DNA of 64,000 bases from Phenylobacterium sp. J367 (GTDB lineage Bacteria > Pseudomonadota > Alphaproteobacteria > Caulobacterales > Caulobacteraceae). Below the pieces are notes generated by a model. It saw nothing but the letters and a program-made list of their open reading frames with translations. It made no database searches and was not told the origin of the DNA. The stretch lies in the NCBI RefSeq assembly GCF_024699985.1, contig NZ_JAJONA010000001.1:2046001-2110000 (forward strand), given 5' to 3'. The translations under genes were made by a program, and so were the position numbers. This document shows, piece after piece, positions 1 to 64,000 of this stretch (position 1 is the stretch's first letter; each line of letters begins with the position of its first letter).

Positions 1-1
1 C

Positions 2-1441
2 GCGCTCCGGCTTAACTGGTTAAACATCTGCCCCCCGACAGGAACTGGCGTAAAGTTAGTATCAGACGATCTTTTTCGCACGCCGCTTGAACAGCCGGAG
101 ATCGACTTCGAAAACGAAGGTGGTGAAACTTATATCTGCGGAAATCCTCCGTTCAAAGGAGCTCGGAAGCAAACGAGGGCGCAAAAGGAGGACATGGATT
201 TCGTATTCGGAGGTGGAAACGCCTATAAGGACTGCGACTACGTGACCGCATGGTTCTTGAAAGCGTCTGAGTATTCAAATCACACCCATACGAAGTTCGC
301 TTTCGTTTCCACAAACTCAATATCCCAGGGCGAACAGGTCCAGCACCTTTGGGAGCGGCTCTATCAGAACGGCGATTCTATTATTTTCTGCCATACGAAG
401 TTTAGATGGTCCAATAGCGCATCTAACAACGCCGGTGTTTGGTGTGTTATAGTCGGCGTGGGGCGCGATAGATCCTCTCAAAGAATCATCTTTACTGGCG
501 ACACGCGCCGTTCGGTCACGACGATTTCCCCCTATCTAATTCCGGGTGAAGAAGATTTCATCCGCAAGGCGGATGCTCCGCTTTCAGCAGACATGCCCAA
601 ACTCGTCTCCGGGAACATGGCCAGAGACGATGGCGGTCTCATTTTGGAGAACGCCGAGCGGGACGCATTAATCGCGGAGTTCCCTGAGGCGCGAAAGTTC
701 CTGAAGCCACTGATTGGAACAAGTGAAGTTCGGCAAAGCACTCGCCGCTGGTGCCTATGGCTCGAAGACTCCGACGTGGACAAAGCCTTGGCGATCCCTC
801 CGTTGCGGGCACGAATAGCTCATGTGCGTGCTTTTCGGACCGCCTCCTCGGCAAAGACGACGCAGGCTTACGCAAAGATTGCTCATAAGTTCGCTCAGCG
901 ATCCCACCAACGGAGTCCGTCCATTGTCGTCCCAAAGAACACTACAGACGAGATAAAATACGTTACTCCAATCTACGTCGATGAATATACCATTACGACA
1001 GATCTTGCGTTTGTCAGCTACACCTCCGAGCTATGGACGTTGGCAGTTATCGCATCGACTCTACACAGAGTGTGGACGGCGGCCATATCGGGCGGGCTGG
1101 GTTCAGGTATTCGCTACTCATCCCAGCTTACCTATAACTCCTTCCCGCTTCCTGCACTGACGGCGAAGCAGAAGGCGGACCTAAGCGCATGTGCTGCTGA
1201 CATTCTGCTCGCGCGCGAAGCGCAGTTCCCAGCCTCACTCGCGGATATTTATGACCAAGACGAGCTGCCACTAGATATTCAGGCCGCTCACGAGCGTAAC
1301 GATGAGGTCTTAGAGCGCATCTATATCGGGCGGCGGTTTCGGAATGACACCGAGCGGCTAGAGAAGTTGTTTGAGCTATACACTAAGCTCACCAAAGGGG
1401 CTGGTGCGGCGAAAAGGCGGAAGGCGGGGGCGAGCGCATGA
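2..1441 (+). CDS. DNA N6-adenine methyltransferase, MmeI-like C-terminal part (5' end outside window)
   Basis: This is the C-terminal 479 residues of a DNA methyltransferase whose start lies left of the window. The frame is open from base 2, and catalytic motif IV, NPPF, is encoded at 143-154. That is upstream of the first in-frame ATG at 194, so the ATG is internal. A target-recognition-like region follows, then a helical tail with SLADIYD and LPLDIQAAHERND, as in MmeI-like (type IIL) and related single-chain methyltransferases. SAM motif I and any N-terminal nuclease domain cannot be seen. The stop overlaps the helicase ATG (ATGA), implying translational coupling. Base composition is visibly more A+T-rich than in the helicase gene behind it. 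Adenine methylation follows from family membership; the target sequence is unknown. Confidence 0.85.
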   Translation, partial: ALRLNWLNICPPTGTGVKLVSDDLFRTPLEQPEIDFENEGGETYICGNPPFKGARKQTRAQKEDMDFVFGGGNAYKDCDYVTAWFLKASEYSNHTHTKFAFVSTNSISQGEQVQHLWERLYQNGDSIIFCHTKFRWSNSASNNAGVWCVIVGVGRDRSSQRIIFTGDTRRSVTTISPYLIPGEEDFIRKADAPLSADMPKLVSGNMARDDGGLILENAERDALIAEFPEARKFLKPLIGTSEVRQSTRRWCLWLEDSDVDKALAIPPLRARIAHVRAFRTASSAKTTQAYAKIAHKFAQRSHQRSPSIVVPKNTTDEIKYVTPIYVDEYTITTDLAFVSYTSELWTLAVIASTLHRVWTAAISGGLGSGIRYSSQLTYNSFPLPALTAKQKADLSACAADILLAREAQFPASLADIYDQDELPLDIQAAHERNDEVLERIYIGRRFRNDTERLEKLFELYTKLTKGAGAAKRRKAGASA

Positions 1442-3495
1442 CGAAAGAAGTTAAATCGGTCCCGTCCGTTTCGGTCTCTTATGCCCGGAGCGGCAGCTCA
1501 ACCAAGGCCAACGCTCTAGGGATGCGGCCGATGCAAGAGCGCGCCTACGAGAAACGGGGCGAACAATACCTGCTCATCAAGTCCCCTCCCGCTTCGGGAA
1601 AAAGCCGCGCGCTCATATTCATCGCGCTCGACAAGCTCGCGAACCAGAGCCTGAAGCAAGCAATCATTGTCGTGCCGGAAAAGTCCATCGGCGCGAGCTT
1701 CAATGACGAGCTGCTGACCAGATTCGGCTTCTGGGCCGACTGGCGGGTGGAGCCGAAATGGAACCTCTGCAACGCGCCTGGCTCCGATAACGGCGGCAAG
1801 GTCAGCTCCGTCGGCGCCTTCCTTGAGAGCGATGACCAGGTGCTGGTCTGCACCCATGCGACGTTCCGGTTCGCCGTGGACAAGTTCGGCGTAGAGGCTT
1901 TCGACGACCGCCTGATCGCCGTGGATGAGTTTCACCACGTCTCCGCGAACCCGGACAACAAGCTCGGCCTGCACCTCGGCCAGTTCATCGCCCGAGACCG
2001 CACCCACATCGTCGCCATGACCGGATCCTACTTCCGGGGAGACGCCGAGGCCGTTCTTATGCCGCACGACGAGGCGCGGTTCGAGACCGTCACCTACACC
2101 TACTACGAGCAATTGAACGGCTACGAGCACCTCAAACAGCTCGACATCGGCTATTTCTTCTATTCGGGCTCCTACGCCGACGACATTCTAAAGGTGCTCG
2201 ATCCAGCCGAGAAGACCATCGTCCACATCCCAAGCGTGAACTCCCGCGAGAGCACTAAGGATAAGATCCGGGAGGTCGAGCACATCATCGACGCCCTGGG
2301 GGTGTGGCAGGGAACGGACCCGGCGACGGGGTTCCAGCTTGTCAGGACGACGGATGGTCGGGTCCTGCGGATCGCCGACCTCGTGGACGACGACCCTGGC
2401 AAGCGCGACCGAGTGTCAGCGGCCCTGAAGGACCCGGCTCAGAAGAACAATCGCGACCATGTGGACATCATCATCGCCTTGGGCATGGCGAAGGAAGGCT
2501 TCGACTGGATCTGGTGCGAGCACGCGCTGACGGTCGGCTATCGTTCCAGCCTGACGGAGATCGTGCAGATCATCGGTCGCGCCACCAGGGACGCGCCCGG
2601 CAAGACTCGCGCCCGCTTCACCAACCTCATCGCCGAGCCCGACGCGGCCGAGGCGGCGGTCACTGAGGCCGTGAACGACACGCTGAAGGCCATCGCCGCC
2701 AGCTTGCTCATGGAGCAGGTGCTGGCGCCGCGCTTTGAGTTCAAGCCGAAGAACCCCACCAATGAGGCCACGCCAGGCTTCGACTACGGCGAGGGCGGCT
2801 ATGATCCGGAGAAGTGCAACGTCGGCTTCAACGAAGAGACGGGTCGCTTCCAAATTGAGATCAAGGGCCTAGTCGAGCCGAAGAGCCCGGAGGCGGCTCG
2901 CATCTGCCGGGAAGACCTGAACGAGGTGATCGCCAGCTTCGTCCAGGACAAGGGGACCATCGAACGGGGCCTGTTCGATGAGGAACTCGTGCCAGAGGAA
3001 CTCACCCAGGCGCGCCTGGGCAAGATCATCAAGGACCGATACCCGGAACTCGACGATGAGGACCAAGAGGCGGTGCGCCAGCACGCCATCGCCGCCCTCA
3101 ACCTGACGCAGCAGGCCAAGCAGGCTGTGCTGAACAACGGCGGTGCGGAGGCGGCTGGAAACACCGCCCTCATCGACGGCGTCCGGCGTTTCGCCATGGA
3201 CGTGCGCGAACTCGATATCGATCTGATCGACCGGATCAATCCGTTCGGAGAGGCATATGCGATCCTCGCCAAGACCATGAGCGAGGACAGCCTGAAGCAG
3301 GTGGCGGCAGCTATCGCCGCCAAGCGCACCAGCCTCTCGCCGGAGGAGGCCAAAGATCTCGCGCTCCGGGCGGTCAAGTTCAAGAAGGAGCGAGGGCGGC
3401 TCCCCTCCATCAGTTCGACCGATGCATGGGAGAAGCGAATGGCGGAGGGCGCCGCCGCGTTCGTCCGCTTCAAGGACGAGGGCCGCTATGACTGA
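1438..3495 (+). CDS. DEAD/DEAH-box (SF2) helicase of a methyltransferase-linked defence-type operon
   Basis: A 685-residue superfamily 2 helicase/translocase. Walker A is SPPASGKS at about residues 49-56, motif II is DEFHH at 163-167 (a DExH variant), AMTGS at about 196 is motif III, and QIIGRATRDAPGK at about 377 is the arginine-finger motif VI. The C-terminal 250 residues are not recognisable as a nuclease. The tail (GRLPSISSTDAWEKRMAEG) resembles a short helical module also present at the start of the next protein. The gene overlaps the methyltransferase by 4 bases and the GIY-YIG gene by 8, so the three are probably made together. The inferred role is ATP-driven translocation in a restriction-like complex; no substrate is shown by the sequence. 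Confidence 0.88.
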   Translation: MTKEVKSVPSVSVSYARSGSSTKANALGMRPMQERAYEKRGEQYLLIKSPPASGKSRALIFIALDKLANQSLKQAIIVVPEKSIGASFNDELLTRFGFWADWRVEPKWNLCNAPGSDNGGKVSSVGAFLESDDQVLVCTHATFRFAVDKFGVEAFDDRLIAVDEFHHVSANPDNKLGLHLGQFIARDRTHIVAMTGSYFRGDAEAVLMPHDEARFETVTYTYYEQLNGYEHLKQLDIGYFFYSGSYADDILKVLDPAEKTIVHIPSVNSRESTKDKIREVEHIIDALGVWQGTDPATGFQLVRTTDGRVLRIADLVDDDPGKRDRVSAALKDPAQKNNRDHVDIIIALGMAKEGFDWIWCEHALTVGYRSSLTEIVQIIGRATRDAPGKTRARFTNLIAEPDAAEAAVTEAVNDTLKAIAASLLMEQVLAPRFEFKPKNPTNEATPGFDYGEGGYDPEKCNVGFNEETGRFQIEIKGLVEPKSPEAARICREDLNEVIASFVQDKGTIERGLFDEELVPEELTQARLGKIIKDRYPELDDEDQEAVRQHAIAALNLTQQAKQAVLNNGGAEAAGNTALIDGVRRFAMDVRELDIDLIDRINPFGEAYAILAKTMSEDSLKQVAAAIAAKRTSLSPEEAKDLALRAVKFKKERGRLPSISSTDAWEKRMAEGAAAFVRFKDEGRYD

Positions 3496-4705
3496 CCTCG
3501 ACCTCGACGACCTGCGGGCCGAACTCGATGAGTTCGCCCAACCTGAGAAGAAGAACGGCCGTTCGCCTCGGGAGGAGCGCATCATCGCTGGCTTCGAGGA
3601 AATCCAGCGTTTCGTTGAGCACCACGGCCACCCGCCCATGCATGGCGAAGATAGAGACATCTTCGAGCGACTCTACGCCGTCCGCCTGGACCGGATTCGC
3701 GCCCTGGAAGAGTGCCGCACCGTGCTGGCTCCGCTTGACCACCAGGGACTCTTGGACGGCGCCGGCTCTGACGCCGAGGCTCCGGTGGAAACCATGGATG
3801 ACGACGAGCTTCTCGCAGAGTTGGAGGGGGCGGCTGGCTCGGCCGACATCACCAAGCTTCGTCATGTTCGCACCAGCGCGGAGAAGCGTGCCGCCGAGGA
3901 GATCGCCAATCGCGAGGTCTGCGAGGATTTCGATCAGTTCAAGCCGCTGTTCGAGCGGGCCGAGAGCGATCTGAAGAGCGGCGTGCGGTCAACGCGGCGG
4001 TTCGGCCAGGATGCGAGCATCGCTACCGGCGAGTTCTTCATCCTGGGCGGCCAGATGGCCTATGTCGCCCACACCGGAGAGACCATACGCGCTCCGAACG
4101 GAGAAACGGATGCACGCCTCCGGGTGATCTTCGGCAACGGGACGGAGAGCAACCTGCTGCGCCGCTCCCTCCAGCGAGCCCTCTACAAGGATGAGGCTGG
4201 CCGCAGGCTGACTGATCCGAACGCAGGGCCGCTGTTCGACGAGGGGTTTGAGGACCCGCCAGAAGCGGTGTTCGGCGGCGTAGCCGAGGACAGCGATGTC
4301 GAGAGCGGGAGCATCTACGTTTTACGCAGCAAGTCGGACCACCCCGCCGTTGAGGCCAACAGGCACGTCCTCCACAAGATCGGCGTGACGGGCGGCGACG
4401 TGCAGCGGCGCCTGGCCAACGCGAAGCTCGATCCGACCTTCCTCATGGCTGAGGTAGAGACCATCGCCACCTACGACCTCTACAACATCAACCGGGCCAG
4501 GCTTGAGAACCTCATCCATCGGGTCTTCGCCCCGGCGCGGCTGAACATCGAGATCAAGGATCGTTTCGGCCAGCCGGTGATTCCGCGTGAGTGGTTCCTG
4601 GTTCCGGTGTTCGTGATCGACGAGGCGGTTGAGCGGATCAAGGACGGCACGATCACCGGGTATGTCTACGATCCGGGGCAAGCAAAGCTGGTGCGGATCG
4701 CTTGA
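3488..4705 (+). CDS. GIY-YIG (T5orf172-type) nuclease family protein
   Basis: A 405-residue protein starting at the ATG inside the helicase stop region (ATGACTGA). A longer frame upstream exists but would run through the helicase gene. The N-terminal third is acidic and helical, with HGHPPMHGEDRDIFERLYA at about residues 41-60. The C-terminal 130 residues look like a GIY-YIG domain of the T5orf172/MUG113 type: SIYVLRS takes the place of GIY, HKIGVTGG takes the place of YIG, followed by a basic stretch and RLENLIHRVF with the expected Glu. It is the likely cleaving subunit of the operon, the helicase and methyltransferase having no other visible nuclease. The family call is fairly secure; the role is inference. 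Confidence 0.8.
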   Translation: MTDLDLDDLRAELDEFAQPEKKNGRSPREERIIAGFEEIQRFVEHHGHPPMHGEDRDIFERLYAVRLDRIRALEECRTVLAPLDHQGLLDGAGSDAEAPVETMDDDELLAELEGAAGSADITKLRHVRTSAEKRAAEEIANREVCEDFDQFKPLFERAESDLKSGVRSTRRFGQDASIATGEFFILGGQMAYVAHTGETIRAPNGETDARLRVIFGNGTESNLLRRSLQRALYKDEAGRRLTDPNAGPLFDEGFEDPPEAVFGGVAEDSDVESGSIYVLRSKSDHPAVEANRHVLHKIGVTGGDVQRRLANAKLDPTFLMAEVETIATYDLYNINRARLENLIHRVFAPARLNIEIKDRFGQPVIPREWFLVPVFVIDEAVERIKDGTITGYVYDPGQAKLVRIA

Positions 4706-4721
4706 GCGGAGGCCCGACGGC

Positions 4722-4747
4722 CCGGCGCCACGTGTAATGGGCGCCGG
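4722..4747 (+). terminator. GC-rich hairpin after the GIY-YIG gene
   Basis: CCGGCGCC at 4722-4729 pairs perfectly with GGCGCCGG at 4740-4747 across a 10-base loop, 16 bases after the operon stop codon. It lacks a T tract, so it may be a 3' stabilising hairpin or a weak terminator between the operon and the convergent small gene. Confidence 0.4.
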
Positions 4748-4785
4748 AGCCGTTGGCTGGTAGGGCTCCGCTCTTCGGCCTCGTC

Positions 4786-5130
4786 CTAGTCGCTGACGAT
4801 CATGCCCTCCTTGTCGTGTTCCCAGGGAACGAGGGTGACGCAAAGCTTGGGGGAGCCTCGGCGGAACGAGCCAGGCACGATGCGGAAGTCATTGGTTCTC
4901 CGGCTGCCGTAGACAGTCCAGATGTGCCGAGGGTGGACGGTGTTAATGAACCGCCTATCGTCGGGCTTACGCGGATCGAACTCCTCCCTGCCCTCGACAC
5001 TCAACGGCTTATAGGTGGTTCGCCAGTCCTGAATGGCGATCTTATTCTCGCAGCGCGCTTGGGCCGCGAAGGTCTCGAACATGGCGTCGATGGTGCGTTC
5101 GATCTCGTCGATCGTAGTGGGGCTGGTCAT
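4786..5130 (-). CDS. Hypothetical protein, 114 aa
   Basis: A 114-residue soluble protein with no family I recognise. It opens with a helical stretch (IDEIERTIDAMFETFAAQARC), is mostly polar with several aromatic residues in the middle (HIWTVYGSRRTNDF), and ends in WEHDKEGMIVSD. There is no signal peptide or membrane segment. It is convergent with the helicase/GIY-YIG operon and is the last of three small minus-strand genes in the island. A natural protein-like composition and its position support a real gene; function is unknown. Confidence 0.5.
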   Translation of the reverse strand: MTSPTTIDEIERTIDAMFETFAAQARCENKIAIQDWRTTYKPLSVEGREEFDPRKPDDRRFINTVHPRHIWTVYGSRRTNDFRIVPGSFRRGSPKLCVTLVPWEHDKEGMIVSD

Positions 5131-5229
5131 CGTCTCGTTTCGGATTTTGGTTTGGCGGCGGGTGGGGTGCGCACTGTGGCGTCCGCGCCCTGCCCGCTAG
5201 CGTTGTGAGTCGAGGCCACTTACGCGGCC

Positions 5230-5664
5230 TCAGGAAGCTACGGGAGCCAGTCGCCCCGGAACTTCTTCAAGTCGAGAGCCAGCCTTTCGAAGCTGGTCTT
5301 GTCCCCTCTCCAGCGGGACCCGCGAAAGGATCGAGTCCTCCTCGATCCAGGCCATGACTTCGAGCTTACTCGGCACCGTGAACAGAAAACCGTAGTAGGC
5401 ACAGCCCTGAGGCCCAATGTTGACTCCGAGGAACCGGATCAACACGTCCTCCCTGAAGCTCACGCTCACGTCTTGGTCGAGCAGCAGGAGGCTCTCACCG
5501 TTCTCGTGATCCACAGCATCATCAACGGCGTTGGCGAACGCCATCCACTCTTCATCCTTGTAGTCGTGGCGCCATGCGCCCAAGGGAGCAGGCACGGCTG
5601 CCCACGCAGCCTCGAACAGGTCGATCTCGGTCACGCCGCCCACCTCATCCAGGTGTGCTTCCAT
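5230..5664 (-). CDS. Hypothetical protein, 144 aa, probably frameshifted near its end
   Basis: A soluble acidic protein of unknown family (EIDLFEAAWAAVPAPLG, WMAFANAVDDAVDHENGES). Its C-terminus as read is odd. From the C run at 5303-5306 the neighbouring frame gives a more natural ending, DKTSFERLALDLKKFRGDWLP, with a stop at 5238-5240. One missing base in that run would restore it. It overlaps the upstream small gene (5631-5996) by 34 bases, so the two are probably one transcript. Confidence 0.5.
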   Translation of the reverse strand: MEAHLDEVGGVTEIDLFEAAWAAVPAPLGAWRHDYKDEEWMAFANAVDDAVDHENGESLLLLDQDVSVSFREDVLIRFLGVNIGPQGCAYYGFLFTVPSKLEVMAWIEEDSILSRVPLERGQDQLRKAGSRLEEVPGRLAPVAS

Positions 5665-5996
5665 CCACCGACCCGAGCCGCTTCGTAGTAGGAGCGCAGC
5701 ATCGAGTATTGGCGGCTGATCTCGTCGAAGCTCTTCGCGACCGTGCCGAACAGGTGGTTGTTTCCCGGCATCGAGCAGACGTGCTCGATCATTTGCCCGT
5801 GGCGCAGGAGTCTGAAGGCGCGCCGTTTGCCCCCCAAGGACGCGGCGACCTCCGAACTCACATCCACATTCACGGTGTAGGCCTTGCCGTCAAAGGTAAA
5901 CTTATTAGGTTTAGTTTGTTGAATTCCCGCCATCTTAGTCATGGCGTAGAACTTGATCTCGATTTCACTTCTCTTACGCATATAGTTTTTTCTCAA
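5631..5996 (-). CDS. Hypothetical protein, 121 aa
   Basis: A small basic protein of unknown family. The start could be TTG at 5996 or ATG at 5981 (MRKRSEIEIKF); neither has a clear Shine-Dalgarno, and the upstream DNA is A+T-rich and promoter-like. The middle reads as a beta-rich segment (KFTFDGKAYTVNVDVSSEVA) and the end is aromatic and basic (SYYEAARVGGWKHTWMRWAA). It is the first of three consecutive minus-strand island genes. I see no motif that gives a function. Confidence 0.45.
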   Translation of the reverse strand: MRKNYMRKRSEIEIKFYAMTKMAGIQQTKPNKFTFDGKAYTVNVDVSSEVAASLGGKRRAFRLLRHGQMIEHVCSMPGNNHLFGTVAKSFDEISRQYSMLRSYYEAARVGGWKHTWMRWAA

Positions 5997-6319
5997 TTAT
6001 CTAATTAATGGCTGCTCAAGTCGCTCAATCACTGCGACCTGACTTCAGCCTACGCGCACCCTTCTCAGAAAGGCAAAATTGAAATGAGGTGCCGTGGCAA
6101 AACATTCACTGAGCAGCACACGTCACGCACGTCCTATGCGCCTCGTTCTCGCCAGACTGAGTGATGCATGGCCGGCGCGCTACGCGCCCCAGCAGCCGAT
6201 TGGCCTGTCGCTCGCTGATCGCTCGCTCTGACGGCCATCGGCGAGAAGGAGCAAGGACAAACAGGAGGTCGTGCTCTCCATAGCCTTGTTCCCAATATCC
6301 TCTGAGAGAGGGTTCTCAA

Positions 6320-6388
6320 TTCCCCCTGTCCCTTCCCCACACTGGAATCGGCCAACGGCACGGGCAGAGGGAGAAGAGACAGGGGGAA
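6320..6388. repeat. 16-bp inverted repeat in gene-free island DNA
   Basis: TTCCCCCTGTCCCTTC at 6320-6335 is matched by GAAGAGACAGGGGGAA at 6373-6388 (15 of 16 positions pair), with a 37-base loop. If transcribed it would form a long stem-loop. It does not follow a gene closely, so an ordinary terminator is unlikely. Confidence 0.55.
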
Positions 6389-6984
6389 GATGCTTATCCT
6401 CGTCGGACAGGTTCTCTGAAAGGAGCGTCGCCTTGTTAACGGCGCGAGCGGTTTCCCGATCTCTCGCATTTGCTCCGACTTCCCAGCCCTAAGGAGGGGC
6501 TGCGTAACCCGCGTGGCCTAAGACCATCCGCTTATTTGGGTCGCTTGCTTCACTATCGTTGGACTGAAACGGTCCCGGCCCATTGTAGGGCCGGAGCACA
6601 CAGACGCTTTCCAGACCGCGCCTGCGTCGCTAGGGCTCCAACTCGGTCTCGGCGGACCCCAGCTTCTATTTTGCCTACGCGACCCCACAAGGCGCGCGCC
6701 CGTTTCCGGGCTTTGACGGCGGCAGGGACCGATCCCTCTCCGTAGCCTGCTCTAGGCGGTGCTTGGCCGTTCCTGCCAACGCAGGCCGTGTTCGTTACCA
6801 AGGCGGCGTGGGGCACGCCAGTTTCACGCCTTCCGGCGAAATAGAACCCCTGAGCGATGAGTGGTTAGCCAGCAAGTCCGATGTCTTCAGAGCCCCTGAC
6901 CATAACCTTATTTATCCCGCATCCTAGGTGCGAAACGCCATATCTTTCGACGCCGATCATCCGCCTGATCTCGCCGGCTAAATA

Positions 6985-7004
6985 CCTGACCACAACCGGT
7001 CAGG
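6985..7004. promoter_or_regulatory. Palindrome CCTGACC-N6-GGTCAGG before the DUF6626 gene
   Basis: A perfect 7-base inverted repeat lies immediately 5' of the ATG at 7011; its last bases (CAGGAG) also form the Shine-Dalgarno. It could be an operator or a 5' hairpin hiding the ribosome site. The half-site CTGACC recurs at 7665-7670, upstream of the next gene, and as GGTCAG near 7557, which fits a shared regulator of this small gene group. Confidence 0.4.
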
Positions 7005-7010
7005 AGCACC

Positions 7011-7247
7011 ATGAACGAAATCTACGAGACGCTGAGGAAGCGGGGGTTGACCACCAGCCAGCGCGACTTCTCCCGCCGCTGGGCAGGCCGCTCGGCGTCC
7101 TACTTGGCCACTACCCAAGCTCTCTCCGAAGGCGCCATGATCGCCGTCTTCCGCAAGCTGGTGGCCGAAGGTCGCTGGCTGCTCGCCCTGCGCGTCGGCC
7201 GCATGGTGCTGTTCGGACGACAACGCGGAGAGGACTCCGCGCGATGA
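7011..7247 (+). CDS. DUF6626 family protein
   Basis: A 78-residue protein beginning MNEIYETLRKRGLTTSQRDFS, followed by WAGRSASYLATTQ, a pattern I associate with the small DUF6626 family of alphaproteobacteria. The conserved shape (SQRDFSRRWAGRSASYL) resembles a compact DNA-binding helix-turn-helix, but that is only an impression. Shine-Dalgarno CAGGAG lies 6 bases upstream. The stop overlaps the next ATG (ATGA). Function unknown. Confidence 0.7.
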   Translation: MNEIYETLRKRGLTTSQRDFSRRWAGRSASYLATTQALSEGAMIAVFRKLVAEGRWLLALRVGRMVLFGRQRGEDSAR

Positions 7248-7468
7248 ACAAGCCCTCCGACCCCGCCAGCTTCGTCGCTCGCTATCGGATCGACGTGCTC
7301 ATCAACATCGACGACCGGATCGATGATCGGCGGCGGCTCCAAGCCGAACACTGGTGCCTACACAACACTTCGCGGAGGTGGTTCCGCCGCATCCCGAAGC
7401 ACCCTGGACCTGTCGAGTTCCACTTCGAAGACCAGAACGAAGCGACGATGTTCTGGCTGGCCACCTAA
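7244..7468 (+). CDS. Hypothetical protein, 74 aa, coupled to the DUF6626 gene
   Basis: The ATG at 7244 overlaps the DUF6626 stop. The product is charged, with FVARYRIDVLINIDDRIDDR near the start and an aromatic/basic segment (WCLHNTSRRWFRRIPKHP), ending in EATMFWLAT. No family is recognised. The four-base overlap and sensible composition support a real second gene of a two-gene unit. Confidence 0.5.
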   Translation: MNKPSDPASFVARYRIDVLINIDDRIDDRRRLQAEHWCLHNTSRRWFRRIPKHPGPVEFHFEDQNEATMFWLAT

Positions 7469-7626
7469 CGGCCCTGCCCCCTGTGACATAACCCTCCCCG
7501 GATGGCGAGGCTAGAAACCCTGGAAGATCAACGGGTGTGCCGGCGGCCAAGACCCTGGTCAGAAGTGTTCGGTTTCGTCACAGCCGGTTGGCGAGGCGCC
7601 GGGGACCGACGGGATCACTGTAGGCG

Positions 7627-7656
7627 TTGACACTACATAAGGTTAAATAGTTAAAG
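7627..7656 (+). promoter_or_regulatory. Possible promoter upstream of the 7701 gene
   Basis: TTGACA at 7627-7632 is a perfect -35 box. Candidate -10 elements are TAGTTA (7648-7653, 15-base spacer) and TTAAAG (7651-7656, 18-base spacer). The gene starts at 7701. A CCTGACC half-site sits downstream at 7664-7670, where a repressor could act. Confidence 0.4.
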
Positions 7657-7700
7657 AACGTTGCCTGACCAAAGGCGATCACTTAACCAGAGGACCTACA

Positions 7701-8018
7701 ATGGCCAACACCAACCTGAACGTCAACGCGGAAGCCGCCCTGTCCATCATCGCCGCCGCGCGAGCCGAACTCGACCGCCTCGAAGCCCTGCTCGCTCCGC
7801 CGAAGGGCGAGCACATCGATCCGAAGGATCCCCGCAACAAGGACGGCCGCAACTTGTCCGCCCGTGGGGTCGAGGTCTGCTACCGCCTGTTCGACCAGGG
7901 GAAGACCATCTACGCCGTCAAGGAGGCCATGGGGATCAGCTACGGCGCGGCGAAGTATCGCCACGAGACGTGGGAGAAGGCGGGGGGCGCGAGCCGCACC
8001 AAGCAGCCGCTCGATTAG
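7701..8018 (+). CDS. Small helix-turn-helix-like hypothetical protein, 105 aa
   Basis: The N-terminal 35 residues form a hydrophobic/charged helix (NAEAALSIIAAARAELDRLEALL). The C-terminal half contains GVEVCYRLFDQGKTIYAVKEAMGISYGAAKYRHETW, where AVKEAMGISYGAAKYRHETW at about residues 72-91 looks like a helix-turn-helix. Shine-Dalgarno-like AGAGGA lies upstream of the ATG, and a clear terminator follows the stop. A role as a DNA-binding regulator is likely but not shown. No family name is recognised. Confidence 0.6.
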   Translation: MANTNLNVNAEAALSIIAAARAELDRLEALLAPPKGEHIDPKDPRNKDGRNLSARGVEVCYRLFDQGKTIYAVKEAMGISYGAAKYRHETWEKAGGASRTKQPLD

Positions 8019-8045
8019 ACGACGACATCTTCAGCACCACGCACG

Positions 8046-8073
8046 AAGGCCGGTCAGGCAACTGATCGGCCTT
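8046..8073 (+). terminator. Rho-independent-like terminator
   Basis: AAGGCCG at 8046-8052 pairs with CGGCCTT at 8067-8073, extended by TCAG/CTGA around a GCAA tetraloop, 28 bases after the stop of the 7701 gene. The T tract is short and interrupted (TTTGCCGTTT). It may serve the convergent gene at 8086 as well. Confidence 0.65.
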
Positions 8074-8085
8074 TGCCGTTTATGG

Positions 8086-8559
8086 TCATCCGACGTAGGT
8101 CACCGGATCGAACTCCTGCCCATGGAAAGAGACCGAGGTCACCCGGTTCATGCTGCGGGTCTCGATCAGACCGTTGGTCAGCATCGAGCCAACCAGCCCT
8201 GAAGCCATGGCCTCGCCCAGCCGCCAGCACGCAGCCGGTGGCAACCAGATCACCGTCTCGAACTCGCCCTTCGTCGCCTTGATGTAGCCGATCCACTTCC
8301 GCCGAACGTCGTCCTCGTCGAGCAGCTTGTGATCGACGAAGGCGGGCTCGGGATGCAGCGTCGCCTTGCTCTCCCGACCTTTGAACCGATCTGGCCAGAT
8401 GCACTCGGCGACGAGGTGGGTCGTCTCGCTCTCGTCGAAAGGCCGCCACTCCCGCCGCCTCCGATCATGCTCGATCCCGAAGTGATAACTGAGCGACGGC
8501 ACCCGGATCTGGAAGACGAACTCCTCATGCGTCGGCGCCGCCTTCTTGGGTCTGGCCAT
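8086..8559 (-). CDS. Hypothetical protein, 157 aa
   Basis: Translation from ATG 8559 gives MARPKKAAPTHEEFVFQ; an upstream in-frame extension is arginine-rich and unlikely. The protein is soluble, with FHFDES-like acidic/aromatic stretches, ECIWPDRFKGRESKATLHPEP, and WIGYIKATKGEFETVIWLPP. No signal peptide or known motif is visible. It may be a small structural or metal-free beta protein; nothing supports a specific function. It is divergent from the HEPN gene, with 178 bases between them that could hold two promoters. Confidence 0.55.
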   Translation of the reverse strand: MARPKKAAPTHEEFVFQIRVPSLSYHFGIEHDRRRREWRPFDESETTHLVAECIWPDRFKGRESKATLHPEPAFVDHKLLDEDDVRRKWIGYIKATKGEFETVIWLPPAACWRLGEAMASGLVGSMLTNGLIETRSMNRVTSVSFHGQEFDPVTYVG

Positions 8560-8737
8560 GTTGACCTCACGTAAGAACGCGCATCGCTGCCGTCGGCGCG
8601 TCGCGCTAGTGAGCCCCAACCCGTCGTCGGCGACAATCTGGGTAGCCGTGATTGTCCATGGGTGCAGCGAAGGCTGTTCTTCACCGCCTGCGGCGCGGAA
8701 AGTGGCGGCAGCACACCCGAATCATTGGGCTACCTTC

Positions 8738-9961
8738 ATGAGTTCAGTCCCTAAGGGATTGCGGTCAAAGGTGGACGCTCTCCTGGCGTCCATCGTCCCC
8801 CTCTATGAGGTCACTGAGGACGGCGGGCTCCGCACCAGCAGCTTCAGCATAAGGCTGTATGAGGGCGCGCTAATCCAGCTACTCGACGTGGCGGCCAGCG
8901 GCCTTACGGCGACTGACTTTGAGCACTGCGCTTGGAGGGCGGTCATGACCACGATCAAGGCGCGGGCCACCTCATGCTCGGAGTTAGAGCAAAACCTGAG
9001 CGAGGAAATCGCTTCCTTCAAACGCAAGCGACGTTCGCCATTCCGCATCTGTTCACGCTGCCACTTCTCTATCCCGCACGACTACCGGCTCGACATTGAG
9101 CTTTGGGGCGCGAGACTTACCATCACACAGGCACCACCTGATGGCGGGCTCTCCCCCGAACAGCCCCGGTTGCTGAATGGTCGCACGGCATTCGCCGATC
9201 CGGAGTTCGGGGCCTATCTCACAATGACGGTCTATGAACGAACGAAGAGCGGAGCCTTAGACCGAGCTACGCATGACATCGCTTTTCTGCTCGGCCTGCT
9301 CAACTTTACGCTCAATCTTGGCAATCTGAGTTGGACGTTGTTCAACGGTGAGAGGCAGATGAGCGTTAAGGTTTTCCCGGGGCGCGAAGTTTTCCTGCTC
9401 AACGCAGATGGTGTGGCCGATGTCGATGTCTGGCGTTACTACACGACTTACCCAACCACTGCGAAAAAACTTTCCGATGGTGAACTGAGGAAGCTTGAGC
9501 AGCACGTAAAGATCATCGAGCGATTAAACCGACTCAAAAAGGGAGATCGAGCTTTTTACCGCTCCTTTTTTGAACTCTATTTCGACGCGCTAAGCGAAGT
9601 GGACGCTGACACCGTTGTGATGCGGCTGTGGAAAGCCGCCGAACACATAACAATGGGACAATCCGCCCAGCACATCGCCAACCGGCTCGCGCTAACCTGG
9701 TCGGACAAGGAGGCTGTAAGCGCGGTTTGCTACGCCTTGGGTCAGCGTCGGAACTGGATCATGCATAACACCAGGCCCGCACCTCAGATTGAGGAGTTGC
9801 CTGCGCTCTTCCGGCATTTCTTGGAGAACTCAGCCTGGAAATCACTGTCCCCTGACGTAAGGGGCGTGGAGCACTGGAAGGCCATTATGCAGATGTCGGA
9901 CATCGAAATGGATCTCGACTTGGCTGCCGATGCAGTCAGCATCCTGAAGGCACTGCGCTGA
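8738..9961 (+). CDS. HEPN-type protein with an RX4H motif (candidate RNase)
   Basis: A 407-residue soluble protein; I use ATG 8738 because the upstream in-frame reading is low-quality. The C-terminal part contains LWKAAEHITMG followed by RRNWIMHNT at residues 337-345, so Arg338 and His343 form the RX4-6H signature of HEPN domains, with Asn right after Arg as is usual for catalytic members. The surrounding layout resembles ApeA-like HEPN proteins. The long N-terminal part carries a CSRC pair and no family I know. HEPN proteins are often toxin or anti-phage RNases; that role here is inference from motif and island location. Codon use is more A+T-rich than in the chromosome to the right. Confidence 0.65.
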   Translation: MSSVPKGLRSKVDALLASIVPLYEVTEDGGLRTSSFSIRLYEGALIQLLDVAASGLTATDFEHCAWRAVMTTIKARATSCSELEQNLSEEIASFKRKRRSPFRICSRCHFSIPHDYRLDIELWGARLTITQAPPDGGLSPEQPRLLNGRTAFADPEFGAYLTMTVYERTKSGALDRATHDIAFLLGLLNFTLNLGNLSWTLFNGERQMSVKVFPGREVFLLNADGVADVDVWRYYTTYPTTAKKLSDGELRKLEQHVKIIERLNRLKKGDRAFYRSFFELYFDALSEVDADTVVMRLWKAAEHITMGQSAQHIANRLALTWSDKEAVSAVCYALGQRRNWIMHNTRPAPQIEELPALFRHFLENSAWKSLSPDVRGVEHWKAIMQMSDIEMDLDLAADAVSILKALR

Positions 9962-10130
9962 AGTTTGGCTGCGCCCTCCGTTCCTACTCATGTGCGTGTT
10001 GGAGCCCGTCCAAAACAGTGTCACAAACGGTGCGAACCTAGAGATCGAGCCTGTCGATTGGACTGATTTTACGTCGTTTTCTGAATGGCGGGTCACCTCC
10101 TAGTTCCCCAGCCACTTCTTCCCCCTATCC

Positions 10131-10884
10131 CTAGGCGTCCGCCGCGCGGCGGAAGACGAACACCTCGCCGGTATCGCCGAGGCGCGTCGCCGGCCGGTCG
10201 AGCGCCAGACCCGAGGCCTCGGCGAGGGGGACCGGATGGGCCAGGTAATAGGTGAGTTGCTCGCGCCGCCGCTCGGCGCCCGACACATAGTCCAGCGCCA
10301 GGCTGAAGCGGCCGATGTCAGGCCGGAACGCCTTCTCCGCCACATACAGCGTCAGGGTCCGGCCATCCGGCAGGACGTGCCGCGCAACCGGCTGGTCCGG
10401 CGGTGGGGCGGGGCCCTGCATGCGCTCGGCCAGCGGCAGGTGGAAGGCGGCGAGGCCGCCGGGCCTGAGATGCTTCGCCACGCCCTTGAAGGTGTTCCGC
10501 CAGGCGGTTCCGGCCGGCAGGTGCGCCAGGCCAAAGAACGGGCAGATCACCGCGTCGTACACGGTCCCCAGCGCCAGCGAGGCCATGTCCCCCCGCCGGT
10601 AGTCGATCCGCGCGGCGACCTCGTCCGGCAGGGGCCCGGCGCTTGGCCTCGGCCTGGGCGAGCATACTGGGCGCCAGCTCGACGCCGGTCACCACGAAAC
10701 CCCGCGCTGCCAGCGCCTCGGCGATCCGGCCGGTGCCGGACCCGAGCTCCAGGATCCTGCCGCCCTCCGGGGCCAGGCCCGCATAGAGTTCCACGTCGCC
10801 GTCCAGCGAGCGGTCGGCGGCTGTGATCAGGTCGTAGAACTCGGCGGAGGCGCCGCCTTGGGCATAGTAGGGCCGGGCTTTCAT
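10131..10884 (-). pseudogene. Class I SAM-dependent methyltransferase, frameshifted
   Basis: The N-terminal half (from ATG 10884) has EFYDLI and the SAM-binding motif ILELGSGTGRIAEALA, followed by VTGVELAPSMLAQA. After the G run at 10631-10634 the frame turns to junk, while the neighbouring frame continues correctly with RIDYRRGDMASLALG and VYDAVICPFFGLAHL down to the stop at 10131. Removing one base of the run joins the halves into about 250 residues. The substrate is unknown; the fold is that of small-molecule methyltransferases. One-base damage in a homopolymer suggests a sequence error. Confidence 0.75.
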
Positions 10885-11021
10885 CGGCCTCCCGACTAGC
10901 ACGGCGCGGCGAAGCCCTACTGTAGTTTTGCGTAATGGTCCGGCGCGGCCGTGCGGGTGAAAGCTCTACCGCAGATGGCCGGCGCGCAGCCTGGCCTTGT
11001 GGATCAGCCAGGAGCCGCCCG

Positions 11022-11468
11022 ATGACCGCCGTCGCCTTCGCCACCGTTCGCAGCAGCGAGATCTCCGATCCCCACGCCCATCCGGTGGACCGCCATGTCG
11101 GCATGCGCATGCGCCTGCGCCGCAAGGCCCTGGGCATCAGCCAGGACCGCCTGGCCGCGGCGCTCGGCATGACCTTCCAGCAGGTGCAGAAATACGAGCG
11201 CGGCACGAACCGGGTCAGCGCTTCCAAGCTCTGGGAAGCCGCCCGCGCGCTCAAGACCACGGTGAGCTGGTTCTACGAAGGGCTGCCGGAGGACGACGGC
11301 GAGGTCGCCACCTCGCCGAACGAGGGCTTCCTCTCCAGCAACGACGGTCTCGACCTGGCCCGCGCCTTCCCGGACATCGGCGACGCCCGGACGCGCCGCA
11401 AGATCGTGGAGCTGGTCCGCGCGCTGGCCGACGCCGAAGCCGACCGCCTCGACGGCGTCGCGGCCTAG
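11022..11468 (+). CDS. XRE-family helix-turn-helix transcriptional regulator
   Basis: A 148-residue protein from ATG 11022, preceded by a good Shine-Dalgarno (AGGAG). Residues about 26-80 are a classic Cro/CI-type helix-turn-helix (MRLRRKALGISQDRLAAALG, FQQVQKYERGTNRVSASKL). The C-terminus is acidic then helical (RKIVELVRALADAEAD). This short form is common and multi-copy in Caulobacterales, often near cell-cycle or stress genes. Its targets are not visible. It is convergent with the patatin gene, only 7 bases apart. Confidence 0.85.
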   Translation: MTAVAFATVRSSEISDPHAHPVDRHVGMRMRLRRKALGISQDRLAAALGMTFQQVQKYERGTNRVSASKLWEAARALKTTVSWFYEGLPEDDGEVATSPNEGFLSSNDGLDLARAFPDIGDARTRRKIVELVRALADAEADRLDGVAA

Positions 11469-11475
11469 CGCGACG

Positions 11476-12729
11476 TCAGGGGACGCTCGCGTTTGGCCCG
11501 TACCCCGGCGGGACCTTGTCCCAGGGATATCCCGTCGCCGCCATGGTCTGGCCGAGCTCGAACAGCGCCTTCATGTAGGCCGGATCGAACTCCCCGTGCC
11601 GCTCGGCGGTGAAGCGGCTCGGAATGTACGCCAGATTGTAGTCGATGCCGTCCCGGCGTGAGGTGATGTACATCCTCATCAGGTCGCCGATCCCTTGCGT
11701 CTGGATCATCGAGGCCACCGCGCGCCCGGCGATGCTGAGCGTGCGGCGGTCGACGCTGGCCCAGTCCGGGTCGAGCCGGGCGTTCATGATGATGTAGACG
11801 CGCCGTTCGCGGGCCCGGGCCTCGGCGGCCAGGGCCTCGTTCAGGTGCAGCCGCTGCGGGTACATGAACACCTGGCGGGTGGCTCCGCCGTCGACGTGCA
11901 TCTCCTGATAGCGCTGGCCGTCGACGGTCACGTCGATCATCACCGGCGGGAAGGCGCCCGGGATCGCGGCCGAGGCCAGGGTGATCTGCCGGAAGAGCTT
12001 CAGCGCGGTCTCGTCGCCCTGGGTGGCGATGCGGCCCATGTCCCAGTAGACCGCCTCGCGCGCGTCGAGGTTGGTCGTGCCGACCATCAGCAGCCGGCCC
12101 TTGGCGTATTCGCCGGCGATCGCCCTCAGCAGGTCGGGTGTCACGTACTGGGCGATCAGCCCGGCCATAGGCGTCGTGTCGGTGAGCGCGTCGCCCCAGA
12201 TGGCGGCGGTGAAGTGGCGCTTCTTGAAAATGTCGGCGTCGGTGGTGCGGGTGTAGGCGACGTGCAGGGTCGCGTCGTGGTCCGGCCCGAGGAAGGCGAA
12301 GGGCGCGATCAGGGCGCCGGTGCTGACCCCCGTGACCATTTTGAACGAGGGCCGGTCGCCCGCCCTGGTCCAGCCGGCCAGCAGGCCGGCCCCGAAGGCC
12401 CCGTCGCCGCCGCCGCCGGACACCGCGAGAATCTGCGCGGGGGGAAGCGGACCCCTATGGCCCTGGCTGCTCAACCAGGCGCGCTCCCGCTCCATCGCCG
12501 TCGCCCCCAGCCGCTCGAAGGGCTCGGGATCGCGGTCGGGCAGGAAGCGCACGCCGGGGATGGAGGCCTCGGCCCGGGCGGTGGCCGCCGCCGGCACCGC
12601 CAGGCCCTCGCGCGTCGTTCCGCAGGCCGCCAGCGCCAGGGGTGCCGCGGCGATAAGGGCGCGGCGGTCGAGCCGCCGCGCCACGGCTCGGCCGCGGCGG
12701 GGGTTGTCCCGATCGTCAGACGCCCCCAT
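11476..12729 (-). CDS. Patatin-like phospholipase, putative lipoprotein
   Basis: A 417-residue patatin-family lipid acyl hydrolase. The N-terminus has RRLDRRALIAAAPLALAACG, a lipobox with Cys36, so it is probably a membrane-anchored lipoprotein. The oxyanion-hole loop SGGGGDGAFG is at about 105-113, the nucleophile elbow GVSTG at 134-138 (Ser136), and the partner Asp in HVDGGATR. Family chemistry is hydrolysis of acyl esters of phospholipids. I start at ATG 12729 to place the signal near the N-terminus. It lies 111 bases downstream of the exported amidohydrolase and could be the last gene of that unit. Confidence 0.85.
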   Translation of the reverse strand: MGASDDRDNPRRGRAVARRLDRRALIAAAPLALAACGTTREGLAVPAAATARAEASIPGVRFLPDRDPEPFERLGATAMERERAWLSSQGHRGPLPPAQILAVSGGGGDGAFGAGLLAGWTRAGDRPSFKMVTGVSTGALIAPFAFLGPDHDATLHVAYTRTTDADIFKKRHFTAAIWGDALTDTTPMAGLIAQYVTPDLLRAIAGEYAKGRLLMVGTTNLDAREAVYWDMGRIATQGDETALKLFRQITLASAAIPGAFPPVMIDVTVDGQRYQEMHVDGGATRQVFMYPQRLHLNEALAAEARARERRVYIIMNARLDPDWASVDRRTLSIAGRAVASMIQTQGIGDLMRMYITSRRDGIDYNLAYIPSRFTAERHGEFDPAYMKALFELGQTMAATGYPWDKVPPGYGPNASVP

Positions 12730-12840
12730 CCGCCGCGCTCCGTCCGTCGCTGATCCGCGGGCGAAAGGATCGGGGCAGCCCTCTGCGGCTCGTATCGGGT
12801 GATGACCTGAGGGCTCTCTCAGGGGATTCCGCAAGGCCGC

Positions 12841-13902
12841 TCAGCGGACGTTGGCGGCTTCCCAGGCGCGGACCTTCACGCGGGCGGCGTCGAACAGCCG
12901 GGCGTAGTTGCCCTTCAGCACCTTCTCCCGGGCCTCCGGGGTCAGCTTGGTCCAGAGCGGCTGGTACATGTCGTAGACCGCGTAGTAGGCCTGCGGGGTG
13001 CTGGGGGCGACCACGTCCGTCCCGAACAGGAAGCGGTCGGGATACTTGTTGATCAGCGCGGCCGCGCGGGTGGACGAGTCGTCGCTCGCCACCAGATACT
13101 TCGCCACCTCGTCCCAGGAGATGTCGAAATAGATGTTCGACATGGCCGGGTTGCCGAGGATCTGCTCCAGGTAGGTGGCGAGGTCATGCACGGGTTGCAC
13201 GATCCGGCCCATCCCGACGTGCGCCCAGATGATCGTCGTCTTGGGGTGACGGGCGTAGAGCGCGGTCAACTGGTCGAAATAGCCGCTGACCTTGGCGTCC
13301 TTGGTGAAGGGGCGGACCATGTCGTTGTGCAGGATCACGATCAGGCCGGCCTCGCCCGCGAAGTCCAGCAGACGGTCGAGCGAGCGGTCCGATAGCGTCG
13401 CGCCGCCCCCGGCGATCTTGGGGGAGACGAACTCCTTGTGCACCGAGAACTCGCCGATGCCGGTGAAGACGCCGGGATACATCCTGAGCACGCGCCGGAC
13501 ATGGTCGGCGGCGTACATGTCGGCGGGATTGAAGCCGGTGATCATGGGATCGAGCCGGCCGCGGTCCTTCTCCGGCAGGCTGAGGTAGGCCTGGGCGATC
13601 ATCGCGTCGGTCAGGCCGTAGTAGTAGAGCGGCGCGTCGGCCTCGAGGTAGTAGCCCGGCCCCAGGTCGCCGCTCTCGCGGTATGACCACTGCTGCTGCA
13701 GCGGGATGCCGAACAGGGTCGAGCGGCAGACACGGTCGCCCATCTGCCGCAAGTGCTGGGCCGCCGTGATCCCCTCCTGAATGTAGTTCGTCAGGTGGAA
13801 ATGGCTGTCCGAGAACTGGCAGCCCTTCGGCGCCTGGGCGGCGGCCGTGCCGGCGGCGAGGGCCAGGCCAGCGGCGAGCAGGGCGAGGGATCGGACTGGC
13901 AT
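12841..13902 (-). CDS. Exported amidohydrolase (TIM-barrel, amidohydrolase_2 type)
   Basis: A 353-residue protein with a Sec signal peptide (ALLAAGLALAAGTAAAQA). After cleavage the first strand is FSDSHFHLTNY, the HxH metal site of amidohydrolases; later metal/catalytic candidates are GEFSVHKE, ILHNDM, IIWAHVGMG and FGTDVVAP (the terminal Asp). The substrate is unknown; the subfamily contains lactonases and decarboxylases. It lies 16 bases after the porin gene and is read with porin, glutaminase and DcaP-like porin genes, suggesting periplasmic processing of an imported compound. Confidence 0.85.
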   Translation of the reverse strand: MPVRSLALLAAGLALAAGTAAAQAPKGCQFSDSHFHLTNYIQEGITAAQHLRQMGDRVCRSTLFGIPLQQQWSYRESGDLGPGYYLEADAPLYYYGLTDAMIAQAYLSLPEKDRGRLDPMITGFNPADMYAADHVRRVLRMYPGVFTGIGEFSVHKEFVSPKIAGGGATLSDRSLDRLLDFAGEAGLIVILHNDMVRPFTKDAKVSGYFDQLTALYARHPKTTIIWAHVGMGRIVQPVHDLATYLEQILGNPAMSNIYFDISWDEVAKYLVASDDSSTRAAALINKYPDRFLFGTDVVAPSTPQAYYAVYDMYQPLWTKLTPEAREKVLKGNYARLFDAARVKVRAWEAANVR

Positions 13903-13918
13903 CGGCGACCTCCGTGGC

Positions 13919-15448
13919 TCAGAAGGCGAGCGAGAAATCGGTGACGAGGGTGAAGCCGTCGCCGCCGACCGGCAGCGGGTAGGCGGTGTAGCCGACCGGT
14001 GAGCGGTCGACCCAAAGACCCATGAGGTTGATCCTGAGGTCCCGGCGCTGGAACGGGTAATAGTTGAGGCCGAGCGCGATGTCGGACGGGTCGCCGTACT
14101 TGCCGAAGATCTTCGAGCCCGACGCGTAGAGCATCAGGGTCTTCGGGATGATCATGGCCGACGCCTGGAGCTGGAAGCCGCTGTCGTAGAGGTCGGTCAC
14201 GGGGACGACGCCCTCGACCTCGAAATGGTCCAGCCAGCGCGCGTAGTACTCGAATTCAGGGCGTAGCCCCGATACTTGGCGGCCGCGTTGAGGGCGAGCA
14301 TCTGGTAGCGGGCCTCGATGATGCGGCCCGGCGTATTGAAGGCGTTGTTGGCGAACAGCAGGGTGCCGTCGGAGAGCCTGAGCTGGGTGTTCTCGATCGA
14401 CTCGGTGTTCGGCTGGGACTGCGGGTCCTCGGTGCTGCGCGTGTAGTGGGCGCTGAACAGGGTCGCCAACTGCTGGTGGTCCTCGAAGTCGCCGAAGCCC
14501 GCGCCCGGGCCGAACTCGCCCGTCGTCGGCATCCAGGTCAGCGCGCCTGAGTAGGTGTTGATCTTCGCGTCGAGCTGACCCGCGCTTACGCCGAGGGCGC
14601 TCAGGTTGTTTGCGATCATCACCCGGTATTCGAGACCATGGGCGATCTTTCCGTCCGCCCAGATCCCTTGCGTGTAGGAGCCGCGGAAGAACTCGTCGGC
14701 GATCGGGCGGTTGTCGTTGCGCAGCCAGATCGGGAAGGTCCGGTTGGTCGAGCGCGTGGACGGCAGCGAGTGCACGCCGAAGTAGACGCGCAGCGCCTCG
14801 TCGAACGTCCAATTGATGTTGCCGGCCAGGACGACCTGGGCGCCGAGCCCCTGGCTGGTCTGCGAGGTCCAGGCATAGGCGTTGTATCCGAAGCGGGGAT
14901 CGAACAGCCAGCCGCGCAGGGTGATCTGCACCTTGGCCAACTGGAAATCCTCGCGCGGGGTAACGGTCTTGGTCCGCCCGAAGGCGTCCTCGTACGACTT
15001 GTCCAGCCCGTGCTGGTTCAGGTAGCGCAGGTAGCTGACCAGGCCGAGGTCCACCTCGCCCACGTCGGAGCGCATGAGGACGAGGCCCTTGCCCGGCTCG
15101 AATCCGCCCCAGCGGGCTCCCGGTTCCGGAGCCTCGGAGACCCGGATCGGCGTCCTCTGAATCTCCACGGGCGGCGGCGCTGGCGACGCGTCGCCCGCGA
15201 TCACCCCGAACTGCTGCGACAGGGCGTCGATGCGGCGGGCCCGCGCCTCCTCCGCCGCCTTGGCCTGGGCGGACTCCGCCTTGAGCGCCTCGATCTCGCG
15301 GCGGATGTCGGCGAGGGCTGATGCCGACGCTTCGGGCGTGGGGGCGGCGACCGCTGTGGTCACCGCCTCCTGGGCGAGGGCCGGGCCGCTGAGCGCGGCC
15401 ATCCCCAGGACCGCGCCCGCGGCCGCGAAGGCGCCCTTTACGCGTCAT
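13919..15448 (-). pseudogene. Outer-membrane porin with coiled-coil N-terminus, two frameshifts
   Basis: The restored protein is about 509 residues. From ATG 15448 the start MTRKGAFAAAGAVLG is recovered by dropping one base of the run at 15434-15436 and leads into the signal end MAALSGPALAQ. A coiled coil follows (ADIRREIEALKAESAQAKAA), then beta-barrel sequence (WTSQTSQGLGAQVVLAGNIN, VYFGVHSLPSTRS). A second break at the C run 14267-14270 (one base missing) separates the barrel end, which finishes in FTLVTDFSLAF with the outer-membrane-type terminal Phe. The architecture resembles phosphate-selective O/P-type porins. It is third in the DcaP-glutaminase-porin-amidohydrolase operon. Confidence 0.75.
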
Positions 15449-15462
15449 GCTGTGTCCCGGCG

Positions 15463-16503
15463 TCAGACGGGCTTCACCGCGTAGGGGTTGCCCCCCAGCG
15501 CGTTGGAGATGTCGCTGATCGCCCGCTGGCCGCGGACGCTGTTGCCGGCGGCGTCCAGCGGCGGCGCGAAGGTGCCGATGCCGAACTTGCCGGGCGAGAC
15601 GGCGATCAGCCCGCCGCCGACGCCGCTCTTGGCGGGCAGGCCGGCGTGGAAGAGCCACTTGCCGCTGTCGTCGTAGAGACCGGCCGTGGCCATGACCGCC
15701 AGGATGCCGGGCACGTACTTCGGATCGATGACCTGCTTCTTGGTCAGCGGGTTCTTGCCGCCGTTGGCCAGCGTCGCGGCCATGTTGCCGAGATCCTTGG
15801 CGTTCACGGCGATGGCGCACTGGCGGGTGTAGATGTCGGTGGCCACCGCCGGGTCGCTCTTGAACCGCTCATAGGCCCACATCAGGGCGCCGATCGCCCG
15901 GTTGCGCTGGTTGGTGTCGGCCTCCGACTTGTAGACCACCTCGTCCACGTCGAGCTGGCGGCCGGCGAAGTCCGAGTGGATCGCCAGGATCTTCCGCCAG
16001 ACCTCGTCGGGCGTGCCCTTGACCATGCCGGTGGTGGCGATCGCGCCCGGGTTGACCAGCGGGTTCATCTCCTTGCCGCGGAACTGCTCGACCGCGACGA
16101 TGGAATTGAACACCTGGCCGGTGGCGTCGACGCCGACGGCGTTCTCCACCAGGTCCGCGCCGCTCTCCTGGAAGACCAGGGCCATGGTGAAGACCTTGGA
16201 GATCGACTGGATCGAGAACTTCGGCTCGATGTCGCCGGCGGTGGAGAGCTGGCCTTGCGGCGTGGCCAACGCGATGCCGAAGTAGTTCGATGGCACCTGG
16301 GCGAGCGCCGGGATGTAGTCCGCGTTCTTGCCCTCGTTGAGGCCCTTGTACTTCTCATAGGCCGCCTTGACGGCGGCATCGACGTTGGCCCCGCCGCGCT
16401 GGGCGGAGGCCGGTGCGGTGACGGCGGCGCCGGCGGTGAGGCCGAGGCCGAGCGCGGCGAGACCCCGGGCGAGGTCGCGGCGCGAAGCATGGGTTTGCAT
16501 CAT
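15463..16503 (-). CDS. glsA: Glutaminase A, Tat-exported
   Basis: A 346-residue serine-dependent glutaminase (L-glutamine to L-glutamate plus ammonia). The active-site SxxK is Ser100 and Lys103 in SIQSISKVF; MNPLVNPGAIAT, SEADTNQRNRAIG and KSGVGGGLIAV are further glutaminase-family blocks. Unusually it begins with a twin-arginine-like signal, SRRDLARGLAALGLGL followed by an AxA-type site (APASAQ), so it should act in the periplasm, whereas most GlsA proteins are cytosolic. Start ATG 16503 was chosen because it places the RR motif near the N-terminus. It lies 26 bases after the DcaP-like gene and 14 before the porin, clearly one operon. Confidence 0.9.
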   Translation of the reverse strand: MMQTHASRRDLARGLAALGLGLTAGAAVTAPASAQRGGANVDAAVKAAYEKYKGLNEGKNADYIPALAQVPSNYFGIALATPQGQLSTAGDIEPKFSIQSISKVFTMALVFQESGADLVENAVGVDATGQVFNSIVAVEQFRGKEMNPLVNPGAIATTGMVKGTPDEVWRKILAIHSDFAGRQLDVDEVVYKSEADTNQRNRAIGALMWAYERFKSDPAVATDIYTRQCAIAVNAKDLGNMAATLANGGKNPLTKKQVIDPKYVPGILAVMATAGLYDDSGKWLFHAGLPAKSGVGGGLIAVSPGKFGIGTFAPPLDAAGNSVRGQRAISDISNALGGNPYAVKPV

Positions 16504-16529
16504 GTGTGTCTGGCCCCCTGAGCCGCGGC

Positions 16530-17774
16530 TCAGTTGAAGAAGTCCTTGCTGGAGAAGCTGTATTTGGCGGTCAGCTGCAGGCGCACGTCCTCGCCCTTGG
16601 CGCCGTCGAAGTCCTCGCGCTGGCCCCACAGGAACTCGGCGCCGAAGAGCAGGGCGGGAGCGGGCGTGTAGAGGATGTTGGCCGAGGCGTACTGGCCCTT
16701 CTTGTAGGCCGAACCGTCCTGGAACGAGGTGTTGTCGACCTTGTTCATCGACCAGCCGAAGGAGCTCGACCAGGTGTCGTTCCAGTAGTGGTCGTAATAG
16801 AGCATCACGCCCAGCATCGGCAGGACGTCGCCGCGCAATGAGCCGGGCGGCGGCGGGACGGGAAGCGGGTTCGGCGCGCCGGGCGCGATCTTCGGGCCGA
16901 GGTCCGTGCCGCCGTCGTTCATGTAGCTGGCGATGCCTTCGCCATAGACTACCGACAGGTGGGCGACGTCCTTGCCCCAGGTCTTGATGTTGGAGCTGGC
17001 GTTCACGCCCCAGCCGGTCTTGTGGTCCTTGGGCTTGTTGTCGGGCGTGCCGGCGGTCTCGTAGCCGACCCGGCGCAGGATGCCGGCGAGCTGGAAATGC
17101 CCCCAGTCGCCGCCGTAGCGCCAGTGCGCGGTCAGGTCCGGCAGCTTCTCGTCGCCCTGCAGGTTGTCGCCGATCGCGGGATCGAGCTGGCGGACGTTGC
17201 CGGGGTCGATGTCGTTGCCGGGCTTCTCCACCGCGACGGCGAACTGGCTCGGCCCCATCAGGTGGGTGAAGCGGATCTGCGGGTTGCGCAGGAACACCAT
17301 CCCGTTCGGGCCCCAGTACTCCACCGTGTTCGGGAAGGTGTCGCCGTCCATGAACACGCTGTTGGTCTGGCCGGCGAGGATCGGGCCCCAGGAGCCGTAG
17401 GCGTGGCGCAGGCGGAAGGTCGTCTGGCCCTCGTCGCCGCCGACGCCGAAGAGGTCGAACTCGAAGCGGAAGTCGAGCTGCTGGCCGCCGACCTCCTGGC
17501 CGCCGCGGACGCCGAACCGGCTCTGCTTCACGCTGATGCTGGTCTGGCCGTCGTCGCCGTAGATCCCGTCCTCGGTGGGGATCTTGGAGGGCCTGAGCGC
17601 GTCATCCCATTTCGGGTGAACGCGGTCAAAATCCTGGGTGTAGTCGACCTGGGCGAAGCCGTAGACCTCGAAGCTCGGCCCGTCCTGGGCGTGGGCCGCG
17701 CTGGCGCCCGCCAGCAGGGCCGCCGTGCTCGCGGCCAGCAGCAGCCGCGGCCGGCAAGGCCTGTATTCTCGCAT
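16530..17774 (-). CDS. DcaP-like trimeric outer-membrane porin
   Basis: A 414-residue outer-membrane protein from ATG 17774. A signal peptide (LLLAASTAALLAGASAAHAQ) is followed directly by FEVYGFAQVDYTQDF, the usual start of DcaP-like barrels, then KQSRFGVRGG, FRFEFDLFGVG, FRLRHAYGSWGPILAGQTNS and the end LQLTAKYSFSSKDFFN. DcaP-type porins admit dicarboxylates and similar solutes. It is the first gene of the operon with the exported glutaminase, so it may admit an amide or amino-acid-like substrate; that is inference. Confidence 0.85.
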   Translation of the reverse strand: MREYRPCRPRLLLAASTAALLAGASAAHAQDGPSFEVYGFAQVDYTQDFDRVHPKWDDALRPSKIPTEDGIYGDDGQTSISVKQSRFGVRGGQEVGGQQLDFRFEFDLFGVGGDEGQTTFRLRHAYGSWGPILAGQTNSVFMDGDTFPNTVEYWGPNGMVFLRNPQIRFTHLMGPSQFAVAVEKPGNDIDPGNVRQLDPAIGDNLQGDEKLPDLTAHWRYGGDWGHFQLAGILRRVGYETAGTPDNKPKDHKTGWGVNASSNIKTWGKDVAHLSVVYGEGIASYMNDGGTDLGPKIAPGAPNPLPVPPPPGSLRGDVLPMLGVMLYYDHYWNDTWSSSFGWSMNKVDNTSFQDGSAYKKGQYASANILYTPAPALLFGAEFLWGQREDFDGAKGEDVRLQLTAKYSFSSKDFFN

Positions 17775-18139
17775 CGCGTCGCCCCTCCCGAGTTCGGCGG
17801 GCCAGGAGCGGCCGCCATGGGAAAGGTTGGTTGGGTTCCCGTGGACCGGGTATCCGGCCAAGCCCCCAGACCGGGCTCAGGTCGAACCCGGGATGTTCGC
17901 GTGGTCCTCCCCGGAGTTCGTGGGGTCAGGGTCGGGTCGCTCCCGAGGGCCGCCGCCGGTGGGGGCGCCAGCCGGGGGCGGCCCCATCTGCGCCGACTTC
18001 GAGCCCACTCCGAGACCCGCTTCGACCCGTCGTCGGAACATCAGCCCACGGTTGCGACGTTCGCCTCTCCGGATTCTACCTGATGGCGAGGCTCCGGGAC
18101 GACGCCCATTCTGACGGTGGACAGATTTGGGAGGGCGCA
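17775..18139. other. Intergenic region between divergent DcaP-like and DUF3313 genes
   Basis: 365 bases with no supportable gene; frames here are short and proline/arginine-rich. It should hold the promoters of the DcaP-glutaminase operon (minus) and the DUF3313 gene (plus). I see no convincing -35/-10 pair or operator. Confidence 0.4.
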
Positions 18140-18844
18140 ATGGATCGCAGGCAGTTGTTCCCGGCCGCCTTGGGTGCAATGGCGGCCGTCGGCGCGGCGG
18201 GTCCGGCCTTGGCGGCCAAGCCGCCCAAGACCTGGGACGGGCTCGTACAGGCGAAAGCCAAGCGCTTCGACCTGGTCTACCTCGCCCCCGGCGCCGATTT
18301 CCGCGTCTACAGCAAGGTTATGCTCGATCCGGTCCAGGTGGCGTTCGAGAAGAACTGGCGGCGCGACTACAACAACTCGCAGGTCGGCCTGTCTGGTCGC
18401 GTGTCGGAGAAGGACCTCCAGGAGGCGATCGCCAAGGGGATCGTGGCGGCCCACGACATCTACGCGGACGAGTTGAACAAGGGCGGCTATCCGGTCGTCG
18501 AGGCGGCGGGTCCCGACGTGGTGCGGCTGACCATCGGCATCCTCAACATCCGGGTCTCGGCCCCCGACATTCCGCAGGCCGGGCGCAGCTACCAGTTCGC
18601 CGAGGAAGCCGGCGAGGCGACCCTCGTGGTCGAGGTGCGGGACTCCGAGACCAACGCCCTGCTGGGCCGCGCGGCGGACCGCCGTGTCGCGGGCGACACG
18701 ACCGTCGGCTGGCGGACCAGGGTCTCCAACCAGGCCGACTTCCGCCGGCTGGTGAAGACCTGGGCCCAGCTCGCGGTCCGGGGATTGAACGAGGTCAAGG
18801 CGCTGTCGCCGATCAACGAGCAGGGTCTGACCGGCAAGGCCTGA
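18140..18844 (+). CDS. DUF3313-like exported protein
   Basis: A 234-residue protein from ATG 18140 (GGGAGG upstream) with signal sequence MDRRQLFPAALGAMAAVGAAGPALA. The mature part has FDLVYLAPGADFRVYSKVML, FEKNWRRDYN, and a C-terminal half with TLVVEVRDSETNALLGRAADRR, a pattern I associate with DUF3313 proteins, which are often lipoproteins (here no lipobox Cys). It is predicted periplasmic. Function unknown; the neighbours give no clear hint. Confidence 0.7.
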   Translation: MDRRQLFPAALGAMAAVGAAGPALAAKPPKTWDGLVQAKAKRFDLVYLAPGADFRVYSKVMLDPVQVAFEKNWRRDYNNSQVGLSGRVSEKDLQEAIAKGIVAAHDIYADELNKGGYPVVEAAGPDVVRLTIGILNIRVSAPDIPQAGRSYQFAEEAGEATLVVEVRDSETNALLGRAADRRVAGDTTVGWRTRVSNQADFRRLVKTWAQLAVRGLNEVKALSPINEQGLTGKA

Positions 18845-19140
18845 GGGTGTCCAAGGCGATGACGATGGAGACGACGGGGGGCGGGTACAACAGAGGGTAG
18901 GCCGGTCTCCGCTTGGCGGATCCTGGCCGAGCGAGGGATGATGACGCCGGCGCACAGGGCTGTCGGATGGGGTAATGGAGCCGGCGTGACGCCGGCGACC
19001 TTCAAGGGCGAGCTCGGCTCGGGCGAGCCTGAGCGCCGGGTGGGCATGGTCGCACGCGTCCTGGACCGTTTCCGCCCCCCGCGACGATCGGACTGGCGAC
19101 GACCGCAGACCGTGGCGTCCAGGGTCGGCCGGTCGAGGGC

Positions 19141-20157
19141 GTGCTCGCCGACCTGCCGGGCGAGACCGGCCAGGCGATGGCCCTGCTCGACGAAGCCGGC
19201 GCGATCGTCGCCGTCAACGCCGCCTGGCGCGGCGTGATGCTGGCTCAAGGCTTCGGCGGCCGCGCTGGCGACGTGGGCCAGTCCTACGCGGACGTCTGCC
19301 GCCGGCTCAGCCCGGCTCTGGACAGCGCGGCGTTCCGCGACAGCCTGGCCGACGTACTCGCCGGCCGCGCGACGTCTCTGACGCACCCCTACGCGGGCGA
19401 GAGCCGCCGCCAGCGCGAGATCCGCATCACGCCGATCACGCTCGGTCCGGCCGCGCTCTTCGTGGTCACCGATGACGAGGTGCGCAGGCCGGCGGGCGCC
19501 GGGCCCTCCGCGCCGGAGGACCTTCTGGCCGCCCAGGAGGAGGAGCGCCTGCGGATCTCCATGGAACTCCACGACTCCACCAGTCAGCACCTGGTGGCCC
19601 TGGCGCTCGGCCTTGCCCGGCTGCGTCGCCTGGTCGGCGGCGCCGGCGCGCTGGACGTGATGGAAGACATGTCCACCGCCATCGGCGAGGTGGTGAAGGA
19701 GATCCGCGTGCTCTCCTACCTGACGCGGCCGGCGGCGCTCGCCCCGGGCGACCTCGAGGGCGCGATCCGGGCCTTCGTCCGGGGGTTCGCCACCCGGACC
19801 GGCCTCACGGCCGAGCTGCGCGCGCGGGGGCGTTTCGAGTGCGCCTCCCCGGCGGTGCAGCATGCCGTCTACCGGATCGTCCAGGAAGCCCTGGCCAACG
19901 TCTACCGCCATGCCGGGGCGACCCGCGTGGAGGTGGAACTCGAAAGCGATGACGAGCTGGTGTCGCTGCGCGTCGCCGATGACGGCCAGGGCGTCCCGGC
20001 CCTCCGCGCGGGCGATCCGCAGGCCTTCCAGCCTGGCGTCGGCGTCGCCGGCATGCACACGCGCGCAGCCCAGCTCGGGGGGCGGCTCGACATCGGCTGT
20101 CCCGTGCGCGGCCTCGAAATCCGGGTCCGCCTGCCGATCGCCGCCGGCGAACCCTGA
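19141..20157 (+). CDS. NarL-type sensor histidine kinase (HisKA_3)
   Basis: A 338-residue soluble kinase from GTG 19141. The first 110 residues read as a PAS-like fold (ALLDEAGAIVAVNAAWRGVM). The phosphoacceptor region EEERLRISMELHDSTSQH (His144) and the HATPase region with QEALANVYRHAGA (N box) and VADDGQGVP (G1) are typical of kinases paired with NarL/FixJ regulators. No membrane segment is visible. The true start may lie upstream: a one-base loss in the C run at 19075-19080 would connect to ATG 19046 (MVARVLDRFRP). The nearest partner is the NarL-type regulator at 23481-24116. A strong terminator follows. Confidence 0.85.
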   Translation: MLADLPGETGQAMALLDEAGAIVAVNAAWRGVMLAQGFGGRAGDVGQSYADVCRRLSPALDSAAFRDSLADVLAGRATSLTHPYAGESRRQREIRITPITLGPAALFVVTDDEVRRPAGAGPSAPEDLLAAQEEERLRISMELHDSTSQHLVALALGLARLRRLVGGAGALDVMEDMSTAIGEVVKEIRVLSYLTRPAALAPGDLEGAIRAFVRGFATRTGLTAELRARGRFECASPAVQHAVYRIVQEALANVYRHAGATRVEVELESDDELVSLRVADDGQGVPALRAGDPQAFQPGVGVAGMHTRAAQLGGRLDIGCPVRGLEIRVRLPIAAGEP

Positions 20158-20315
20158 CCGCCGTCCGCCAGCGGACGAACGCACCGTTCGGATCGGGCGT
20201 GTCTCAGGGTTTCACCTGATTCAGAACGCGCGCCCCGCGGGTCATGCTGGGCACGCGTCCGCCATCACCCCCGGATGGCGGTCTCCCGGGGGCGGTTTTC
20301 AACAGGCTCCCAACT

Positions 20316-20343
20316 GGCCCCGCGCTGCGGCGCGGGGCCTTTT
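20316..20343 (+). terminator. Rho-independent terminator after the kinase gene
   Basis: GGCCCCGCGC at 20316-20325 pairs with GCGCGGGGCC at 20330-20339 with a short loop, followed by TTTT and a pyrimidine-rich tail. It stands between the plus-strand kinase and the convergent Ser/Gly-rich gene. Confidence 0.75.
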
Positions 20344-20359
20344 CTCTCTGTCCCGGACC

Positions 20360-21186
20360 TCAGCCTGGCGAAGCCGGGGGACCGGCCGACGGCTGGGGCG
20401 TCGACGGGACGGGCGCCGTCGACGGCGGCGGCGCGCCCTGCTGCAGCGGATTCTTCTTCTGCTCTTCCTCGGAGCGCGGATCCGGCACCGTCACATAGAC
20501 GATGGTGTCGCCCTCGTAGCGCGGCTCCACGAAGTAGCTGCCGCAGTAGTAGTAGCTGTAGCCGGGATAGGCGTAGGGGCCGCAGCCGCCCGGCAGGCCA
20601 TAGTAGTAATAGGGCGTGAACGCCGCGGCCGTGATCGCCGCCGCCGTGCCAAACGCGATGCCGGCGGCGATCGGATGGTCGATGTCCCCGTCCCAGCCGC
20701 CCCAGCCGTCGTCGATGTCGATGTTGGTGTTTCGGTCGATGTTGATGTCGCCGCCCTGGATGTTGGTGATGCGGTCCCCGCGTTCGCCCTGGCCGGGACG
20801 GGTGGCGGCCGCGCCGGCCCCGCCGGCGCCCGCCGCGGCGCGGTTCGAAACGCCGGCGCCGCCGCCCGTCGACGGGCGCGTCGCAGCGCTCGCCCCGCCC
20901 CCGAAACTGCCCGAGCCGCCGCTCGGCCGGGTCGAGGCGCTAGGGCGGGTCGAGGCGCTCGGTCGGCTGCCGGAGCCGAAGCTGCTGCCGGAGGACGACC
21001 GGCCGGAGGAGTAGGATCGGCTGCCGCCGAAACTGCCGCCGCCCCCCGGCTCATGCTGCTCATTCCGGCGCTGCGCACGCCGCCGCCGCGCCCGCCGCGG
21101 GCCCAGCTCTCCTCGACGAAGGCCAGCATGGAGGCCGAAAGGCCGACCGCCAACGCGATGGCCGTGGAGATCTGTTGTCCGCTCAT
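20360..21186 (-). pseudogene. Exported Ser/Gly-rich, Tyr-rich protein of unknown function, frameshifted
   Basis: From ATG 21186 the product starts MSGQQISTAIALAVGLSASM, a signal-peptide-like segment. At the C run 21042-21047 one base is missing; adding it joins SSMSRG to GGGSFGGSRSYSSGRSSS. The middle is low-complexity Ser/Gly/Arg with tandem RPSASTRPSAST, then NTNIDIDDGWGGWDGDIDH, a hydrophobic stretch, and a Tyr-rich segment (YYYYGLPGG, YSYYYCGSYF). It may be a surface or wall-associated protein. The ATG overlaps the stop of the DUF2092 gene (ATGA), so it is the last gene of the regulator-led operon. Confidence 0.65.
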
Positions 21187-21998
21187 TGGCTGCCCCCATC
21201 GGACAAGACGGTGAGTTGGATGGCCTTGGCGTTTGGCCCGGCCTTGAAGGCGAAGGTGTCGTCGGCGAGCCTCGGGTTGAGCGTCCAGTCGAAGGTCGCC
21301 TGATAGGCCGGCTGCTCGGCCTGCGAGCGGTCGATGATCACCAGCCTGCGCGGCAGCGGCCTGTCGCCCTGCTCGATCCACACCTGCCAGTCGATGTCGT
21401 CCTGCCGGAAGGCGTAGTGGTCGGTCTTGGTCCCGCTGATCGTCACCGTCCCGACCCGCCATCCGGAATCGATCTGCGCGACCCTGCGGCTGCCTTCGTT
21501 GTTCCAGCGGAACAGGTCCTCGACCGGCAGGGCGATGCCGAATTTCTCGTACATCAGGTCCAGGGTCGCCAGGATCGTGCCGGGCGCCGGCACGGTGGCG
21601 TAGTAGCCCTTCTCCGGGGCGAAGACCGTGAAGCTCTTGCCGTCGTAGATGAAGGTCCGCTTCTTCCAGTCGGTGTTCACGTCGATGACGAAGCCGTTGG
21701 GCCGCCGCACCCGGTAGCGGGCGTCGCCGTTGAGCTGGACCCGCTGGCCGGTCTGGGTGACCAGGTCGAGGCTCGTCGTCGCCTTGATCTCGAAGGTGTC
21801 CAGCGTGCCCAGGTAGGCGCTCATCTTCTGCAGCGCCGCCTTGGCCTCGGGCTCCACCTCCTCGGGTGCCGCGGTCTCCGGCCCGGCCTTGGCCGGCGGC
21901 GCGGCCTGGGGCGCGGGAGCCTGGGCCGGCGAGGGACCCGGGGCGGCGAAGGCGGCGAGCGCCAGCGCCCCGGTCAGGACGATCGAAAGGGCTTTCAC
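21183..21998 (-). CDS. DUF2092 domain-containing exported protein
   Basis: A 271-residue protein with signal peptide (ALSIVLTGALALAAFAAPG) and an Ala/Pro-rich linker. The rest, from ALQKMSAYLGTLDTFEIKAT through VRRPNGFVIDVNTDWKKRTF and WQVWIEQGDRPLPRRLVI, matches the DUF2092 pattern, a beta-rich fold related to LolA/LolB-like lipoprotein carriers. It overlaps the DUF1254 gene (4 bases) and the Ser/Gly-rich gene (4 bases), so the three are translationally coupled. Function is not established. Confidence 0.82.
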   Translation of the reverse strand: MKALSIVLTGALALAAFAAPGPSPAQAPAPQAAPPAKAGPETAAPEEVEPEAKAALQKMSAYLGTLDTFEIKATTSLDLVTQTGQRVQLNGDARYRVRRPNGFVIDVNTDWKKRTFIYDGKSFTVFAPEKGYYATVPAPGTILATLDLMYEKFGIALPVEDLFRWNNEGSRRVAQIDSGWRVGTVTISGTKTDHYAFRQDDIDWQVWIEQGDRPLPRRLVIIDRSQAEQPAYQATFDWTLNPRLADDTFAFKAGPNAKAIQLTVLSDGGSQ

Positions 21999-23395
21999 AG
22001 GATAGGTCTCCTCTCCGCGCTGGCGGGCCGGTAGTGACGCTCGCGGGCGCCCGGTCTTGAAGGCTGCGGCCGGCTGCGCCGGGGTCTTGCGGGGACGGGG
22101 TCGGCATCCGACCCCTGCACGGGCGGCATCCGCCAGCCGCCGCCCAGCGCCGCGGCGCGCGGCGCGTAGAGCCGCATGGCCAGCGTCAACGGTCCGGCCG
22201 GCGCCGGCAGCCAGTTGGCCATCGCGCCGGTCGGCGGCGGCGCGTTCTGGATCAGGAGGTCCAGCGAACCGTCGGCGTTGAGCAGCAGGTCGCTGTGGTT
22301 CGAAAGCCCGTAGCGCTTGTCGGGCGAGGCGGCGGGCCGCGTGCAGAGCCGCCAGAACGCGTGGACCGGCGGCAGGGCGTCGGCCTCGAAGTGAATGCGG
22401 GAACCGAGGTCGCCCCGGAGCGGCGCGCCCAACTCGTCGTGGTCGCAGGTGAGCGTGATGAGTTCTTCGCGGGTCGGCGCGCCGAGGTTGGCGTAGGCCC
22501 GGCCGGCCTGGGCGAGGCTGGCGCCCGACCCGTCGTGGACGGGCACGGCCTGCGCGCGCCAGCCGGAGCCATGGCTCTCCACGACGGCCTCCGCGGCGGC
22601 CTGCACGGCGGCGAGCCCATCGTCGAGACCCTGGGCCAGGTCATGGGCGAACGCCTCGTCCCAGTCGCCGGGCGGCGGCGGCCCACCGAGCTCGCGCCGG
22701 AAGTCCTCCAGCTTGGGTCGGGCGGCCCGCTGGAAGGGGACGGGCGCTCGGTCGAGCACGGCGTCGAGCCGGTGGAAGAAGAGGGCGGGGCCGAGCTCGG
22801 CCACCTGGCGCAGGCAGGACGAGGCCGGTGGCTCAAGGGTGCGCACCGGCGCGGACCGGGGCTCGTTGCGCTCGGCCAGCGGGGCCAGCGACTGGCGCCT
22901 GGCGAGAGCGATGGTGTCCGATCGGTCGAGGGCCGAATGGGCGTGAAGGCGCCCGATCGCCCAGCAGGCCTCGCTCGGGGACCGGCGGGCCACCACGTCC
23001 CGCGGCGCCTCGCCCGACCATCGCGGACCGACGAGCACCAGGTCGAAGCCGGTGTCGTCGCCGGTCCGGCTGCCGAAGCTCGCGAAGGGCTCGCCGGCGG
23101 TGTCGATCAGGGTGAGGTCGAAATGGCGACCGTGCGCGTGGGGCAGGTGGGCGACGACGGGGCCGCGGGAGAGGTCGATCCAGGCGCTGGTCTGTACGAT
23201 GCAGGCATCGTCCTCCTGCAGGCCGGGCGCGAGACCCGCCCCGTCGGGGGGCAGCAGGGCGAACTGCTGCATGGCCAGCGGATGGGCTCGGCGGACGGCG
23301 TCGACGAGGAACAGCGGGAAGCAGATCGAGAGGCAGCCGGCCGCGGCCGTGCGGATGGAGTTGGAACCTCGCTCCCGGAATATCTTCTGGGCCAA
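21995..23395 (-). CDS. DUF1254/DUF1214 domain-containing protein
   Basis: I start at TTG 23395 (MAQKIFRERGSN) because GGAGG lies 6 bases upstream; a longer frame begins at TTG 23437 without a site. The N-terminal part (FPLFLVDAVRRAHPLAMQQF, AWIDLSRGPVVAHLP) is DUF1254-like; the C-terminal part (LPPVHAFWRLC, YGLSNHSDLLLNADGSL, LLIQNAPP, WLPAPAGPLTLAMRLY) is DUF1214-like. The family is widespread and mostly uncharacterised. The last 35 residues after WRMPPV are unusually basic and may reflect another one-base error. It lies 85 bases after the response regulator. Confidence 0.82.
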   Translation of the reverse strand: MAQKIFRERGSNSIRTAAAGCLSICFPLFLVDAVRRAHPLAMQQFALLPPDGAGLAPGLQEDDACIVQTSAWIDLSRGPVVAHLPHAHGRHFDLTLIDTAGEPFASFGSRTGDDTGFDLVLVGPRWSGEAPRDVVARRSPSEACWAIGRLHAHSALDRSDTIALARRQSLAPLAERNEPRSAPVRTLEPPASSCLRQVAELGPALFFHRLDAVLDRAPVPFQRAARPKLEDFRRELGGPPPPGDWDEAFAHDLAQGLDDGLAAVQAAAEAVVESHGSGWRAQAVPVHDGSGASLAQAGRAYANLGAPTREELITLTCDHDELGAPLRGDLGSRIHFEADALPPVHAFWRLCTRPAASPDKRYGLSNHSDLLLNADGSLDLLIQNAPPPTGAMANWLPAPAGPLTLAMRLYAPRAAALGGGWRMPPVQGSDADPVPARPRRSRPQPSRPGARERHYRPASAERRPIL

Positions 23396-23480
23396 TTGCG
23401 CCTCCCCGAGAGCGGGAGTGTCCCGGGGGGCGCCCAAGGCCCGATATCGGGCCGATACCCTAGTCTGGCGTGGCGCCGAC

Positions 23481-24116
23481 CTAGGGCTGGATCAGGTTGT
23501 GCTTGATGGCGAACCGCACGAATTCGGCCGCCGTCCGCACGCCGGCCTTGCGCATCGCGGCGGCCCGGTGGCTCTCGACGGTCTTCACGCTGATGTCGAG
23601 CTGGCGGGCGATCTGCTTGTTCACCTTGCCCTCGGCGATGAGCTGGGCGACCTCCAGTTCGCGGATGGTGAAGCTCTCCAGCCTGGACCGCTTGCGCTCG
23701 TTGAGCGCGGCGTCGAGCAGCAGCTCCGAGACCGGCGAGGAGAAGTAGAGCCGGTTCACGTGCAGGGCGCTGATCGCGGCCTCCAGGTGCCGCTCGCTGT
23801 CGGACTTCAGCACGTACCCCCGCGCGCCGGCGGCCAGGCCGCTCGACACGGTCTCGTCGTCGTCGTGCATGGTGAAGAGGAGCACCCGGATCTTGGGCAT
23901 CTCCTTCTGCAGCCGGCGCGTGAGGGCGACGCCATTGAGGATCGGCAGCGAGACGTCCAGGATCGCCACGTCGGGCTTCTCCTTGAGCGCCAGCTCGAGC
24001 GCCTGCTGGCCGTCGGCGGCCTCGGCGCATACCTCCCAGCCCGGATGCCCCTCGATGACGTCGCGGACGCCCTTGCGCACGATCTGGTGGTCGTCGGCAA
24101 TCAGTATGCGAAGCAT
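23481..24116 (-). CDS. NarL/FixJ-family response regulator
   Basis: A 211-residue two-domain regulator. The receiver (residues 1-118) has the acidic pocket ADD at 7-9, phospho-Asp54 in ILDVSLP and Lys104 in YVLKSD. The C-terminal LuxR-type helix-turn-helix has LTIRELEVAQLIAEGKVNKQIA-like sequence and VKTVESHRAAAMRKAG. It heads the minus-strand run with DUF1254, DUF2092 and the Ser/Gly-rich gene and may control it. The matching HisKA_3 kinase is 3.3 kb away on the other strand. Confidence 0.9.
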   Translation of the reverse strand: MLRILIADDHQIVRKGVRDVIEGHPGWEVCAEAADGQQALELALKEKPDVAILDVSLPILNGVALTRRLQKEMPKIRVLLFTMHDDDETVSSGLAAGARGYVLKSDSERHLEAAISALHVNRLYFSSPVSELLLDAALNERKRSRLESFTIRELEVAQLIAEGKVNKQIARQLDISVKTVESHRAAAMRKAGVRTAAEFVRFAIKHNLIQP

Positions 24117-24422
24117 CGGATCCCCCGTTCCCAGGACCGCGTGCGCGGGCCCGCTCTGGTCAGGTGTCTGACCGTCCTCGCGCCCGGACGCCTGGGACCT
24201 CGCGCCGGTCCTCAGCTAGCCCCGCCCTTAAACGCCTCACCTTGAAAACATACCCCTCTCACTCGCCTATGGCGATAAGCATATTCAAAATGCAGCCTTA
24301 ACGAGAACTTGTGGTTTCTACCCGGCGAGTGGACATCCGGAATCACCCCCGGTCCATCCGTAGATCACCCGACCGCCTCTCAGGGTATCGCCCGAGGTCT
24401 CGGGCCAGGGGTGGTCGGCATC
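24117..24422. other. Intergenic region, promoter side of the response regulator
   Basis: About 306 bases between divergent genes. 24235-24310 is clearly A+T-richer than its surroundings and is the likely promoter region. No recognised operator or RNA element is seen. Confidence 0.35.
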
Positions 24423-24836
24423 ATGCGCCACGAACAGGGGCCCGACACGATGATGCTGGCGATGGCGATGACCGGCCTGGTGGTGCTGCAGCAGGCCGCG
24501 GCGCCCGCGGGGCCGACCTTCATCCTGGGTTGTGAGGTGGCCGGGAAGGACGGCCGGCCGGCGACCGTCCGGACCTTCCGGCTCGGCCGCTACGTGTTCC
24601 AGGAATGGAAGCCAGGCGAGCGGGAATTCGGCCCCAACCTCTGCCAGAGCTATGCCTGCACGGCGGACCGCAAGACGCTGGAGGGCTTCATCAGCACGGC
24701 GTCCATGACCCTCACCATCCGGCTCGATCCGCCGGCCCGCCAGGCCACCTGGCGGACCACCGGGGCCAGCGGTCTCGACGTCACCAGCGGTCCCTGCACG
24801 ATCCAGCGGGAGCCGGCGGGCGGCTACAAGGGCTGA
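24423..24836 (+). CDS. Hypothetical protein, about 137 aa
   Basis: Start uncertain: ATG 24423 (MRHEQGPDTMM) or ATG 24450 (MMLAMAMTGLVVLQQAAAPAG). The latter would give a short signal-like hydrophobic start. The rest, TFILGCEVAGKDGRPATVRTFRLGRYVF, LCQSYACTADRKTLEGF and a C-terminal GPCTIQ, contains four cysteines that could pair outside the cytoplasm. No family is recognised. Confidence 0.5.
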   Translation: MRHEQGPDTMMLAMAMTGLVVLQQAAAPAGPTFILGCEVAGKDGRPATVRTFRLGRYVFQEWKPGEREFGPNLCQSYACTADRKTLEGFISTASMTLTIRLDPPARQATWRTTGASGLDVTSGPCTIQREPAGGYKG

Positions 24837-25054
24837 AGTCGGTCGGAGGGGGCGCTACCCACGAGCGGCGACGACGGGCCGACGCCGCCGCTCGTGGGCG
24901 CCGACTGGGCTGGGGGTCGCGGCCTTGCACTGTGGGGTGCGGATTGGCCCTGCCGGCATGCGCACAGTGCCGGGTAACGCGGCGCCGCGAAATCGGGTGA
25001 AACCCTAAGGTCTTCACCGGCGCCGCGGCGGTCTCCCGGCCCCAAGCCGGCCGG

Positions 25055-26659
25055 CTAGGCCGCCTCGCCGATGTCGGCCGGCTCGCGCGCCGCGTCCGGC
25101 GCCGGCTGGCGGATCAGGTAGTCGAAGGCCGAGAGCGAGGCCTTCGAGCCCTCGCCCATGGCGATGACAATCTGCTTGTAGGGCGTGGTCGTGGCGTCGC
25201 CGCCGGCGAAAACGCCGGGCACGCTGGTCGCGCCGCGCGCGTCGGTCTCGATCTCGCCCCGCGGCGACAGCGCCACCGAGCCCTTCAGCCACTCGGTGTT
25301 CGGCACCAGGCCGATCTGCACGAAGACGCCTTCCAGCTCGACGCGATGCAGCGCGTCCGTGGTGCGGTCCTTGTAGGTGAGGCCCACGACCTTCTGGCCG
25401 TCGCCATGCACCTCGGTGGTCAGCGCCGAGGTGACGACGGTGACGTTCGGCAGGCTGTGGAGCTTCCTCTGCAGCACGGCGTCGGCGCGGAGCTGGCCGT
25501 CGAACTCGATCAGGGTCACGTGGGCGACGATGCCGGCCAGGTCGATGGCCGCCTCGACGCCCGAGTTGCCGCCGCCGATCACCGCCACCCGCTTGCCCTT
25601 GAACAGCGGCCCGTCGCAGTGCGGGCAGTAGGCGACGCCCTTGTTGCGGTACTCGTCCTCGCCCGGCACGCCCATCTGCCGCCAGCGGGCGCCGGTGGCC
25701 AGGATCACGGTGCGGGACTTGAGGCTCGCGCCGTTGGCGAGCTCGACGGTGATCAGGCCGCCCGGCTGCGCGGCGGGAACGAGCTTCGTCGCCACCTGCA
25801 GGTTCATCACGTCGACGTCGTAGTCCTTGACGTGCTGCTCCAGGCCGCTGGCCAGCTTCGGGCCTTCGGTGTGGGAGACAGAGATGAAGTTCTCGATGGC
25901 CATGGTGTCCAGAACCTGGCCGCCGAACCGCTCGGCGGCGACGCCGGTGCGGATGCCCTTGCGGGCGGCGTAGATCGCCGCCGCCGCGCCGGCCGGGCCG
26001 CCGCCCACCACGAGCACGTCGAAGGCGTCCTTGGCCCTGATCTTCTCGGCCTCGCGGGCCTGGGCGCCGGTGTCGAGCTTGGCCAGCACCTGCTCCAGCG
26101 TCATGCGGCCTTGCGCGAACTCCTGGCCGTTCAGGAGCACGGTGGGCACGGCCATGATCTGCCGCTGCTCGACCTCGGCCTGGAAGAGGGCGCCGTCGAT
26201 GGAGGTGACGCGGATCTTCGGGTTCAGCGCGCTCATGGTGTTCAGCGCCTGCACCACATCGGGGCAGTTCTGGCAGGAGAGCGAGAAATAGACCTCGAAC
26301 GTGAAGTCGCCGTCGAGCGCCTTCACCTGTTCGATGACGTCGGCGTCCACCTTCGGCGGATGGCCGCCCACGTGCAGCAGGGCGAGCACCAGCGAGGTGA
26401 ACTCGTGGCCGAGCGGCACGCCGGCGAAGCGGACGGAGACTGCCGGATCGGTCGCGCGGACGATGGCGAAGGAAGGCTTGCGGGCGTCGTCGCCGTCGCG
26501 CCGGACGCTGACCTTCTCCGACTGTCCGGCGATGTCCTCGAGGAGCTGCATCAACTCCGCGGACTTCGGGCTGTCGTCCAGCGAGGCGACCAGCTCGATC
26601 GGCTGGCGCAGGTTCTCGAGATAGGCCTTCAGCTGGGCCTTCAGCGACGCGTCCAACAT
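25055..26659 (-). CDS. ahpF: Alkyl hydroperoxide reductase subunit F
   Basis: A 534-residue flavoprotein that passes electrons from NAD(P)H to AhpC. The N-terminal thioredoxin-like domain carries Cys129 and Cys132 (SLSCQNCPD). The FAD motif GGGPAG is at about 219-224, the redox-active pair Cys345/Cys348 in AYCPHCDGP, and the nucleotide motif GGGNSG at 362-367. The C-terminus has [15 protein letters not shown]. Length and layout match AhpF of enteric bacteria. It lies 147 bases downstream of ahpC with a strong hairpin between them, allowing more AhpC than AhpF. Confidence 0.96.
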
Positions 26660-26696
26660 GCGGGTTCCGGGGAGGGAAAGGGACTGAAGGAAGAGG

Positions 26697-26726
26697 CCGG
26701 CGCCGCCGCTTGGGCGGCGGCGCCGG
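26697..26726 (-). terminator. Hairpin between ahpC and ahpF
   Basis: CCGGCGCCGCCGC at 26697-26709 pairs perfectly with GCGGCGGCGCCGG at 26714-26726, followed on the minus strand by a pyrimidine-rich run. It is probably a partial terminator or 3' stabilising stem of ahpC. Confidence 0.65.
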
Positions 26727-26806
26727 GGTCGGTCGTGCGGCCAGGACCCGTCAGGCGAAAGTGCGAAGCGGTTTCGCCGCCCGGACGGGTCCCAGCGGGT
26801 GGGTTG

Positions 26807-27370
26807 TTAGATCTTGCCCACGAGGTCGAGCGACGGGGCGAGGGTCGCTTCACCCTCTTCCCACTTGGCCGGGCAGACTTCGCCCGGATGGCTGCGGACG
26901 TACTGCGCGGCCTTCACCTTGCGCAGCAGCTCGGCGGCGTTGCGGCCGATGCCTTCCGCGGTGATCTCCATGAACTGGATCACGCCGTCCGGATCGACCA
27001 GGAAGGTGCCGCGGTCGGCCAGGCCCTGGCCTTCGCGCATGACGCCAAAGTTGTTGGTCACGACGCCCGCGGGGTCGCCGATCATCGTGTACTGGATCTT
27101 GCCGATGGCCGGCGAGGTGTCGGCCCAGGCCTTGTGCGAGAAGTGCGTGTCGGTCGACACCGAATAGATCTCGACGCCCAGCTTCTGGAACTCGGCGTAA
27201 TTGTCAGCGAGGTCCTCCAGCTCCGTCGGGCAGACGAAGGTGAAATCGGCCGGGTAGAAGAAGAAGACAGCCCACTTGCCCTTCAGGTCGGCGTCGCTCA
27301 CGCCGACGAACTTGCCGGCCTTGTAGGCCTGGGCGGAGAAGGGCTTCACCGTGGTGTTGATCAGAGACAT
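26807..27370 (-). CDS. ahpC: Peroxiredoxin AhpC
   Basis: A 187-residue typical 2-Cys peroxiredoxin reducing hydrogen peroxide and organic peroxides. Peroxidatic Cys47 lies in [13 protein letters not shown] and resolving Cys166 in [23 protein letters not shown]-like sequence and the C-terminal helix are in place. ATG 27370 gives the exact usual length and start [11 protein letters not shown]; an upstream extension is rejected. An OxyR-like site lies 80 bases upstream. ahpF follows. Confidence 0.97.
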
Positions 27371-27449
27371 CCATGCACTCCCGATTGATGTGGGCTCCAT
27401 GTAGGGACTCTTCTCGCAATAGCAAAACTGATTTTGCTGCGGTGCATCC

Positions 27450-27464
27450 ATAGATTTCATCTAT
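27450..27464. promoter_or_regulatory. OxyR-like binding site upstream of ahpC
   Basis: ATAGATTTCATCTAT fits the OxyR half-operator ATAGnTnnnAnCTAT at every fixed position. It is centred about 87 bases upstream of the ahpC ATG, where an activator would sit. The second half of the full four-element site is weak. No oxyR gene lies in the window. Confidence 0.6.
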
Positions 27465-27516
27465 AGAGGAATTCTGCCGGAGGAACGGGCGCCGAGTCGG
27501 CCCGCTGCGCGGAGAC

Positions 27517-28059
27517 TCAGCCGCCGAGGGTCAGGCCCGGGACGTCGGGCGGGGTCGCGCCGCCGCCGTTCAGGCTCTTCTGCATCATCACGATGTCGAC
27601 CCAGCGGCCGTGCTTGAAGCCGACGTGGCGCAGGACGCCTGCGTCCTCGAAGCCCAGCGCCCGGTGCAGGCCGATGGACGCCTCGTTGCCGCTGTCGCCG
27701 ATCACCGCCACCACCTGGCGCAGCCCGAGCGCCGTGCACTGGTCGAGCACGCTGGCCAGCGCCGCGCGGCCGACGCCGCGGCCGATGGCGTCGGGCGCCA
27801 CATAGACGCTGTCCTCGACCGTGAAGCGGTAGCCGGGCCGCGGTCGGAACGGGCTGGCGTAGGCGTAGCCCAGCACCCGCTTGCCCAGCTCGGCGACCAT
27901 GTAGGGCAGGCCGTGGGCGGCGATGGCCGCACGGCGGCGGTCCATCTCGGCGGCGTCGGGCGGCGTCATCTCGAACGTGCCGAAGCCGTGGAGGACGTGG
28001 TGGCCGTAGATCTCCGCCAACGCGCCGGCGTCGGCCTCCGTCGCGGCGCGGATGATCAT
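27517..28059 (-). CDS. GNAT N-acetyltransferase, phosphinothricin-acetyltransferase type
   Basis: A 180-residue GNAT protein from ATG 28059. It has the subfamily signature IYGHHVLHGFGTFEMTPPD near the start, YSVYVAPDAIGRGVGRAAL-like motif A (acetyl-CoA loop) in the middle, and GFKHGRWVDIVMMQKSL at the end. Relatives acetylate phosphinothricin, methionine sulfone or amino-acid derivatives; the substrate here is unknown. The ATG overlaps the stop of the oligopeptidase gene (ATGA), so it is the second gene of that unit. Confidence 0.85.
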   Translation of the reverse strand: MIIRAATEADAGALAEIYGHHVLHGFGTFEMTPPDAAEMDRRRAAIAAHGLPYMVAELGKRVLGYAYASPFRPRPGYRFTVEDSVYVAPDAIGRGVGRAALASVLDQCTALGLRQVVAVIGDSGNEASIGLHRALGFEDAGVLRHVGFKHGRWVDIVMMQKSLNGGGATPPDVPGLTLGG

Positions 28060-30141
28060 GCCTTCGCCCAGCTCCCCTCGAGCGCCCAGATGGCGAAAGC
28101 GTAGTCCAGGGCGACCTCCTTGAGGAAGTCGAAGCGTCCAGAGGCGCCGCCGTGGCCGGCCTCCATGTTGATCTTGAGCAGGATCGGCGCCGGGCCGGCC
28201 TGGAACTCGCGCAGCTTGGCCGCCCACTTCGCCGGCTCCCAGTAGGTGACGCGCGGGTCCGAGAGGCCGCCGGTGGCCAGCACCGGCGGATAGGCCTGGG
28301 CGCTCACCTGGTCGTAGGGGCTGTAGCCGGCGATCCGGTCGTAGGCGACCGGGTCCTCGATCGGATTGCCCCACTCGGGCCACTCGGGCGGGGTGAGCGG
28401 CAGGGTCGTGTCGCTCATGGTGTTCAGCACGTCCACGAACGGCACCGCGGCGACGATGGCGCCGAAGAGCTCAGGGCGCAGGTTCGCCACCGCCCCCATC
28501 AGCATCCCGCCGGCCGAGCCGCCCATGGCCGCGATCCGCCCCTTCGACCCGTAGCCCTCGGCGATCAGGTGCTCGGCGGAGGCGATGAAGTCGGTGAAGG
28601 TGTTGGTCTTGGTCTCCCGCCGGCCGTCGAGGAACCAGCCCCAGCCCTTGTCCGATCCGCCGCGGATGTGCGCCGTCGCCGAGATCCAGCCGCGGTCCAC
28701 GAGGCTGAGGTTCCGGATCGAGAAGCTGGGCTCCATGGCGTGGCCATAGCTGCCGTAGCCGTAGAGCAGCACCGGCGCCGAGCCGTCGAGCGGCGTGTCC
28801 TTCAGCATCAGGACGGTGATCGGCACCTCGGCCCCGTCGCTGGCCTTCGCGTGCATCCGCCGCGCCACGTACTTCGCGGGGTCGTGGCCCGACGGCACCT
28901 CCTGCGTCTTGCGCAGCGTCCGCTCACGGGTGGCCAGGTCGTAGTCGAACCACTGCCTGGGCGTGGTCGGCGACTGGTAGACGAAGCGGGTGAGCGTGGT
29001 CTCGTATTCGAGCCCGCCCTCCAGGTTCAGCGCATAGGCCTCCTCGTCGAAGGCCACCGCGTGCTCGGTCCCGTCCCGGGCCGTCACCACCAGCCGGTCG
29101 AGCGCATCGACCCGCTCGGCGCGCACAAGGTGGCCGGCGTAGGCCGCGAAGCCGGTGATGTAGCGGCCCGGCGTGTGGGCGATCCATTCGCGCCAGGTCG
29201 CCTTGGCTGGGACGGGGGCGTCCGAGACCATCAGCTTGAAGTCCACCGCCCCGTCGTCGTTGGTGCGGATCACCCAGCGGTCGGTCCAGTGATCGAGGTC
29301 GTACTTGACGCCGACCCGCCGCGGCTCGGCGACCACCGCCGGCGCGGACGGATCGGCCGCCGGGACGATCAGGATCTCGGTGGTTTCCTGGTTGCCCACG
29401 TGGATCAGGATCGCGCTGTCGTCCGAGGCGGTCCCGACGCCCAGGAACATGCCCTCGTCGGCTTCCTCGTGGACCAGCACGTCCTCGCCGCCTCGCGCCG
29501 ACCGGCGGAAGACCTTGGAGGGTCGCGCGTTCTCGTCGCGCCAGATCCAGAACAGCCACTGGCTGTCGGGCGAAAAGGTGAAGTCGCCGTAGGCGCTCTC
29601 GATCGGCGCGCCCACGGCCTCCCCGGTGAGCAGGTCCTTCACCCGGATCTGGAAATACTCCGACCCCTGCTCGTCCACCGCCCAGGCGTAGAGCCCATGG
29701 TCCGGCGAATGGCTGGCCGCGCCCACCTGGTAGTAGGCCTTGCCCTTGGCCTCGGCCTGCTCGTCCAGCAGCACCTGCTCCTCGCCGCCGCCGCGGGGCT
29801 TGCGGGCGTGGACCGGATGCTCGGCGCCGATCTCGTAGCGGGCGTAATATTCCCAGGGGGCCGTCGGGAGAGGGGACGGAGCTGTCGTCCTCCTTGATGC
29901 GGCCCTTCATCTCGGCGAACAGCTCGGCCTGCAGCGCCTCGGTCCCGGCCAGCATGGCCTTGGTGTAGGCGTTCTCGGCTGTGAGGTGCTCGCGAACGTC
30001 GGCGCGCAGCGCCTTCGGGTCGCGCAGCACCTGCTGCCAGTTGTCGTCCTTCATCCAGGCGTAGTCGTCGATCCGGACGCGGCCAAGCTGCTCGATGCGA
30101 TGAGGCTCTTTGCGGGCCTTCGGCGGGGTGGGGAGGGTCAT
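28056..30141 (-). pseudogene. S9 family oligopeptidase B-like serine peptidase, frameshifted
   Basis: The restored length is about 694 residues. From ATG 30141 the start (PHRIEQLGRVRIDDYAWMKDD) is the oligopeptidase B propeller entry. At the G run 29856-29860 one extra base breaks the frame; without it the sequence continues DGPWEYYARYEIGAEHP and on. The C-terminal hydrolase domain has catalytic Ser in GGSAGGML, Asp in GGLSDPRVTYWEP and His in EAGHGGASGRF. Such enzymes cut short peptides after basic residues in the cytosol. The single homopolymer error suggests the gene is intact in the organism. Confidence 0.85.
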
Positions 30142-30325
30142 GCCTGCTAGATGCGCCGCCGCCCGTCCCGGCTCAAGCTCCACCGGAAGGTGACGCGCGT
30201 CACTAGGGCGCAACGCCACCTTGCGGTCTGCGCTTGTTGCGATCCCGCGGTTCATTCACTCTTTGGCATCGAGATCGCGCGTAGACGCGAAGGGCGTATC
30301 GAGTCTCCAAGTCGGGAACACCTAG

Positions 30326-31134
30326 ATGGCCATTGATCTGCCGCTTGAGCTGATCAACGCGACGGTCCAGCTTGAACAGCCGCTGGGCGACGGCACGCGC
30401 ACGGTCGGCACCGGCTTCCTGATCACCGAGACCGGCGCCGACGGCCAGCCGCGGACCATCCTCGTCACCGCCAACCACGTCTTCCAGAAGATGCCGAAGG
30501 CGGACGCCCGTATCGGCTACCGCTTCTCCAATTCCGACGGCTCCTGGAGCTACGCGCCCCAGACGCTGAAGGTGCGCGACGCCAAGGGCCAGCCGCTCTG
30601 GACGCAGCATCCGATCGCGACGTGGCCGCCATCGCCATCACCGCGCCGCCGGAGTTCGCCAAGGCGGCGATCCCGGTGGACTACCTGGCGGCCGAAGACA
30701 CCTTCAACAAGTACCAGGTCCGCGCCGGCGACGAGATGATGGCGCTCGGCTTCCCGCGCGGGCTGGCGGCCAATCAGGCCGGCTTCCCGATCCTGCGCTC
30801 CGGCCGGGTGGCGTCCTACCCGATCGCCCCGGCCAAGATCTTCCCGACCTTCCTGCTCGACTTCTCGGTCTTCCCGGGCAATTCCGGCGGGCCGGTGTTC
30901 ATGAGCGAGCAGACCCGCGCCGGCGGCGACGCCACCTTCATCGCCGGCCTGCTCACCCAGCAGGTCGAGCTGAACAACGAACGCCTCGAGATCGGCATCG
31001 TCACCCACGCGAAATATATCCGCGAGACGGTGGCCCTGGTGACCGATCCCGCCGCGCCGGTGACCTACGCCACGACCCAGCAGGTCACGGGCGCCAAGGC
31101 CGCTTCGGCCGAGGAAGCCGTCGCGCCCTACTGA
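30326..31134 (+). pseudogene. Trypsin-like serine peptidase, frameshifted
   Basis: The N-terminal part, from ATG 30326, has GTGFLI and VTANHVF with catalytic His; the C-terminal part has GFPRGLAAN and GNSGGPVF with catalytic Ser. Between them, around 30617-30619, one base is missing: restoring it gives HPIADVAAIAI, where the Asp is the probable third catalytic residue. Total about 269 residues. No signal peptide is visible, so it seems to be cytosolic, or exported another way. Family: S1/trypsin-like_2. The break at the catalytic Asp matters if it is real. Confidence 0.75.
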
Positions 31135-31138
31135 AAAT

Positions 31139-31295
31139 CCCTTCTCCCCTTGCGGGAGAAGGTGTCAGCGAAGCCGACAGATGAGGGCTCGCCCCGACCT
31201 CGATCTCCAGACACGAAGAAGGGCCGCACGATCTCCCGTGCGACCCCTCATCCGTCGTCCTTGCGGACGACACCTTCCCGCAAGGCGAGAAGGAG
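31139..31295. repeat. Inverted pair of about 50-bp palindromic intergenic repeats
   Basis: The left unit (about 31139-31188: CCTTCTCCCCTTGCGGGAG, AAGGTGTC, GATGAGGG) recurs in inverse orientation at about 31244-31295 (CCCTCATCC, GACACCTTC, CGCAAGGCGAGAAGG). Each unit can fold on itself and the two can pair. It resembles the REP-like elements common between Caulobacterales genes and may end both converging transcripts. Confidence 0.65.
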
Positions 31296-31296
31296 A

Positions 31297-31746
31297 CTAG
31301 CCGCCGTACACGACGCTGATCGTCTCGGCGATGCAGGCGGGCTTGTCCTCGCCCTCGATCTCGATGGTGCATTCGTTCTTCAGCTGCATGCCGCCGGCTT
31401 TGGGCTCGGCGCCGATCAGCTTCTGGCGCAGGCGGACGCGCTTGCCGACGCGGACCATGTTCGTGAACCGCACCTTGTCGGAGCCGTAGTTGATGCCGCG
31501 GGTCACGCCCTTCACCGGCATCAGGCCGGCCGACAGGAACGGGATCAGGCTGAGCGTCAGGTAGCCGTGGGCGATCGGCCCGCCGATTTCCTTCGTGGCG
31601 CGCTCCACATCCACGTGGATCCACTGGTGGTCCCCGGTCGCCTCGGCGAACTGGTTCACGCGTTCCTGGGTGATCTGCACCCAGTCCGACACGCCCACCT
31701 CCTGGCCCACGAGGCCGGGCAGGTCCTTGATCTCAACCGGGTTCAT
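31297..31746 (-). CDS. MaoC-like enoyl-CoA hydratase/dehydratase
   Basis: A 149-residue single hot-dog protein from ATG 31746 (GGGAGAG upstream). The hydratase-2 motif is FAEATGDHQWIHVDVERA, with the Asp and His catalytic pair, then GGPIAHGYLTLSLIPFL. It should hydrate trans-2-enoyl-CoA. It lies downstream of an acyl-CoA synthetase gene on the same strand, with a palindromic repeat between them, in a small acyl-CoA group that also contains a crotonase. Confidence 0.9.
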   Translation of the reverse strand: MNPVEIKDLPGLVGQEVGVSDWVQITQERVNQFAEATGDHQWIHVDVERATKEIGGPIAHGYLTLSLIPFLSAGLMPVKGVTRGINYGSDKVRFTNMVRVGKRVRLRQKLIGAEPKAGGMQLKNECTIEIEGEDKPACIAETISVVYGG

Positions 31747-31791
31747 TCGTCTCTCCCTGAAGTCCAAAACAGTTGTTCGTCTCTAGCAGGC

Positions 31792-31957
31792 CTCACCTCC
31801 CCCGCGAAGCGGCGGGAGGGGGGACCGTCGGCCGAGGCGCAGCCGAAGAGCCGATGGTGGAGGGGGCAAGCCTCCGCGCGGCCGCTTGCCCCCACCACCA
31901 CTCGCTCTGCGGCGAGCGGTCCCCCTCCCGCCATCGCTCCGCGCTGGGGGAGGTGAA
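31792..31957. repeat. Large inverted repeat between maoC-like and acyl-CoA synthetase genes
   Basis: CCTCACCTCCCCC at about 31790 and GCGGGAGGGGGGACCG are mirrored by CGGTCCCCCTCCCGC at about 31917 and GGGGGAGGTGA at about 31945-31956, with the centre GGTGGAGGGGGCAAG/CTTGCCCCCACCACC. The whole 160 bases could form one long imperfect stem. It is a second REP-like element of a different type from that at 31139. Confidence 0.65.
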
Positions 31958-31966
31958 GTGACCCGC

Positions 31967-33505
31967 CTACACGATCCGCGAGCCTTCCTTGCCCCAGTAG
32001 GCGTCGCGGATGAGGCGCTTGTAGAGCTTGCCGGTCGGGTGCCGCGGCAGCTCGGCGATGAAGTCGATCACGCGGGGCGACTTCACGTGGCTGAGGTTCT
32101 GGCGCGCGTAGGCCATCAGCTCCTCGCGCAGGTCCTCGCCGGCGTCCTGCCAGGCCATCGGCTGGATCACCGCGACCACCTTCTCGCCCATCACCTCGTC
32201 GGGGGCGCCGACCACGGCGGCGTCGGCGACCTTCGGGTGGCCGATCAGCAGGTTCTCGATCTCCTGCGGATAGATGTTCACCCCGCCGGAGATGATCATG
32301 AAGCTCTTGCGGTCGGTGAGGTAGAGGTAGCCCTCCTCGTCAACCCAGCCCACGTCGCCCAGCGTCGTCCAGCCGTGCTTGTTGGTGCCCTCGGCGATCT
32401 TCTCCGGCGCGTTGTGGTAGCTCAGCGGCGGGCCGTTGGCGAAGTGCACCACGCCCTCGGTCCTGGGCGGCAGGGGCTCGCCGTCCTCGTCGCAGATCCG
32501 CAGTTCGCCCAGCACGGCCTTGCCGACCGAGCCCTTGTGGGTCAGCCACTCGTCCGCCCGGATGAAGCAGAAGCCGTTGCCCTCGGTGCCGGCGTAGTAC
32601 TCGTAGATCACCGGCCCCCACCAGGCGATCATCTGTTCCTTCACCGGCACGGGGCAGGGGGCGGCGGCGTGCACCGCCGATTTCATCGAGGAGACGTCGT
32701 ACTTCGCCCGCACCTCTTCCGGCAGCTTCAGCATGCGGACGAAGTGGGTGGGCACGAACTGGCCGACGTCGACCTTGTATTTCTCGATCAGGGCCAGCGC
32801 CTGCTCGGGGTCGAACTTCTCCATCACGACGACCGTGCCGCCGAGCTTGTGCACGCTCATGCACCAGCGGAGCGGGGCGGCGTGGTAGAGCGGCGCGGGC
32901 GAGATGTAGGTGCAGCCGGGCGGGAAGCCGAACAGGCCCTGGGCCATCATCACCAGCGCGTTGGGCTCGTCGATGGCGGCCCCGGTCAGCGCCGGCTTGA
33001 TGCCCTTCGGCCGGCCGGTGGTGCCCGAGGAATAGAGCATGTCCGAGCCGGCGGTCTCGTCGGCGATCGGGGTCGTCGGGAAGGCGGCCCTCGCCGCCTC
33101 GAAGCTCTCGTACGGGGCCTTGGCCTCGCCCACCATGTAGAGCTTCACGCCCTTCAGGATCGCCGGCAGCTCCGCGGCCACCTCGCCCACGCCGGGCGAG
33201 GCGATCAGCACCTGCGCGCCGCAGTCGCCGACGATGTACTCCACCTCGCCTGCGGTCAGCTTGGACGAGATGCAGGTGTAGTAGAGCCCGCTGCGCTGGG
33301 CGGCCCAGGCGATCTCGAAGTAGCGCGGGTGGTTGTCCATGAAGAGCGCGATCACGTCGCCCGGCTTCAGGCCCAGCGAACGGAACAGGTGCGCACCCTG
33401 GTTCGAGCGCTCGTCCAGCTCTCGATAGGTCACCGTCTCGCCGGAGCCCGCCATGATGTAGGCGGGCCGGTCCGGATGGGTCTTGGCGTGGGTCGCCGGA
33501 TGCAT
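31967..33505 (-). CDS. Acyl-CoA synthetase (AMP-binding)
   Basis: A 512-residue member of the ANL adenylate-forming superfamily. The P-loop is LYSSGTTGRPKGI; YYAGTEGNG is the A5 block; GDVGWVDEEGYLYLTDRKSFMI contains A7-A8; and PTGKLYKRLIRD carries the C-terminal catalytic Lys. It activates a carboxylic acid to its CoA ester through an acyl-AMP. ATG 33505 was chosen because MHPATHAKTHPDRPAYI is the usual start. It is divergent from the crotonase gene. The substrate (fatty, aromatic or steroid acid) cannot be told. Confidence 0.92.
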   Translation of the reverse strand: MHPATHAKTHPDRPAYIMAGSGETVTYRELDERSNQGAHLFRSLGLKPGDVIALFMDNHPRYFEIAWAAQRSGLYYTCISSKLTAGEVEYIVGDCGAQVLIASPGVGEVAAELPAILKGVKLYMVGEAKAPYESFEAARAAFPTTPIADETAGSDMLYSSGTTGRPKGIKPALTGAAIDEPNALVMMAQGLFGFPPGCTYISPAPLYHAAPLRWCMSVHKLGGTVVVMEKFDPEQALALIEKYKVDVGQFVPTHFVRMLKLPEEVRAKYDVSSMKSAVHAAAPCPVPVKEQMIAWWGPVIYEYYAGTEGNGFCFIRADEWLTHKGSVGKAVLGELRICDEDGEPLPPRTEGVVHFANGPPLSYHNAPEKIAEGTNKHGWTTLGDVGWVDEEGYLYLTDRKSFMIISGGVNIYPQEIENLLIGHPKVADAAVVGAPDEVMGEKVVAVIQPMAWQDAGEDLREELMAYARQNLSHVKSPRVIDFIAELPRHPTGKLYKRLIRDAYWGKEGSRIV

Positions 33506-33569
33506 GGTGTGTGCTCGCTCCCATCGGCGCCGTTCGCCGGCGCCCGACTTATCTGTGTTCAGTCGCATA

Positions 33570-33596
33570 CGGTGCGCTTGACCTACCGTCCGTCAA
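33570..33596. promoter_or_regulatory. Possible operator between divergent acyl-CoA genes
   Basis: Two overlapping inverted repeats lie in the 129-base gap: ACGGT-N11-ACCGT at about 33569-33589 and TTGAC-N9-GTCAA at 33578-33596. The position suits a TetR-type regulator controlling both directions, but no regulator gene is adjacent. Confidence 0.35.
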
Positions 33597-33634
33597 CCCG
33601 GGCGGAGTGGCCGAAACATCAGGAGGAATGACCC

Positions 33635-34519
33635 ATGCCCGCGCCGACGTTCGAGACCATCCAGTACGCCGTGGACGACGGCGTCGCGACCGTCACCCTG
33701 AACCGGCCGGAGAAGCTCAACGCCTTCAATACCCAGATGATGAAGGACCTGATCGCGGTCTTCGACGAGACCGACGCCGACGACGCCGTCCGCGCGGTGA
33801 TCGTCACCGGGGCCGGCCGGGCGTTCTGCGCCGGGGCCGACCTTTCCGGCGGCGCCCAGACCTTCGACTACGAGGCGCAGGGCGGCCGGGCGCTTGCCGA
33901 GCGTCAGCGGGACGGGGTCCAGCGCGACGGCGGCGGCCTGTTGACGCTGCGCATCTTCGACAGCCTCAAGCCGGTGATCTCGGCGTGCAACGGGCCGGCG
34001 GTGGGCGTCGGCGTCACCATGCAGCTCGCCATGGATATCCGGCTCGCGTCGACGGACGCCCGCTACGGCCTGGTGTTCGCCCGCCGGGGTCTGAACCCGG
34101 AGGCGGCGTCCTCCTACTTCCTGCCGAAGCTGGTGGGCGTCCAGACGGCGCTGGAGTGGTGCTACACCGGCCGCATCTTCCCGGCCGCCGAGGCGCACGA
34201 GAAGGGGCTGGTCCGCTCGGTGCACGCGCCCGACGACCTGCTGCCGGCTGCCCGCGCCATCGCCCGCGAGATCGCCGACAACACCGCCCCGGTGTCCGTC
34301 GCCATCACCCGCCAGCTCATCTGGCGCATGGCCGGCGCCTCCCACCCGATGGAGGCGCACATGGCCGACAGCCGCGGCATCCAGCTCCGCGGACGCTCGG
34401 GCGACGCCCGCGAGGGGGTGAGCTCGTTCCTGGAGAAGCGTCCACCCAACTATCCGGACAAGGTGTCGTCGGACCTGCCCGACATCTGGCCCCACTGGCA
34501 GGCGCCTACGTTCCGCTAG
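33635..34519 (+). CDS. Enoyl-CoA hydratase/isomerase (crotonase) family protein
   Basis: A 294-residue crotonase. It has LNRPEKLNAFNTQM, the oxyanion-hole loop GRAFCAGADLSGG and GPAVGVGVTMQLAMDIRLAS. In the second active-site region the sequence reads ARRGLNPEAASSYFLPKLVG, where the Glu is kept. Length is 25-30 residues above the usual 260, with an extra stretch DGVQRDGGG. An excellent Shine-Dalgarno (AGGAGGA) precedes ATG 33635. It is likely part of fatty-acid or related acyl-CoA breakdown with the divergent synthetase and MaoC. Confidence 0.92.
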   Translation: MPAPTFETIQYAVDDGVATVTLNRPEKLNAFNTQMMKDLIAVFDETDADDAVRAVIVTGAGRAFCAGADLSGGAQTFDYEAQGGRALAERQRDGVQRDGGGLLTLRIFDSLKPVISACNGPAVGVGVTMQLAMDIRLASTDARYGLVFARRGLNPEAASSYFLPKLVGVQTALEWCYTGRIFPAAEAHEKGLVRSVHAPDDLLPAARAIAREIADNTAPVSVAITRQLIWRMAGASHPMEAHMADSRGIQLRGRSGDAREGVSSFLEKRPPNYPDKVSSDLPDIWPHWQAPTFR

Positions 34520-34856
34520 TCCGGGTTCCGCAGTTCCCCTTAGCGGCCCGCGGCAGTCCCCGCGGGCCGATACTGTTGTGCGGTGCAACACATCTTGGTG
34601 TGAGACGGAATTCCAGGGGGCGTGACTGATTCGCGACCCCTTGGGAAAGGCAGGTAGACCGTCCCGATCTTACTCTTCGGTCCCCTGGGAAAACGCTTGA
34701 AAAACGCGTTTTTTCTCAATTCCGAGCCGTGTTCGCCCAAATTGAGTTCTTCTCACTTGCTTGTCTTGGGAGCGAGTTCCATATAGGCACCTCCGCTACT
34801 GATCTTATGGATCGCTTCGGCGCCGTTCATCGGCGCGCTTCTACGGAACGACAAGA
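34520..34856. promoter_or_regulatory. A+T-rich region upstream of mucR
   Basis: 337 bases without a gene. 34675-34800 is far more A+T-rich than the surroundings, with AAAAACGCGTTTTTT as a near-palindrome at about 34699-34712. MucR-family proteins bind A+T-rich DNA and repress their own genes, so autoregulation here is likely, but no specific site is proved. Confidence 0.45.
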
Positions 34857-35321
34857 ATGGACGAGAAGTCGGAAGTCATCGAGATGACGGCGGATATCGT
34901 TTCCGCCTACGTGGGCAACAACACCGTGGCCGCCGCCGACCTGCCGGCGCTGATCCAGAGCGTTCACCGCGCCCTGGCGGGCGTTTCCTCCGGTCAGGAG
35001 ACGGCCGAGGTCGCGCCGAAGGAACCCGCGGTCCCGGTGCGCCGGTCGATCACGCCGGATTACCTCGTCTGCCTCGAGGATGGCCGCAAGTTCAAGTCGC
35101 TGAAGCGGCACCTGCGGACCAAGTACAACATGAGCCCCGAGGAGTACCGGGCGAAGTGGAACCTGCCAAAGGACTATCCGATGGTGGCTCCGAACTACGC
35201 CAAGGCCCGCTCGGACCTCGCCAAGCAGATGGGTCTCGGCCAGGGCGGCCGCCAGGGCGCCCCGCAAGAAGCGCTGAGATCCGCAGCCGGCGTCCGCCGG
35301 AACAACAGCCTCTTAAGTTAA
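34857..35321 (+). CDS. mucR: MucR family transcriptional regulator (zinc-finger, Ros/MucR)
   Basis: A compact regulator. It starts MDEKSEVIEMTADIVSAYVG with NNTVAAADLPALIQSVH, the MucR oligomerisation part, then SITPDYLVCLEDGRKFKSLKRHLRTKYNMSPEEYRAKW in pieces, the zinc-finger region with one Cys and paired His. In Caulobacter, MucR proteins work with SciP/CtrA in cell-cycle control. As read, the frame runs to 35321 with an unnatural tail. Removing one base from the C run at 35260-35263 gives a short basic end (GARKKR) and a stop at 35277, about 139 residues, the usual family length. The terminator at 35327 fits either. Confidence 0.92.
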   Translation: MDEKSEVIEMTADIVSAYVGNNTVAAADLPALIQSVHRALAGVSSGQETAEVAPKEPAVPVRRSITPDYLVCLEDGRKFKSLKRHLRTKYNMSPEEYRAKWNLPKDYPMVAPNYAKARSDLAKQMGLGQGGRQGAPQEALRSAAGVRRNNSLLS

Positions 35322-35326
35322 GGAAT

Positions 35327-35346
35327 GCCCGCCGGTCTCGGCGGGC
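35327..35346 (+). terminator. Rho-independent terminator of mucR
   Basis: GCCCGCCG at 35327-35334 pairs with CGGCGGGC at 35339-35346 with a GTCT loop, followed by GTTCTGCTTTTC. Confidence 0.75.
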
Positions 35347-35473
35347 GTTCTGCTTTTCAGTCACCCCACGCGCGAAATCTGTTGTCGCGCCATGATTTTG
35401 ACTTGCCGCCGATTCGCGCATCAGGCGATAAGTGATTCGTTGTGATTCCAACGGGTTGTTAAGGAATCTGAAC

Positions 35474-35968
35474 ATGGCGGCGCAGATCGGAGCCCCCGCA
35501 GCGGCGGCTCGCGCCCATGAGGAGATGATCCGCTACTGGGCCCAGCTTCGGCGGGGCGCCGGCCTGCCGGGCCGTGGCGACATCCATCCCTCGGGCTTCA
35601 AGCGCCTGCTGCCCACCGTCAGCCTGCTGGACGTGGTCCGCGGCGACGGCGGCGGCCTCGACTACCGCATCCGGCTGGCCGGCACCGACCTCTACGGGGT
35701 CTATGGCCGCGAGATCACCGGCCGCACCATCTCCGAGGTCTATGCGTCGAGCGCCGCCGAGTACTGGCGCGGTGAACTCGGCCGGGTGGTCGCCGAGCGC
35801 CGGCCGGCCGTGGGCGTCCACAACCTCGCCTGGAAGGGCGCCTCCCACCTGTCGATCCTGTGGCTGCGCCTGCCCCTGGCCTCCAACGGGTCCGACGTGG
35901 ACATGATCCTCGGCTACGACGCCGTGGTCGGCATGAGCCAGCTCTATAGCGGCATCCGCGCCGCCTGA
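35474..35968 (+). CDS. PAS-fold domain protein (PAS_5-like)
   Basis: A 164-residue single-domain protein from ATG 35474. HEEMIRYWAQLRRGAGLPGRGDI followed by SLLDVVRGDGGGLDYRIRLAGTDL and YGREITGRTISEVY is the pattern of PAS_5 proteins, common in alphaproteobacteria. There is no output domain, membrane helix or signal peptide. Such proteins may sense a ligand or work as adaptors; the function is unknown. It follows mucR on the same strand but after its terminator. Confidence 0.75.
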   Translation: MAAQIGAPAAAARAHEEMIRYWAQLRRGAGLPGRGDIHPSGFKRLLPTVSLLDVVRGDGGGLDYRIRLAGTDLYGVYGREITGRTISEVYASSAAEYWRGELGRVVAERRPAVGVHNLAWKGASHLSILWLRLPLASNGSDVDMILGYDAVVGMSQLYSGIRAA

Positions 35969-35990
35969 TCCCACTCGTTAAACCGAACGG

Positions 35991-36035
35991 TTGACTATCC
36001 GCTTTTGCCGGCCTAATCCTCAACTTGATGGTTGA
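35991..36035 (+). promoter_or_regulatory. Promoter and ArsR-type operator overlapping the start of the ArsR gene
   Basis: TTGACT (35991-35996), 17 bases, TAATCC (36014-36019) make a good sigma-70-type promoter. TCAAC-N6-GTTGA (36020-36035) is a palindrome across the ATG at 36028, like the autorepressor sites of small ArsR regulators. Transcription would begin at about 36026, so the mRNA would be leaderless or nearly so. A second palindrome AACCGAACGGTT overlaps the -35 box (35981-35992). Confidence 0.55.
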
Positions 36036-36381
36036 ATTAGAGCCCGCCCGCCTCGACGCCGTGTTCCACGCCCTCGGCGACGCCACGCGCCGCCGGATGC
36101 TGCTCAGCCTCGCCGAAGGCGAGCGCAGCGTGGGCGAGCTGGCGGCCCCGCACCGCATGTCGCTGGCGGCGGCGTCGAAGCACATCAAGGCCCTGGAGCG
36201 CGCCGGCCTCGTCCGCCGCGAGGTCCGCGGGCGCACCCACCTCTGCCGTCTGGAAGCCCGGCCGCTGGCCGGCGCCCACGACTGGCTGAAGCCCTACGAG
36301 CGGTTCTGGAACGGCCGGCTCGACGTCCTCGAAGGCCTGCTGAGGGCCGAGGACGAAGCCCAGAAAGGGAGTGACGGATGA
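36028..36381 (+). CDS. ArsR/SmtB-family (SdpR-like) regulator
   Basis: A 117-residue winged-helix repressor from ATG 36028. FHALGDATRRRMLLSLAEGERSVGELA, HRMSLAAASKHIKALERAGL and RREVRGRTHLCRLEARPL are the recognition and wing parts. It lacks the metal-binding cysteines of the arsenic type and belongs to the group coupled to SRPBCC proteins. It overlaps the SRPBCC gene by 4 bases (ATGA) and probably represses both through the operator at its own start. Confidence 0.88.
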   Translation: MVELEPARLDAVFHALGDATRRRMLLSLAEGERSVGELAAPHRMSLAAASKHIKALERAGLVRREVRGRTHLCRLEARPLAGAHDWLKPYERFWNGRLDVLEGLLRAEDEAQKGSDG

Positions 36382-36916
36382 ACGACTTCGGCATGTCGCC
36401 GGGCCCCGGCGTGGTCCGCTTCGAGCGGCTGCTGCCCGGCCCGATCGAACGGGTCTGGGCGTATCTCACCGAGAGCGAGAAGCGCGGCCGCTGGTTCGCC
36501 GTAGGCGAGATGGACCTGAGGGAAGGCGGCCACGCCGACATCAACTTCCGCCACGCCCAGCTCTCGGACGTGCCTGACCCGCCCCCGAGAAGCACCGGGA
36601 GATGAACGAGACCGGCTTCAACTCGACCGGCACGATCCTCAAGGTCGACCCGCCGCGCCTGCTGAGCTTCGCCTGGCATGAGGAGGAGGGGCCGCCGTCC
36701 GTGGTCACCTTCGAGCTGGAGCCGCGCGGGACCGAGGTGCTGCTCACCCTGACCCACAGCGAACTGCGCGACCGCGCCATGATGGTCGACGTCTCGGGCG
36801 GCTGGCACAGCCATCTCGCCCAGCTCGTGGACGAGCTCGCCGGCCGGCCCCGCGGCCCGTTCTGGGGCCGCCATGCCGAGCTGGAAGGCGTCTACGAAAA
36901 GCGGCTGCCGGCCTAA
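36378..36916 (+). pseudogene. SRPBCC (AHSA1-type) family protein, frameshifted
   Basis: The first part, from ATG 36378, has FERLLPGPIERVWAYLTESEKRGRWF, the AHSA1/START entry. At the C run 36578-36580 one base is missing; adding it joins to APEKHREMNETGFNSTGTIL, PPRLLSFAWHEEEGPPSVV and GWHSHLAQLVDELAG. The restored length is about 180. The fold binds hydrophobic ligands. The ArsR-SRPBCC pair is a very common module of unknown physiological role. Confidence 0.82.
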
Positions 36917-37337
36917 GCGGCCTTGGCCAGTTCCGCGTCGCGGCGGATGCGGGCGACCATGGAGGCGAGCCCGTTCGACCGCTGCGACGATAGGGCGCCG
37001 GTCAGGCCGAGGGCGTCGAAGGCCGCCTTGGTGTCGAAGTCGAGGATCTCGCCCGGCGCGCGTCCCGAGAACAGCCGCAGCAGGATGGCGATCAGGCCGC
37101 GCACGATGTGGGCGTCGCTGTCGCCGCGGAAGGCGAGCGTCCCGTCGGGCTGGGGTTCGGTGACAAGCCAGACCTGGCTCGCGCAGCCACGCACCTTGTT
37201 GGCCTCCGACCGCTCCGCGTCGGTCAGGGGGCGAGCTCCCGCCCGAGGTCGATCACATAGCGGTAGCGCTCCTCCCAGTCGCCCAGGACGTCGAACTCGT
37301 CGGAAAGGTCGCGGAAGTCCTGGTCGATGCTCGGCAT
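36913..37337 (-). pseudogene. sufE: SufE family sulfur acceptor, frameshifted
   Basis: The restored protein is about 141 residues. From ATG 37337: MPSIDQDFRDLSDEFDVLGD, WEERYRYVIDLGRELAP. At the G run 37227-37231 a base is missing; adding it continues LTDAERSEANKVRGCASQVWL, where Cys in VRGCASQ accepts persulfide from the cysteine desulfurase SufS. The end DALGLTGALSSQRSNGLASM is also typical. It works in iron-sulfur cluster assembly; no other suf gene is adjacent. A true null is unlikely, so this is probably a sequence error. Confidence 0.88.
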
Positions 37338-37447
37338 GGCTGGCGGCACTTAAGGGGCGGCGGGCCTCGCTGCAACAGCCGGGCTCGGGGCGCCGGCGTT
37401 CGGCGATCGGGGTTGGTGGGGGCCGCCTTCCCGCTATAGTGGCGACC

Positions 37448-38134
37448 GTGACCGCCCAGACCCTCAACGCCCAGATCAGCGTCTCGCGCGCCGGCTCCAT
37501 CCCCGACCGCATCGCCGGCTGGCAGCGCCGCCGCATGTTCGAGCGCTTCCTGCACGAGATGGACCCCGGCCCGGAGGACACCCTGCTCGACGTCGGCGCC
37601 ACCAGCGACCAGACGCTGGAGCATTCGAACTATGCGGTCGCCTGGTATCCGCACAAATCGAAGATCACCACGGTCGGCATCGACGACGCCTCGTTCCTCG
37701 AGACCCGCTATCCGGGCGTGACCTTCCGCAAGGCCGATGGCCGCGCCCTGCCGTTCGCGGACGGAAGCTTCGACTTCGTCCATTCCAGCGCGGTGCTGGA
37801 GCACGTGGGCGCCCGCGCCGACCAGGCGCGGTTCATCGCCGAGCTGTGGCGCGTCGCCCGCAAGGGCGTGTTCCTGACCACGCCGAACCGCTGGTTCCCG
37901 ATCGAATTCCACTCGGTCCTGCCGCTTGTCCACTGGCTGCCGCGCCCGGCCTTCTGGCGGGTGCTGAACGCCACCGGCCGCGGCGAGCTGGCCGACGAGG
38001 CGGTGCTGAACCTGCTGGGCGGCGAAGACCTGAGGAAGGTCGCCCAGGCGTCCGGCGCCGCGGGCAAGGTCGCCTCGGTCTCCCTGCTCGGCTGGCCCTC
38101 GAACCTTCTGCTGATCGCCCGCAAGGCCGCCTAG
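37448..38134 (+). CDS. Class I SAM-dependent methyltransferase (Methyltransf_11-like)
   Basis: A 228-residue protein from GTG 37448 (MTAQTLNAQISVSRAG). Motif I is TLLDVGATSDQTLEHSNY, in which the usual glycines are partly replaced, so cofactor binding is less sure. The rest fits: GVTFRKADGRALPFADGSFDFVHSSAVLEH and KGVFLTTPNRWFPIEFH. The C-terminal part (VLNLLGGEDLRKVAQ) is typical of lipid or sugar methyltransferases. The substrate is unknown. Its stop codon lies inside a hairpin of the following repeat. Confidence 0.8.
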   Translation: MTAQTLNAQISVSRAGSIPDRIAGWQRRRMFERFLHEMDPGPEDTLLDVGATSDQTLEHSNYAVAWYPHKSKITTVGIDDASFLETRYPGVTFRKADGRALPFADGSFDFVHSSAVLEHVGARADQARFIAELWRVARKGVFLTTPNRWFPIEFHSVLPLVHWLPRPAFWRVLNATGRGELADEAVLNLLGGEDLRKVAQASGAAGKVASVSLLGWPSNLLLIARKAA

Positions 38135-38188
38135 AGCGGTTTCGCCGCTCGAGCGCACTCTACACTTTTGAATCTGGAGCACGATTCA
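38134..38188. repeat. Intergenic palindromic element with paired GANTC sites
   Basis: GAGCGG-TTTCG-CCGCTC (38134-38150) forms a hairpin. It is followed by TGAATC (38169-38174) and GATTCA (38183-38188) as an inverted repeat. Both arms contain GANTC, the CcrM methylation site. Similar elements occur between genes in related genomes as far as I recall. Confidence 0.5.
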
Positions 38189-38222
38189 GCGGTCAGGCGA
38201 CGCCACCTGGCCCCGTCGTGCT

Positions 38223-39113
38223 CTAGCCGCCGGTGTCGGCCGCCGCGTCCAGGGCCGCAACATAGGCGTCGGCCCGGGTCCCGCCCGTCCGGCGGTCGCT
38301 CTCCTGCAGCAGGCGGAGCACCACGTCGAACGAGCGGTAGCAGTCGTGCAGGATGTTCGCGAGGCGCAGGATCTGACCGTCGTCGAGGCCGCTCAGGTCG
38401 ACGATGTCGCGGATGTAGATGACGTCGCCCCAGAAGAGCTGGCTGTGCCCATCCCGCTTGTGGTTGCCGATGCGGAGCGGGGAGAGGTCCCGCGTTGTGA
38501 GGGCGTCGAACCGGTGCAGCATGAAGCCGTTGGCCCGCATCACCGCGTCGATGTCGCCGTACAGCGGCTGGTCGATGTACATCTGCATGAAGCAGACCTC
38601 GGTGTGCACGACCAGCGCGTCGCGCAGGCGCTCGCGGGCGTTCTCGAACACCATGACCTCGCCGCCCTGGATGTCGATCTTCAGATAGTCCATGCCCTCG
38701 ATTTCGGGCAGGTCGTCCAGGCGGACCGTGTCCAGCTCGACGCGCTCCACGACCGTCGCCCAGAAGGCGAAGTTGTTGAACAGCGACAGCACCGGGACGC
38801 TCGGCTCCAGGAGCGAGGTCATCCCGGAGTTCAGGCAGATCTTCAGCTCGTGGCGGCCGCCGTCGGCCACGGCGTAGGGCAGGTAGGTCTCGTACGGCCC
38901 CTTCGCGTCCTCCAGAGCCTGCCGCGCCTCGGGGTTGGGCTCGAAGCCGATCAGGTCCGCCCGGCCGGTGGCCATCAGCGACGCGTAGGGCGGCGGATCG
39001 CCGATGGGATTGGCGCCGACGTCCACGATGCGGATCCGGTCGGGCAGGTCGACGATCTCGTGCAGGGGCGGGCGCAGGGAGTCCGCGTCGCGGCGGATCG
39101 GGAGGCTGGCCAT
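38223..39113 (-). CDS. FkbM family methyltransferase
   Basis: A 296-residue protein from ATG 39113. IRIVDVGANPIGDPPPYASL is the SAM-binding start, LIGFEPNPEARQAL the acidic-loop motif, and DYLKIDIQGGEVMVFENARE the FkbM hallmark. FkbM enzymes methylate sugars or polyketides, often in surface-polysaccharide or glycan pathways. Substrate unknown. The gene downstream of the heme-binding-like protein is on the same strand, 108 bases away. Confidence 0.85.
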   Translation of the reverse strand: MASLPIRRDADSLRPPLHEIVDLPDRIRIVDVGANPIGDPPPYASLMATGRADLIGFEPNPEARQALEDAKGPYETYLPYAVADGGRHELKICLNSGMTSLLEPSVPVLSLFNNFAFWATVVERVELDTVRLDDLPEIEGMDYLKIDIQGGEVMVFENARERLRDALVVHTEVCFMQMYIDQPLYGDIDAVMRANGFMLHRFDALTTRDLSPLRIGNHKRDGHSQLFWGDVIYIRDIVDLSGLDDGQILRLANILHDCYRSFDVVLRLLQESDRRTGGTRADAYVAALDAAADTGG

Positions 39114-39221
39114 GGGGTCCCTGCGGTTGCGCCGAGCGCCCCAGGCGAGGGGGCCGCCCGACCGTTGTGTCGTGATTCCCGCGCCCGCCCACGGGACGTA
39201 TCGCCCCATGGCGGCCAGTCC

Positions 39222-39897
39222 TCAGCCCAGGCCGTGCGCGTCCGCCTTGCTGACCCCGTCGCGCTCGATGCGCAGCAGCGGATTGCGCCGCGGTTCGCCC
39301 ACCTTGCTCAGCCGGTTGCGGTCGATGTGGTGGAAGGGCTCGTCGCGGCCGCGGACCTGCAGGACCGTGTCGGAGACGTAGCTCCAGGTCCCGTCCGGCT
39401 GGAAGGTCACCTCGAGGGTGAAGCTGTCGGTGCGGAACGCCCACTCCAGGAAGTCCGTGGAACAGATGCCGTAGGTCGGGTCGCCGCGCTTCGCCCGGAC
39501 GGTGATCCGGCTGTCGTCGGGCCCCGCCAGGCCGCCGGCCAGCACCGTCTGGCCGCGGGGGGATCGACAGCGTCTGCATGACGAGGCCGGTCTCGGGCTC
39601 CCAGAGCCAGTAGCCCACCTGGTCGTGGAAGGTGGTCTCCTCGTCCGTCGAGACGATGTGGATGTGGTAGCGCAGGCCGTAGAGGATCTGCGGCCCGTTC
39701 GGCTGCGGGTCGATCGGATGCATCTCGATACGCTCGAGGTATTCCCGACGCTCCGGCCCGTCGGCCTTAGGGTTCACGTCGACGCCCTTGCGGCCCTCCC
39801 AGACCCCCGCCAGCCGCCGGAGCGGGCCGAGATTGGCCAGGCCGTCGGGGTCGACGTCCTCCGGCTCCGTGAAGATATCGTCCGGAAAGTCGTGCAT
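39222..39897 (-). pseudogene. Nitrobindin/heme-binding beta-barrel-like protein, frameshifted
   Basis: From ATG 39897: acidic start, then LGPLRRLAGVWEGRKGVDVN, the typical start of nitrobindin-like (DUF1794/THAP4-like) beta-barrels. Sequence then runs QILYGLRYHIHIVSTDEETTF and GYWLWEPETGLVMQTLSIP to the G run 39557-39562. One extra base there breaks the frame; without it the product continues RGQTVLAGGLAGPDDSRITV and ends at 39222. About 225 residues. Members may bind heme or fatty acids; here there is no proof of heme binding. Confidence 0.65.
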
Positions 39898-39994
39898 CTC
39901 GCCCCCTCGGTCGCGGCTCCGCGCTCCTGGGTAGCGGTTGGACGGGCCGACGCAAGCGTCCAGCGGGCCGGCCGGACGAAGTCGGCCGTCCTGG

Positions 39995-40776
39995 TCAGCC
40001 GGCCGGCAGTCGGACCCGCGCGGAAAGTCCCTGGCCGGGGGCAGAGACCAGGGTCAGCTTGCCGCCCATGGCCTGGCAGTTGAGGTCGCAGATGGCGAGG
40101 CCGAGGCCCGCCCCGTGGCCGCGGCGGGTGAGCGCGTTCTCGCCCTGCTCGAAGGGCTTCACGAGCCTCGGCAGGTCGGCCGGGTCGACGCCCTCGCCGT
40201 CGTCCTCGATGACCACTTCCACGAAAGCCCCATGGCGCTCGACGCGCACGCGCACCTCGCCGCCATCCGGCGAGAAGGCCACGGCGTTCTGCAGGAGGTT
40301 GCCGACCACGGTGCGCAGCGCCTTCGGGTCGGCGTGGATCAGGATCTGCTCGGCGCTCTGGTCGACGTTCAGCCGGATGTCGCGCCCCTTGAGATCCTCG
40401 GCGAGCGCGCCGGTCACGTCGTCGAGCGCGGCTTCCAGCGGCTCGGCGCGGGCGTTCATTTCGCCGGATCCGCTCTCCAGCCGGGCGATCTCCAGCACCT
40501 GGTTGACCAGTTTCAGCAGGCGCGAGCCGCTGCCGCGGATGATCTCGGCGTATTCGCGGTAGTGGGGATCGCCCAGCGGCCCGTAGAGCCCGAAGCCAGG
40601 ATGTCCGAGAAGCCGAGGATCGAGTTCAGCGGGGTGCGCAGCTCATGGCTGACCATCCGCAGGAACGACCGCTTCTGATCCTCGAACGCCTGATCGCGCC
40701 GCGCCTGCTGCGCGCTGGGCGCGCGAGCGTTCGCGGGGACCGCCGTCTGGGCCGCCATGGATGCCGGTTTTGGCAT
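39995..40776 (-). pseudogene. Soluble histidine kinase, DivJ/PleC-like core, frameshifted
   Basis: From ATG 40776 (or 40758): a short N-terminus, then FLRMVSHELRTPLNSILGF with the phospho-His. Near 40594-40600 one base is missing; restored, the sequence reads FGLYGPLGDPHYREYAEIIR and LLKLVNQVLEIARLESG, then the ATPase domain (LLQNAVAFSPDGGEV, GHGAGLGLAICDLN). About 260 residues with no sensor or membrane part. The HisKA region is close to that of the divergent DivJ-like kinase, suggesting a common partner such as DivK; that is inference. Confidence 0.75.
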
Positions 40777-40971
40777 TTTTCGCCTTCGTTGGACCTTCTG
40801 TCCGACCTGAAACGCGAGTGTCGCCTGCCGCACTTACGAATTGGTTGCAGTGGCGGTTGTTTCTCGCCTTTTCGTGGAGCCGTCGCGTCGCAGGCGAGCG
40901 GTCTTACGTGGACTCGCCCAGGCCGCTAAGCTGTCCGGACCGCACCCCGGGATGGAATCGCAACTGAGAGC

Positions 40972-42669
40972 ATGCCGTACCGGCGATACAACTCCCGAAG
41001 GAAGCCGCGCCGCCTCGGCGGCTTCGCGCTCGCCTGGCACCTCGCTTGGGCCGGCGCGGTGCTTGCCGCGGCCGGGATCCTCGTGGGCCTGGGCCGCCTC
41101 GCGCCCGGAACGGAACTGGCCGCGCTCGCCGTCGGCGCGGTGCCGGCGCTGGTGGGCGCGGGCCTTGCCCTGCTGGACGCCCGCCCCGCCCGGGTGATCG
41201 CCATCCTCGTCTGGACCCTCGCCGGCGCGGTCGCCTGCCAGATGACCGGCGGCACGCTCGGCCCGCTCGCCGCCTGGTGCCTGGCGCCGCTGGCCGCCGC
41301 CGCCGCCTTCCGTCGCTCCGAGCTGCTGTCCCTGGGCGCGGCCGGCGCGGTCGCCGCCGCCGCCCTGGCTTCCGTGGGCACGCTGCTCATGCCGCTGCCG
41401 AGCCCGTCTCCGGCGCTCGCCCCCTGGTTCAGCCTGCTGTCGCTCTCGACGGTGGCCATCGGCCTGGGCGCTGGCCTCGTCTCGCTGCAGGGCCATGCCC
41501 GCTTCGAGGGCCGTCGGCGCGACGCGGCCGAGCAGGCGCTGCGGGAGGTGCTCGACAACCAGCCCCAGCTCCTGATGAGCGTCTATCCCGGCGGCCGCAT
41601 CCTGGAGGCCTTCGGCCAGGCGCCCGGCGAGGCGAGCGCGCACGGGCTCTTCGGCCGCAACCTCTCCGAACTCGTCTCGCCCGACGACCGCCTCGCCGTC
41701 GAGGAGGCCCTGCAGCGCGCCGTGCAGGACGGCTCGGCCGAGGCGGCGTTCATTCCGGCCCACGATCCCGACGGCTGGTGCGTGCTGTCGCTGCGGCGGA
41801 TGAGCGACATCCGCCTGGTGGGCGCGGTCCGCGACGCCCGGGCGCAGAAGGCCCGGGAGACCGAGCTCGACCAGGCCCGCGCGTCGGCCGAGAGCCAGAA
41901 CGCGGGCAAGTCCCGCTTCCTCGCCAACATGAGCCACGAGCTGCGCACCCCGCTCAACGCGATCATGGGCTTCTCCGACATCATGCGGCAGCGGCTCTTC
42001 GGGCCGATGTCCGACCGCTATGTGGAATACGCCGAGCTGGTCCACGAGAGCGGCGCGCACCTGCTGGAGCTGATCAACGACATCCTCGACATGTCGAAGA
42101 TCGAGGCCGAGCGGTTCGAGCTGGCCCGCGAGACCTTCGACGCCCGCGACGCCATCTCGGCGGTGCTGCGGCTGATGCGCGGCCAGGCCGACCGGGCCGG
42201 GGTGACCCTGCGCGGCGTCCTGCCGACCGAGCCGCTCGACGCGGACGCCGACCGCCGGGCGCTCAAGCAGATCGCGCTGAACCTGGTGTCCAACGCGCTG
42301 AAGTTCACGCCCCAGACCGGCACGGTCACCGTCACGGTGCAGGGGGCGGGAGACGTGCTGGAGATCGTCGTCGCCGACACCGGCGTGGGGATCGCCGTCC
42401 AGGACCTCGAGCGCCTGGGGCGGCCCTTCGAGCAGGCCGGAGACGCCGGTCAGAAGGCCAATGGCGCGGGGCTCGGCCTGTCGCTGGTGCGGGCTTTCGC
42501 GCGTCTGCACGGCGGCGACATGGCCATCGAGAGCGCGTTGGGCGAAGGGACCACGGTCACCGTCCGGATGCCTGTCCTCAGGCCGGCCGCCCTCAGCGCC
42601 CCCGCGCCGACCGCGGCTCCTGCAGCGCCACCCGCGCCGGCGCCGCCGGTTTCGGCGAACCGGCCGTAA
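40972..42669 (+). CDS. divJ: Membrane sensor histidine kinase, DivJ-like
   Basis: A 565-residue kinase. Residues about 18-172 are six hydrophobic helices; a PAS-like segment follows (MSVYPGGRILEAFGQAPGEA) to about 290. Residues 314-420 are HisKA with His322 in FLANMSHELRTPLNAIMGF and the DivJ/PleC-type stretch LFGPMSDRYVEYAELVHESG, LLELINDILDMSKIEAE. HATPase has NLVSNALKFTP and GVGIAVQDLERLGRPFEQAG. Caulobacter DivJ has this layout and controls DivK phosphorylation in stalked cells. The tail is Ala/Pro-rich. The symbol is a best guess from resemblance; another PleC/DivJ paralogue is possible. Confidence 0.7.
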   Translation: MPYRRYNSRRKPRRLGGFALAWHLAWAGAVLAAAGILVGLGRLAPGTELAALAVGAVPALVGAGLALLDARPARVIAILVWTLAGAVACQMTGGTLGPLAAWCLAPLAAAAAFRRSELLSLGAAGAVAAAALASVGTLLMPLPSPSPALAPWFSLLSLSTVAIGLGAGLVSLQGHARFEGRRRDAAEQALREVLDNQPQLLMSVYPGGRILEAFGQAPGEASAHGLFGRNLSELVSPDDRLAVEEALQRAVQDGSAEAAFIPAHDPDGWCVLSLRRMSDIRLVGAVRDARAQKARETELDQARASAESQNAGKSRFLANMSHELRTPLNAIMGFSDIMRQRLFGPMSDRYVEYAELVHESGAHLLELINDILDMSKIEAERFELARETFDARDAISAVLRLMRGQADRAGVTLRGVLPTEPLDADADRRALKQIALNLVSNALKFTPQTGTVTVTVQGAGDVLEIVVADTGVGIAVQDLERLGRPFEQAGDAGQKANGAGLGLSLVRAFARLHGGDMAIESALGEGTTVTVRMPVLRPAALSAPAPTAAPAAPPAPAPPVSANRP

Positions 42670-43552
42670 GGAAGGCGCGGCCAGCGGCGAAGTCTCCGAC
42701 CTCGACGTAGGCCCGGCGCGTCCCGCCCGCGAACAGAAACTCCACCACCACGGCCTCGCGCGGGTCGAGGCTGGACAGCCGGCCGATGGCGCCCGCCGGG
42801 AAGCGGAACGCCCAGCCCGACTTCATGTCGTCGGCGAGCAGCTCGGGGTTCGCCTGGGTCCGCGTCTGGGCCATGTAGCCGGTCTGCGCACTCGCCGGCG
42901 GCACGCGCCGGGTGAGCGGCAGGGCCGAGGTCGGGCCGCCGTAGTAGCGGTCGAGGTAGGGGCCCCACGTGCGGATCGTGTCGCGGGTGACGAGCCTCGC
43001 GCCATAGGGCTCGGCTCCGTCGGCGAAGCGGGCCACGGCCATCAGCGTCCCGGCGTCCTCCGAACCGATCAGGCCGAAGGTCATGCGGTCGCGGCCGAAG
43101 CGGGCTTCCTGGGCGAGGCGCCAGCGCACCTTGTAGGAGGGGATGCGATCGGCCTTCCAGGCGGCGAAGTCGCCGGGATAGGTCATCCGCGCCAGCCGGG
43201 TGTAGCCGTCGAAGGCGTTGCGCACCCGCTCGGCGGTGACGGTCATGTCCGGTGAGCGGCAGGCCACGCGCGCCACGCGGCCGCGGGCGTCGCGCTCGGC
43301 GGCCTTGAGCTTGTCGGCGGACACACCGGCGCGCAGGGCCGTGCCGCGCGCCTGGGCGGCGCCGGCGGCGAGCGCCTGCGACACCTCGGGCGCGAATAGC
43401 CCACAGCGGCCGTCGGCCGCCATCATGGCCGTACGCTCGACAAACAGGTCGATGGCCTGGCCATGCGCCAGACCCGGCGCAGCCACCATCGCTGCGCCCA
43501 ACAACCCCATCCACCGAGACGCCGGCCGCGCATTTTTGCGCGTGTCCGTCAT
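42593..43552 (-). CDS. Exported hypothetical protein, 319 aa
   Basis: A signal-peptide-like start (WMGLLGAAMVAAPGLAHGQA) is followed by AIDLFVERTAMMAADGRCGLFAPEVSQAL and several later blocks (MTYPGDFAAWKADRIPSYKVRW, FLIGSEDAGTLMAVARFADG-like). No family is recognised. Its 3' end overlaps the 3' end of the DivJ-like kinase gene by 77 bases, in convergent orientation. The C-terminal 40 residues, in the overlap, are probably non-conserved. Three cysteines could pair in the periplasm. Confidence 0.6.
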   Translation of the reverse strand: MTDTRKNARPASRWMGLLGAAMVAAPGLAHGQAIDLFVERTAMMAADGRCGLFAPEVSQALAAGAAQARGTALRAGVSADKLKAAERDARGRVARVACRSPDMTVTAERVRNAFDGYTRLARMTYPGDFAAWKADRIPSYKVRWRLAQEARFGRDRMTFGLIGSEDAGTLMAVARFADGAEPYGARLVTRDTIRTWGPYLDRYYGGPTSALPLTRRVPPASAQTGYMAQTRTQANPELLADDMKSGWAFRFPAGAIGRLSSLDPREAVVVEFLFAGGTRRAYVEVGDFAAGRAFLTAGSPKPAAPARVALQEPRSARGR

Positions 43553-43699
43553 TCGCGTCTTTTCGTTGTTCTCTCGTCAGCCTTTACGGCCGTTGACCCT
43601 GGTTTAGGGGGTGCAGCTTGCGGTTGGGTTGAGGAACGTCCTTAAGCGATACGGTAAACGGGATGACAGGGTCCCGGCGGTGCGGCAGGGTCCGCCGCC

Positions 43700-44032
43700 A
43701 TGCTGCTTTCCACCGACATCTGGGTCGGCGCCCTGATCCGCCGCGCCGAGATCGGCGGCGCCTTCGCTGTCGTCGTCCGCAAGGGCGACGCCCGTGCGGG
43801 CGCTGTCCTGGTGAAGGTGCTGAACCGGTCCGACGGCACCGCTCGGCTGTACGCCGAGGCCACCCGCATGGACGGCGAGCGCGTCTGGATGCAGCCCCAG
43901 CTCACCGATCAGGAACCGGACCTCGACCGCTACGTCGAGCGCGCCGCCCGCATCGACCCGGACATCTGGGTCGTCGAGATCGAGGACCGCGACGGCCGCC
44001 ACTTCCTCACCGAACCCGTGGAACGGGCCTGA
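43700..44032 (+). CDS. DUF1491 family protein
   Basis: A 110-residue protein with the DUF1491 pattern: STDIWVGALIRRAEIGGAFA, VVVRKGDARAGAVLVKV, and YVERAARIDPDIWVVEIEDR with HFLTEPV at the end. It is a conserved alphaproteobacterial family of unknown function, predicted cytosolic. It lies 21 bases before the DNA ligase gene on the same strand. Confidence 0.9.
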   Translation: MLLSTDIWVGALIRRAEIGGAFAVVVRKGDARAGAVLVKVLNRSDGTARLYAEATRMDGERVWMQPQLTDQEPDLDRYVERAARIDPDIWVVEIEDRDGRHFLTEPVERA

Positions 44033-44053
44033 GGCCCGGCGGTTAGCCCGCCG

Positions 44054-45110
44054 ATGCCCAGGCTCTCCGACCTCGCCGTCCCGCCCGGCTTCCAGACCAT
44101 GGAGGCGAAGCTCGTCGACGCCATCCCCGATGAACCTGGTTGGCGGTTCGAACCCAAATGGGACGGCTTCCGCTGCCTGGCCTTCCGGGCCGGCGGCGAG
44201 GTCGGGCTCCAGGCCAAGTCGGGCAAGCCGCTGGCCCGCTACTTCCCGGACGTGGTCGACATGCTGAGGGCGCTGCCGGTCGACCGGTTTGTCGTCGACG
44301 GGGAGCTGGTGATCGAGGTGGCGGGCGAACTGGCCTTCGACGCCCTGCAGATGCGCCTGCACCCGGCCGAGAGCCGGGTCCGCAAGCTCGCCGCCGAGAC
44401 GCCCGCGGCGCTCGTTCTCTTCGACTGCCTCCTCGATCCCAAGGGCCGGAGCCTGGTGGACGCGTCCTTCGCCCGGCGCCGCGCGGCGCTGGAGGCGCTG
44501 TTCGAGCGGTTCGGTCCGCAGGACCGCCTGCGCCTCTCGCCCGGCACAACCGATCCGGAGGAGGCCCGGTGCTGGCTGGCCCGGTCCGGCGGCGGGCTCG
44601 ACGGCGTCGTCGCCAAGCGCCTCGACGGCCCCTACGTCCCCGGCGAGCGGGCGATGCTGAAGATCAAGAAGATGCGCACCGTCGACTGCGTGGTCGGCGG
44701 CTTCCGCTATGCCCAGGTCACAAGGGGTCAGGGCTCGAAGCTCGTGGGCTCCCCTGCTGCTCGGGCTCTACGACAGGGCCGGCCGGCTGAACCACGTGGG
44801 CTTCACCTCGACGATCACCAACGCCGAGCGTGCGGAGCTGACCAAGCGGCTGGAGGCGCTCGCCCCTGGCGAGGGGTTCACCGGCGACGCGCCCGGCGGG
44901 CCCAGTCGCTGGTCGACCGAGCGCTCGGCCGAATGGGTCCCGCTGCGCCACGAACTGGTGGTGGAGGTCCGCTACGACCACGCGACCGGCGGCCGCTTCC
45001 GGCACGGCGCGAAGCTGCTGCGCTGGCGCCCCGACAAGGCGCCTGGGCAATGCACCTGCGACCAGCTCGAGACCGGGGGCGAGGCGGCGCTGGCCGCGCT
45101 CGGCGCCTAG
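44054..45110 (+). pseudogene. ATP-dependent DNA ligase, LigC type, frameshifted
   Basis: The adenylation motif is EPKWDGFRC with catalytic Lys35; DGELVIE, LLVFDCLLD-like and GLDGVVAKRLDGPYVPGER are motifs III-IV, and MLKIKKMRTVDCVV is motif V. At the C run 44751-44754 one extra base breaks the frame; removing it gives GSLLLGLYDRAGRLNHVGF and the OB-fold end. About 351 residues, the size of LigC-type ligases. These seal nicks in some repair pathways (base excision or a minor end-joining route). No Ku or LigD gene is adjacent. Confidence 0.85.
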
Positions 45111-45271
45111 GCCGGCTGCAACGCCGCCAGCCGGGCGGTGACCACGTCCTTGCGGCTGCGCAGCTCCAGCAGGCGGCGCATGTCGGGCGCGCGGCCTTTC
45201 AGCTCGCGGCGGATCTCGGCGATCAGCGCCCGGCGCTTGGATTGCAGGCGATAGATCAGGATGTGCGGCAT
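45107..45271 (-). CDS. Small basic helical protein, 54 aa
   Basis: From ATG 45271: MPHILIYRLQSKRRALIAEI, then a second helix (MRRLLELRSRKDVVTARLAAL). It looks like a two-helix hairpin, similar in style to DUF465/YdcH proteins, but I cannot confirm the family. It overlaps the ligase stop by 4 bases in convergent orientation. Confidence 0.4.
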   Translation of the reverse strand: MPHILIYRLQSKRRALIAEIRRELKGRAPDMRRLLELRSRKDVVTARLAALQPA

Positions 45272-45498
45272 CGTCCGGCCCCTCGGCAAGTTGGAGGGGT
45301 GCGCCCGACACCGGCAGCCGTCATTGGGGGGAGGCGACGGACCCACTCAGCATCAGGCACACCCGATGCGGTCCGACATCACGATCGCTGGGAGACGATC
45401 GCCAGAGGGGCCCGGCCCGCGAGGTTCAAGCTGGTGTCCGGCTGTGGCGCTTTCAAGGCCGATCCGGTTACGTTCGGGAAATATCCCGAGGAGCCGCC

Positions 45499-45897
45499 AT
45501 GCCCGCCGCCATCACCCCCTTCCTGATGTTCGAGGGCCGCTGCGAGGAGGCGGTGAACTTCTACGTCTCGATCTTCGAGGATTCCGCGATCACCCGCCTC
45601 GACCGCCACGGCGACGATGCGCCGAAGCCGGGCCAGGTGCTCCAGGCCTGGTTCCGCCTGGGCGGGCGGGAGTTCCGCGCCTTCGACAGCCCGGTCGCCC
45701 ACGCCTTCACCTTCACGCCGGCCCTGTCGATCTTCGTGGACTGCCGCGACGAGGCCGAACTCGAGCGGCTCTACGGCGAGCTGCTTGAGGGCGGCGGCGC
45801 GCTCATGCCGCTTGGCGACTATGGATTCTCGAGGCGCTTCGGCTGGGTCAACGACCGCTTCGGCGTGTCCTGGCAACTCAATCTGCCGCACGCCTGA
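45499..45897 (+). CDS. VOC family protein (PhnB/3-demethylubiquinone-type fold)
   Basis: A 132-residue glyoxalase-like protein with ITPFLMFEGRCEEAVNFYVS, FRLGGREFRAFDSP and FGWVNDRFGVSWQLNLP. This is the PhnB-type single-domain variant. Metal ligands are not complete enough to predict an enzyme. GAGGAG lies 5 bases before the ATG. Function unknown. Confidence 0.85.
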   Translation: MPAAITPFLMFEGRCEEAVNFYVSIFEDSAITRLDRHGDDAPKPGQVLQAWFRLGGREFRAFDSPVAHAFTFTPALSIFVDCRDEAELERLYGELLEGGGALMPLGDYGFSRRFGWVNDRFGVSWQLNLPHA

Positions 45898-45947
45898 GCC
45901 AAGGGCGCGTTTGCGGAAACGCCTGCGAACCGCTACCTGCGCCCGCC

Positions 45948-47549
45948 ATGAGCACCTCCCCCGCCGCCGAGGCCGCGCGCCGCCGCACCTTCGCGATCAT
46001 CTCGCACCCCGACGCCGGCAAGACGACCCTGACCGAGAACCTGCTGCTGGCCGGCGGCGCGATCCGGGCGGCGGGCGCCGTCCGCGCCCGGGGCGAGAAC
46101 CGGCGCACCCGGTCGGACTGGATGAAGATCGAGCGCGAGCGCGGCATCTCCGTCTCGGCCTCGGTGATGACGTTCGACCACGCGGGCAGGATGTTCAACC
46201 TGCTGGACACGCCGGGCCACGAGGACTTCTCGGAGGATACCTACCGCACGCTCACCGCCGCCGACGCCGCCGTCATGGTGCTGGACGCCGCCAAGGGCAT
46301 CGAGCCTCAGACCCTGAAGCTGTTCGAGGTCTGCCGCCTGCGCGACATCCCGATCGTCACCTTCATCAACAAGATGGACCGCGAGGCCCAGGACCCCTTC
46401 GCCCTGCTGGACGAGATCGGCTCCAAGCTGGCCCTCGACCCGGCGCCCCTCTACTGGCCGGCCGGCTCCGGCGGGCGCTTCAAGGGGATGCTGGACCTCG
46501 CCCGCCAGCGCTTCATCCCCTTCGCCAAGAAGGGCTCGGACGGGACCGATGAGGGCCATCCCGAGCCGGTGGCGCTCGGCGGCAATTCGCTCGCCGCCTT
46601 CCTCGACGAGGCCGAGCAGGCCGAGGTGGAGGAGGGCGCCATGCTGGTGCAGGAGGCGTCGAAGCCGTTCGACCGCCAGGCCTTCCTGGAAGGCCACATG
46701 ACGCCGGTCTTCTTCGGCTCGGCGCTCCGCCACTTCGGCGTCGACCAGCTCCTCGAGGGGCTTGGCGAGTACGCCCCGCCGCCCAAGGGCGTGCCGGCCA
46801 CCCGGGGCGGCGAGCCCACGGAGGTCCAGCCCGGCGACAAGGAAGTCACGGGCTTCATCTTCAAGGTCCAGGCGAACATGGACCCCAACCACCGCGACCG
46901 GATCGCGTTCCTGCGGCTGGCGTCCGGCAAGTTCAGCCGCGGCATGAAGCTGAAGGTCCAGAACACCGGCAAGCAGATCTCGGTGAACGCCCCGGTGATG
47001 TTCTTCGCCTCGGACCGGGAACTGGCCGAGGAGGCCTACGCCGGTGACGTCATCGGCATCCCGAACCACGGCGTGCTGCGGGTCGGCGACAGCCTGTCGG
47101 AGAGCGGCGCGCTCCGCTTCGCCGGCCTGCCCAACTTCGCGCCCGAGATCCTCCAGCGTGTGCGGGTCAAGGACCCCCTCAAGGCCAAGCACCTCGCCAA
47201 GGCGCTCACCGGCCTCGCCGAGGAGGGCGTCACCCAGCTCTTCCGTCCCGACGTCGGGGCCGACTTCATCGTCGGCGCCGTCGGCCAGCTGCAGTTCGAG
47301 GTCATGGCCGACCGCCTGGCCAACGAGTACCAGCTCGAGGTGATCTTCGAGCCCAGCCCCTATGCCGAGGCCCGCTGGCTGGTGGCGGAGCGTGCCGACC
47401 TCGAGGACTTCGCGAACAAGCACAAGATGCAGATGTCCGCCGACATCGACGGCCAGCCCGTCTTCCTGGCCAAGTCTGCGTGGGAAATCGGCTATGTGGC
47501 CGAGCGCTACCCCAAGGTGCGCTTCGAGCGTTCGAAGGAACGCGCCTGA
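45948..47549 (+). CDS. prfC: Peptide chain release factor 3
   Basis: A 533-residue GTPase that recycles RF1/RF2 from the ribosome. G1 is HPDAGKTTL (residues 20-28), RGISVSAS is switch I, DTPGHEDFSEDTYRTL is G3, and NKMDREAQDPF is G4. The C-terminal part (IPNHGVLRVGDSLSE, FRPDVGADFIVGAVGQLQFEV) is RF3-type. Length matches the family. No clear Shine-Dalgarno is visible before ATG 45948. Confidence 0.96.
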   Translation: MSTSPAAEAARRRTFAIISHPDAGKTTLTENLLLAGGAIRAAGAVRARGENRRTRSDWMKIERERGISVSASVMTFDHAGRMFNLLDTPGHEDFSEDTYRTLTAADAAVMVLDAAKGIEPQTLKLFEVCRLRDIPIVTFINKMDREAQDPFALLDEIGSKLALDPAPLYWPAGSGGRFKGMLDLARQRFIPFAKKGSDGTDEGHPEPVALGGNSLAAFLDEAEQAEVEEGAMLVQEASKPFDRQAFLEGHMTPVFFGSALRHFGVDQLLEGLGEYAPPPKGVPATRGGEPTEVQPGDKEVTGFIFKVQANMDPNHRDRIAFLRLASGKFSRGMKLKVQNTGKQISVNAPVMFFASDRELAEEAYAGDVIGIPNHGVLRVGDSLSESGALRFAGLPNFAPEILQRVRVKDPLKAKHLAKALTGLAEEGVTQLFRPDVGADFIVGAVGQLQFEVMADRLANEYQLEVIFEPSPYAEARWLVAERADLEDFANKHKMQMSADIDGQPVFLAKSAWEIGYVAERYPKVRFERSKERA

Positions 47550-47598
47550 CAAATGCTGCATGGGTGACTCGCGCGCCGTCTGGTGCGTTGATCACCGG

Positions 47599-48717
47599 AT
47601 GGCGGACGCTCTTGCGATGGAATGGCCGGCCGGCGGCGGCGACATGGGCGCGCGTGTCCGGGCGTTCGACTGGACCGCGACGCCGCTCGGACCGCTCGCC
47701 GGCTGGCCCCAGCCGCTGCGGCTCGCGGTCGACCTCGTGCTCGCCATGCGCCAGCCGGCCAGCGTCTGCTGGGGGGCGGACGCCATCCTGATCCACAACG
47801 ACGAGTACCGGGCGATTCTCGGGATCAAGCATCCGCACTCCCTCGGCCTGCCGTTGACCGAGGTCTGGCCCGAGTTGCGTCACGTGCTCGCGCCGCAGAT
47901 CGCCGCCACCCTGACCGGCGAGCCGCAGCTCTGGCGGGAGACGCCGTTCGAGCTGGCCCGCTCGGCCGGGCGGCTGGAGACCGGCTGGTTCACCGCCACC
48001 TGGACGCCCATTCCCGTCGCCCCGGGCGACATCGGCGGGTTCCTGATGGTCGCCCTGGAAACCACCGAGCGCCACCGGGCGGAACAGGCCCAGGCCCTGC
48101 TGCTGAGCGAGCTGCAGCATCGCGTGCGCAATATCCTCGCCGCCGTCCGCTCGGTCGTCCGCCGCACCGCCGCCGGCGCCGTCGGCGCCGACGAACTTCG
48201 CGACATGCTGGAGGGCCGGTTGAATGCGCTCAGCCGCACCCAGGCCATGCTCACCCGCGCCACGGGCGCAGGCGTCGACCTCGAGATGCTCGTCCGCGAG
48301 GAACTGCTCGCCCAGACGGCCGACGAAGGGCGCATCACCGTCGAGGGCCCGGAGATCGTGCTGGCCCCCGGGTCGGCGGAGGTCGTCACCCTGGCGATCC
48401 ACGAGTTGGCCGCGAACGCCACCACCCACGGCGCCATCGGCCAGAATGGAGCCATCGCGGTCACCTGGCGCCTGGAGAGCCGGCCCGACGGCCCAGACTG
48501 GCTGCGCCTCGAGTGGGTGGAAACCGGCGTGCGCGTGATCGCGCCCCTCCGTCGCCGCGGTTTCGGGACCGAGGTGATTGAGGATCGGCTGCCCCAGGAC
48601 CTGGGCGGCGAGGGCCGGCTCTCGCTCCGCCCTGGCGGCGTCCGCTGCGAGATCGGCTTTCCCCTCGTCGTGGGCGAAAGCGTTCTCCCGCCCGCAGGTC
48701 CCGAAGGCGCCCTCTAG
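47599..48717 (+). CDS. HWE-family sensor histidine kinase
   Basis: Taken from ATG 47599 (upstream starts such as 47559 are possible). An N-terminal PAS-like part starts FDWTATPLGPLAGWPQPLRLAV, typical of HWE kinases; it continues with ADAILIHNDEYRAILG. The phosphoacceptor is His174 in LLSELQHRVRNILAAVRSV, and HELAANATTHGAI is the N box. The trademark W-x-E is LEWVETG. The following GFGTEVIEDRL fits the family. HWE kinases often sense light or general stress with PhyR-like partners, none adjacent. Confidence 0.85.
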   Translation: MADALAMEWPAGGGDMGARVRAFDWTATPLGPLAGWPQPLRLAVDLVLAMRQPASVCWGADAILIHNDEYRAILGIKHPHSLGLPLTEVWPELRHVLAPQIAATLTGEPQLWRETPFELARSAGRLETGWFTATWTPIPVAPGDIGGFLMVALETTERHRAEQAQALLLSELQHRVRNILAAVRSVVRRTAAGAVGADELRDMLEGRLNALSRTQAMLTRATGAGVDLEMLVREELLAQTADEGRITVEGPEIVLAPGSAEVVTLAIHELAANATTHGAIGQNGAIAVTWRLESRPDGPDWLRLEWVETGVRVIAPLRRRGFGTEVIEDRLPQDLGGEGRLSLRPGGVRCEIGFPLVVGESVLPPAGPEGAL

Positions 48718-48764
48718 CTCCCATTTCTGCACGTGCGAACGTCCCGGCCAGGTGCAGATGGGGG

Positions 48765-48805
48765 TTGACAGTTCGAAGATTCCCGCAATATAGAACTGAT
48801 ATCAG
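48765..48805 (+). promoter_or_regulatory. Promoter and palindromes of the arsenic operon
   Basis: TTGACA (48765-48770), 18 bases, TATAGA (48789-48794) is a near-consensus sigma-70 promoter. AGTTC at 48770-48774 pairs with GAACT at 48793-48797, flanking the -10 region, and CTGATATCAG (48796-48805) is a perfect palindrome at the expected start of transcription. Either is a plausible ArsR operator. Confidence 0.65.
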
Positions 48806-48829
48806 CGCGGCTTGCTGAAGGAGAACCCC

Positions 48830-49331
48830 ATGAAGCGCCTGCACCTGCACGTGAGCGTGCCCGATCTCGCCCAGTCCATCCTGTTCTACGAGACCCCTGT
48901 TCGGCGCGGCGCCGAATGTGGTGAAGGACGACTACGCCAAGTGGATGCTGGACGATCCGCGGGTGAACTTCGCGATCTCGAAGCAGCCGGCCCGGGCGCT
49001 GGGCGTGGACCACGTCGGCATCCAGGTCGACACCGGGGGCGAACTGGCGGAGCTCTCCAGCCGGCTGAAGGCGGCCGGCGCCGAGACCTTCGACGAGGCG
49101 GCCACCACCTGCTGCTACGCCCAGTCCGACAAGAGCTGGGTGGCCGACCCGGCCGGCGTGCGCTGGGAGACCTTCTACACCTTCGGCGAGGCCACGACCT
49201 ACGGCGAGGACCAGGCCATGGCGAAGCTGGAAGCCACCGCCGCCGCCGGGGCCGCCTGCTGTGGACCGGCGCCCGCGCCCGAGCCGAAGCCCCAGGCGAG
49301 CGCCTGCTGCGGCGCGCCGGCTGCGGCTTGA
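48830..49331 (+). pseudogene. arsI: ArsI/CadI-family VOC metalloenzyme, frameshifted
   Basis: From ATG 48830 (GAAGGAGA upstream): MKRLHLHVSVPDLAQSILFY. One extra base in the C run 48894-48897 breaks the frame; without it the sequence continues TLFGAAPNVVKDDYAKWML. The ArsI/CadI hallmark TTCCYAQSDKSWVADPAG carries the vicinal Cys pair, followed by WETFYTFGE. The C-terminal tail has two CCG-type cysteine clusters. ArsI proteins break the C-As bond of trivalent organoarsenicals; CadI-like members answer cadmium. It is first in the arsIRC-aqpS operon. Methylarsenite demethylation is inference. Confidence 0.85.
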
Positions 49332-49387
49332 CGCGCCCGGCCGGCGGCTGTCATCCCCAGGTCGCACATTTCGAATAGCGACGAACT

Positions 49388-49741
49388 ATGGAAACGACAT
49401 CTGCCGTCACGGCCCTTTCCGCCCTGGCCCACGAAGGCCGGCTGGGTATCTTCCGGCTCCTCGTCCGCGCGGGGCCGGAAGGCCTCCCCGCGGGCGAGAT
49501 CGCCCGAACCACAGGCGTGCTGCCGAACACCCTGTCGAGCAACCTCAACATCCTGAGCGCGTCCGGCCTCGTGGCCTCGCGGCGGGAGGGGCGCTCGATC
49601 ATCTACACCGCCACCTACGAGCAGATGCGCGACCTGCTGACCTTCCTGATGGAGGACTGCTGCGCCGGGAACGCCACGATCTGCGCGCCGCTGGCGGTCA
49701 TCGCCGGCCAGTCGTGCGCCGCCGAAGGCCGGAGCTGCTGA
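49388..49741 (+). CDS. arsR: ArsR-family arsenic-responsive repressor
   Basis: A 117-residue winged-helix repressor. ALAHEGRLGIFRLLVRAG and LPNTLSSNLNILSASGL are the DNA-binding part. The C-terminal tail is Cys-rich (EDCCAGNATIC, GQSCAAEGRSC), the usual As(III) site of this ArsR group rather than the classical CVC in the recognition helix. It lies 56 bases after arsI and 1 base before arsC, and probably represses the promoter at 48765. Confidence 0.9.
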   Translation: METTSAVTALSALAHEGRLGIFRLLVRAGPEGLPAGEIARTTGVLPNTLSSNLNILSASGLVASRREGRSIIYTATYEQMRDLLTFLMEDCCAGNATICAPLAVIAGQSCAAEGRSC

Positions 49742-49742
49742 G

Positions 49743-50255
49743 ATGGACCGGCCCTACCACGTGCTCTTCCTCTGCACCGGCAACTCGGCCCGATCGATCA
49801 TCGCCGAGGCCCTGATGAACCGGATGGGGGAGGGGCGATTCCGCGCCTTCTCGGCCGGCTCGTTCCCCAAGGGCGCGATCAACCCGGGCGCGGTCCCCAT
49901 CGTCGAGCGGCTGGGCTATGCGGCCTCCGACTTCCGCTCGAAGTCCTGGGACGAGTTCGCCGCCGCAGGCGCCCCGCATCTCGATTTCGTGTTCACCGTC
50001 TGCGACGACGCGGCCGGCGAGATCTGCCCGGTGTGGCCCGGCCATCCCGTCACCGCCCATTGGGGCATCCCGGACCCGGCCGCCGTCCAGGGTCATCCGG
50101 CCGAGGTGGCCGCCGCCTTCGGCGAGGCCACCCGCCAGCTCCGCAACCGCATCACCGCCTTCGTGAACCTGCCGCTCGCCTCGCTCGACCGCATGACGCT
50201 CGACGCCCGGCTCCGGGAGATCGGCTCCGGCGCGCACGACGCCGGCCCGGCATGA
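49743..50255 (+). CDS. arsC: Arsenate reductase, low-molecular-weight phosphatase type
   Basis: A 170-residue protein. The P-loop is CTGNSARS with nucleophile Cys11; the acid loop is DPAAVQG; VCDDAAGEICPVWPG carries two more cysteines as in thioredoxin-coupled ArsC. It converts As(V) to As(III). The stop overlaps the aqpS ATG (ATGA), linking As(V) reduction to export of As(III). Confidence 0.93.
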   Translation: MDRPYHVLFLCTGNSARSIIAEALMNRMGEGRFRAFSAGSFPKGAINPGAVPIVERLGYAASDFRSKSWDEFAAAGAPHLDFVFTVCDDAAGEICPVWPGHPVTAHWGIPDPAAVQGHPAEVAAAFGEATRQLRNRITAFVNLPLASLDRMTLDARLREIGSGAHDAGPA

Positions 50256-50917
50256 GCGGGGTCGACCTCGGCCGCCGGCTGGCCGCCGAGGCGCTGGGAA
50301 CGGCCCTGCTGCTCGCCGTCGTGGTCGGTTCCGGGGTGATGGGGGAGCAGCTGGCCGGCGGCAATGCGGCCATCGCCCTGCTCGGCAACACGCTCGCCAC
50401 CGGCGCGGGCCTCTATGTCCTCATCACCATCTTCGGCCCGATCTCCGGCGCCCATTTCAACCCGGCGGTGACGCTGGTCTTCGCGCTCCGGCGGGAGATC
50501 GCGCCGGGGCCGGCGCTGGCCTATGTGGCGGTGCAGGTCGCGGCGGCGATCCTCGGCGTCCTCCTGGCGCACGCCATGTTCGATCTGCCGCTGTGGCAGG
50601 TCTCGACACAGTCCCGCGAGGGCCCGGCTCAGGGCCTGTCGGAGGCCGTCGCCGCCTTCGGCCTGATCGCCACCATCCTCGGCGCGTCGCGCTTCCGGCC
50701 TGAGGCGACGCCCGCCGCGGTCGGGCTCTACATCACGGCGGGCTACTGGTTCACCGCCTCCACCTGCTTCGCCAACCCCGCCGTGACCGTGGCGCGGAGC
50801 CTGACGGACACCTTCGCGGGCATCGCGCCCGCCTCCGCCCCCGGGTTCATCGCCGGGCAGATCGCCGGCGCGCTGGCGGCGGCGGCCGTCATGGGCTGGC
50901 TGCTCCGCGGCCGCTGA
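50252..50917 (+). CDS. aqpS: Aquaglyceroporin of the arsenic operon (AqpS type)
   Basis: A 221-residue MIP channel with six hydrophobic helices and two re-entrant loops: GAHFNPAVTL (residues 67-75) and FANPAVTVARSL. In Sinorhizobium meliloti AqpS replaces the ArsB pump, letting arsenite flow out after ArsC reduction. Its place right behind arsC supports the same role. No arsB or acr3 gene is present here. Confidence 0.9.
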   Translation: MSGVDLGRRLAAEALGTALLLAVVVGSGVMGEQLAGGNAAIALLGNTLATGAGLYVLITIFGPISGAHFNPAVTLVFALRREIAPGPALAYVAVQVAAAILGVLLAHAMFDLPLWQVSTQSREGPAQGLSEAVAAFGLIATILGASRFRPEATPAAVGLYITAGYWFTASTCFANPAVTVARSLTDTFAGIAPASAPGFIAGQIAGALAAAAVMGWLLRGR

Positions 50918-51087
50918 GCCGGGCAGGGAATGCGGGCTCCCGCCGGTCGACCCCAATATCTTGAGATTGCAGACGCCTGATCCGGCCGCTCCGCCGGGAC
51001 AAGACACGATCAGGCCTGCGCGGAACACATCAACAACCCACGCCTTTACTTGTGGATGGCAGGACTTCGTTAACCATACTTCGGACG

Positions 51088-51102
51088 TTAATGACTTGTT
51101 AA
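51088..51102 (+). promoter_or_regulatory. CtrA-type binding site
   Basis: TTAA (51088-51091), 7 bases, TTAA (51099-51102) is the full CtrA consensus TTAA-N7-TTAA (the next base is A rather than C). A third TTAACC is at 51070-51075. It lies 86 bases before the TPR-like gene, in the only non-coding stretch nearby. Confidence 0.6.
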
Positions 51103-51188
51103 ACCCTTCGGCAGCGGCTTTGCTGACGTCCTTCGGGGCAGGGGCTGCCCGTCTCAAGGCGGGACGCCCCGCCTTCTGGAGGGACGCG

Positions 51189-52586
51189 ATGTTCGAGCTG
51201 GGACGCGAGCTTAAGCGGCTGTTCGGCGCCGATGCCGCCCAGTCCTCCCGGTCCTATCCGGCCCGGGAGGGCGTCACGGGTGGCGACAGCGCCCTCCTCG
51301 AACTCCTCGACATGAAGCTGCTGCGCGACGAGGGTCGCGCCGCCGACATCGCCGCGGGCCGGGCCGGAGAGAAGCATCCCGCCCAGCGACGGCTGGAGGC
51401 CGCCGTCGTCTGGCGCGAGGTCGCCCGCCGCTCGGGCGACTCTGCCGCGCTCCGCAAGGCCGCCGCCACGGCCGAGATGGCCGCCGGCGCCTTGGATCAG
51501 AAGAAGAAGCCCGACGCATGGGCCCGCGCGCGGGCGGAACAGGGCTTCTGCGCGCTTACCGGCGCCGAGCTGTTCGGCGATCCCGGCCTCGACGCCGCGG
51601 CCGAGGTGGCCTTCCGCGAGGCCCGCGCCGCCGCCCGTGGCGGGCTGGCCGCGCCCCTGGCCGACATCGGCCTCGCCGCCGTCCAGGGCCGCCAGGTGCT
51701 CGGCCTGGGCGACGCCTCGGACGCCCAGCGGGTGGCCGAACGCTTCGCCGCCCCGATCGCTGCGCTGGACGCCCTGACCCGCCGGATCGTCTTCGCCCGC
51801 GGCCTCGCCGCCGAGGCCCGGCTGATCCGCGCCGACCTGATGCTGGGCTTCGGCGCGCGCCTGAAGGACGAGGTGCTGCTGAAGTCGGCTGTCGACGACG
51901 CTTCCTGCGCCGCCCGCCGGCTCGACCCCGCCTACGAGCCGCTGACCTGGGCCCGGGCCGAGACGATGCGCGGCCAGGCCCTGACGCTCTGGGGCGAATG
52001 CCTCGGCGACATCGACGCCGTCTCCGCCGGGGCCACGGCGCTGGCCGCCGCCCTGGACGAGCTCAGCCGCGACCACAGCCCGCTCGACTGGGCCCGCGCC
52101 CAGATGGCGCTGGCCCAGACCCTGCAGACGATCGGCGAAGCCGCCGCCGACGAGCGCGCCTTCGAGCAAGCGGTCACCTGCTACGACCGCGCGAACCTGG
52201 TGCTGAAGGACGCCGTGACCCTGCCGATGCGCGGCCACGCCGCCGGCGCCCGCGCCGTCTGCCTCGCCCGCTCCGCCGAGCTCACCGGCGACCTCGCCGT
52301 GCTCGACGCCGCCGAGGCTGCGATGAAGATCGAGCTCGCCGCCGCCCGTCCGGGCCGCGACCCTGTGGGCTGGGCGCTCGCCCAGCTCAACCTCGCCCGG
52401 CTCTACGAGGCCCGCCTCGACATCACCCGCCGCGACCGGGGCGAGCGCGCCGCCGCTGTCACCGCGCTCGACGCCGCCCTCGAGGTGTTCGGCGAGCACG
52501 GCCTGCGTTCGCTCGCCGTCGTCGCCCAGGACGCCCTGGACCGGGTCAGCGCCGGCGCCTCGCGAACGCCGCGCACCGCCGTCTGA
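51189..52586 (+). CDS. TPR-like helical repeat protein, 465 aa
   Basis: A soluble protein built of helical pairs. Repeats with the pattern [LP]-x-W-A-R-A are visible: KKPDAWARARAEQGF, YEPLTWARAETMRGQAL, HSPLDWARAQMALAQTL and RDPVGWALAQLNLARLY, spaced about 50-70 residues, as in tetratricopeptide-like proteins. No enzyme motif, signal peptide or membrane helix. Probably a scaffold or partner-binding protein. Its promoter region carries a full CtrA-type box, so cell-cycle-timed expression is possible. Start ATG 51189; an upstream open frame is rejected as non-coding. Confidence 0.7.
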   Translation: MFELGRELKRLFGADAAQSSRSYPAREGVTGGDSALLELLDMKLLRDEGRAADIAAGRAGEKHPAQRRLEAAVVWREVARRSGDSAALRKAAATAEMAAGALDQKKKPDAWARARAEQGFCALTGAELFGDPGLDAAAEVAFREARAAARGGLAAPLADIGLAAVQGRQVLGLGDASDAQRVAERFAAPIAALDALTRRIVFARGLAAEARLIRADLMLGFGARLKDEVLLKSAVDDASCAARRLDPAYEPLTWARAETMRGQALTLWGECLGDIDAVSAGATALAAALDELSRDHSPLDWARAQMALAQTLQTIGEAAADERAFEQAVTCYDRANLVLKDAVTLPMRGHAAGARAVCLARSAELTGDLAVLDAAEAAMKIELAAARPGRDPVGWALAQLNLARLYEARLDITRRDRGERAAAVTALDAALEVFGEHGLRSLAVVAQDALDRVSAGASRTPRTAV

Positions 52587-52650
52587 AGGGCCTTTCCGGA
52601 TCGTTCCGGCGCCTGCAAAGGTTGTAGGACGTGTCCGGAGGAATTCCTGC

Positions 52651-53691
52651 ATGCGTCCATCGCCGCTTGCCGCCGTGCTGATCGCCGGCATCGCCCTGCC
52701 GGCCCTGGCGGCCGATCAGTACCAGCCCGCCGACTGGCTCAGACGCCCGACCGCCGAAATGCTGCGCGGCGTGTGGCCGACGGAGGCGTGGAAGAAGGGT
52801 CAGGGCGGCAAGGCGATCCTGGAGTGCATGGTCACCCTGCAGGGAACGCTGACCCAGTGCCGCGTCGCCAGCGAGGAGCCTAAGGGCTCCGGCTTCGGCG
52901 CCGCAGCCATGCTGATGACCCCGCAGCTCCTGATGAAGCCCGCCCGGCGCAACGGCCAGCCGGTCGTCGACGGCGTCAGGCTTCCGTTCAACTTCGTCAT
53001 GCCGGGTGGCGGCGTCGGCTTCGGCGGCAATGACACCTTCGGCACCCAGCGCATGATGCCGGCCGCCTGGGCCTGGCCGGAGGCGCCGAGCTACCAGGAG
53101 GTGGTCGCCGCCTATCCCGAGAAGGCGAAGGCCGCGGGCGTCGGCGGGGTCGCCAGTCTCAGTTGCTCGATCCGCGGCGGCGAACTGAGCGCCTGCCAGT
53201 TAATGCGCGAGGAGCCGAAGGGCATGGGCTTTGCGGCCGCGGCGCGGACGCTCTCGAAGCGCTTCCGCGCCCCCGCCACCGACGAGGATGGGAAGATGCT
53301 TCGGGCGGGGGTGCAGATCCCCTTCGCCTTCTCGCCGGACATGCTGACCGGCGCCGACCCGGCGGTCGGCAAGCCGTCCTGGGCCAGGCTGCCCACCGTC
53401 GAAGCGCTTGCAGCCGCCTTCCCCAAGGAGACGGCCGTCGCCGGGACGGTCCGCGTGATGCTCCGCTGCCGGGTGGAGCAGGCCGGCGCAGTCTCCAACT
53501 GCGTGGTCGAAAAGGAGGAGCCGGCCGGCCACGGCTATGGCCAGGCCGCGCTGAAGGTCGCCCCGGACTTCCGGCTCAACACCTGGACCACCGAGGGCCT
53601 GCCGACCGTCGGCGCCTACGTCCGCATCCCGATCCGCTTCGAGCTGGGCGCCAAGCCCGCCGAGACGCCGCCTGTGAAGTCGCCCGGCTGA
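52651..53691 (+). CDS. Exported protein with three TonB-C-like repeats
   Basis: A signal peptide (PLAAVLIAGIALPALAA) precedes three related domains of about 90 residues. Each has a Cys pair around a turn (ILECMV..LTQCRV, LSCSI..LSACQL, LRCRV..VSNCVV), then EEPKGSGFGAAA, EEPKGMGFAAAA and EEPAGHGYGQAA, and ends in [LIV]-P-[FI]-x-F. This is the pattern of TonB C-terminal domains. There is no N-terminal membrane anchor or Pro-rich linker, so it is not a normal TonB. Predicted soluble in the periplasm. The next gene has two more copies. Confidence 0.75.
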   Translation: MRPSPLAAVLIAGIALPALAADQYQPADWLRRPTAEMLRGVWPTEAWKKGQGGKAILECMVTLQGTLTQCRVASEEPKGSGFGAAAMLMTPQLLMKPARRNGQPVVDGVRLPFNFVMPGGGVGFGGNDTFGTQRMMPAAWAWPEAPSYQEVVAAYPEKAKAAGVGGVASLSCSIRGGELSACQLMREEPKGMGFAAAARTLSKRFRAPATDEDGKMLRAGVQIPFAFSPDMLTGADPAVGKPSWARLPTVEALAAAFPKETAVAGTVRVMLRCRVEQAGAVSNCVVEKEEPAGHGYGQAALKVAPDFRLNTWTTEGLPTVGAYVRIPIRFELGAKPAETPPVKSPG

Positions 53692-53826
53692 CGCGTGTTT
53701 TCCGCGCCGGAGGCCCGCGATCGGTCAAAAATATGCGACCGGCGGCGCCTGCGACGCGCCCACCGGAAGCGGCGCCGCTTCTCAATCCGCCTTGGCCGGG
53801 GCAAGCTCCGCCTCGGGAGGATCGTC

Positions 53827-54506
53827 ATGACCCTGAAGCTCACCGCCGCGCTCGCCGTCCTGGCCGCAGCCGCCGCCACCTCCGCCTCGGCCCAGGTGGC
53901 CGTCGCCGGTTGGTCGAAAGTCCCCACCGCGGCCGAGATCGCCGCCGCCTATCCGCCGCGCGCCAAGGCCGCCGGCGTCGGCGGGATGGTGCTGCTGTCC
54001 TGCACGCTCACCCGCGCCCTGCAGCCTCGCGACTGCACCGCCACCCACGAAGAGCCGGCCAACCTCGGCTTCGGCACCGCCGCCCGCAAGATCGCCGAAG
54101 CCTATCTAGTCGCCGCGCCGCAAGAGAAGCTGGTGAAGGGCTCCGAGGTGGAGATTCCGTCGCCTTCCCCGTGGAGCTGCTCCGCGGCGGCCAGATCACG
54201 GTCCTCAACCCGTCATGGATCGAGATCCCGGCGACCTCCGACTTCCAGACGGCGCTGCCGAAGACCGAGAACGGCGTGAACAGCATCCGGGTGGCCTACA
54301 TCTGCACCGCCCAGGAGGGCGGGGCGCTCACCGACTGCGCGCTCGACCGCGAGGAACCGGCCGGCCAGGGCTATGGCCAGGCGGCGCTGGCGCTGATGCC
54401 GAAGTTCCGGGTCGGCGCCTGGTCCGCGGACGGCCAGCCGACCTACGGCGCCAAGGTCCGGGTGCCGATCCGCTACGAGCTGAAGCAGGTCCAGGCCGCG
54501 CGCTAG
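53827..54506 (+). pseudogene. Exported protein with two TonB-C-like repeats, frameshifted
   Basis: Signal peptide LTAALAVLAAAAATSASAQ from ATG 53827. Domain 1 has VLLSCTL..PRDCTA and HEEPANLGFGTAA. At about 54153 one base is missing; restored, it reads DSVAFPVELLRGGQITV. Domain 2 has YICTAQ..LTDCAL, REEPAGQGYGQAA and ends VRVPIRYEL. A paralogue of the gene before it (135 bases away). About 226 residues restored. Confidence 0.72.
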
Positions 54507-55270
54507 CGCCCGCGCCACCAGCGCAGGCCGGCCTTCTCGCCGGCCTCCAGCAGGGCGTGGAGCAGGGCGCCCATCAGCCCCAGCACCACGAGGGCGGCGA
54601 ACATCTTCGCCGTCTGCAGGCGGTTGCCGGCCTCCAGGATCCGCCACGCCAGCCCCTGGGCGCCGCCGGAGCCGGCCACGAACTCGGCGACCACGGCCCC
54701 GATCACCGCCAGGCCCGCGGCCACCTTGTGGCCCTCCAGCAGGAACGGCACGGCCGACGGCAGGCGGAGCCGCACGAGCCGCTGGCCCCGGCTCGCGCCG
54801 TAGAGGTCGAAGAGCCGCTCCAGGTCCGGGTCCGCCGACTTCAACCCGGTGAGCGCGCCGGAGAAGATCGGGAAGAAGGCGACGATGGCCGCCAGCGCCA
54901 CGATCGCCCGGGTCGGGTGGTCGATGCCGGCCCAGATCAGCACCAGCGGCGCGATGGCGACGACCGGCGTCACCTGCAGCACCACGGCCAGGGGCCGCAC
55001 CGCCCGCTCGGCGGTGGGCGACAGGGCCACGGCCAGCGCTACGCCCTGGGCGATCAGGCTGGCGACGACCAGCGCCATCAGCGCCATCCGCAGCGTCGCC
55101 CACGCCGAGGCCAGCAGGGTCGGCCAGTCGGCGATCAACGCCTGTCCGATCGCCGACGGCGTGGGCAGGAAATAGGCCGGCACGGCCAACGCCCGGCAGG
55201 CGATCTCCCAGGCCGCCAGCAGCAGCACGATCAGCGCCACGGGCGCCGCGATCGCCGCGAGCCGCCTCAC
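54503..55270 (-). CDS. ABC transporter permease (SsuC/ThiX type)
   Basis: A 255-residue inner-membrane protein with about six helices, from GTG 55270 overlapping the ATPase stop (GTGA). The EAA loop (FDLYGASRGQRLVRLRLPSAVPFLL) that contacts the ATPase is clear. It belongs to the nitrate/sulfonate/pyrimidine-type importers. It ends 4 bases inside the convergent TonB-C-like gene. Confidence 0.9.
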   Translation of the reverse strand: MRRLAAIAAPVALIVLLLAAWEIACRALAVPAYFLPTPSAIGQALIADWPTLLASAWATLRMALMALVVASLIAQGVALAVALSPTAERAVRPLAVVLQVTPVVAIAPLVLIWAGIDHPTRAIVALAAIVAFFPIFSGALTGLKSADPDLERLFDLYGASRGQRLVRLRLPSAVPFLLEGHKVAAGLAVIGAVVAEFVAGSGGAQGLAWRILEAGNRLQTAKMFAALVVLGLMGALLHALLEAGEKAGLRWWRGR

Positions 55271-56007
55271 GCCGCCATCCCCTGGCCGAGCAGGCCCGAG
55301 ACCGCCTCGACCGTGTCGCGGAACGCTGCGGCGGTGCGGAAGCCGGTCGGACGGGGCAGGGGGCCCGCCACCTTCGCCTCGCCAGCGATCCGGCCCGGCC
55401 CACGGGTCATCACCGCCACGCGGTCGGCCATGTAGGCGGCCTCCTCGACGTTGTGGGTCACGAAGACGATGGCCGGCTTCGCCTGCGCCCAGAGCGCCAG
55501 CACGTCGTCGGCCAGGGCGCGCCGGGTGATCTCGTCCAGCGCCGCGAACGGTTCGTCGAGCAGGAGAAGCTTCGGCTCGGTGACGAGGGCGCGGGCCAGC
55601 GACACCCGCATGGCCATGCCGCCCGAGAGCTGCGCCGGCCGGGCGTCCGCCGCCGCGCCCAGGCCCACGCGCGCCAGCGCGGCCTCGGCCCGCGCCGCCG
55701 CCTCGCGCCGGCCGACGCCCGCCAGTTCCAGCGGCAGGGCGACGTTGGCCCGCGCCGACAGCCAGGGCGCCAGCGTCGGCGCCTGGAAGACCACCGCCGT
55801 CTCGCCCCGGCCCGGCGTGCGCGCGACCTCGCCCCGCGTCGGGGCTTCCAGCCCGGCCAGCAGCCGCAGCGCCGTCGATTTGCCGCAGCCCGAGGGCCCA
55901 ACGAGCGCGACGATCTCCCCCGCGCCGATGTCGAGGCTGAACGGTCCGAGCGCCTTGCCGCGCCCGGCGTAGTCGACCTCGACCTGCCGGAGAGCGGCGA
56001 CGCTCAC
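55267..56007 (-). CDS. ABC transporter ATP-binding protein (SsuB/TauB type)
   Basis: A 246-residue ATPase: Walker A GPSGCGKST, Q-loop VVFQAPTLAPWL, signature LSGGMAMRVSLARAL, Walker B LLLLDEPFAALD, and switch VTHNVEEAA. It overlaps both the binding-protein gene (4 bases) and the permease gene (4 bases). Confidence 0.92.
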   Translation of the reverse strand: MSVAALRQVEVDYAGRGKALGPFSLDIGAGEIVALVGPSGCGKSTALRLLAGLEAPTRGEVARTPGRGETAVVFQAPTLAPWLSARANVALPLELAGVGRREAAARAEAALARVGLGAAADARPAQLSGGMAMRVSLARALVTEPKLLLLDEPFAALDEITRRALADDVLALWAQAKPAIVFVTHNVEEAAYMADRVAVMTRGPGRIAGEAKVAGPLPRPTGFRTAAAFRDTVEAVSGLLGQGMAA

Positions 56008-56999
56008 TTGGGCGCGAACTGCAGGATATAGGCGCGCCGGTAGTCCAGCGTCGTCGGATAGACGCCCTGGCCGCTCGCCACGTCGAAGAAGGCCTTCCAG
56101 CGCGCATCGGTCATGGCGCCCGTCGGCAGGCCCTCGTCGCCGGCGACGATCCGGTAGCTCTTCAGCTTGGCGCGGGCCTGGTCGAGGACGTCCTGGGTCA
56201 TCTCCGGATTGTCCTTACGGATCAGGGCGTCGGCGGCGCTCGGGTCGCCGTTCAGATAGTCGTCCCAGCCTTTCGCGGTCGCCTCCACGAAGGCCTGCAC
56301 CGCGGCCGGGTTCTTCGCGATCAGGCTGTCGGACGCCAGCACCATGGTGGCGTAGCCGGGGTAGCCCTCGTCGGCGAGCAGGAAGACCGTCGGCTTGAAG
56401 CCCGCCTGCTTCTCGATGGTGTAGGGCTCGCTGGTCGCATAGCCCTGCTGCACGGCGCGCCTGTCGGCCAGGAACGGCGCGGAATTGAAGGTGTACTTGC
56501 GCACCTGGTCGTCGGTGAACCCGTACTTGGCCTTCAGCCAGACCCAGAAGGCCGTCACCGAGGCGTCGGAGAGCAGGATCGGCCGGCCCTTCAGGTCGGC
56601 GATGGACTTCACCGCCGGGTCGGGGTGGGCGATCAGGACCTGCGGGTCCTTCTGCATGTAGGCCGCCACCGCCTTCACCGGCACGCCCTCCTGGGCGAGG
56701 TTCATGACGATGAAGCTGTTCGAGCCCATACCGAGCTCGACCGCGCCGGCCGCCAGGAGCTGCGGCACGTTCACCCCCGGCCCGCCCTGGACGATGGTCA
56801 CGTCGAGCCCGCGCCGGGCGTATTCGCCCGACGCCAGCGCCTGGTAGAAGCCGCCATGCTCGGCCTGGGCCCGCCAGTCGGTGGCGAAGCGGATCGTCGT
56901 GCGCTCAGGCTGGCCGGAGGCGGCCTCGTCCTTCGTCGCCGGCGAGCAGGCCGCCACGATCGCGGCCAGGGCGACGGCGAGCAGGCGCAGAGCTTTCAT
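56004..56999 (-). CDS. ABC transporter substrate-binding lipoprotein (NMT1/SsuA-like)
   Basis: A 331-residue protein with lipobox LAAIVAACSP (Cys18). TDWRAQAEHGGFYQALASGE and YARRGLDVTIVQGG are the NMT1/THI5-type start; VNVPQLLAAGAVELGMGSN continues it. This group binds pyrimidine thiamine precursors, riboflavin-like or other aromatic nitrogen compounds. No thiamine riboswitch is seen upstream, so a thiamine-precursor role is not supported. First gene of the three-gene importer operon. Confidence 0.88.
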   Translation of the reverse strand: MKALRLLAVALAAIVAACSPATKDEAASGQPERTTIRFATDWRAQAEHGGFYQALASGEYARRGLDVTIVQGGPGVNVPQLLAAGAVELGMGSNSFIVMNLAQEGVPVKAVAAYMQKDPQVLIAHPDPAVKSIADLKGRPILLSDASVTAFWVWLKAKYGFTDDQVRKYTFNSAPFLADRRAVQQGYATSEPYTIEKQAGFKPTVFLLADEGYPGYATMVLASDSLIAKNPAAVQAFVEATAKGWDDYLNGDPSAADALIRKDNPEMTQDVLDQARAKLKSYRIVAGDEGLPTGAMTDARWKAFFDVASGQGVYPTTLDYRRAYILQFAPK

Positions 57000-57476
57000 G
57001 GAGATGTCCCCGACCTATGGCTCGGGGGAACCTAGGGCGTGGCGCCACGTCTGGCCAAGCCCCCATAGCAAGAGGGCGGCGCTTCGGTTGCCCGAGGCGT
57101 CGCTCCTCCTATCCAGATCCGTTGGGGGATCTGAGTCTCAAGGTCGAGGCGGTTTCGGTTTGCGGGTCGCCCCGCTGGTTTTCCGCCGCGTCGTTGCCGC
57201 TTCCGAGGCTGGTCCCGGGTTGCCCCGGTCCCTTGCGTCAGAAGAAGCCTCCTGCTCGTTTGAGCTTTCCGGTCGCCCGTTCCGCTCCGCGCCGCAGTCC
57301 CTCTCGACGAGTTGACGGTGCGCCTGAACCCGGTATGAGGCAAGCGCCCGAAAGCGCCCCGATGTGCGCAAGGCGTCACTCTTCTGTGAGTAAACTGTTA
57401 ACAATCGTTGCGCGGCTAACCAGTCCGCTAGCGAATTCAAAAGCTTGGGTTTTCCACAGGAAAGCCGCCCGCCGGT
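57000..57476. other. 477-base gap; possible small basic protein at 57138-57440 (minus)
   Basis: Mostly non-coding. One minus-strand frame, 57138-57440, encodes 100 residues: MNSLADWLAAQRLLTVYSQK, then ALASYRVQAHRQLVERDC, ending in a Lys/Arg/Pro tail (TRRKTSGATRKPKPPRP). It could be a small nucleic-acid-binding protein but is unsupported by any family. TTTTCCACA near 57455 is one mismatch from a DnaA box, and 57380-57450 is A+T-rich. No RNA gene is recognised. Confidence 0.3.
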
Positions 57477-59276
57477 CTACCGCCCGGCTTCCAGCGCCTC
57501 ACGCCGTTCTTCGAGCGCCAGCCACTCCTCCTCCGCCGCCGAAAGCTGGGCCCGCGCGGCGTCCAGGGCGCGGGAGTAGCGGTCGAAGGCCGACGGGTCC
57601 TTGGCGTAGAGGTCCGGGTCCGACAGGCCCTGCTCCAGCACCGCCATCTTCTGCGGCAGCTCGTGGATCAGGGCGTCCAGCTCCGCCAGCCGGCGCTGTT
57701 CCTTGAAGCTCAGCTTGGCCGCCGCCGGCGGCGGGGCGGCGGGCTTCGCCTTCGCCGCGGCCTTCGGCGCCGGCGCCGCCCCCTTCCGCCCGAAGAAGCC
57801 CGGGTTCTGGTCGATGAAGTCCTGCCAGCCGCCCGGCGTCTCGACCGCGCGTCCCGTTCCGTCCAGGCCGATGGTCGAGGTGGCCAGCCGGTCGATGAAG
57901 TCCCGGTCGTGGCTGACCAGGATCAGCGTCCCCTCGTAGTCGGCCAGCAGGTCCTCCAGGAGATCCAGCGTGTCCATGTCGAGGTCGTTGGTGGGCTCGT
58001 CCAGCACCAGGACGTTCGAGGGCTGGGCGAGCGCGCGGGCCAGCAGTAGGCGGTTGCGCTCACCGCCCGACAGGCTCCGCACCGGCTGGCGGAGCTGGGC
58101 CTCGCGGAACAGGAAGTCCTTCGCATAGCCCGCGTAGTGCATGGGCCGGCCGCGGACCATCACCTGGTCGCCGCCGTCGGGCGTCAGCACGTCCTTCAGG
58201 GTCATCTCGGGCCTCAGCGCCGCGCGGCTCTGGTCGATGTAGGCGATCTCCAGGTTGGTCCCGAGCTTCACCGAGCCGGTGTCCGGCGCGAGCTCGCCCA
58301 GCAGCAGCTTCACCAGCGTCGTCTTGCCCGCCCCGTTCGGCCCGACGATCGCCACCCGGTCGCCGCGGATGATACGGGTCGAGAACGGCTTCAGGATCGT
58401 GCGCTCGCCGAACGCCTTGGAGACGCCCTTGGCCTCGGCGACCCGCTGGCCGGAGACGCCCGCGGTCGCCAGACCCATGTTGAGCTGGCCGCGCTGCTCC
58501 CGCATCCACGCGCTCTTGGCCGCGCGCATGTCGTTCAGCTTCCGCAGCCGCCCCTCGTTGCGGGTCCGCCGCGCGGTCACGCCGCGCGCCAGCCAGTGCA
58601 TCTCCTTCTTGATCGTGACGTCAAGCCGGCGGGCTTCCTCGGCGTCCTGCGCCTCGATCTTCTCGGCCCAGGCGTCGAAGGCCGCGAAGCCCTCGTCCAG
58701 GCGGCGGACCTGCCGGTGCTCCAGCCAGAAGCAGCGCTTCGTGGTCCGCTGCAGGAAAGCCCGGTCGTGACTGATGATCAGGACGGCGGCGCGGCTCTCG
58801 GCGAGCTCGGCCTCCAGGGTCTCGATCGCCAGGATGTCCAGGTGGTTGGTCGGCTCGTCGAGCAGCAGGACGTCGGCGTCCTCGGCGAACGCCTTGGCGA
58901 GCGCCGCGCGGCGGATCTCGCCGCCGGAGAGCCCGCTGGCCGGCTTCGCGGGATCGAGGCCGAAGGTCGCAAGCTCGTCCTCCGCCCGGTGCGTCTCGGC
59001 GCCGCCGGCCGTGGCGTAGTCCAGCAGCGTCGCGCCGGTGATCTGCGGCTCCTGCGGCACGAAGGCGATCTTTGTGCCCGGCGTGATCGTCCGCTCGCCG
59101 CTGTCGGCCTGGATCTCGCCGGCGATGACGCGCAGCAGGGTCGACTTGCCCGCCCCGTTCCGCCCGACCAGGCAGGCGCGCACCCGCGGCTCCAGGCCGA
59201 TGTCGACGCCGTCGAACAGCATCACCGGACCGTCGGCCAGCCGGACGTCCTTCAGGGCGAGGATCGGAGCTCTCAT
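57477..59276 (-). CDS. uup: ABC-F family ATPase Uup
   Basis: A 599-residue protein with two ABC domains and no membrane part. The first has GRNGAGKSTLL, LSGGEIRRAAL and LLLDEPTNHLD; the second has GPNGAGKTTLV, LSGGERNRLLL and VLDEPTNDLD. An Ala/Pro/Lys linker and a C-terminal coiled coil (RRLAELDALIHELPQK, AEEEWLALEERREALE) are typical of Uup, which acts at branched DNA or the ribosome. Start ATG 59276; a longer frame upstream overlaps ycgN and is rejected. Confidence 0.93.
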   Translation of the reverse strand: MRAPILALKDVRLADGPVMLFDGVDIGLEPRVRACLVGRNGAGKSTLLRVIAGEIQADSGERTITPGTKIAFVPQEPQITGATLLDYATAGGAETHRAEDELATFGLDPAKPASGLSGGEIRRAALAKAFAEDADVLLLDEPTNHLDILAIETLEAELAESRAAVLIISHDRAFLQRTTKRCFWLEHRQVRRLDEGFAAFDAWAEKIEAQDAEEARRLDVTIKKEMHWLARGVTARRTRNEGRLRKLNDMRAAKSAWMREQRGQLNMGLATAGVSGQRVAEAKGVSKAFGERTILKPFSTRIIRGDRVAIVGPNGAGKTTLVKLLLGELAPDTGSVKLGTNLEIAYIDQSRAALRPEMTLKDVLTPDGGDQVMVRGRPMHYAGYAKDFLFREAQLRQPVRSLSGGERNRLLLARALAQPSNVLVLDEPTNDLDMDTLDLLEDLLADYEGTLILVSHDRDFIDRLATSTIGLDGTGRAVETPGGWQDFIDQNPGFFGRKGAAPAPKAAAKAKPAAPPPAAAKLSFKEQRRLAELDALIHELPQKMAVLEQGLSDPDLYAKDPSAFDRYSRALDAARAQLSAAEEEWLALEERREALEAGR

Positions 59277-59363
59277 GGGGGCGCTCACATAGAGGGTCGC
59301 GGGCGCCGCGGAAAGGCGCGTCATCCGACGCAAGGGGTTGGGCCGGCGGCCGCGAGGGTCTAG

Positions 59364-59837
59364 ATGGCGCCGATGCCGCGTGAACCCTTCTGGCGCCGCA
59401 AGACCCTGCAGCAGATGACCGTGGCGGAGTGGGAGAGCCTCTGCGACGGCTGCGGCCTGTGCTGCCTGGTGCGTTTCGAGGACGAGGAGACGGCGGAGAT
59501 CATCCCCACCCGCGTCCACTGCAAGCTGTTCGACGCTGACCGCTGCGCCTGCACCGACTATCCGAACCGCAAGCAGCACGTGCCCGACTGCATCAAGCTC
59601 ACGCCGCACAACATCGAGGCGCTGGAGTGGATGCCGAAGAGCTGCGCCTACCGCCGCCTGCACGAAGGCCGCGACCTCGCCGACTGGCATCCGCTGGTCT
59701 CCGGCGACCCGGAGAGCGTGCACCGCGCCGGGGTCTCGATCCGCGGCCAGACCATCAACGAGGCGGCGCTGGCCGACCCCGAGGACGCGCTGGACTTCGC
59801 CGCCTACGACCTGCTGGACGAGCGCGGGCGGGACTAA
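59364..59837 (+). CDS. ycgN: YcgN family cysteine-cluster protein
   Basis: A 157-residue UPF0260 protein. It has PFWRRKTLQQMTVAEWESLC, the CDGCGLCC cluster, VHCKLFDADRCACTDYPNR and CAYRRLHEGRDLADWHPL, the usual order. Its eight or more cysteines probably bind a metal or Fe-S centre; function is unknown. It is divergent from uup with 87 bases between them. Confidence 0.93.
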   Translation: MAPMPREPFWRRKTLQQMTVAEWESLCDGCGLCCLVRFEDEETAEIIPTRVHCKLFDADRCACTDYPNRKQHVPDCIKLTPHNIEALEWMPKSCAYRRLHEGRDLADWHPLVSGDPESVHRAGVSIRGQTINEAALADPEDALDFAAYDLLDERGRD

Positions 59838-59901
59838 AGGATAAGGCGGGGAACCTCCGGACCCACCCGCTATTCCCTGCCCTGGCGTGGGAGTGCCGGA
59901 T

Positions 59902-61122
59902 ATGCTGCTTGCCATCTATCAGCGCGTTGCGGCGCTCGCTTCGCTGGCCGTCCTTGCCCTGGGCGGGACGCTGATCTGGTCGTGGTTCGAGGTCCGCGAG
60001 ATTCTCGGCGATGACGTCGACGCCCAGGACTGGCGGCTCTGGACCGGCGGCGCCCTGCTGGCCGTCGCCCTGCTCGGCCGCCTGCCAACGGCCCTGCTGC
60101 TCGGCGAGGCCGGCGACGACTGGGGCCGCCTGCGGCGCGACCCCGGCCACCTCGTGGAGACGCCCGATGGGGCGCGGCTGTACGTGGAGCGCAGCGGCCC
60201 GGCCGATGCGCCCGTACTGATCTTCGTCCACGGCTGGGGCCTCGACTCCGGCGTCTGGTGGGAGGCGCGCCGCGCGCTCGCCGACCGCTACCAGGTGGTC
60301 ACCTACGACCTGCCGGGCCTCGGCCGCTCCAAGCCCTACCGCGACCGGCGCTACAGCATCGAGCGCATGGCGGAAGACCTGACGCCGCTGATCGCGGAAG
60401 CCTGCCCCCGCAAGGTGATACTGGTCGGCCACTCCATCGGCGGAATGATCGTGCAGACGTTCTGCCGGCGCCATCCGGAGATGCTCGGCCGGCAGGTCCT
60501 CGGCGTCGTACTGGAGAACACCACCCACACGGATCCGATGAAGACCACCATCCTCGGGCGCGGGCTGGTGGTTTTCGAGCCGCTGGTGCGGCTGGTGATG
60601 CGCCTCGACATCTTCCTTCAGCCCCTGGTGTGGCTCATGAACTGGCAGAGCTATCTGTCGGGCTCGACGCACCTGGCCATGCGCCTCGGCGGCTTCGGCA
60701 CGACGCCCACAAGGGCCCAGCTGGAGCAGGTGTCCCGCGCCGTCACCCGCAACTCGCCCGCCGTCCAGGCGCGCGGCAACCTCGCCATGATGGACTGGTC
60801 GGTCACCGAGGACCTGGCCTCGCTGCGGGTCCCGGCGCTGGTGTTCATCGGCGGATCGGACATCGTCACCGTGCCCGAGGCTGGCGAGACCATCGCGCGG
60901 CGCATGCCCGACGCTACGCCCGACCATGTGACCGACGCCGGCCACCTGGGCCCGCTGGAGTTGGCGCACGCCTACAACAGCGCCATCGAGCGCTTCGCCG
61001 ACACGGTGTTCACCCGCGGGGCCCGCCCGGCCGACGCCGCCCCGCGGCCGTACGATGGTGCTCCCGCCGAGGCGGAGCGGCGGCCGTTCCAGGACCCGCA
61101 CGGACCCATCCTGGCGCCGTAG
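59902..61122 (+). CDS. Membrane-anchored alpha/beta hydrolase
   Basis: A 406-residue protein from ATG 59902. Two N-terminal hydrophobic helices (VAALASLAVLALGGTLIWSW and LWTGGALLAVALLGRLP) anchor it. The hydrolase has VHGWGLDSGVWW (oxyanion), nucleophile GHSIGGMIV, FIGGSDIVT (acid region) and DAGHLGPLE (His). The substrate (lipid or ester) is unknown. It follows ycgN by 64 bases. Confidence 0.87.
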   Translation: MLLAIYQRVAALASLAVLALGGTLIWSWFEVREILGDDVDAQDWRLWTGGALLAVALLGRLPTALLLGEAGDDWGRLRRDPGHLVETPDGARLYVERSGPADAPVLIFVHGWGLDSGVWWEARRALADRYQVVTYDLPGLGRSKPYRDRRYSIERMAEDLTPLIAEACPRKVILVGHSIGGMIVQTFCRRHPEMLGRQVLGVVLENTTHTDPMKTTILGRGLVVFEPLVRLVMRLDIFLQPLVWLMNWQSYLSGSTHLAMRLGGFGTTPTRAQLEQVSRAVTRNSPAVQARGNLAMMDWSVTEDLASLRVPALVFIGGSDIVTVPEAGETIARRMPDATPDHVTDAGHLGPLELAHAYNSAIERFADTVFTRGARPADAAPRPYDGAPAEAERRPFQDPHGPILAP

Positions 61123-61206
61123 GTCTCGGGCCTGTGGCCAAAATGACACACGCGCCCTTGCGTGCATCCGGCCGCGGACCAATCTACAAGCCAAAGGTCT
61201 TATCGA

Positions 61207-62189
61207 ATGTGGGCAGAGGCTGAAGGTTTGGCGCGCGACCCCTATCAGGAACTGGGTGTCTCCCGGAGCGCGAGCGCGGACGAGATCCGCAAGGCGTTCC
61301 GCAAGCTCGCCAAGCAGAACCACCCGGACACCAATCCCGGCAACAAGGAGGCCGAGGAGCGCTTCAAGCGCGTCTCCGCCGCCTTCGATATCGTCGGCGA
61401 CCCGGCGAAGAAGAAGAAGTTCGACGCCGGCGAGATCGACGCCGACGGCCGGGAGACCGCGCGCGGCTTCGCCGGCGGTGGGCCTTGGGGCGGCGGCGGC
61501 GGCAGCGGCGGACCCTGGGGCGACGGCGGCTTCCAGCAGCGCCGCGGCGGCTCCTACCAGTCGGAGAGCTTCGAGGGCGCGGACCTTGGCGACATCCTGG
61601 GCGAGATGTTCGGCGGCGGCCGGGCCGGCCGCGGCGGCGCGGGGGGCGGCTTCGGCGGCTTCTCCCAGCGCGGCGCGGACATCCGGGCCAAGCTCGAGGT
61701 CGACCTGCTGGACGCCATCCGCGGCGGCAAGCGCCGGGTCGCCTTCTCCGACGGCCGGACCATCGACGTCACCATCCCCAAAGGGCCCAGGACGGCCAGA
61801 CGCTGCGGCTGAAGGGCCAGGGCGCGCCCGGCCGCGCCGGGCCCGGCGACGCCTTCATCGAGCTCTCGATCCAGCCGCACCCGGTCTTCAGGCGGGAAGG
61901 GGAGGTGCTGGTCGTCGACGTGCCGGTGACGGTCTACGACGCCGTCCTCGGCGGCAAGGTGGAGGCGCCGACGCCCGACGGCACGGTCTCGCTGACCATC
62001 CCCAAGGGCGCCAACACCGGCGCCAAGCTGCGCCTGAAGGGCCGCGGCCTCTCCGACGCCAAGGGCCACCGCGGCGACCTCTTCGCACGCCTCGTGGTGA
62101 CCCTGCCCGACACCGTCGATGCGGAGCTGGAGCAGATCGCCGAGACCTGGCGGGCCAAGCGGCCCTACACGCCGAAGCGCCGCACCTGA
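61207..62189 (+). pseudogene. DnaJ-family (CbpA-like) co-chaperone, frameshifted
   Basis: The J domain is residues 11-75, with HPD at 39-41 (KQNHPDTNPG). A Gly-rich linker (GGGPWGGGGGSGGPWGDGG) follows, then the substrate-binding part (FSQRGADIRAKLEVDLLDAI, VTIPKG). At the G run 61783-61785 one base is missing; restored, it continues AQDGQTLRLKGQG and ends at 62189. No zinc-finger Cys repeats, so it is CbpA-type. About 327 residues. It works with DnaK. Confidence 0.85.
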
Positions 62190-62286
62190 GCCGCACGCCC
62201 GAATGCGTCCGTGACAGGCGGTCGCAGCCACGACATAAACCCACTATTCAGGCCCGGTTCAGTCCTGGCCGGCTAGATCTGGGGCT

Positions 62287-62571
62287 ATGAAACGTCTTCT
62301 CGTGATCGCCGCCCTGCTGGGCGCCTTCGCCGCGCCCGTCGCGGCCGAGGCCCAGGCTGCGCGCATCGTGCCCGTCCAGAACGGGCGCCTTGTGCCGCTG
62401 CCGCGCGTTCTGGAGACGATCGGCCAGCAGATGCCTGGCCGGCACCTGAACACCACCATGGGCGACGCCGGCGGACGCCCGGCCTATTTCGTCCAGTGGC
62501 AGACGCCCGACGGCCGCGTGATGGTCATCGTGGTGGACGCCCAGACCGGCCGGATCGTCGGCCGCCAGTAG
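62287..62571 (+). CDS. Small exported PepSY-like protein
   Basis: A 94-residue protein with signal peptide (LLVIAALLGAFAAPVAAEAQA) and the end YFVQWQTPDGRVMVIVVDAQTGRIVGRQ, the PepSY end pattern. It precedes the response regulator and kinase genes by 27 bases. Small PepSY proteins next to two-component genes may act as periplasmic modulators of the kinase; that is inference. Confidence 0.75.
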   Translation: MKRLLVIAALLGAFAAPVAAEAQAARIVPVQNGRLVPLPRVLETIGQQMPGRHLNTTMGDAGGRPAYFVQWQTPDGRVMVIVVDAQTGRIVGRQ

Positions 62572-62598
62572 CCCGAAGGATTGGAAGGGACGCGAGCC

Positions 62599-63288
62599 TT
62601 GCGCATCCTGCTTGTTGAAGACGACCCGGACCTGTCGCGCCAGCTCAAGCTGGCGCTGGCCGACGCCGGCTATGCCGTGGACCATGCCCCCGACGGCGAG
62701 GAAGCCCAGTACCTGGGCGAGAACGAGCCCTACGACGCGATCATCCTCGATTTGGGGTTGCCCAAGGTCGACGGCGTCTCGGTGCTGGAGCGCTGGCGGC
62801 GGGAGAACATGGCCACGCCCGTGCTTATCCTCACCGCCCGCGGGGCCTGGAGCGAGAAGGTCGCGGGCTTCGACGCCGGGGCCGACGACTACCTGACCAA
62901 GCCGTTCCACACCGAGGAACTGCTGGCCCGCCTGCGCGCCCTGCTGCGCCGCTCGGCCGGCCATGCGACCCCGAACCTCGCCTGCGGCGGCCTGCGCCTC
63001 GACCCCCGCGCGGCCCGCGCCAGCGTCAACGGCGAGCCGCTGCGGCTCACCTCGCTGGAGTACCGCCTGCTGCACTATCTGATGATGCACCAGGGCCGGG
63101 TGATCAGCCGCACCGAGCTCGTCGAGCACCTCTACGACCAGGACTTCGACCGCGACTCGAACACCATCGAGGTGTTCATCGGCCGGGTCCGCAAGAAGAT
63201 CGGCGCCGACCGCATCGAGACCGTCCGCGGCCTCGGCTACCGCCTGACCTGCCCCGAGGACGAGGTGGGCCAGGCCGCCAGTTCGTGA
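62599..63288 (+). CDS. OmpR/PhoP-type response regulator
   Basis: A 229-residue regulator from TTG 62599 (MRILLVEDD), chosen because GGAAGGGA lies 8 bases upstream; an earlier TTG at 62581 is possible. The receiver has EDD at 7-9, phospho-Asp51 in ILDLGLP and Lys in YLTKPFHTEEL. The winged helix has LTSLEYRLLHYLM and SNTIEVFIGRVRKKIG. It resembles QseB/PmrA. It sits between the PepSY gene and a sensor kinase gene that starts 10 bases after it. Confidence 0.93.
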   Translation: MRILLVEDDPDLSRQLKLALADAGYAVDHAPDGEEAQYLGENEPYDAIILDLGLPKVDGVSVLERWRRENMATPVLILTARGAWSEKVAGFDAGADDYLTKPFHTEELLARLRALLRRSAGHATPNLACGGLRLDPRAARASVNGEPLRLTSLEYRLLHYLMMHQGRVISRTELVEHLYDQDFDRDSNTIEVFIGRVRKKIGADRIETVRGLGYRLTCPEDEVGQAASS

Positions 63289-63298
63289 CGCCCGCCCG

Positions 63299-64000
63299 GT
63301 GAACCTCGCCGGGGCGCTCGCCAGGCCGTCGCTCGCGCGCAGGCTCGTCCTGCTCGCCTTCGGCTGGAGCCTGGCCGCCCTGGTGATCTCCGCGGTGGTG
63401 CTGGCGCTCCTCTTCCGCCAGGCCGCCGAGCGCCGCGTCGACCAGACGCTGGGCGAGCTGATCGACAACCTGCTCTCCAATTCCACGGTCGAGGCCGGTC
63501 AGGTGTTCGCCCCGGCGCTCACCGACGAACGCGCGCTGCGCGCCTATTCCGGCCGCTACTGGACCATCGCCGCCCCCACCGCCGACGGCCGGGTGCAGCC
63601 TCTGGTGCGCTCCTATTCGCTATTCGATTCCGAACTGCGTTCGCCGCCGGACCTCGTGGCCCGGCTGAAGGCCCGTCCGTCCGAGCCCATCGCCTACGAC
63701 ACCCGCGGGCCGCTCGACGAGCCGCTGCGGGCCCGCGCCCGCTACGCCGAGCTGCGGGGCGTGCCGGTGGTCTTCCTGGCCGCCGAGGACCGCAGCTCCA
63801 TCGACCGCGACGTGCTGAACTTCGCCGCCTGGACGGCCGGCGCCTTCCTGCTGCTGGGCGGCGGGCTGGTCGCGGCCATCATCATCCAGGTCCGTGTCGG
63901 CCTGCGTCCGGTCTTCGCCCTGCAGAACGAGGTGGCCGCCGTCCGCCGGGGCAAGGCCGAGCGCCTGCAGCAGGTCTATCCTACCGAGCTGGTGCCGCTC
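63299..64000 (+). CDS. Sensor histidine kinase, N-terminal part (3' end outside window)
   Basis: A GTG at 63299, 10 bases after the response-regulator stop, opens a frame that stays open to the right edge (234 codons). A first membrane helix (LVLLAFGWSLAALVISAVVL), a periplasmic part of about 150 residues (RVDQTLGELIDNLLSNSTVE, FDSELRSPPDLVARL), a second helix (WTAGAFLLLGGGLVAAIIIQ) and the beginning of a linker (GLRPVFALQNEVAAVRRGKA) are visible. The catalytic part lies outside. It is the partner of the regulator at 62599. Confidence 0.85.
   Translation, partial: MNLAGALARPSLARRLVLLAFGWSLAALVISAVVLALLFRQAAERRVDQTLGELIDNLLSNSTVEAGQVFAPALTDERALRAYSGRYWTIAAPTADGRVQPLVRSYSLFDSELRSPPDLVARLKARPSEPIAYDTRGPLDEPLRARARYAELRGVPVVFLAAEDRSSIDRDVLNFAAWTAGAFLLLGGGLVAAIIIQVRVGLRPVFALQNEVAAVRRGKAERLQQVYPTELVPL

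What the first reader, a model, noticed from the sequence alone, without database searches (positions are those of the whole stretch)
2..4705. Methyltransferase-helicase-GIY-YIG nuclease operon: a candidate little-described restriction-like system
Three genes overlap by 4 and 8 bases: an MmeI-like adenine methyltransferase (motif IV NPPF visible), a DExH helicase, and a protein ending in a T5orf172-type GIY-YIG domain. Type I systems use HsdR with a PD-(D/E)XK nuclease, type IIL uses one fused chain, and BREX/DISARM have other subunits. Here cleavage would rest on a GIY-YIG protein, which I do not recognise as a named defence system. Overlaps and motifs are seen directly; the restriction role is inferred.
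Basis: partly seen in the sequence, partly recalled or inferred. Interest (0 to 1): 0.75.

Follow-up and report, generated by a model that had tools for sequence, protein, structure and literature searches.

The report
Three-gene restriction system with swappable targets
A mobile bacterial DNA island carries a known but barely tested three-gene set (a DNA-marking enzyme, a DNA motor and a DNA cutter) that probably destroys unmarked foreign DNA, and related genomes show the part that reads the target sequence being swapped while the motor and cutter stay much the same.

Summary
The window holds the last part of an MmeI-family adenine methyltransferase, then a DExH helicase and a T5orf172/GIY-YIG protein, overlapping by 4 and 8 bp. 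The whole methyltransferase (920 aa, read from the host genome) has all five MmeI domains but not the PD-(D/E)XK signature: 20 of 20 stand-alone family members carry it at residues 65-114, none of 80 complete trio members does there. The set is not undescribed: it is the DnmA(YeeA)-YeeB-YeeC cluster, published for Bacillus subtilis, once suggested to be Type I-like, and found inactive there; a Vibrio version is reported to affect phage sensitivity. Of the 80 nearest relatives 76 hold all three genes in order; the other four stop at contig edges. New here: among operons with helicase >90% and nuclease >80% identical, 29 of 31 pairs have recognition domains only 35-54% identical, with sharp DNA boundaries in the pairs profiled, and similar domains recur in different operons. 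So motor and cutter seem not to carry their own specificity, as in Type I. The methyltransferase-helicase junction is often a cargo slot (RhuM, YhcG, AlbA, toxin genes). The trio lies on a 17.45-kb tRNA-Gln island. Restriction is untested for this locus.

The parts
2..1441 (+). MmeI-family N6-adenine methyltransferase (DnmA/YeeA-like), last 479 codons and stop; the whole gene is genome C1:2044679-2047441 (920 aa)
119..1228 (+). approximate specificity cassette (MTase residues 481-850), the segment that differs between otherwise near-identical operons; lower GC3 (58.9) than the gene core (79.0) and the helicase (83.9)
   Evidence: boundaries approximate and taken from relatives
545..1159 (+). 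MmeI target recognition domain (PF20466), within the cassette
1438..3495 (+). SF2 DExH helicase (YeeB-like), 685 aa, intact Walker A, DEFHH and QIIGRATR motifs
3488..4705 (+). GIY-YIG (T5orf172/MUG113) protein (YeeC-like), 405 aa; GIY-YIG domain about residues 272-405
10098..10114 (+). 17-bp direct repeat of the 3' end of the tRNA-Gln gene at L002:8665-8681; probable right end (att-like) of the 17,450-bp island that carries the trio

Best explanation
The three genes are one ATP-dependent, Type I-like restriction-modification system of the DnmA-YeeB-YeeC kind. The MmeI-like methyltransferase reads an asymmetric site with its TRD and methylates an adenine on self DNA. On unmethylated foreign DNA the same subunit (or a complex around it) recruits or licenses the YeeB-like SF2 motor, which works along the DNA, and the GIY-YIG protein makes the cut. 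Shown by sequence: the three genes, their intact motifs, their linkage, absence of the MTase's own nuclease motif, and change of the TRD segment while motor and nuclease stay nearly constant. Inferred: methylation at this locus, translocation, cleavage, complex formation, phage restriction.
For: Linkage: 76 of the 80 nearest helicase relatives hold MTase, helicase and GIY in order, the other four stopping at contig edges; 20 of 20 regions fetched out of 28 hit genomes. Own nuclease lost: D-x9-E-x-K in the first 220 residues in 20 of 20 stand-alone MmeI-family proteins (residues 65-114) against 1 of 80 complete trio proteins, that one at residue 159, with 5% expected in shuffles. GIY-YIG catalytic residues invariant in 25 of 25. 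Specificity changes without the effectors: 29 of 31 pairs with helicase >90% and GIY >80% have TRDs of 35-54%; 11 of 12 helicase clusters of two or more loci hold more than one TRD type and 10 of 10 TRD clusters span more than one helicase cluster; DNA boundaries in 8 of 8 profiled pairs. RhuM, one of the cargo families, sits in Type I hsd operons in 4 of 7 plasmid regions viewed. Enrichment of defence families and a Vibrio phage phenotype are reported in PMC9973331 (passages).
Against: In B. subtilis deletions of dnmA, yeeB or yeeC did not change infection by three phages, deletion of dnmA did not change plasmid uptake, and phages do not avoid the site (passages of PMC9973331 and PMC7261158). 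Some relatives look broken: the methyltransferase in L102 and L129, the GIY gene in L100 and L133, the helicase in L085. No cleavage, translocation or complex has been shown. Near-zero correlation of TRD with helicase or GIY identity is also what sequence-nonspecific effectors would give. The cited Vibrio result was seen only second-hand.
Confidence: 0.65

Rival explanations
1. The methyltransferase is what is kept (an epigenetic regulator), and helicase and GIY-YIG are remnants of a dead restriction system, as proposed for B. subtilis.
For: B. subtilis phenotypes: no effect on phage or plasmid uptake, methylation affects promoters (passages). A few relatives have a broken gene (L085, L100, L102, L129, L133).
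Against: In the aligned sets helicase and GIY active-site residues are invariant; in 61 of 80 loci methyltransferase and GIY are complete ORFs; the helicase is the best conserved of the three (median 82.9% to the window, methyltransferase 61.5%, GIY 64.0%); the TRD keeps changing, which suits defence better than a fixed regulatory mark.
Confidence: 0.15
2. A CglI/NgoAVII-like system: the nuclease subunit reads its own target and the helicase drives it, with a separate protective methyltransferase.
For: Same three functions in three genes (abstract of PMC4267653); the GIY protein has an extra middle domain with weak Tudor/KOW-like fold matches (Z 4 to 5.4).
Against: If the nuclease read its own site it should change with the TRD; it does not (29 of 31 close pairs; rank correlations -0.03 to 0.10). 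No PLD hit; the nuclease is GIY-YIG.
Confidence: 0.12
3. A stand-alone Type IIL/IIG enzyme (as the PADLOC model names it) that cuts by itself, next to unrelated genes.
For: PADLOC model REase_MTase_IIG hits the window part at 1.2e-142; all five MmeI Pfam domains in the whole protein.
Against: Catalytic motif absent; alignment to MmeI starts only at its residue 106; constant linkage to helicase and GIY genes.
Confidence: 0.04
4. The GIY-YIG gene is a homing-type or mobile nuclease that merely sits beside a methyltransferase and a helicase.
For: A paper on mobile phage nucleases uses the word T5orf172 82 times (search listing only, PMC10448857).
Against: GIY sequence lies directly behind the helicase in 79 of 80 loci, the missing one being a contig end; two of the 79 are fragments.
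Confidence: 0.04

Closest known systems
DnmA-YeeB-YeeC cluster (Bacillus subtilis; PMC7261158, PMC9973331, passages)
   Same: MmeI-like MTase without nuclease motif, then SF2 helicase, then T5orf172/GIY-YIG protein, in that order; low-GC mobile setting; conserved synteny reported for homologues.
   Different: Here on a tRNA-Gln island of an unnamed high-GC host. The B. subtilis set showed no restriction; its YeeB and YeeC are reported to lack C-terminal stretches present in Vibrio. Direct sequence comparison with the B. subtilis proteins was not made.
Type IIL MmeI
   Same: MTase, TRD, spacer and C-terminal domains; 461-bit match to 5hr4.
   Different: No PD-(D/E)XK motif; presumably needs partners.
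Type I R-M (HsdRMS)
   Same: Motor in a separate gene from the MTase; recognition segment changing while the rest stays; at least one cargo family (RhuM) shared between the loci.
   Different: No HsdS; TRD fused to the MTase; nuclease is GIY-YIG in a third protein instead of PD-(D/E)XK fused to the motor.
CglI/NgoAVII (PMC4267653, abstract and one section)
   Same: Separate MTase, helicase and nuclease proteins.
   Different: PLD nuclease there, GIY-YIG here; no sign that the nuclease carries the specificity here.

Membership tests
DnmA-YeeB-YeeC | MmeI-like MTase lacking the N-terminal nuclease motif | tested here: met
DnmA-YeeB-YeeC | SF2 helicase directly downstream | tested here: met
DnmA-YeeB-YeeC | T5orf172/GIY-YIG protein as next gene, same strand | tested here: met
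DnmA-YeeB-YeeC | sequence homology to the B. subtilis proteins themselves | not tested
   B. subtilis proteins were not fetched; indirect: an Acetobacter plasmid protein 69.9% identical to the helicase is annotated YeeB, and the control genome B. subtilis rings for PF20464
DnmA-YeeB-YeeC | site-specific m6A methylation | not testable with these tools
   needs methylome sequencing
Type IIL (MmeI) | PD-(D/E)XK nuclease in the same chain as MTase and TRD | tested here: not met
   the window's protein and the other complete trio MTases (80 in all) lack D-x9-E-x-K at the place where 20 of 20 stand-alone members have it; one has a match at residue 159
Type I R-M | separate specificity subunit HsdS | tested here: not met
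   TRD is fused to the MTase; the two genes behind it are helicase and GIY
Type I R-M | HsdR: motor and PD-(D/E)XK nuclease in one chain | tested here: not met
   helicase chain has no nuclease Pfam hit up to E 1; GIY-YIG is a separate protein
Type I R-M (works like) | restriction uses the modification module's specificity | tested here: inconclusive
   indirect support only: effectors constant while the TRD changes
CglI/NgoAVII | PLD-superfamily nuclease R-protein | tested here: not met
   third protein hits only MUG113 and T5orf172
BREX / DISARM | PglZ-BrxC or DrmA-DrmB partners | tested here: inconclusive
   none among the neighbouring ORFs scanned; not every ORF was scanned; DrmMI models score far below the IIG model

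The most novel reading that the evidence does not exclude
DnmA-YeeB-YeeC systems are a modular, ATP-dependent class of restriction-modification with a GIY-YIG cutter: a near-constant motor-nuclease pair is re-aimed by exchange of a ~1.1-kb recognition cassette inside the methyltransferase gene, and the operon gathers further defence or addiction genes in a slot behind the methyltransferase, in at least one case with repeated copies of the methyltransferase 3' end between successive cargos.
Probability: 0.55. Interest if true: 0.68.

Novelty: new member of a known kind. Interest (0 to 1): 0.5.

Why it matters
A recurrent gene set (28 of 398 sampled genomes of the phylum have a match to the nuclease protein at E <= 0.001) is filed by one model as a Type IIG enzyme or, from one species, as a relic. 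The swap pattern gives a direct test of whether motor and cutter take their target from the methyltransferase. If so, this would be a restriction system whose specificity can be changed by replacing one cassette, with a nuclease family other than that of HsdR. The cargo slot is a place to look for further defence genes.

Tried and rejected
Empty-site test: the right flank (window 10099-11600) was searched in 30 genomes of the genus, the host's own among them (29 had some match); eight matching places in other genomes were fetched and ARAGORN found no tRNA gene in any of them, so an uninterrupted site could not be shown; the island rests on the 17-bp repeat, the integrase-like ORF and GC. Fold of the GIY protein: Foldseek found no PDB match at E <= 0.001; VIA-align gave weak Tudor/KOW-like matches for residues about 171-242 and Slx1 (Z 5.0, rmsd 5.2, 99 aligned) for the GIY part; not used as evidence. 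The helicase model (mean pLDDT 70.4) matches many SF2 proteins alike, HsdR of EcoR124I among them (Z 13.5, rmsd 5.6, 317 aligned); not discriminating. phmmer found no PDB sequence relative of helicase (E <= 0.1) or GIY protein (E <= 1). Papers on Zymomonas restriction, phosphorothioation, BREX and E. coli defence that surfaced in searches gave no description of the trio in the passages looked at. A search for RhuM/YhcG in Type I operons listed no paper on that subject. Ten ORFs of the island were compared with the 80 related loci: only the resolvase (4 loci) and the integrase-like ORF (1) had matches.

Limits of the counts. In one search, 75 of 80 had methyltransferase and GIY ORF matches; L090 was added after tblastn. 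Of the 76 ORF-level methyltransferase matches (L098, without GIY, included) 15 cover under 90%: 9 run off the contig start, L098, L121 and L124 lie near it, L089 is whole by tblastn, and L102 and L129 look broken. GIY is a fragment in L100 and L133, and the helicase ORF is short in L085. Of the 28 genomes with a nuclease match, one is the host and 20 were fetched; all 20 show the three genes, the methyltransferase incomplete in what was read in five (L044, L047, L050, L055, L056). Of the other seven, three short loci show helicase and GIY only (L026, L028, L030; for the last an MmeI_N match lies upstream on the same contig and strand), and four weak or partial matches were not examined. The 20 stand-alone MmeI proteins are 20 of the 46 places, chosen as not belonging to known trios; in 3 (L168, L169, L173) the contig ends right behind the gene, so absence of a helicase there is untested, and many are distant (about 21-29% identical). 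The eight DNA profiles were chosen among pairs whose proteins already showed a divergent TRD; they show boundaries, not frequency. Pairs of loci are not independent; the cluster counts are the safer figures. Cargo: 43 of 53 mechanical ORFs in the gaps were scanned, ten mostly short ones being left out; some gaps hold no convincing gene (e.g. L111). Six further papers that mention yeeB and yeeC (listing) were not opened.
Full report
Observation. Pfam places them as MmeI methyltransferase/TRD/C-terminal domains, DEAD/ResIII helicase, and MUG113/T5orf172 (GIY-YIG). The window is G000:C1:2046001-2110000; the missing 5' part was read from the genome. The full methyltransferase is L003:4679-7441, 920 aa, with MmeI_N, MmeI_hel, MmeI_Mtase, MmeI_TRD and MmeI_C. 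SAM motif I (DPACGSGNF) and NPPF are present by eye (motif names recalled).

Is there a nuclease in the missing part? None was found. The alignment to MmeI (5hr4, 461 bits) begins at MmeI residue 106. As a control, 20 of the 46 MmeI_N-family places listed were fetched as candidates for stand-alone enzymes; none of the 20 stretches holds a helicase or GIY relative, though in three of them the contig ends right behind the gene. All 20 carry D-x9-E-x-K, at residues 65-114, in contexts such as IDLFWKGVLLVEQK. Among 80 complete trio methyltransferases (window included) the pattern occurs once in the first 220 residues, at residue 159 of L054; shuffled N-termini give it in 5.0%. In a MAFFT alignment with five of the stand-alone proteins (three printed) the trio proteins have a gap where the aspartate-bearing stretch lies. 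That this motif is the MmeI active site is recalled; PMC7261158 also says that DnmA belongs to MmeI homologues lacking the endonuclease motif (passage). PADLOC's REase_MTase_IIG model nevertheless hits the window part at 1.2e-142, so automatic annotation may name it wrongly.

Does the trio recur? In 75 an ORF search finds methyltransferase, helicase and GIY sequence in order on one strand; in L090 the methyltransferase is found by tblastn: 76 of 80. In L068, L136 and L137 the contig begins 75-1,078 bp upstream of the helicase; L098 ends with it. In 61 of the 80 methyltransferase and GIY are both covered to 90% or more by one ORF; most others are cut by contig starts, but L102 and L129 (methyltransferase), L100 and L133 (GIY) and L085 (helicase) look broken. 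The record titles name Alpha-, Beta-, Gamma- and Deltaproteobacteria, Bacillota (Tumebacillus, Cohnella, Paenibacillus, Fictibacillus), cyanobacteria and others, with helicase identities of 77-87%, which speaks for horizontal spread. In a separate sample 28 of 398 genomes of the phylum have a GIY-protein match (25 of 337 of good quality); in the 20 regions fetched, all 20 have the three genes, five with an incompletely read methyltransferase. On plasmids the GIY protein matches 225 of 72,556 records and the three annotated regions looked at show the trio.

What is known. By domains and order the set is DnmA(YeeA)-YeeB-YeeC. From passages of PMC7261158: DnmA methylates GACGAG; Morgan et al. 2009 (not held; seen only as cited) included it among MmeI homologues without nuclease motif next to yeeB/yeeC-like genes, and a Type I-like system was suggested; dnmA deletion does not affect growth or plasmid transformation. 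From passages of PMC9973331: the cluster is conserved, neighbourhoods are enriched in defence families (1.8 against 0.56 genes), deletions of single genes did not affect three phages, the site is not avoided by phages, the authors call it a relic; homologues in Vibrio crassostreae (Piel et al., not held; seen only as cited) affect sensitivity to some phages. In the listings of my other searches (and 23-24 apart from these two papers) I saw no further description of the trio; six listed papers that mention yeeB and yeeC were not opened, and this is a statement about one open-licence library. The words 'target recognition' and 'TRD' have no occurrence in PMC9973331.

New evidence on how it works. 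I aligned the three proteins of 80 complete trios (61 of the scan loci, 18 others, and the window). Median identity to the window: methyltransferase N-terminal 75.5%, catalytic 64.8%, TRD 31.9%, C-terminal 70.5%; helicase 82.9%; GIY 64.0%. Of 31 pairs with helicase >90% and GIY >80%, 29 have TRDs of 35-54% (the other two 79 and 100%). Conversely, of 20 pairs with TRD >70%, 18 have GIY proteins of only 58-70%. In 2,379 pairs with helicase >75%, rank correlations of TRD identity with five regions of helicase and GIY lie between -0.03 and 0.10 (with the neighbouring catalytic domain 0.48). By clusters, 11 of 12 helicase groups (>90%) with two or more loci hold more than one TRD type, one of them eight types in eight loci, and 10 of 10 TRD groups (>70%) span several helicase groups. 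At DNA level eight chosen pairs show well-conserved flanks (mostly 80-100%) and a fall to mostly 41-66% between about nt 1,500 and 2,400 of the methyltransferase gene (in L062/L063 only from about nt 1,800). The segment has lower GC3 than the gene's core in 60 of 61 loci (median 53.0 against 70.6), and in the window operon 58.9 against 79.0, with helicase 83.9. The simplest reading is replacement of a recognition cassette by recombination in conserved flanks; fast divergence alone would not put similar TRDs into different operons. Diversified specificity in the MmeI family is known (passage of PMC3874165); what it adds here is that motor and nuclease do not follow it. A nuclease with its own target reading should.

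Cargo slot. Of 76 loci with an ORF-matched methyltransferase, 33 have less than 120 bp before the helicase (as in the window) and 43 have more. Of 53 ORFs found in these gaps 43 were scanned with Pfam: five are RhuM, five DUF1016/YhcG nucleases, five Schlafen/AlbA_2 proteins, two BrnT, two PIN, and singly HepT-like, GmrSD_N and DUF559, among others. RhuM relatives on plasmids: 61 records; of seven regions viewed, four lie inside Type I hsd operons, one between a helicase and a methyltransferase gene, two elsewhere; in one hsd operon a PDDEXK nuclease gene sits between hsdM and hsdS as well. Shared cargo in the same kind of place supports likeness to Type I loci; it does not prove it. In L121 (a Leptolyngbyaceae contig) four copies of the methyltransferase 3' end (63-85% identical to a reference copy over 138 nt) alternate with successive cargo genes, and L047 has one extra copy (109 nt, 91%). 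This suggests that cargos arrive with, or recombine at, the methyltransferase 3' end; two loci are not enough to say which.

Setting. Upstream, a tRNA-Gln gene (L002:8608-8681) is followed by a 570-aa integrase-like ORF (8766-10478; its C-terminal RHTF motif is recalled as that of tyrosine recombinases, and Pfam gives only a sub-threshold DUF6538 hit). The last 17 bp of the tRNA gene recur once in the 80 kb examined, at window 10098-10114. The 17,450 bp between have 61.5% GC against 71.1% and 70.6% outside. So the trio probably rides on an island. An empty site in relatives was not found.

Conclusion. The negative tests in B. subtilis and a few broken relatives stand against a general claim of activity. 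The swap pattern is the main result and turns the question of where specificity lies into a simple exchange experiment.

Noticed in passing
G000:C1 2038665 (L002:8665) to window 10114: 17,450-bp probable genomic island at a tRNA-Gln gene with a 17-bp att-like repeat, an integrase-like ORF and GC 61.5% against about 71% outside.
   Followed up: yes
L121:1-4700: Four degenerate copies of the methyltransferase 3' end alternate with toxin-antitoxin-like and other cargo genes in front of the helicase (Leptolyngbyaceae contig).
   Followed up: partly
L047:12683-12791 and 16036-16144: Second copy (109 nt, 91%) of the methyltransferase 3' end inside a 7.3-kb cargo region.
   Followed up: partly
L003:3326-4402 (+): 358-aa ORF just upstream of the methyltransferase, no Pfam hit, no match in the 80 related loci.
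   Followed up: partly
window 8546-9961 (+): 471-aa ORF without Pfam match in the island's right part; function unknown.
   Followed up: no
PADLOC model PDLC03598 on window 2-1438: The Type IIG model scores 1.2e-142 on a methyltransferase whose nuclease motif is absent, so defence annotation may miscount such loci as complete IIG enzymes.
   Followed up: yes
GIY protein residues about 171-242 (window about 3998-4213): Predicted small beta-barrel with weak Tudor/KOW-like matches (Z 4 to 5.4), a possible docking domain.
   Followed up: partly
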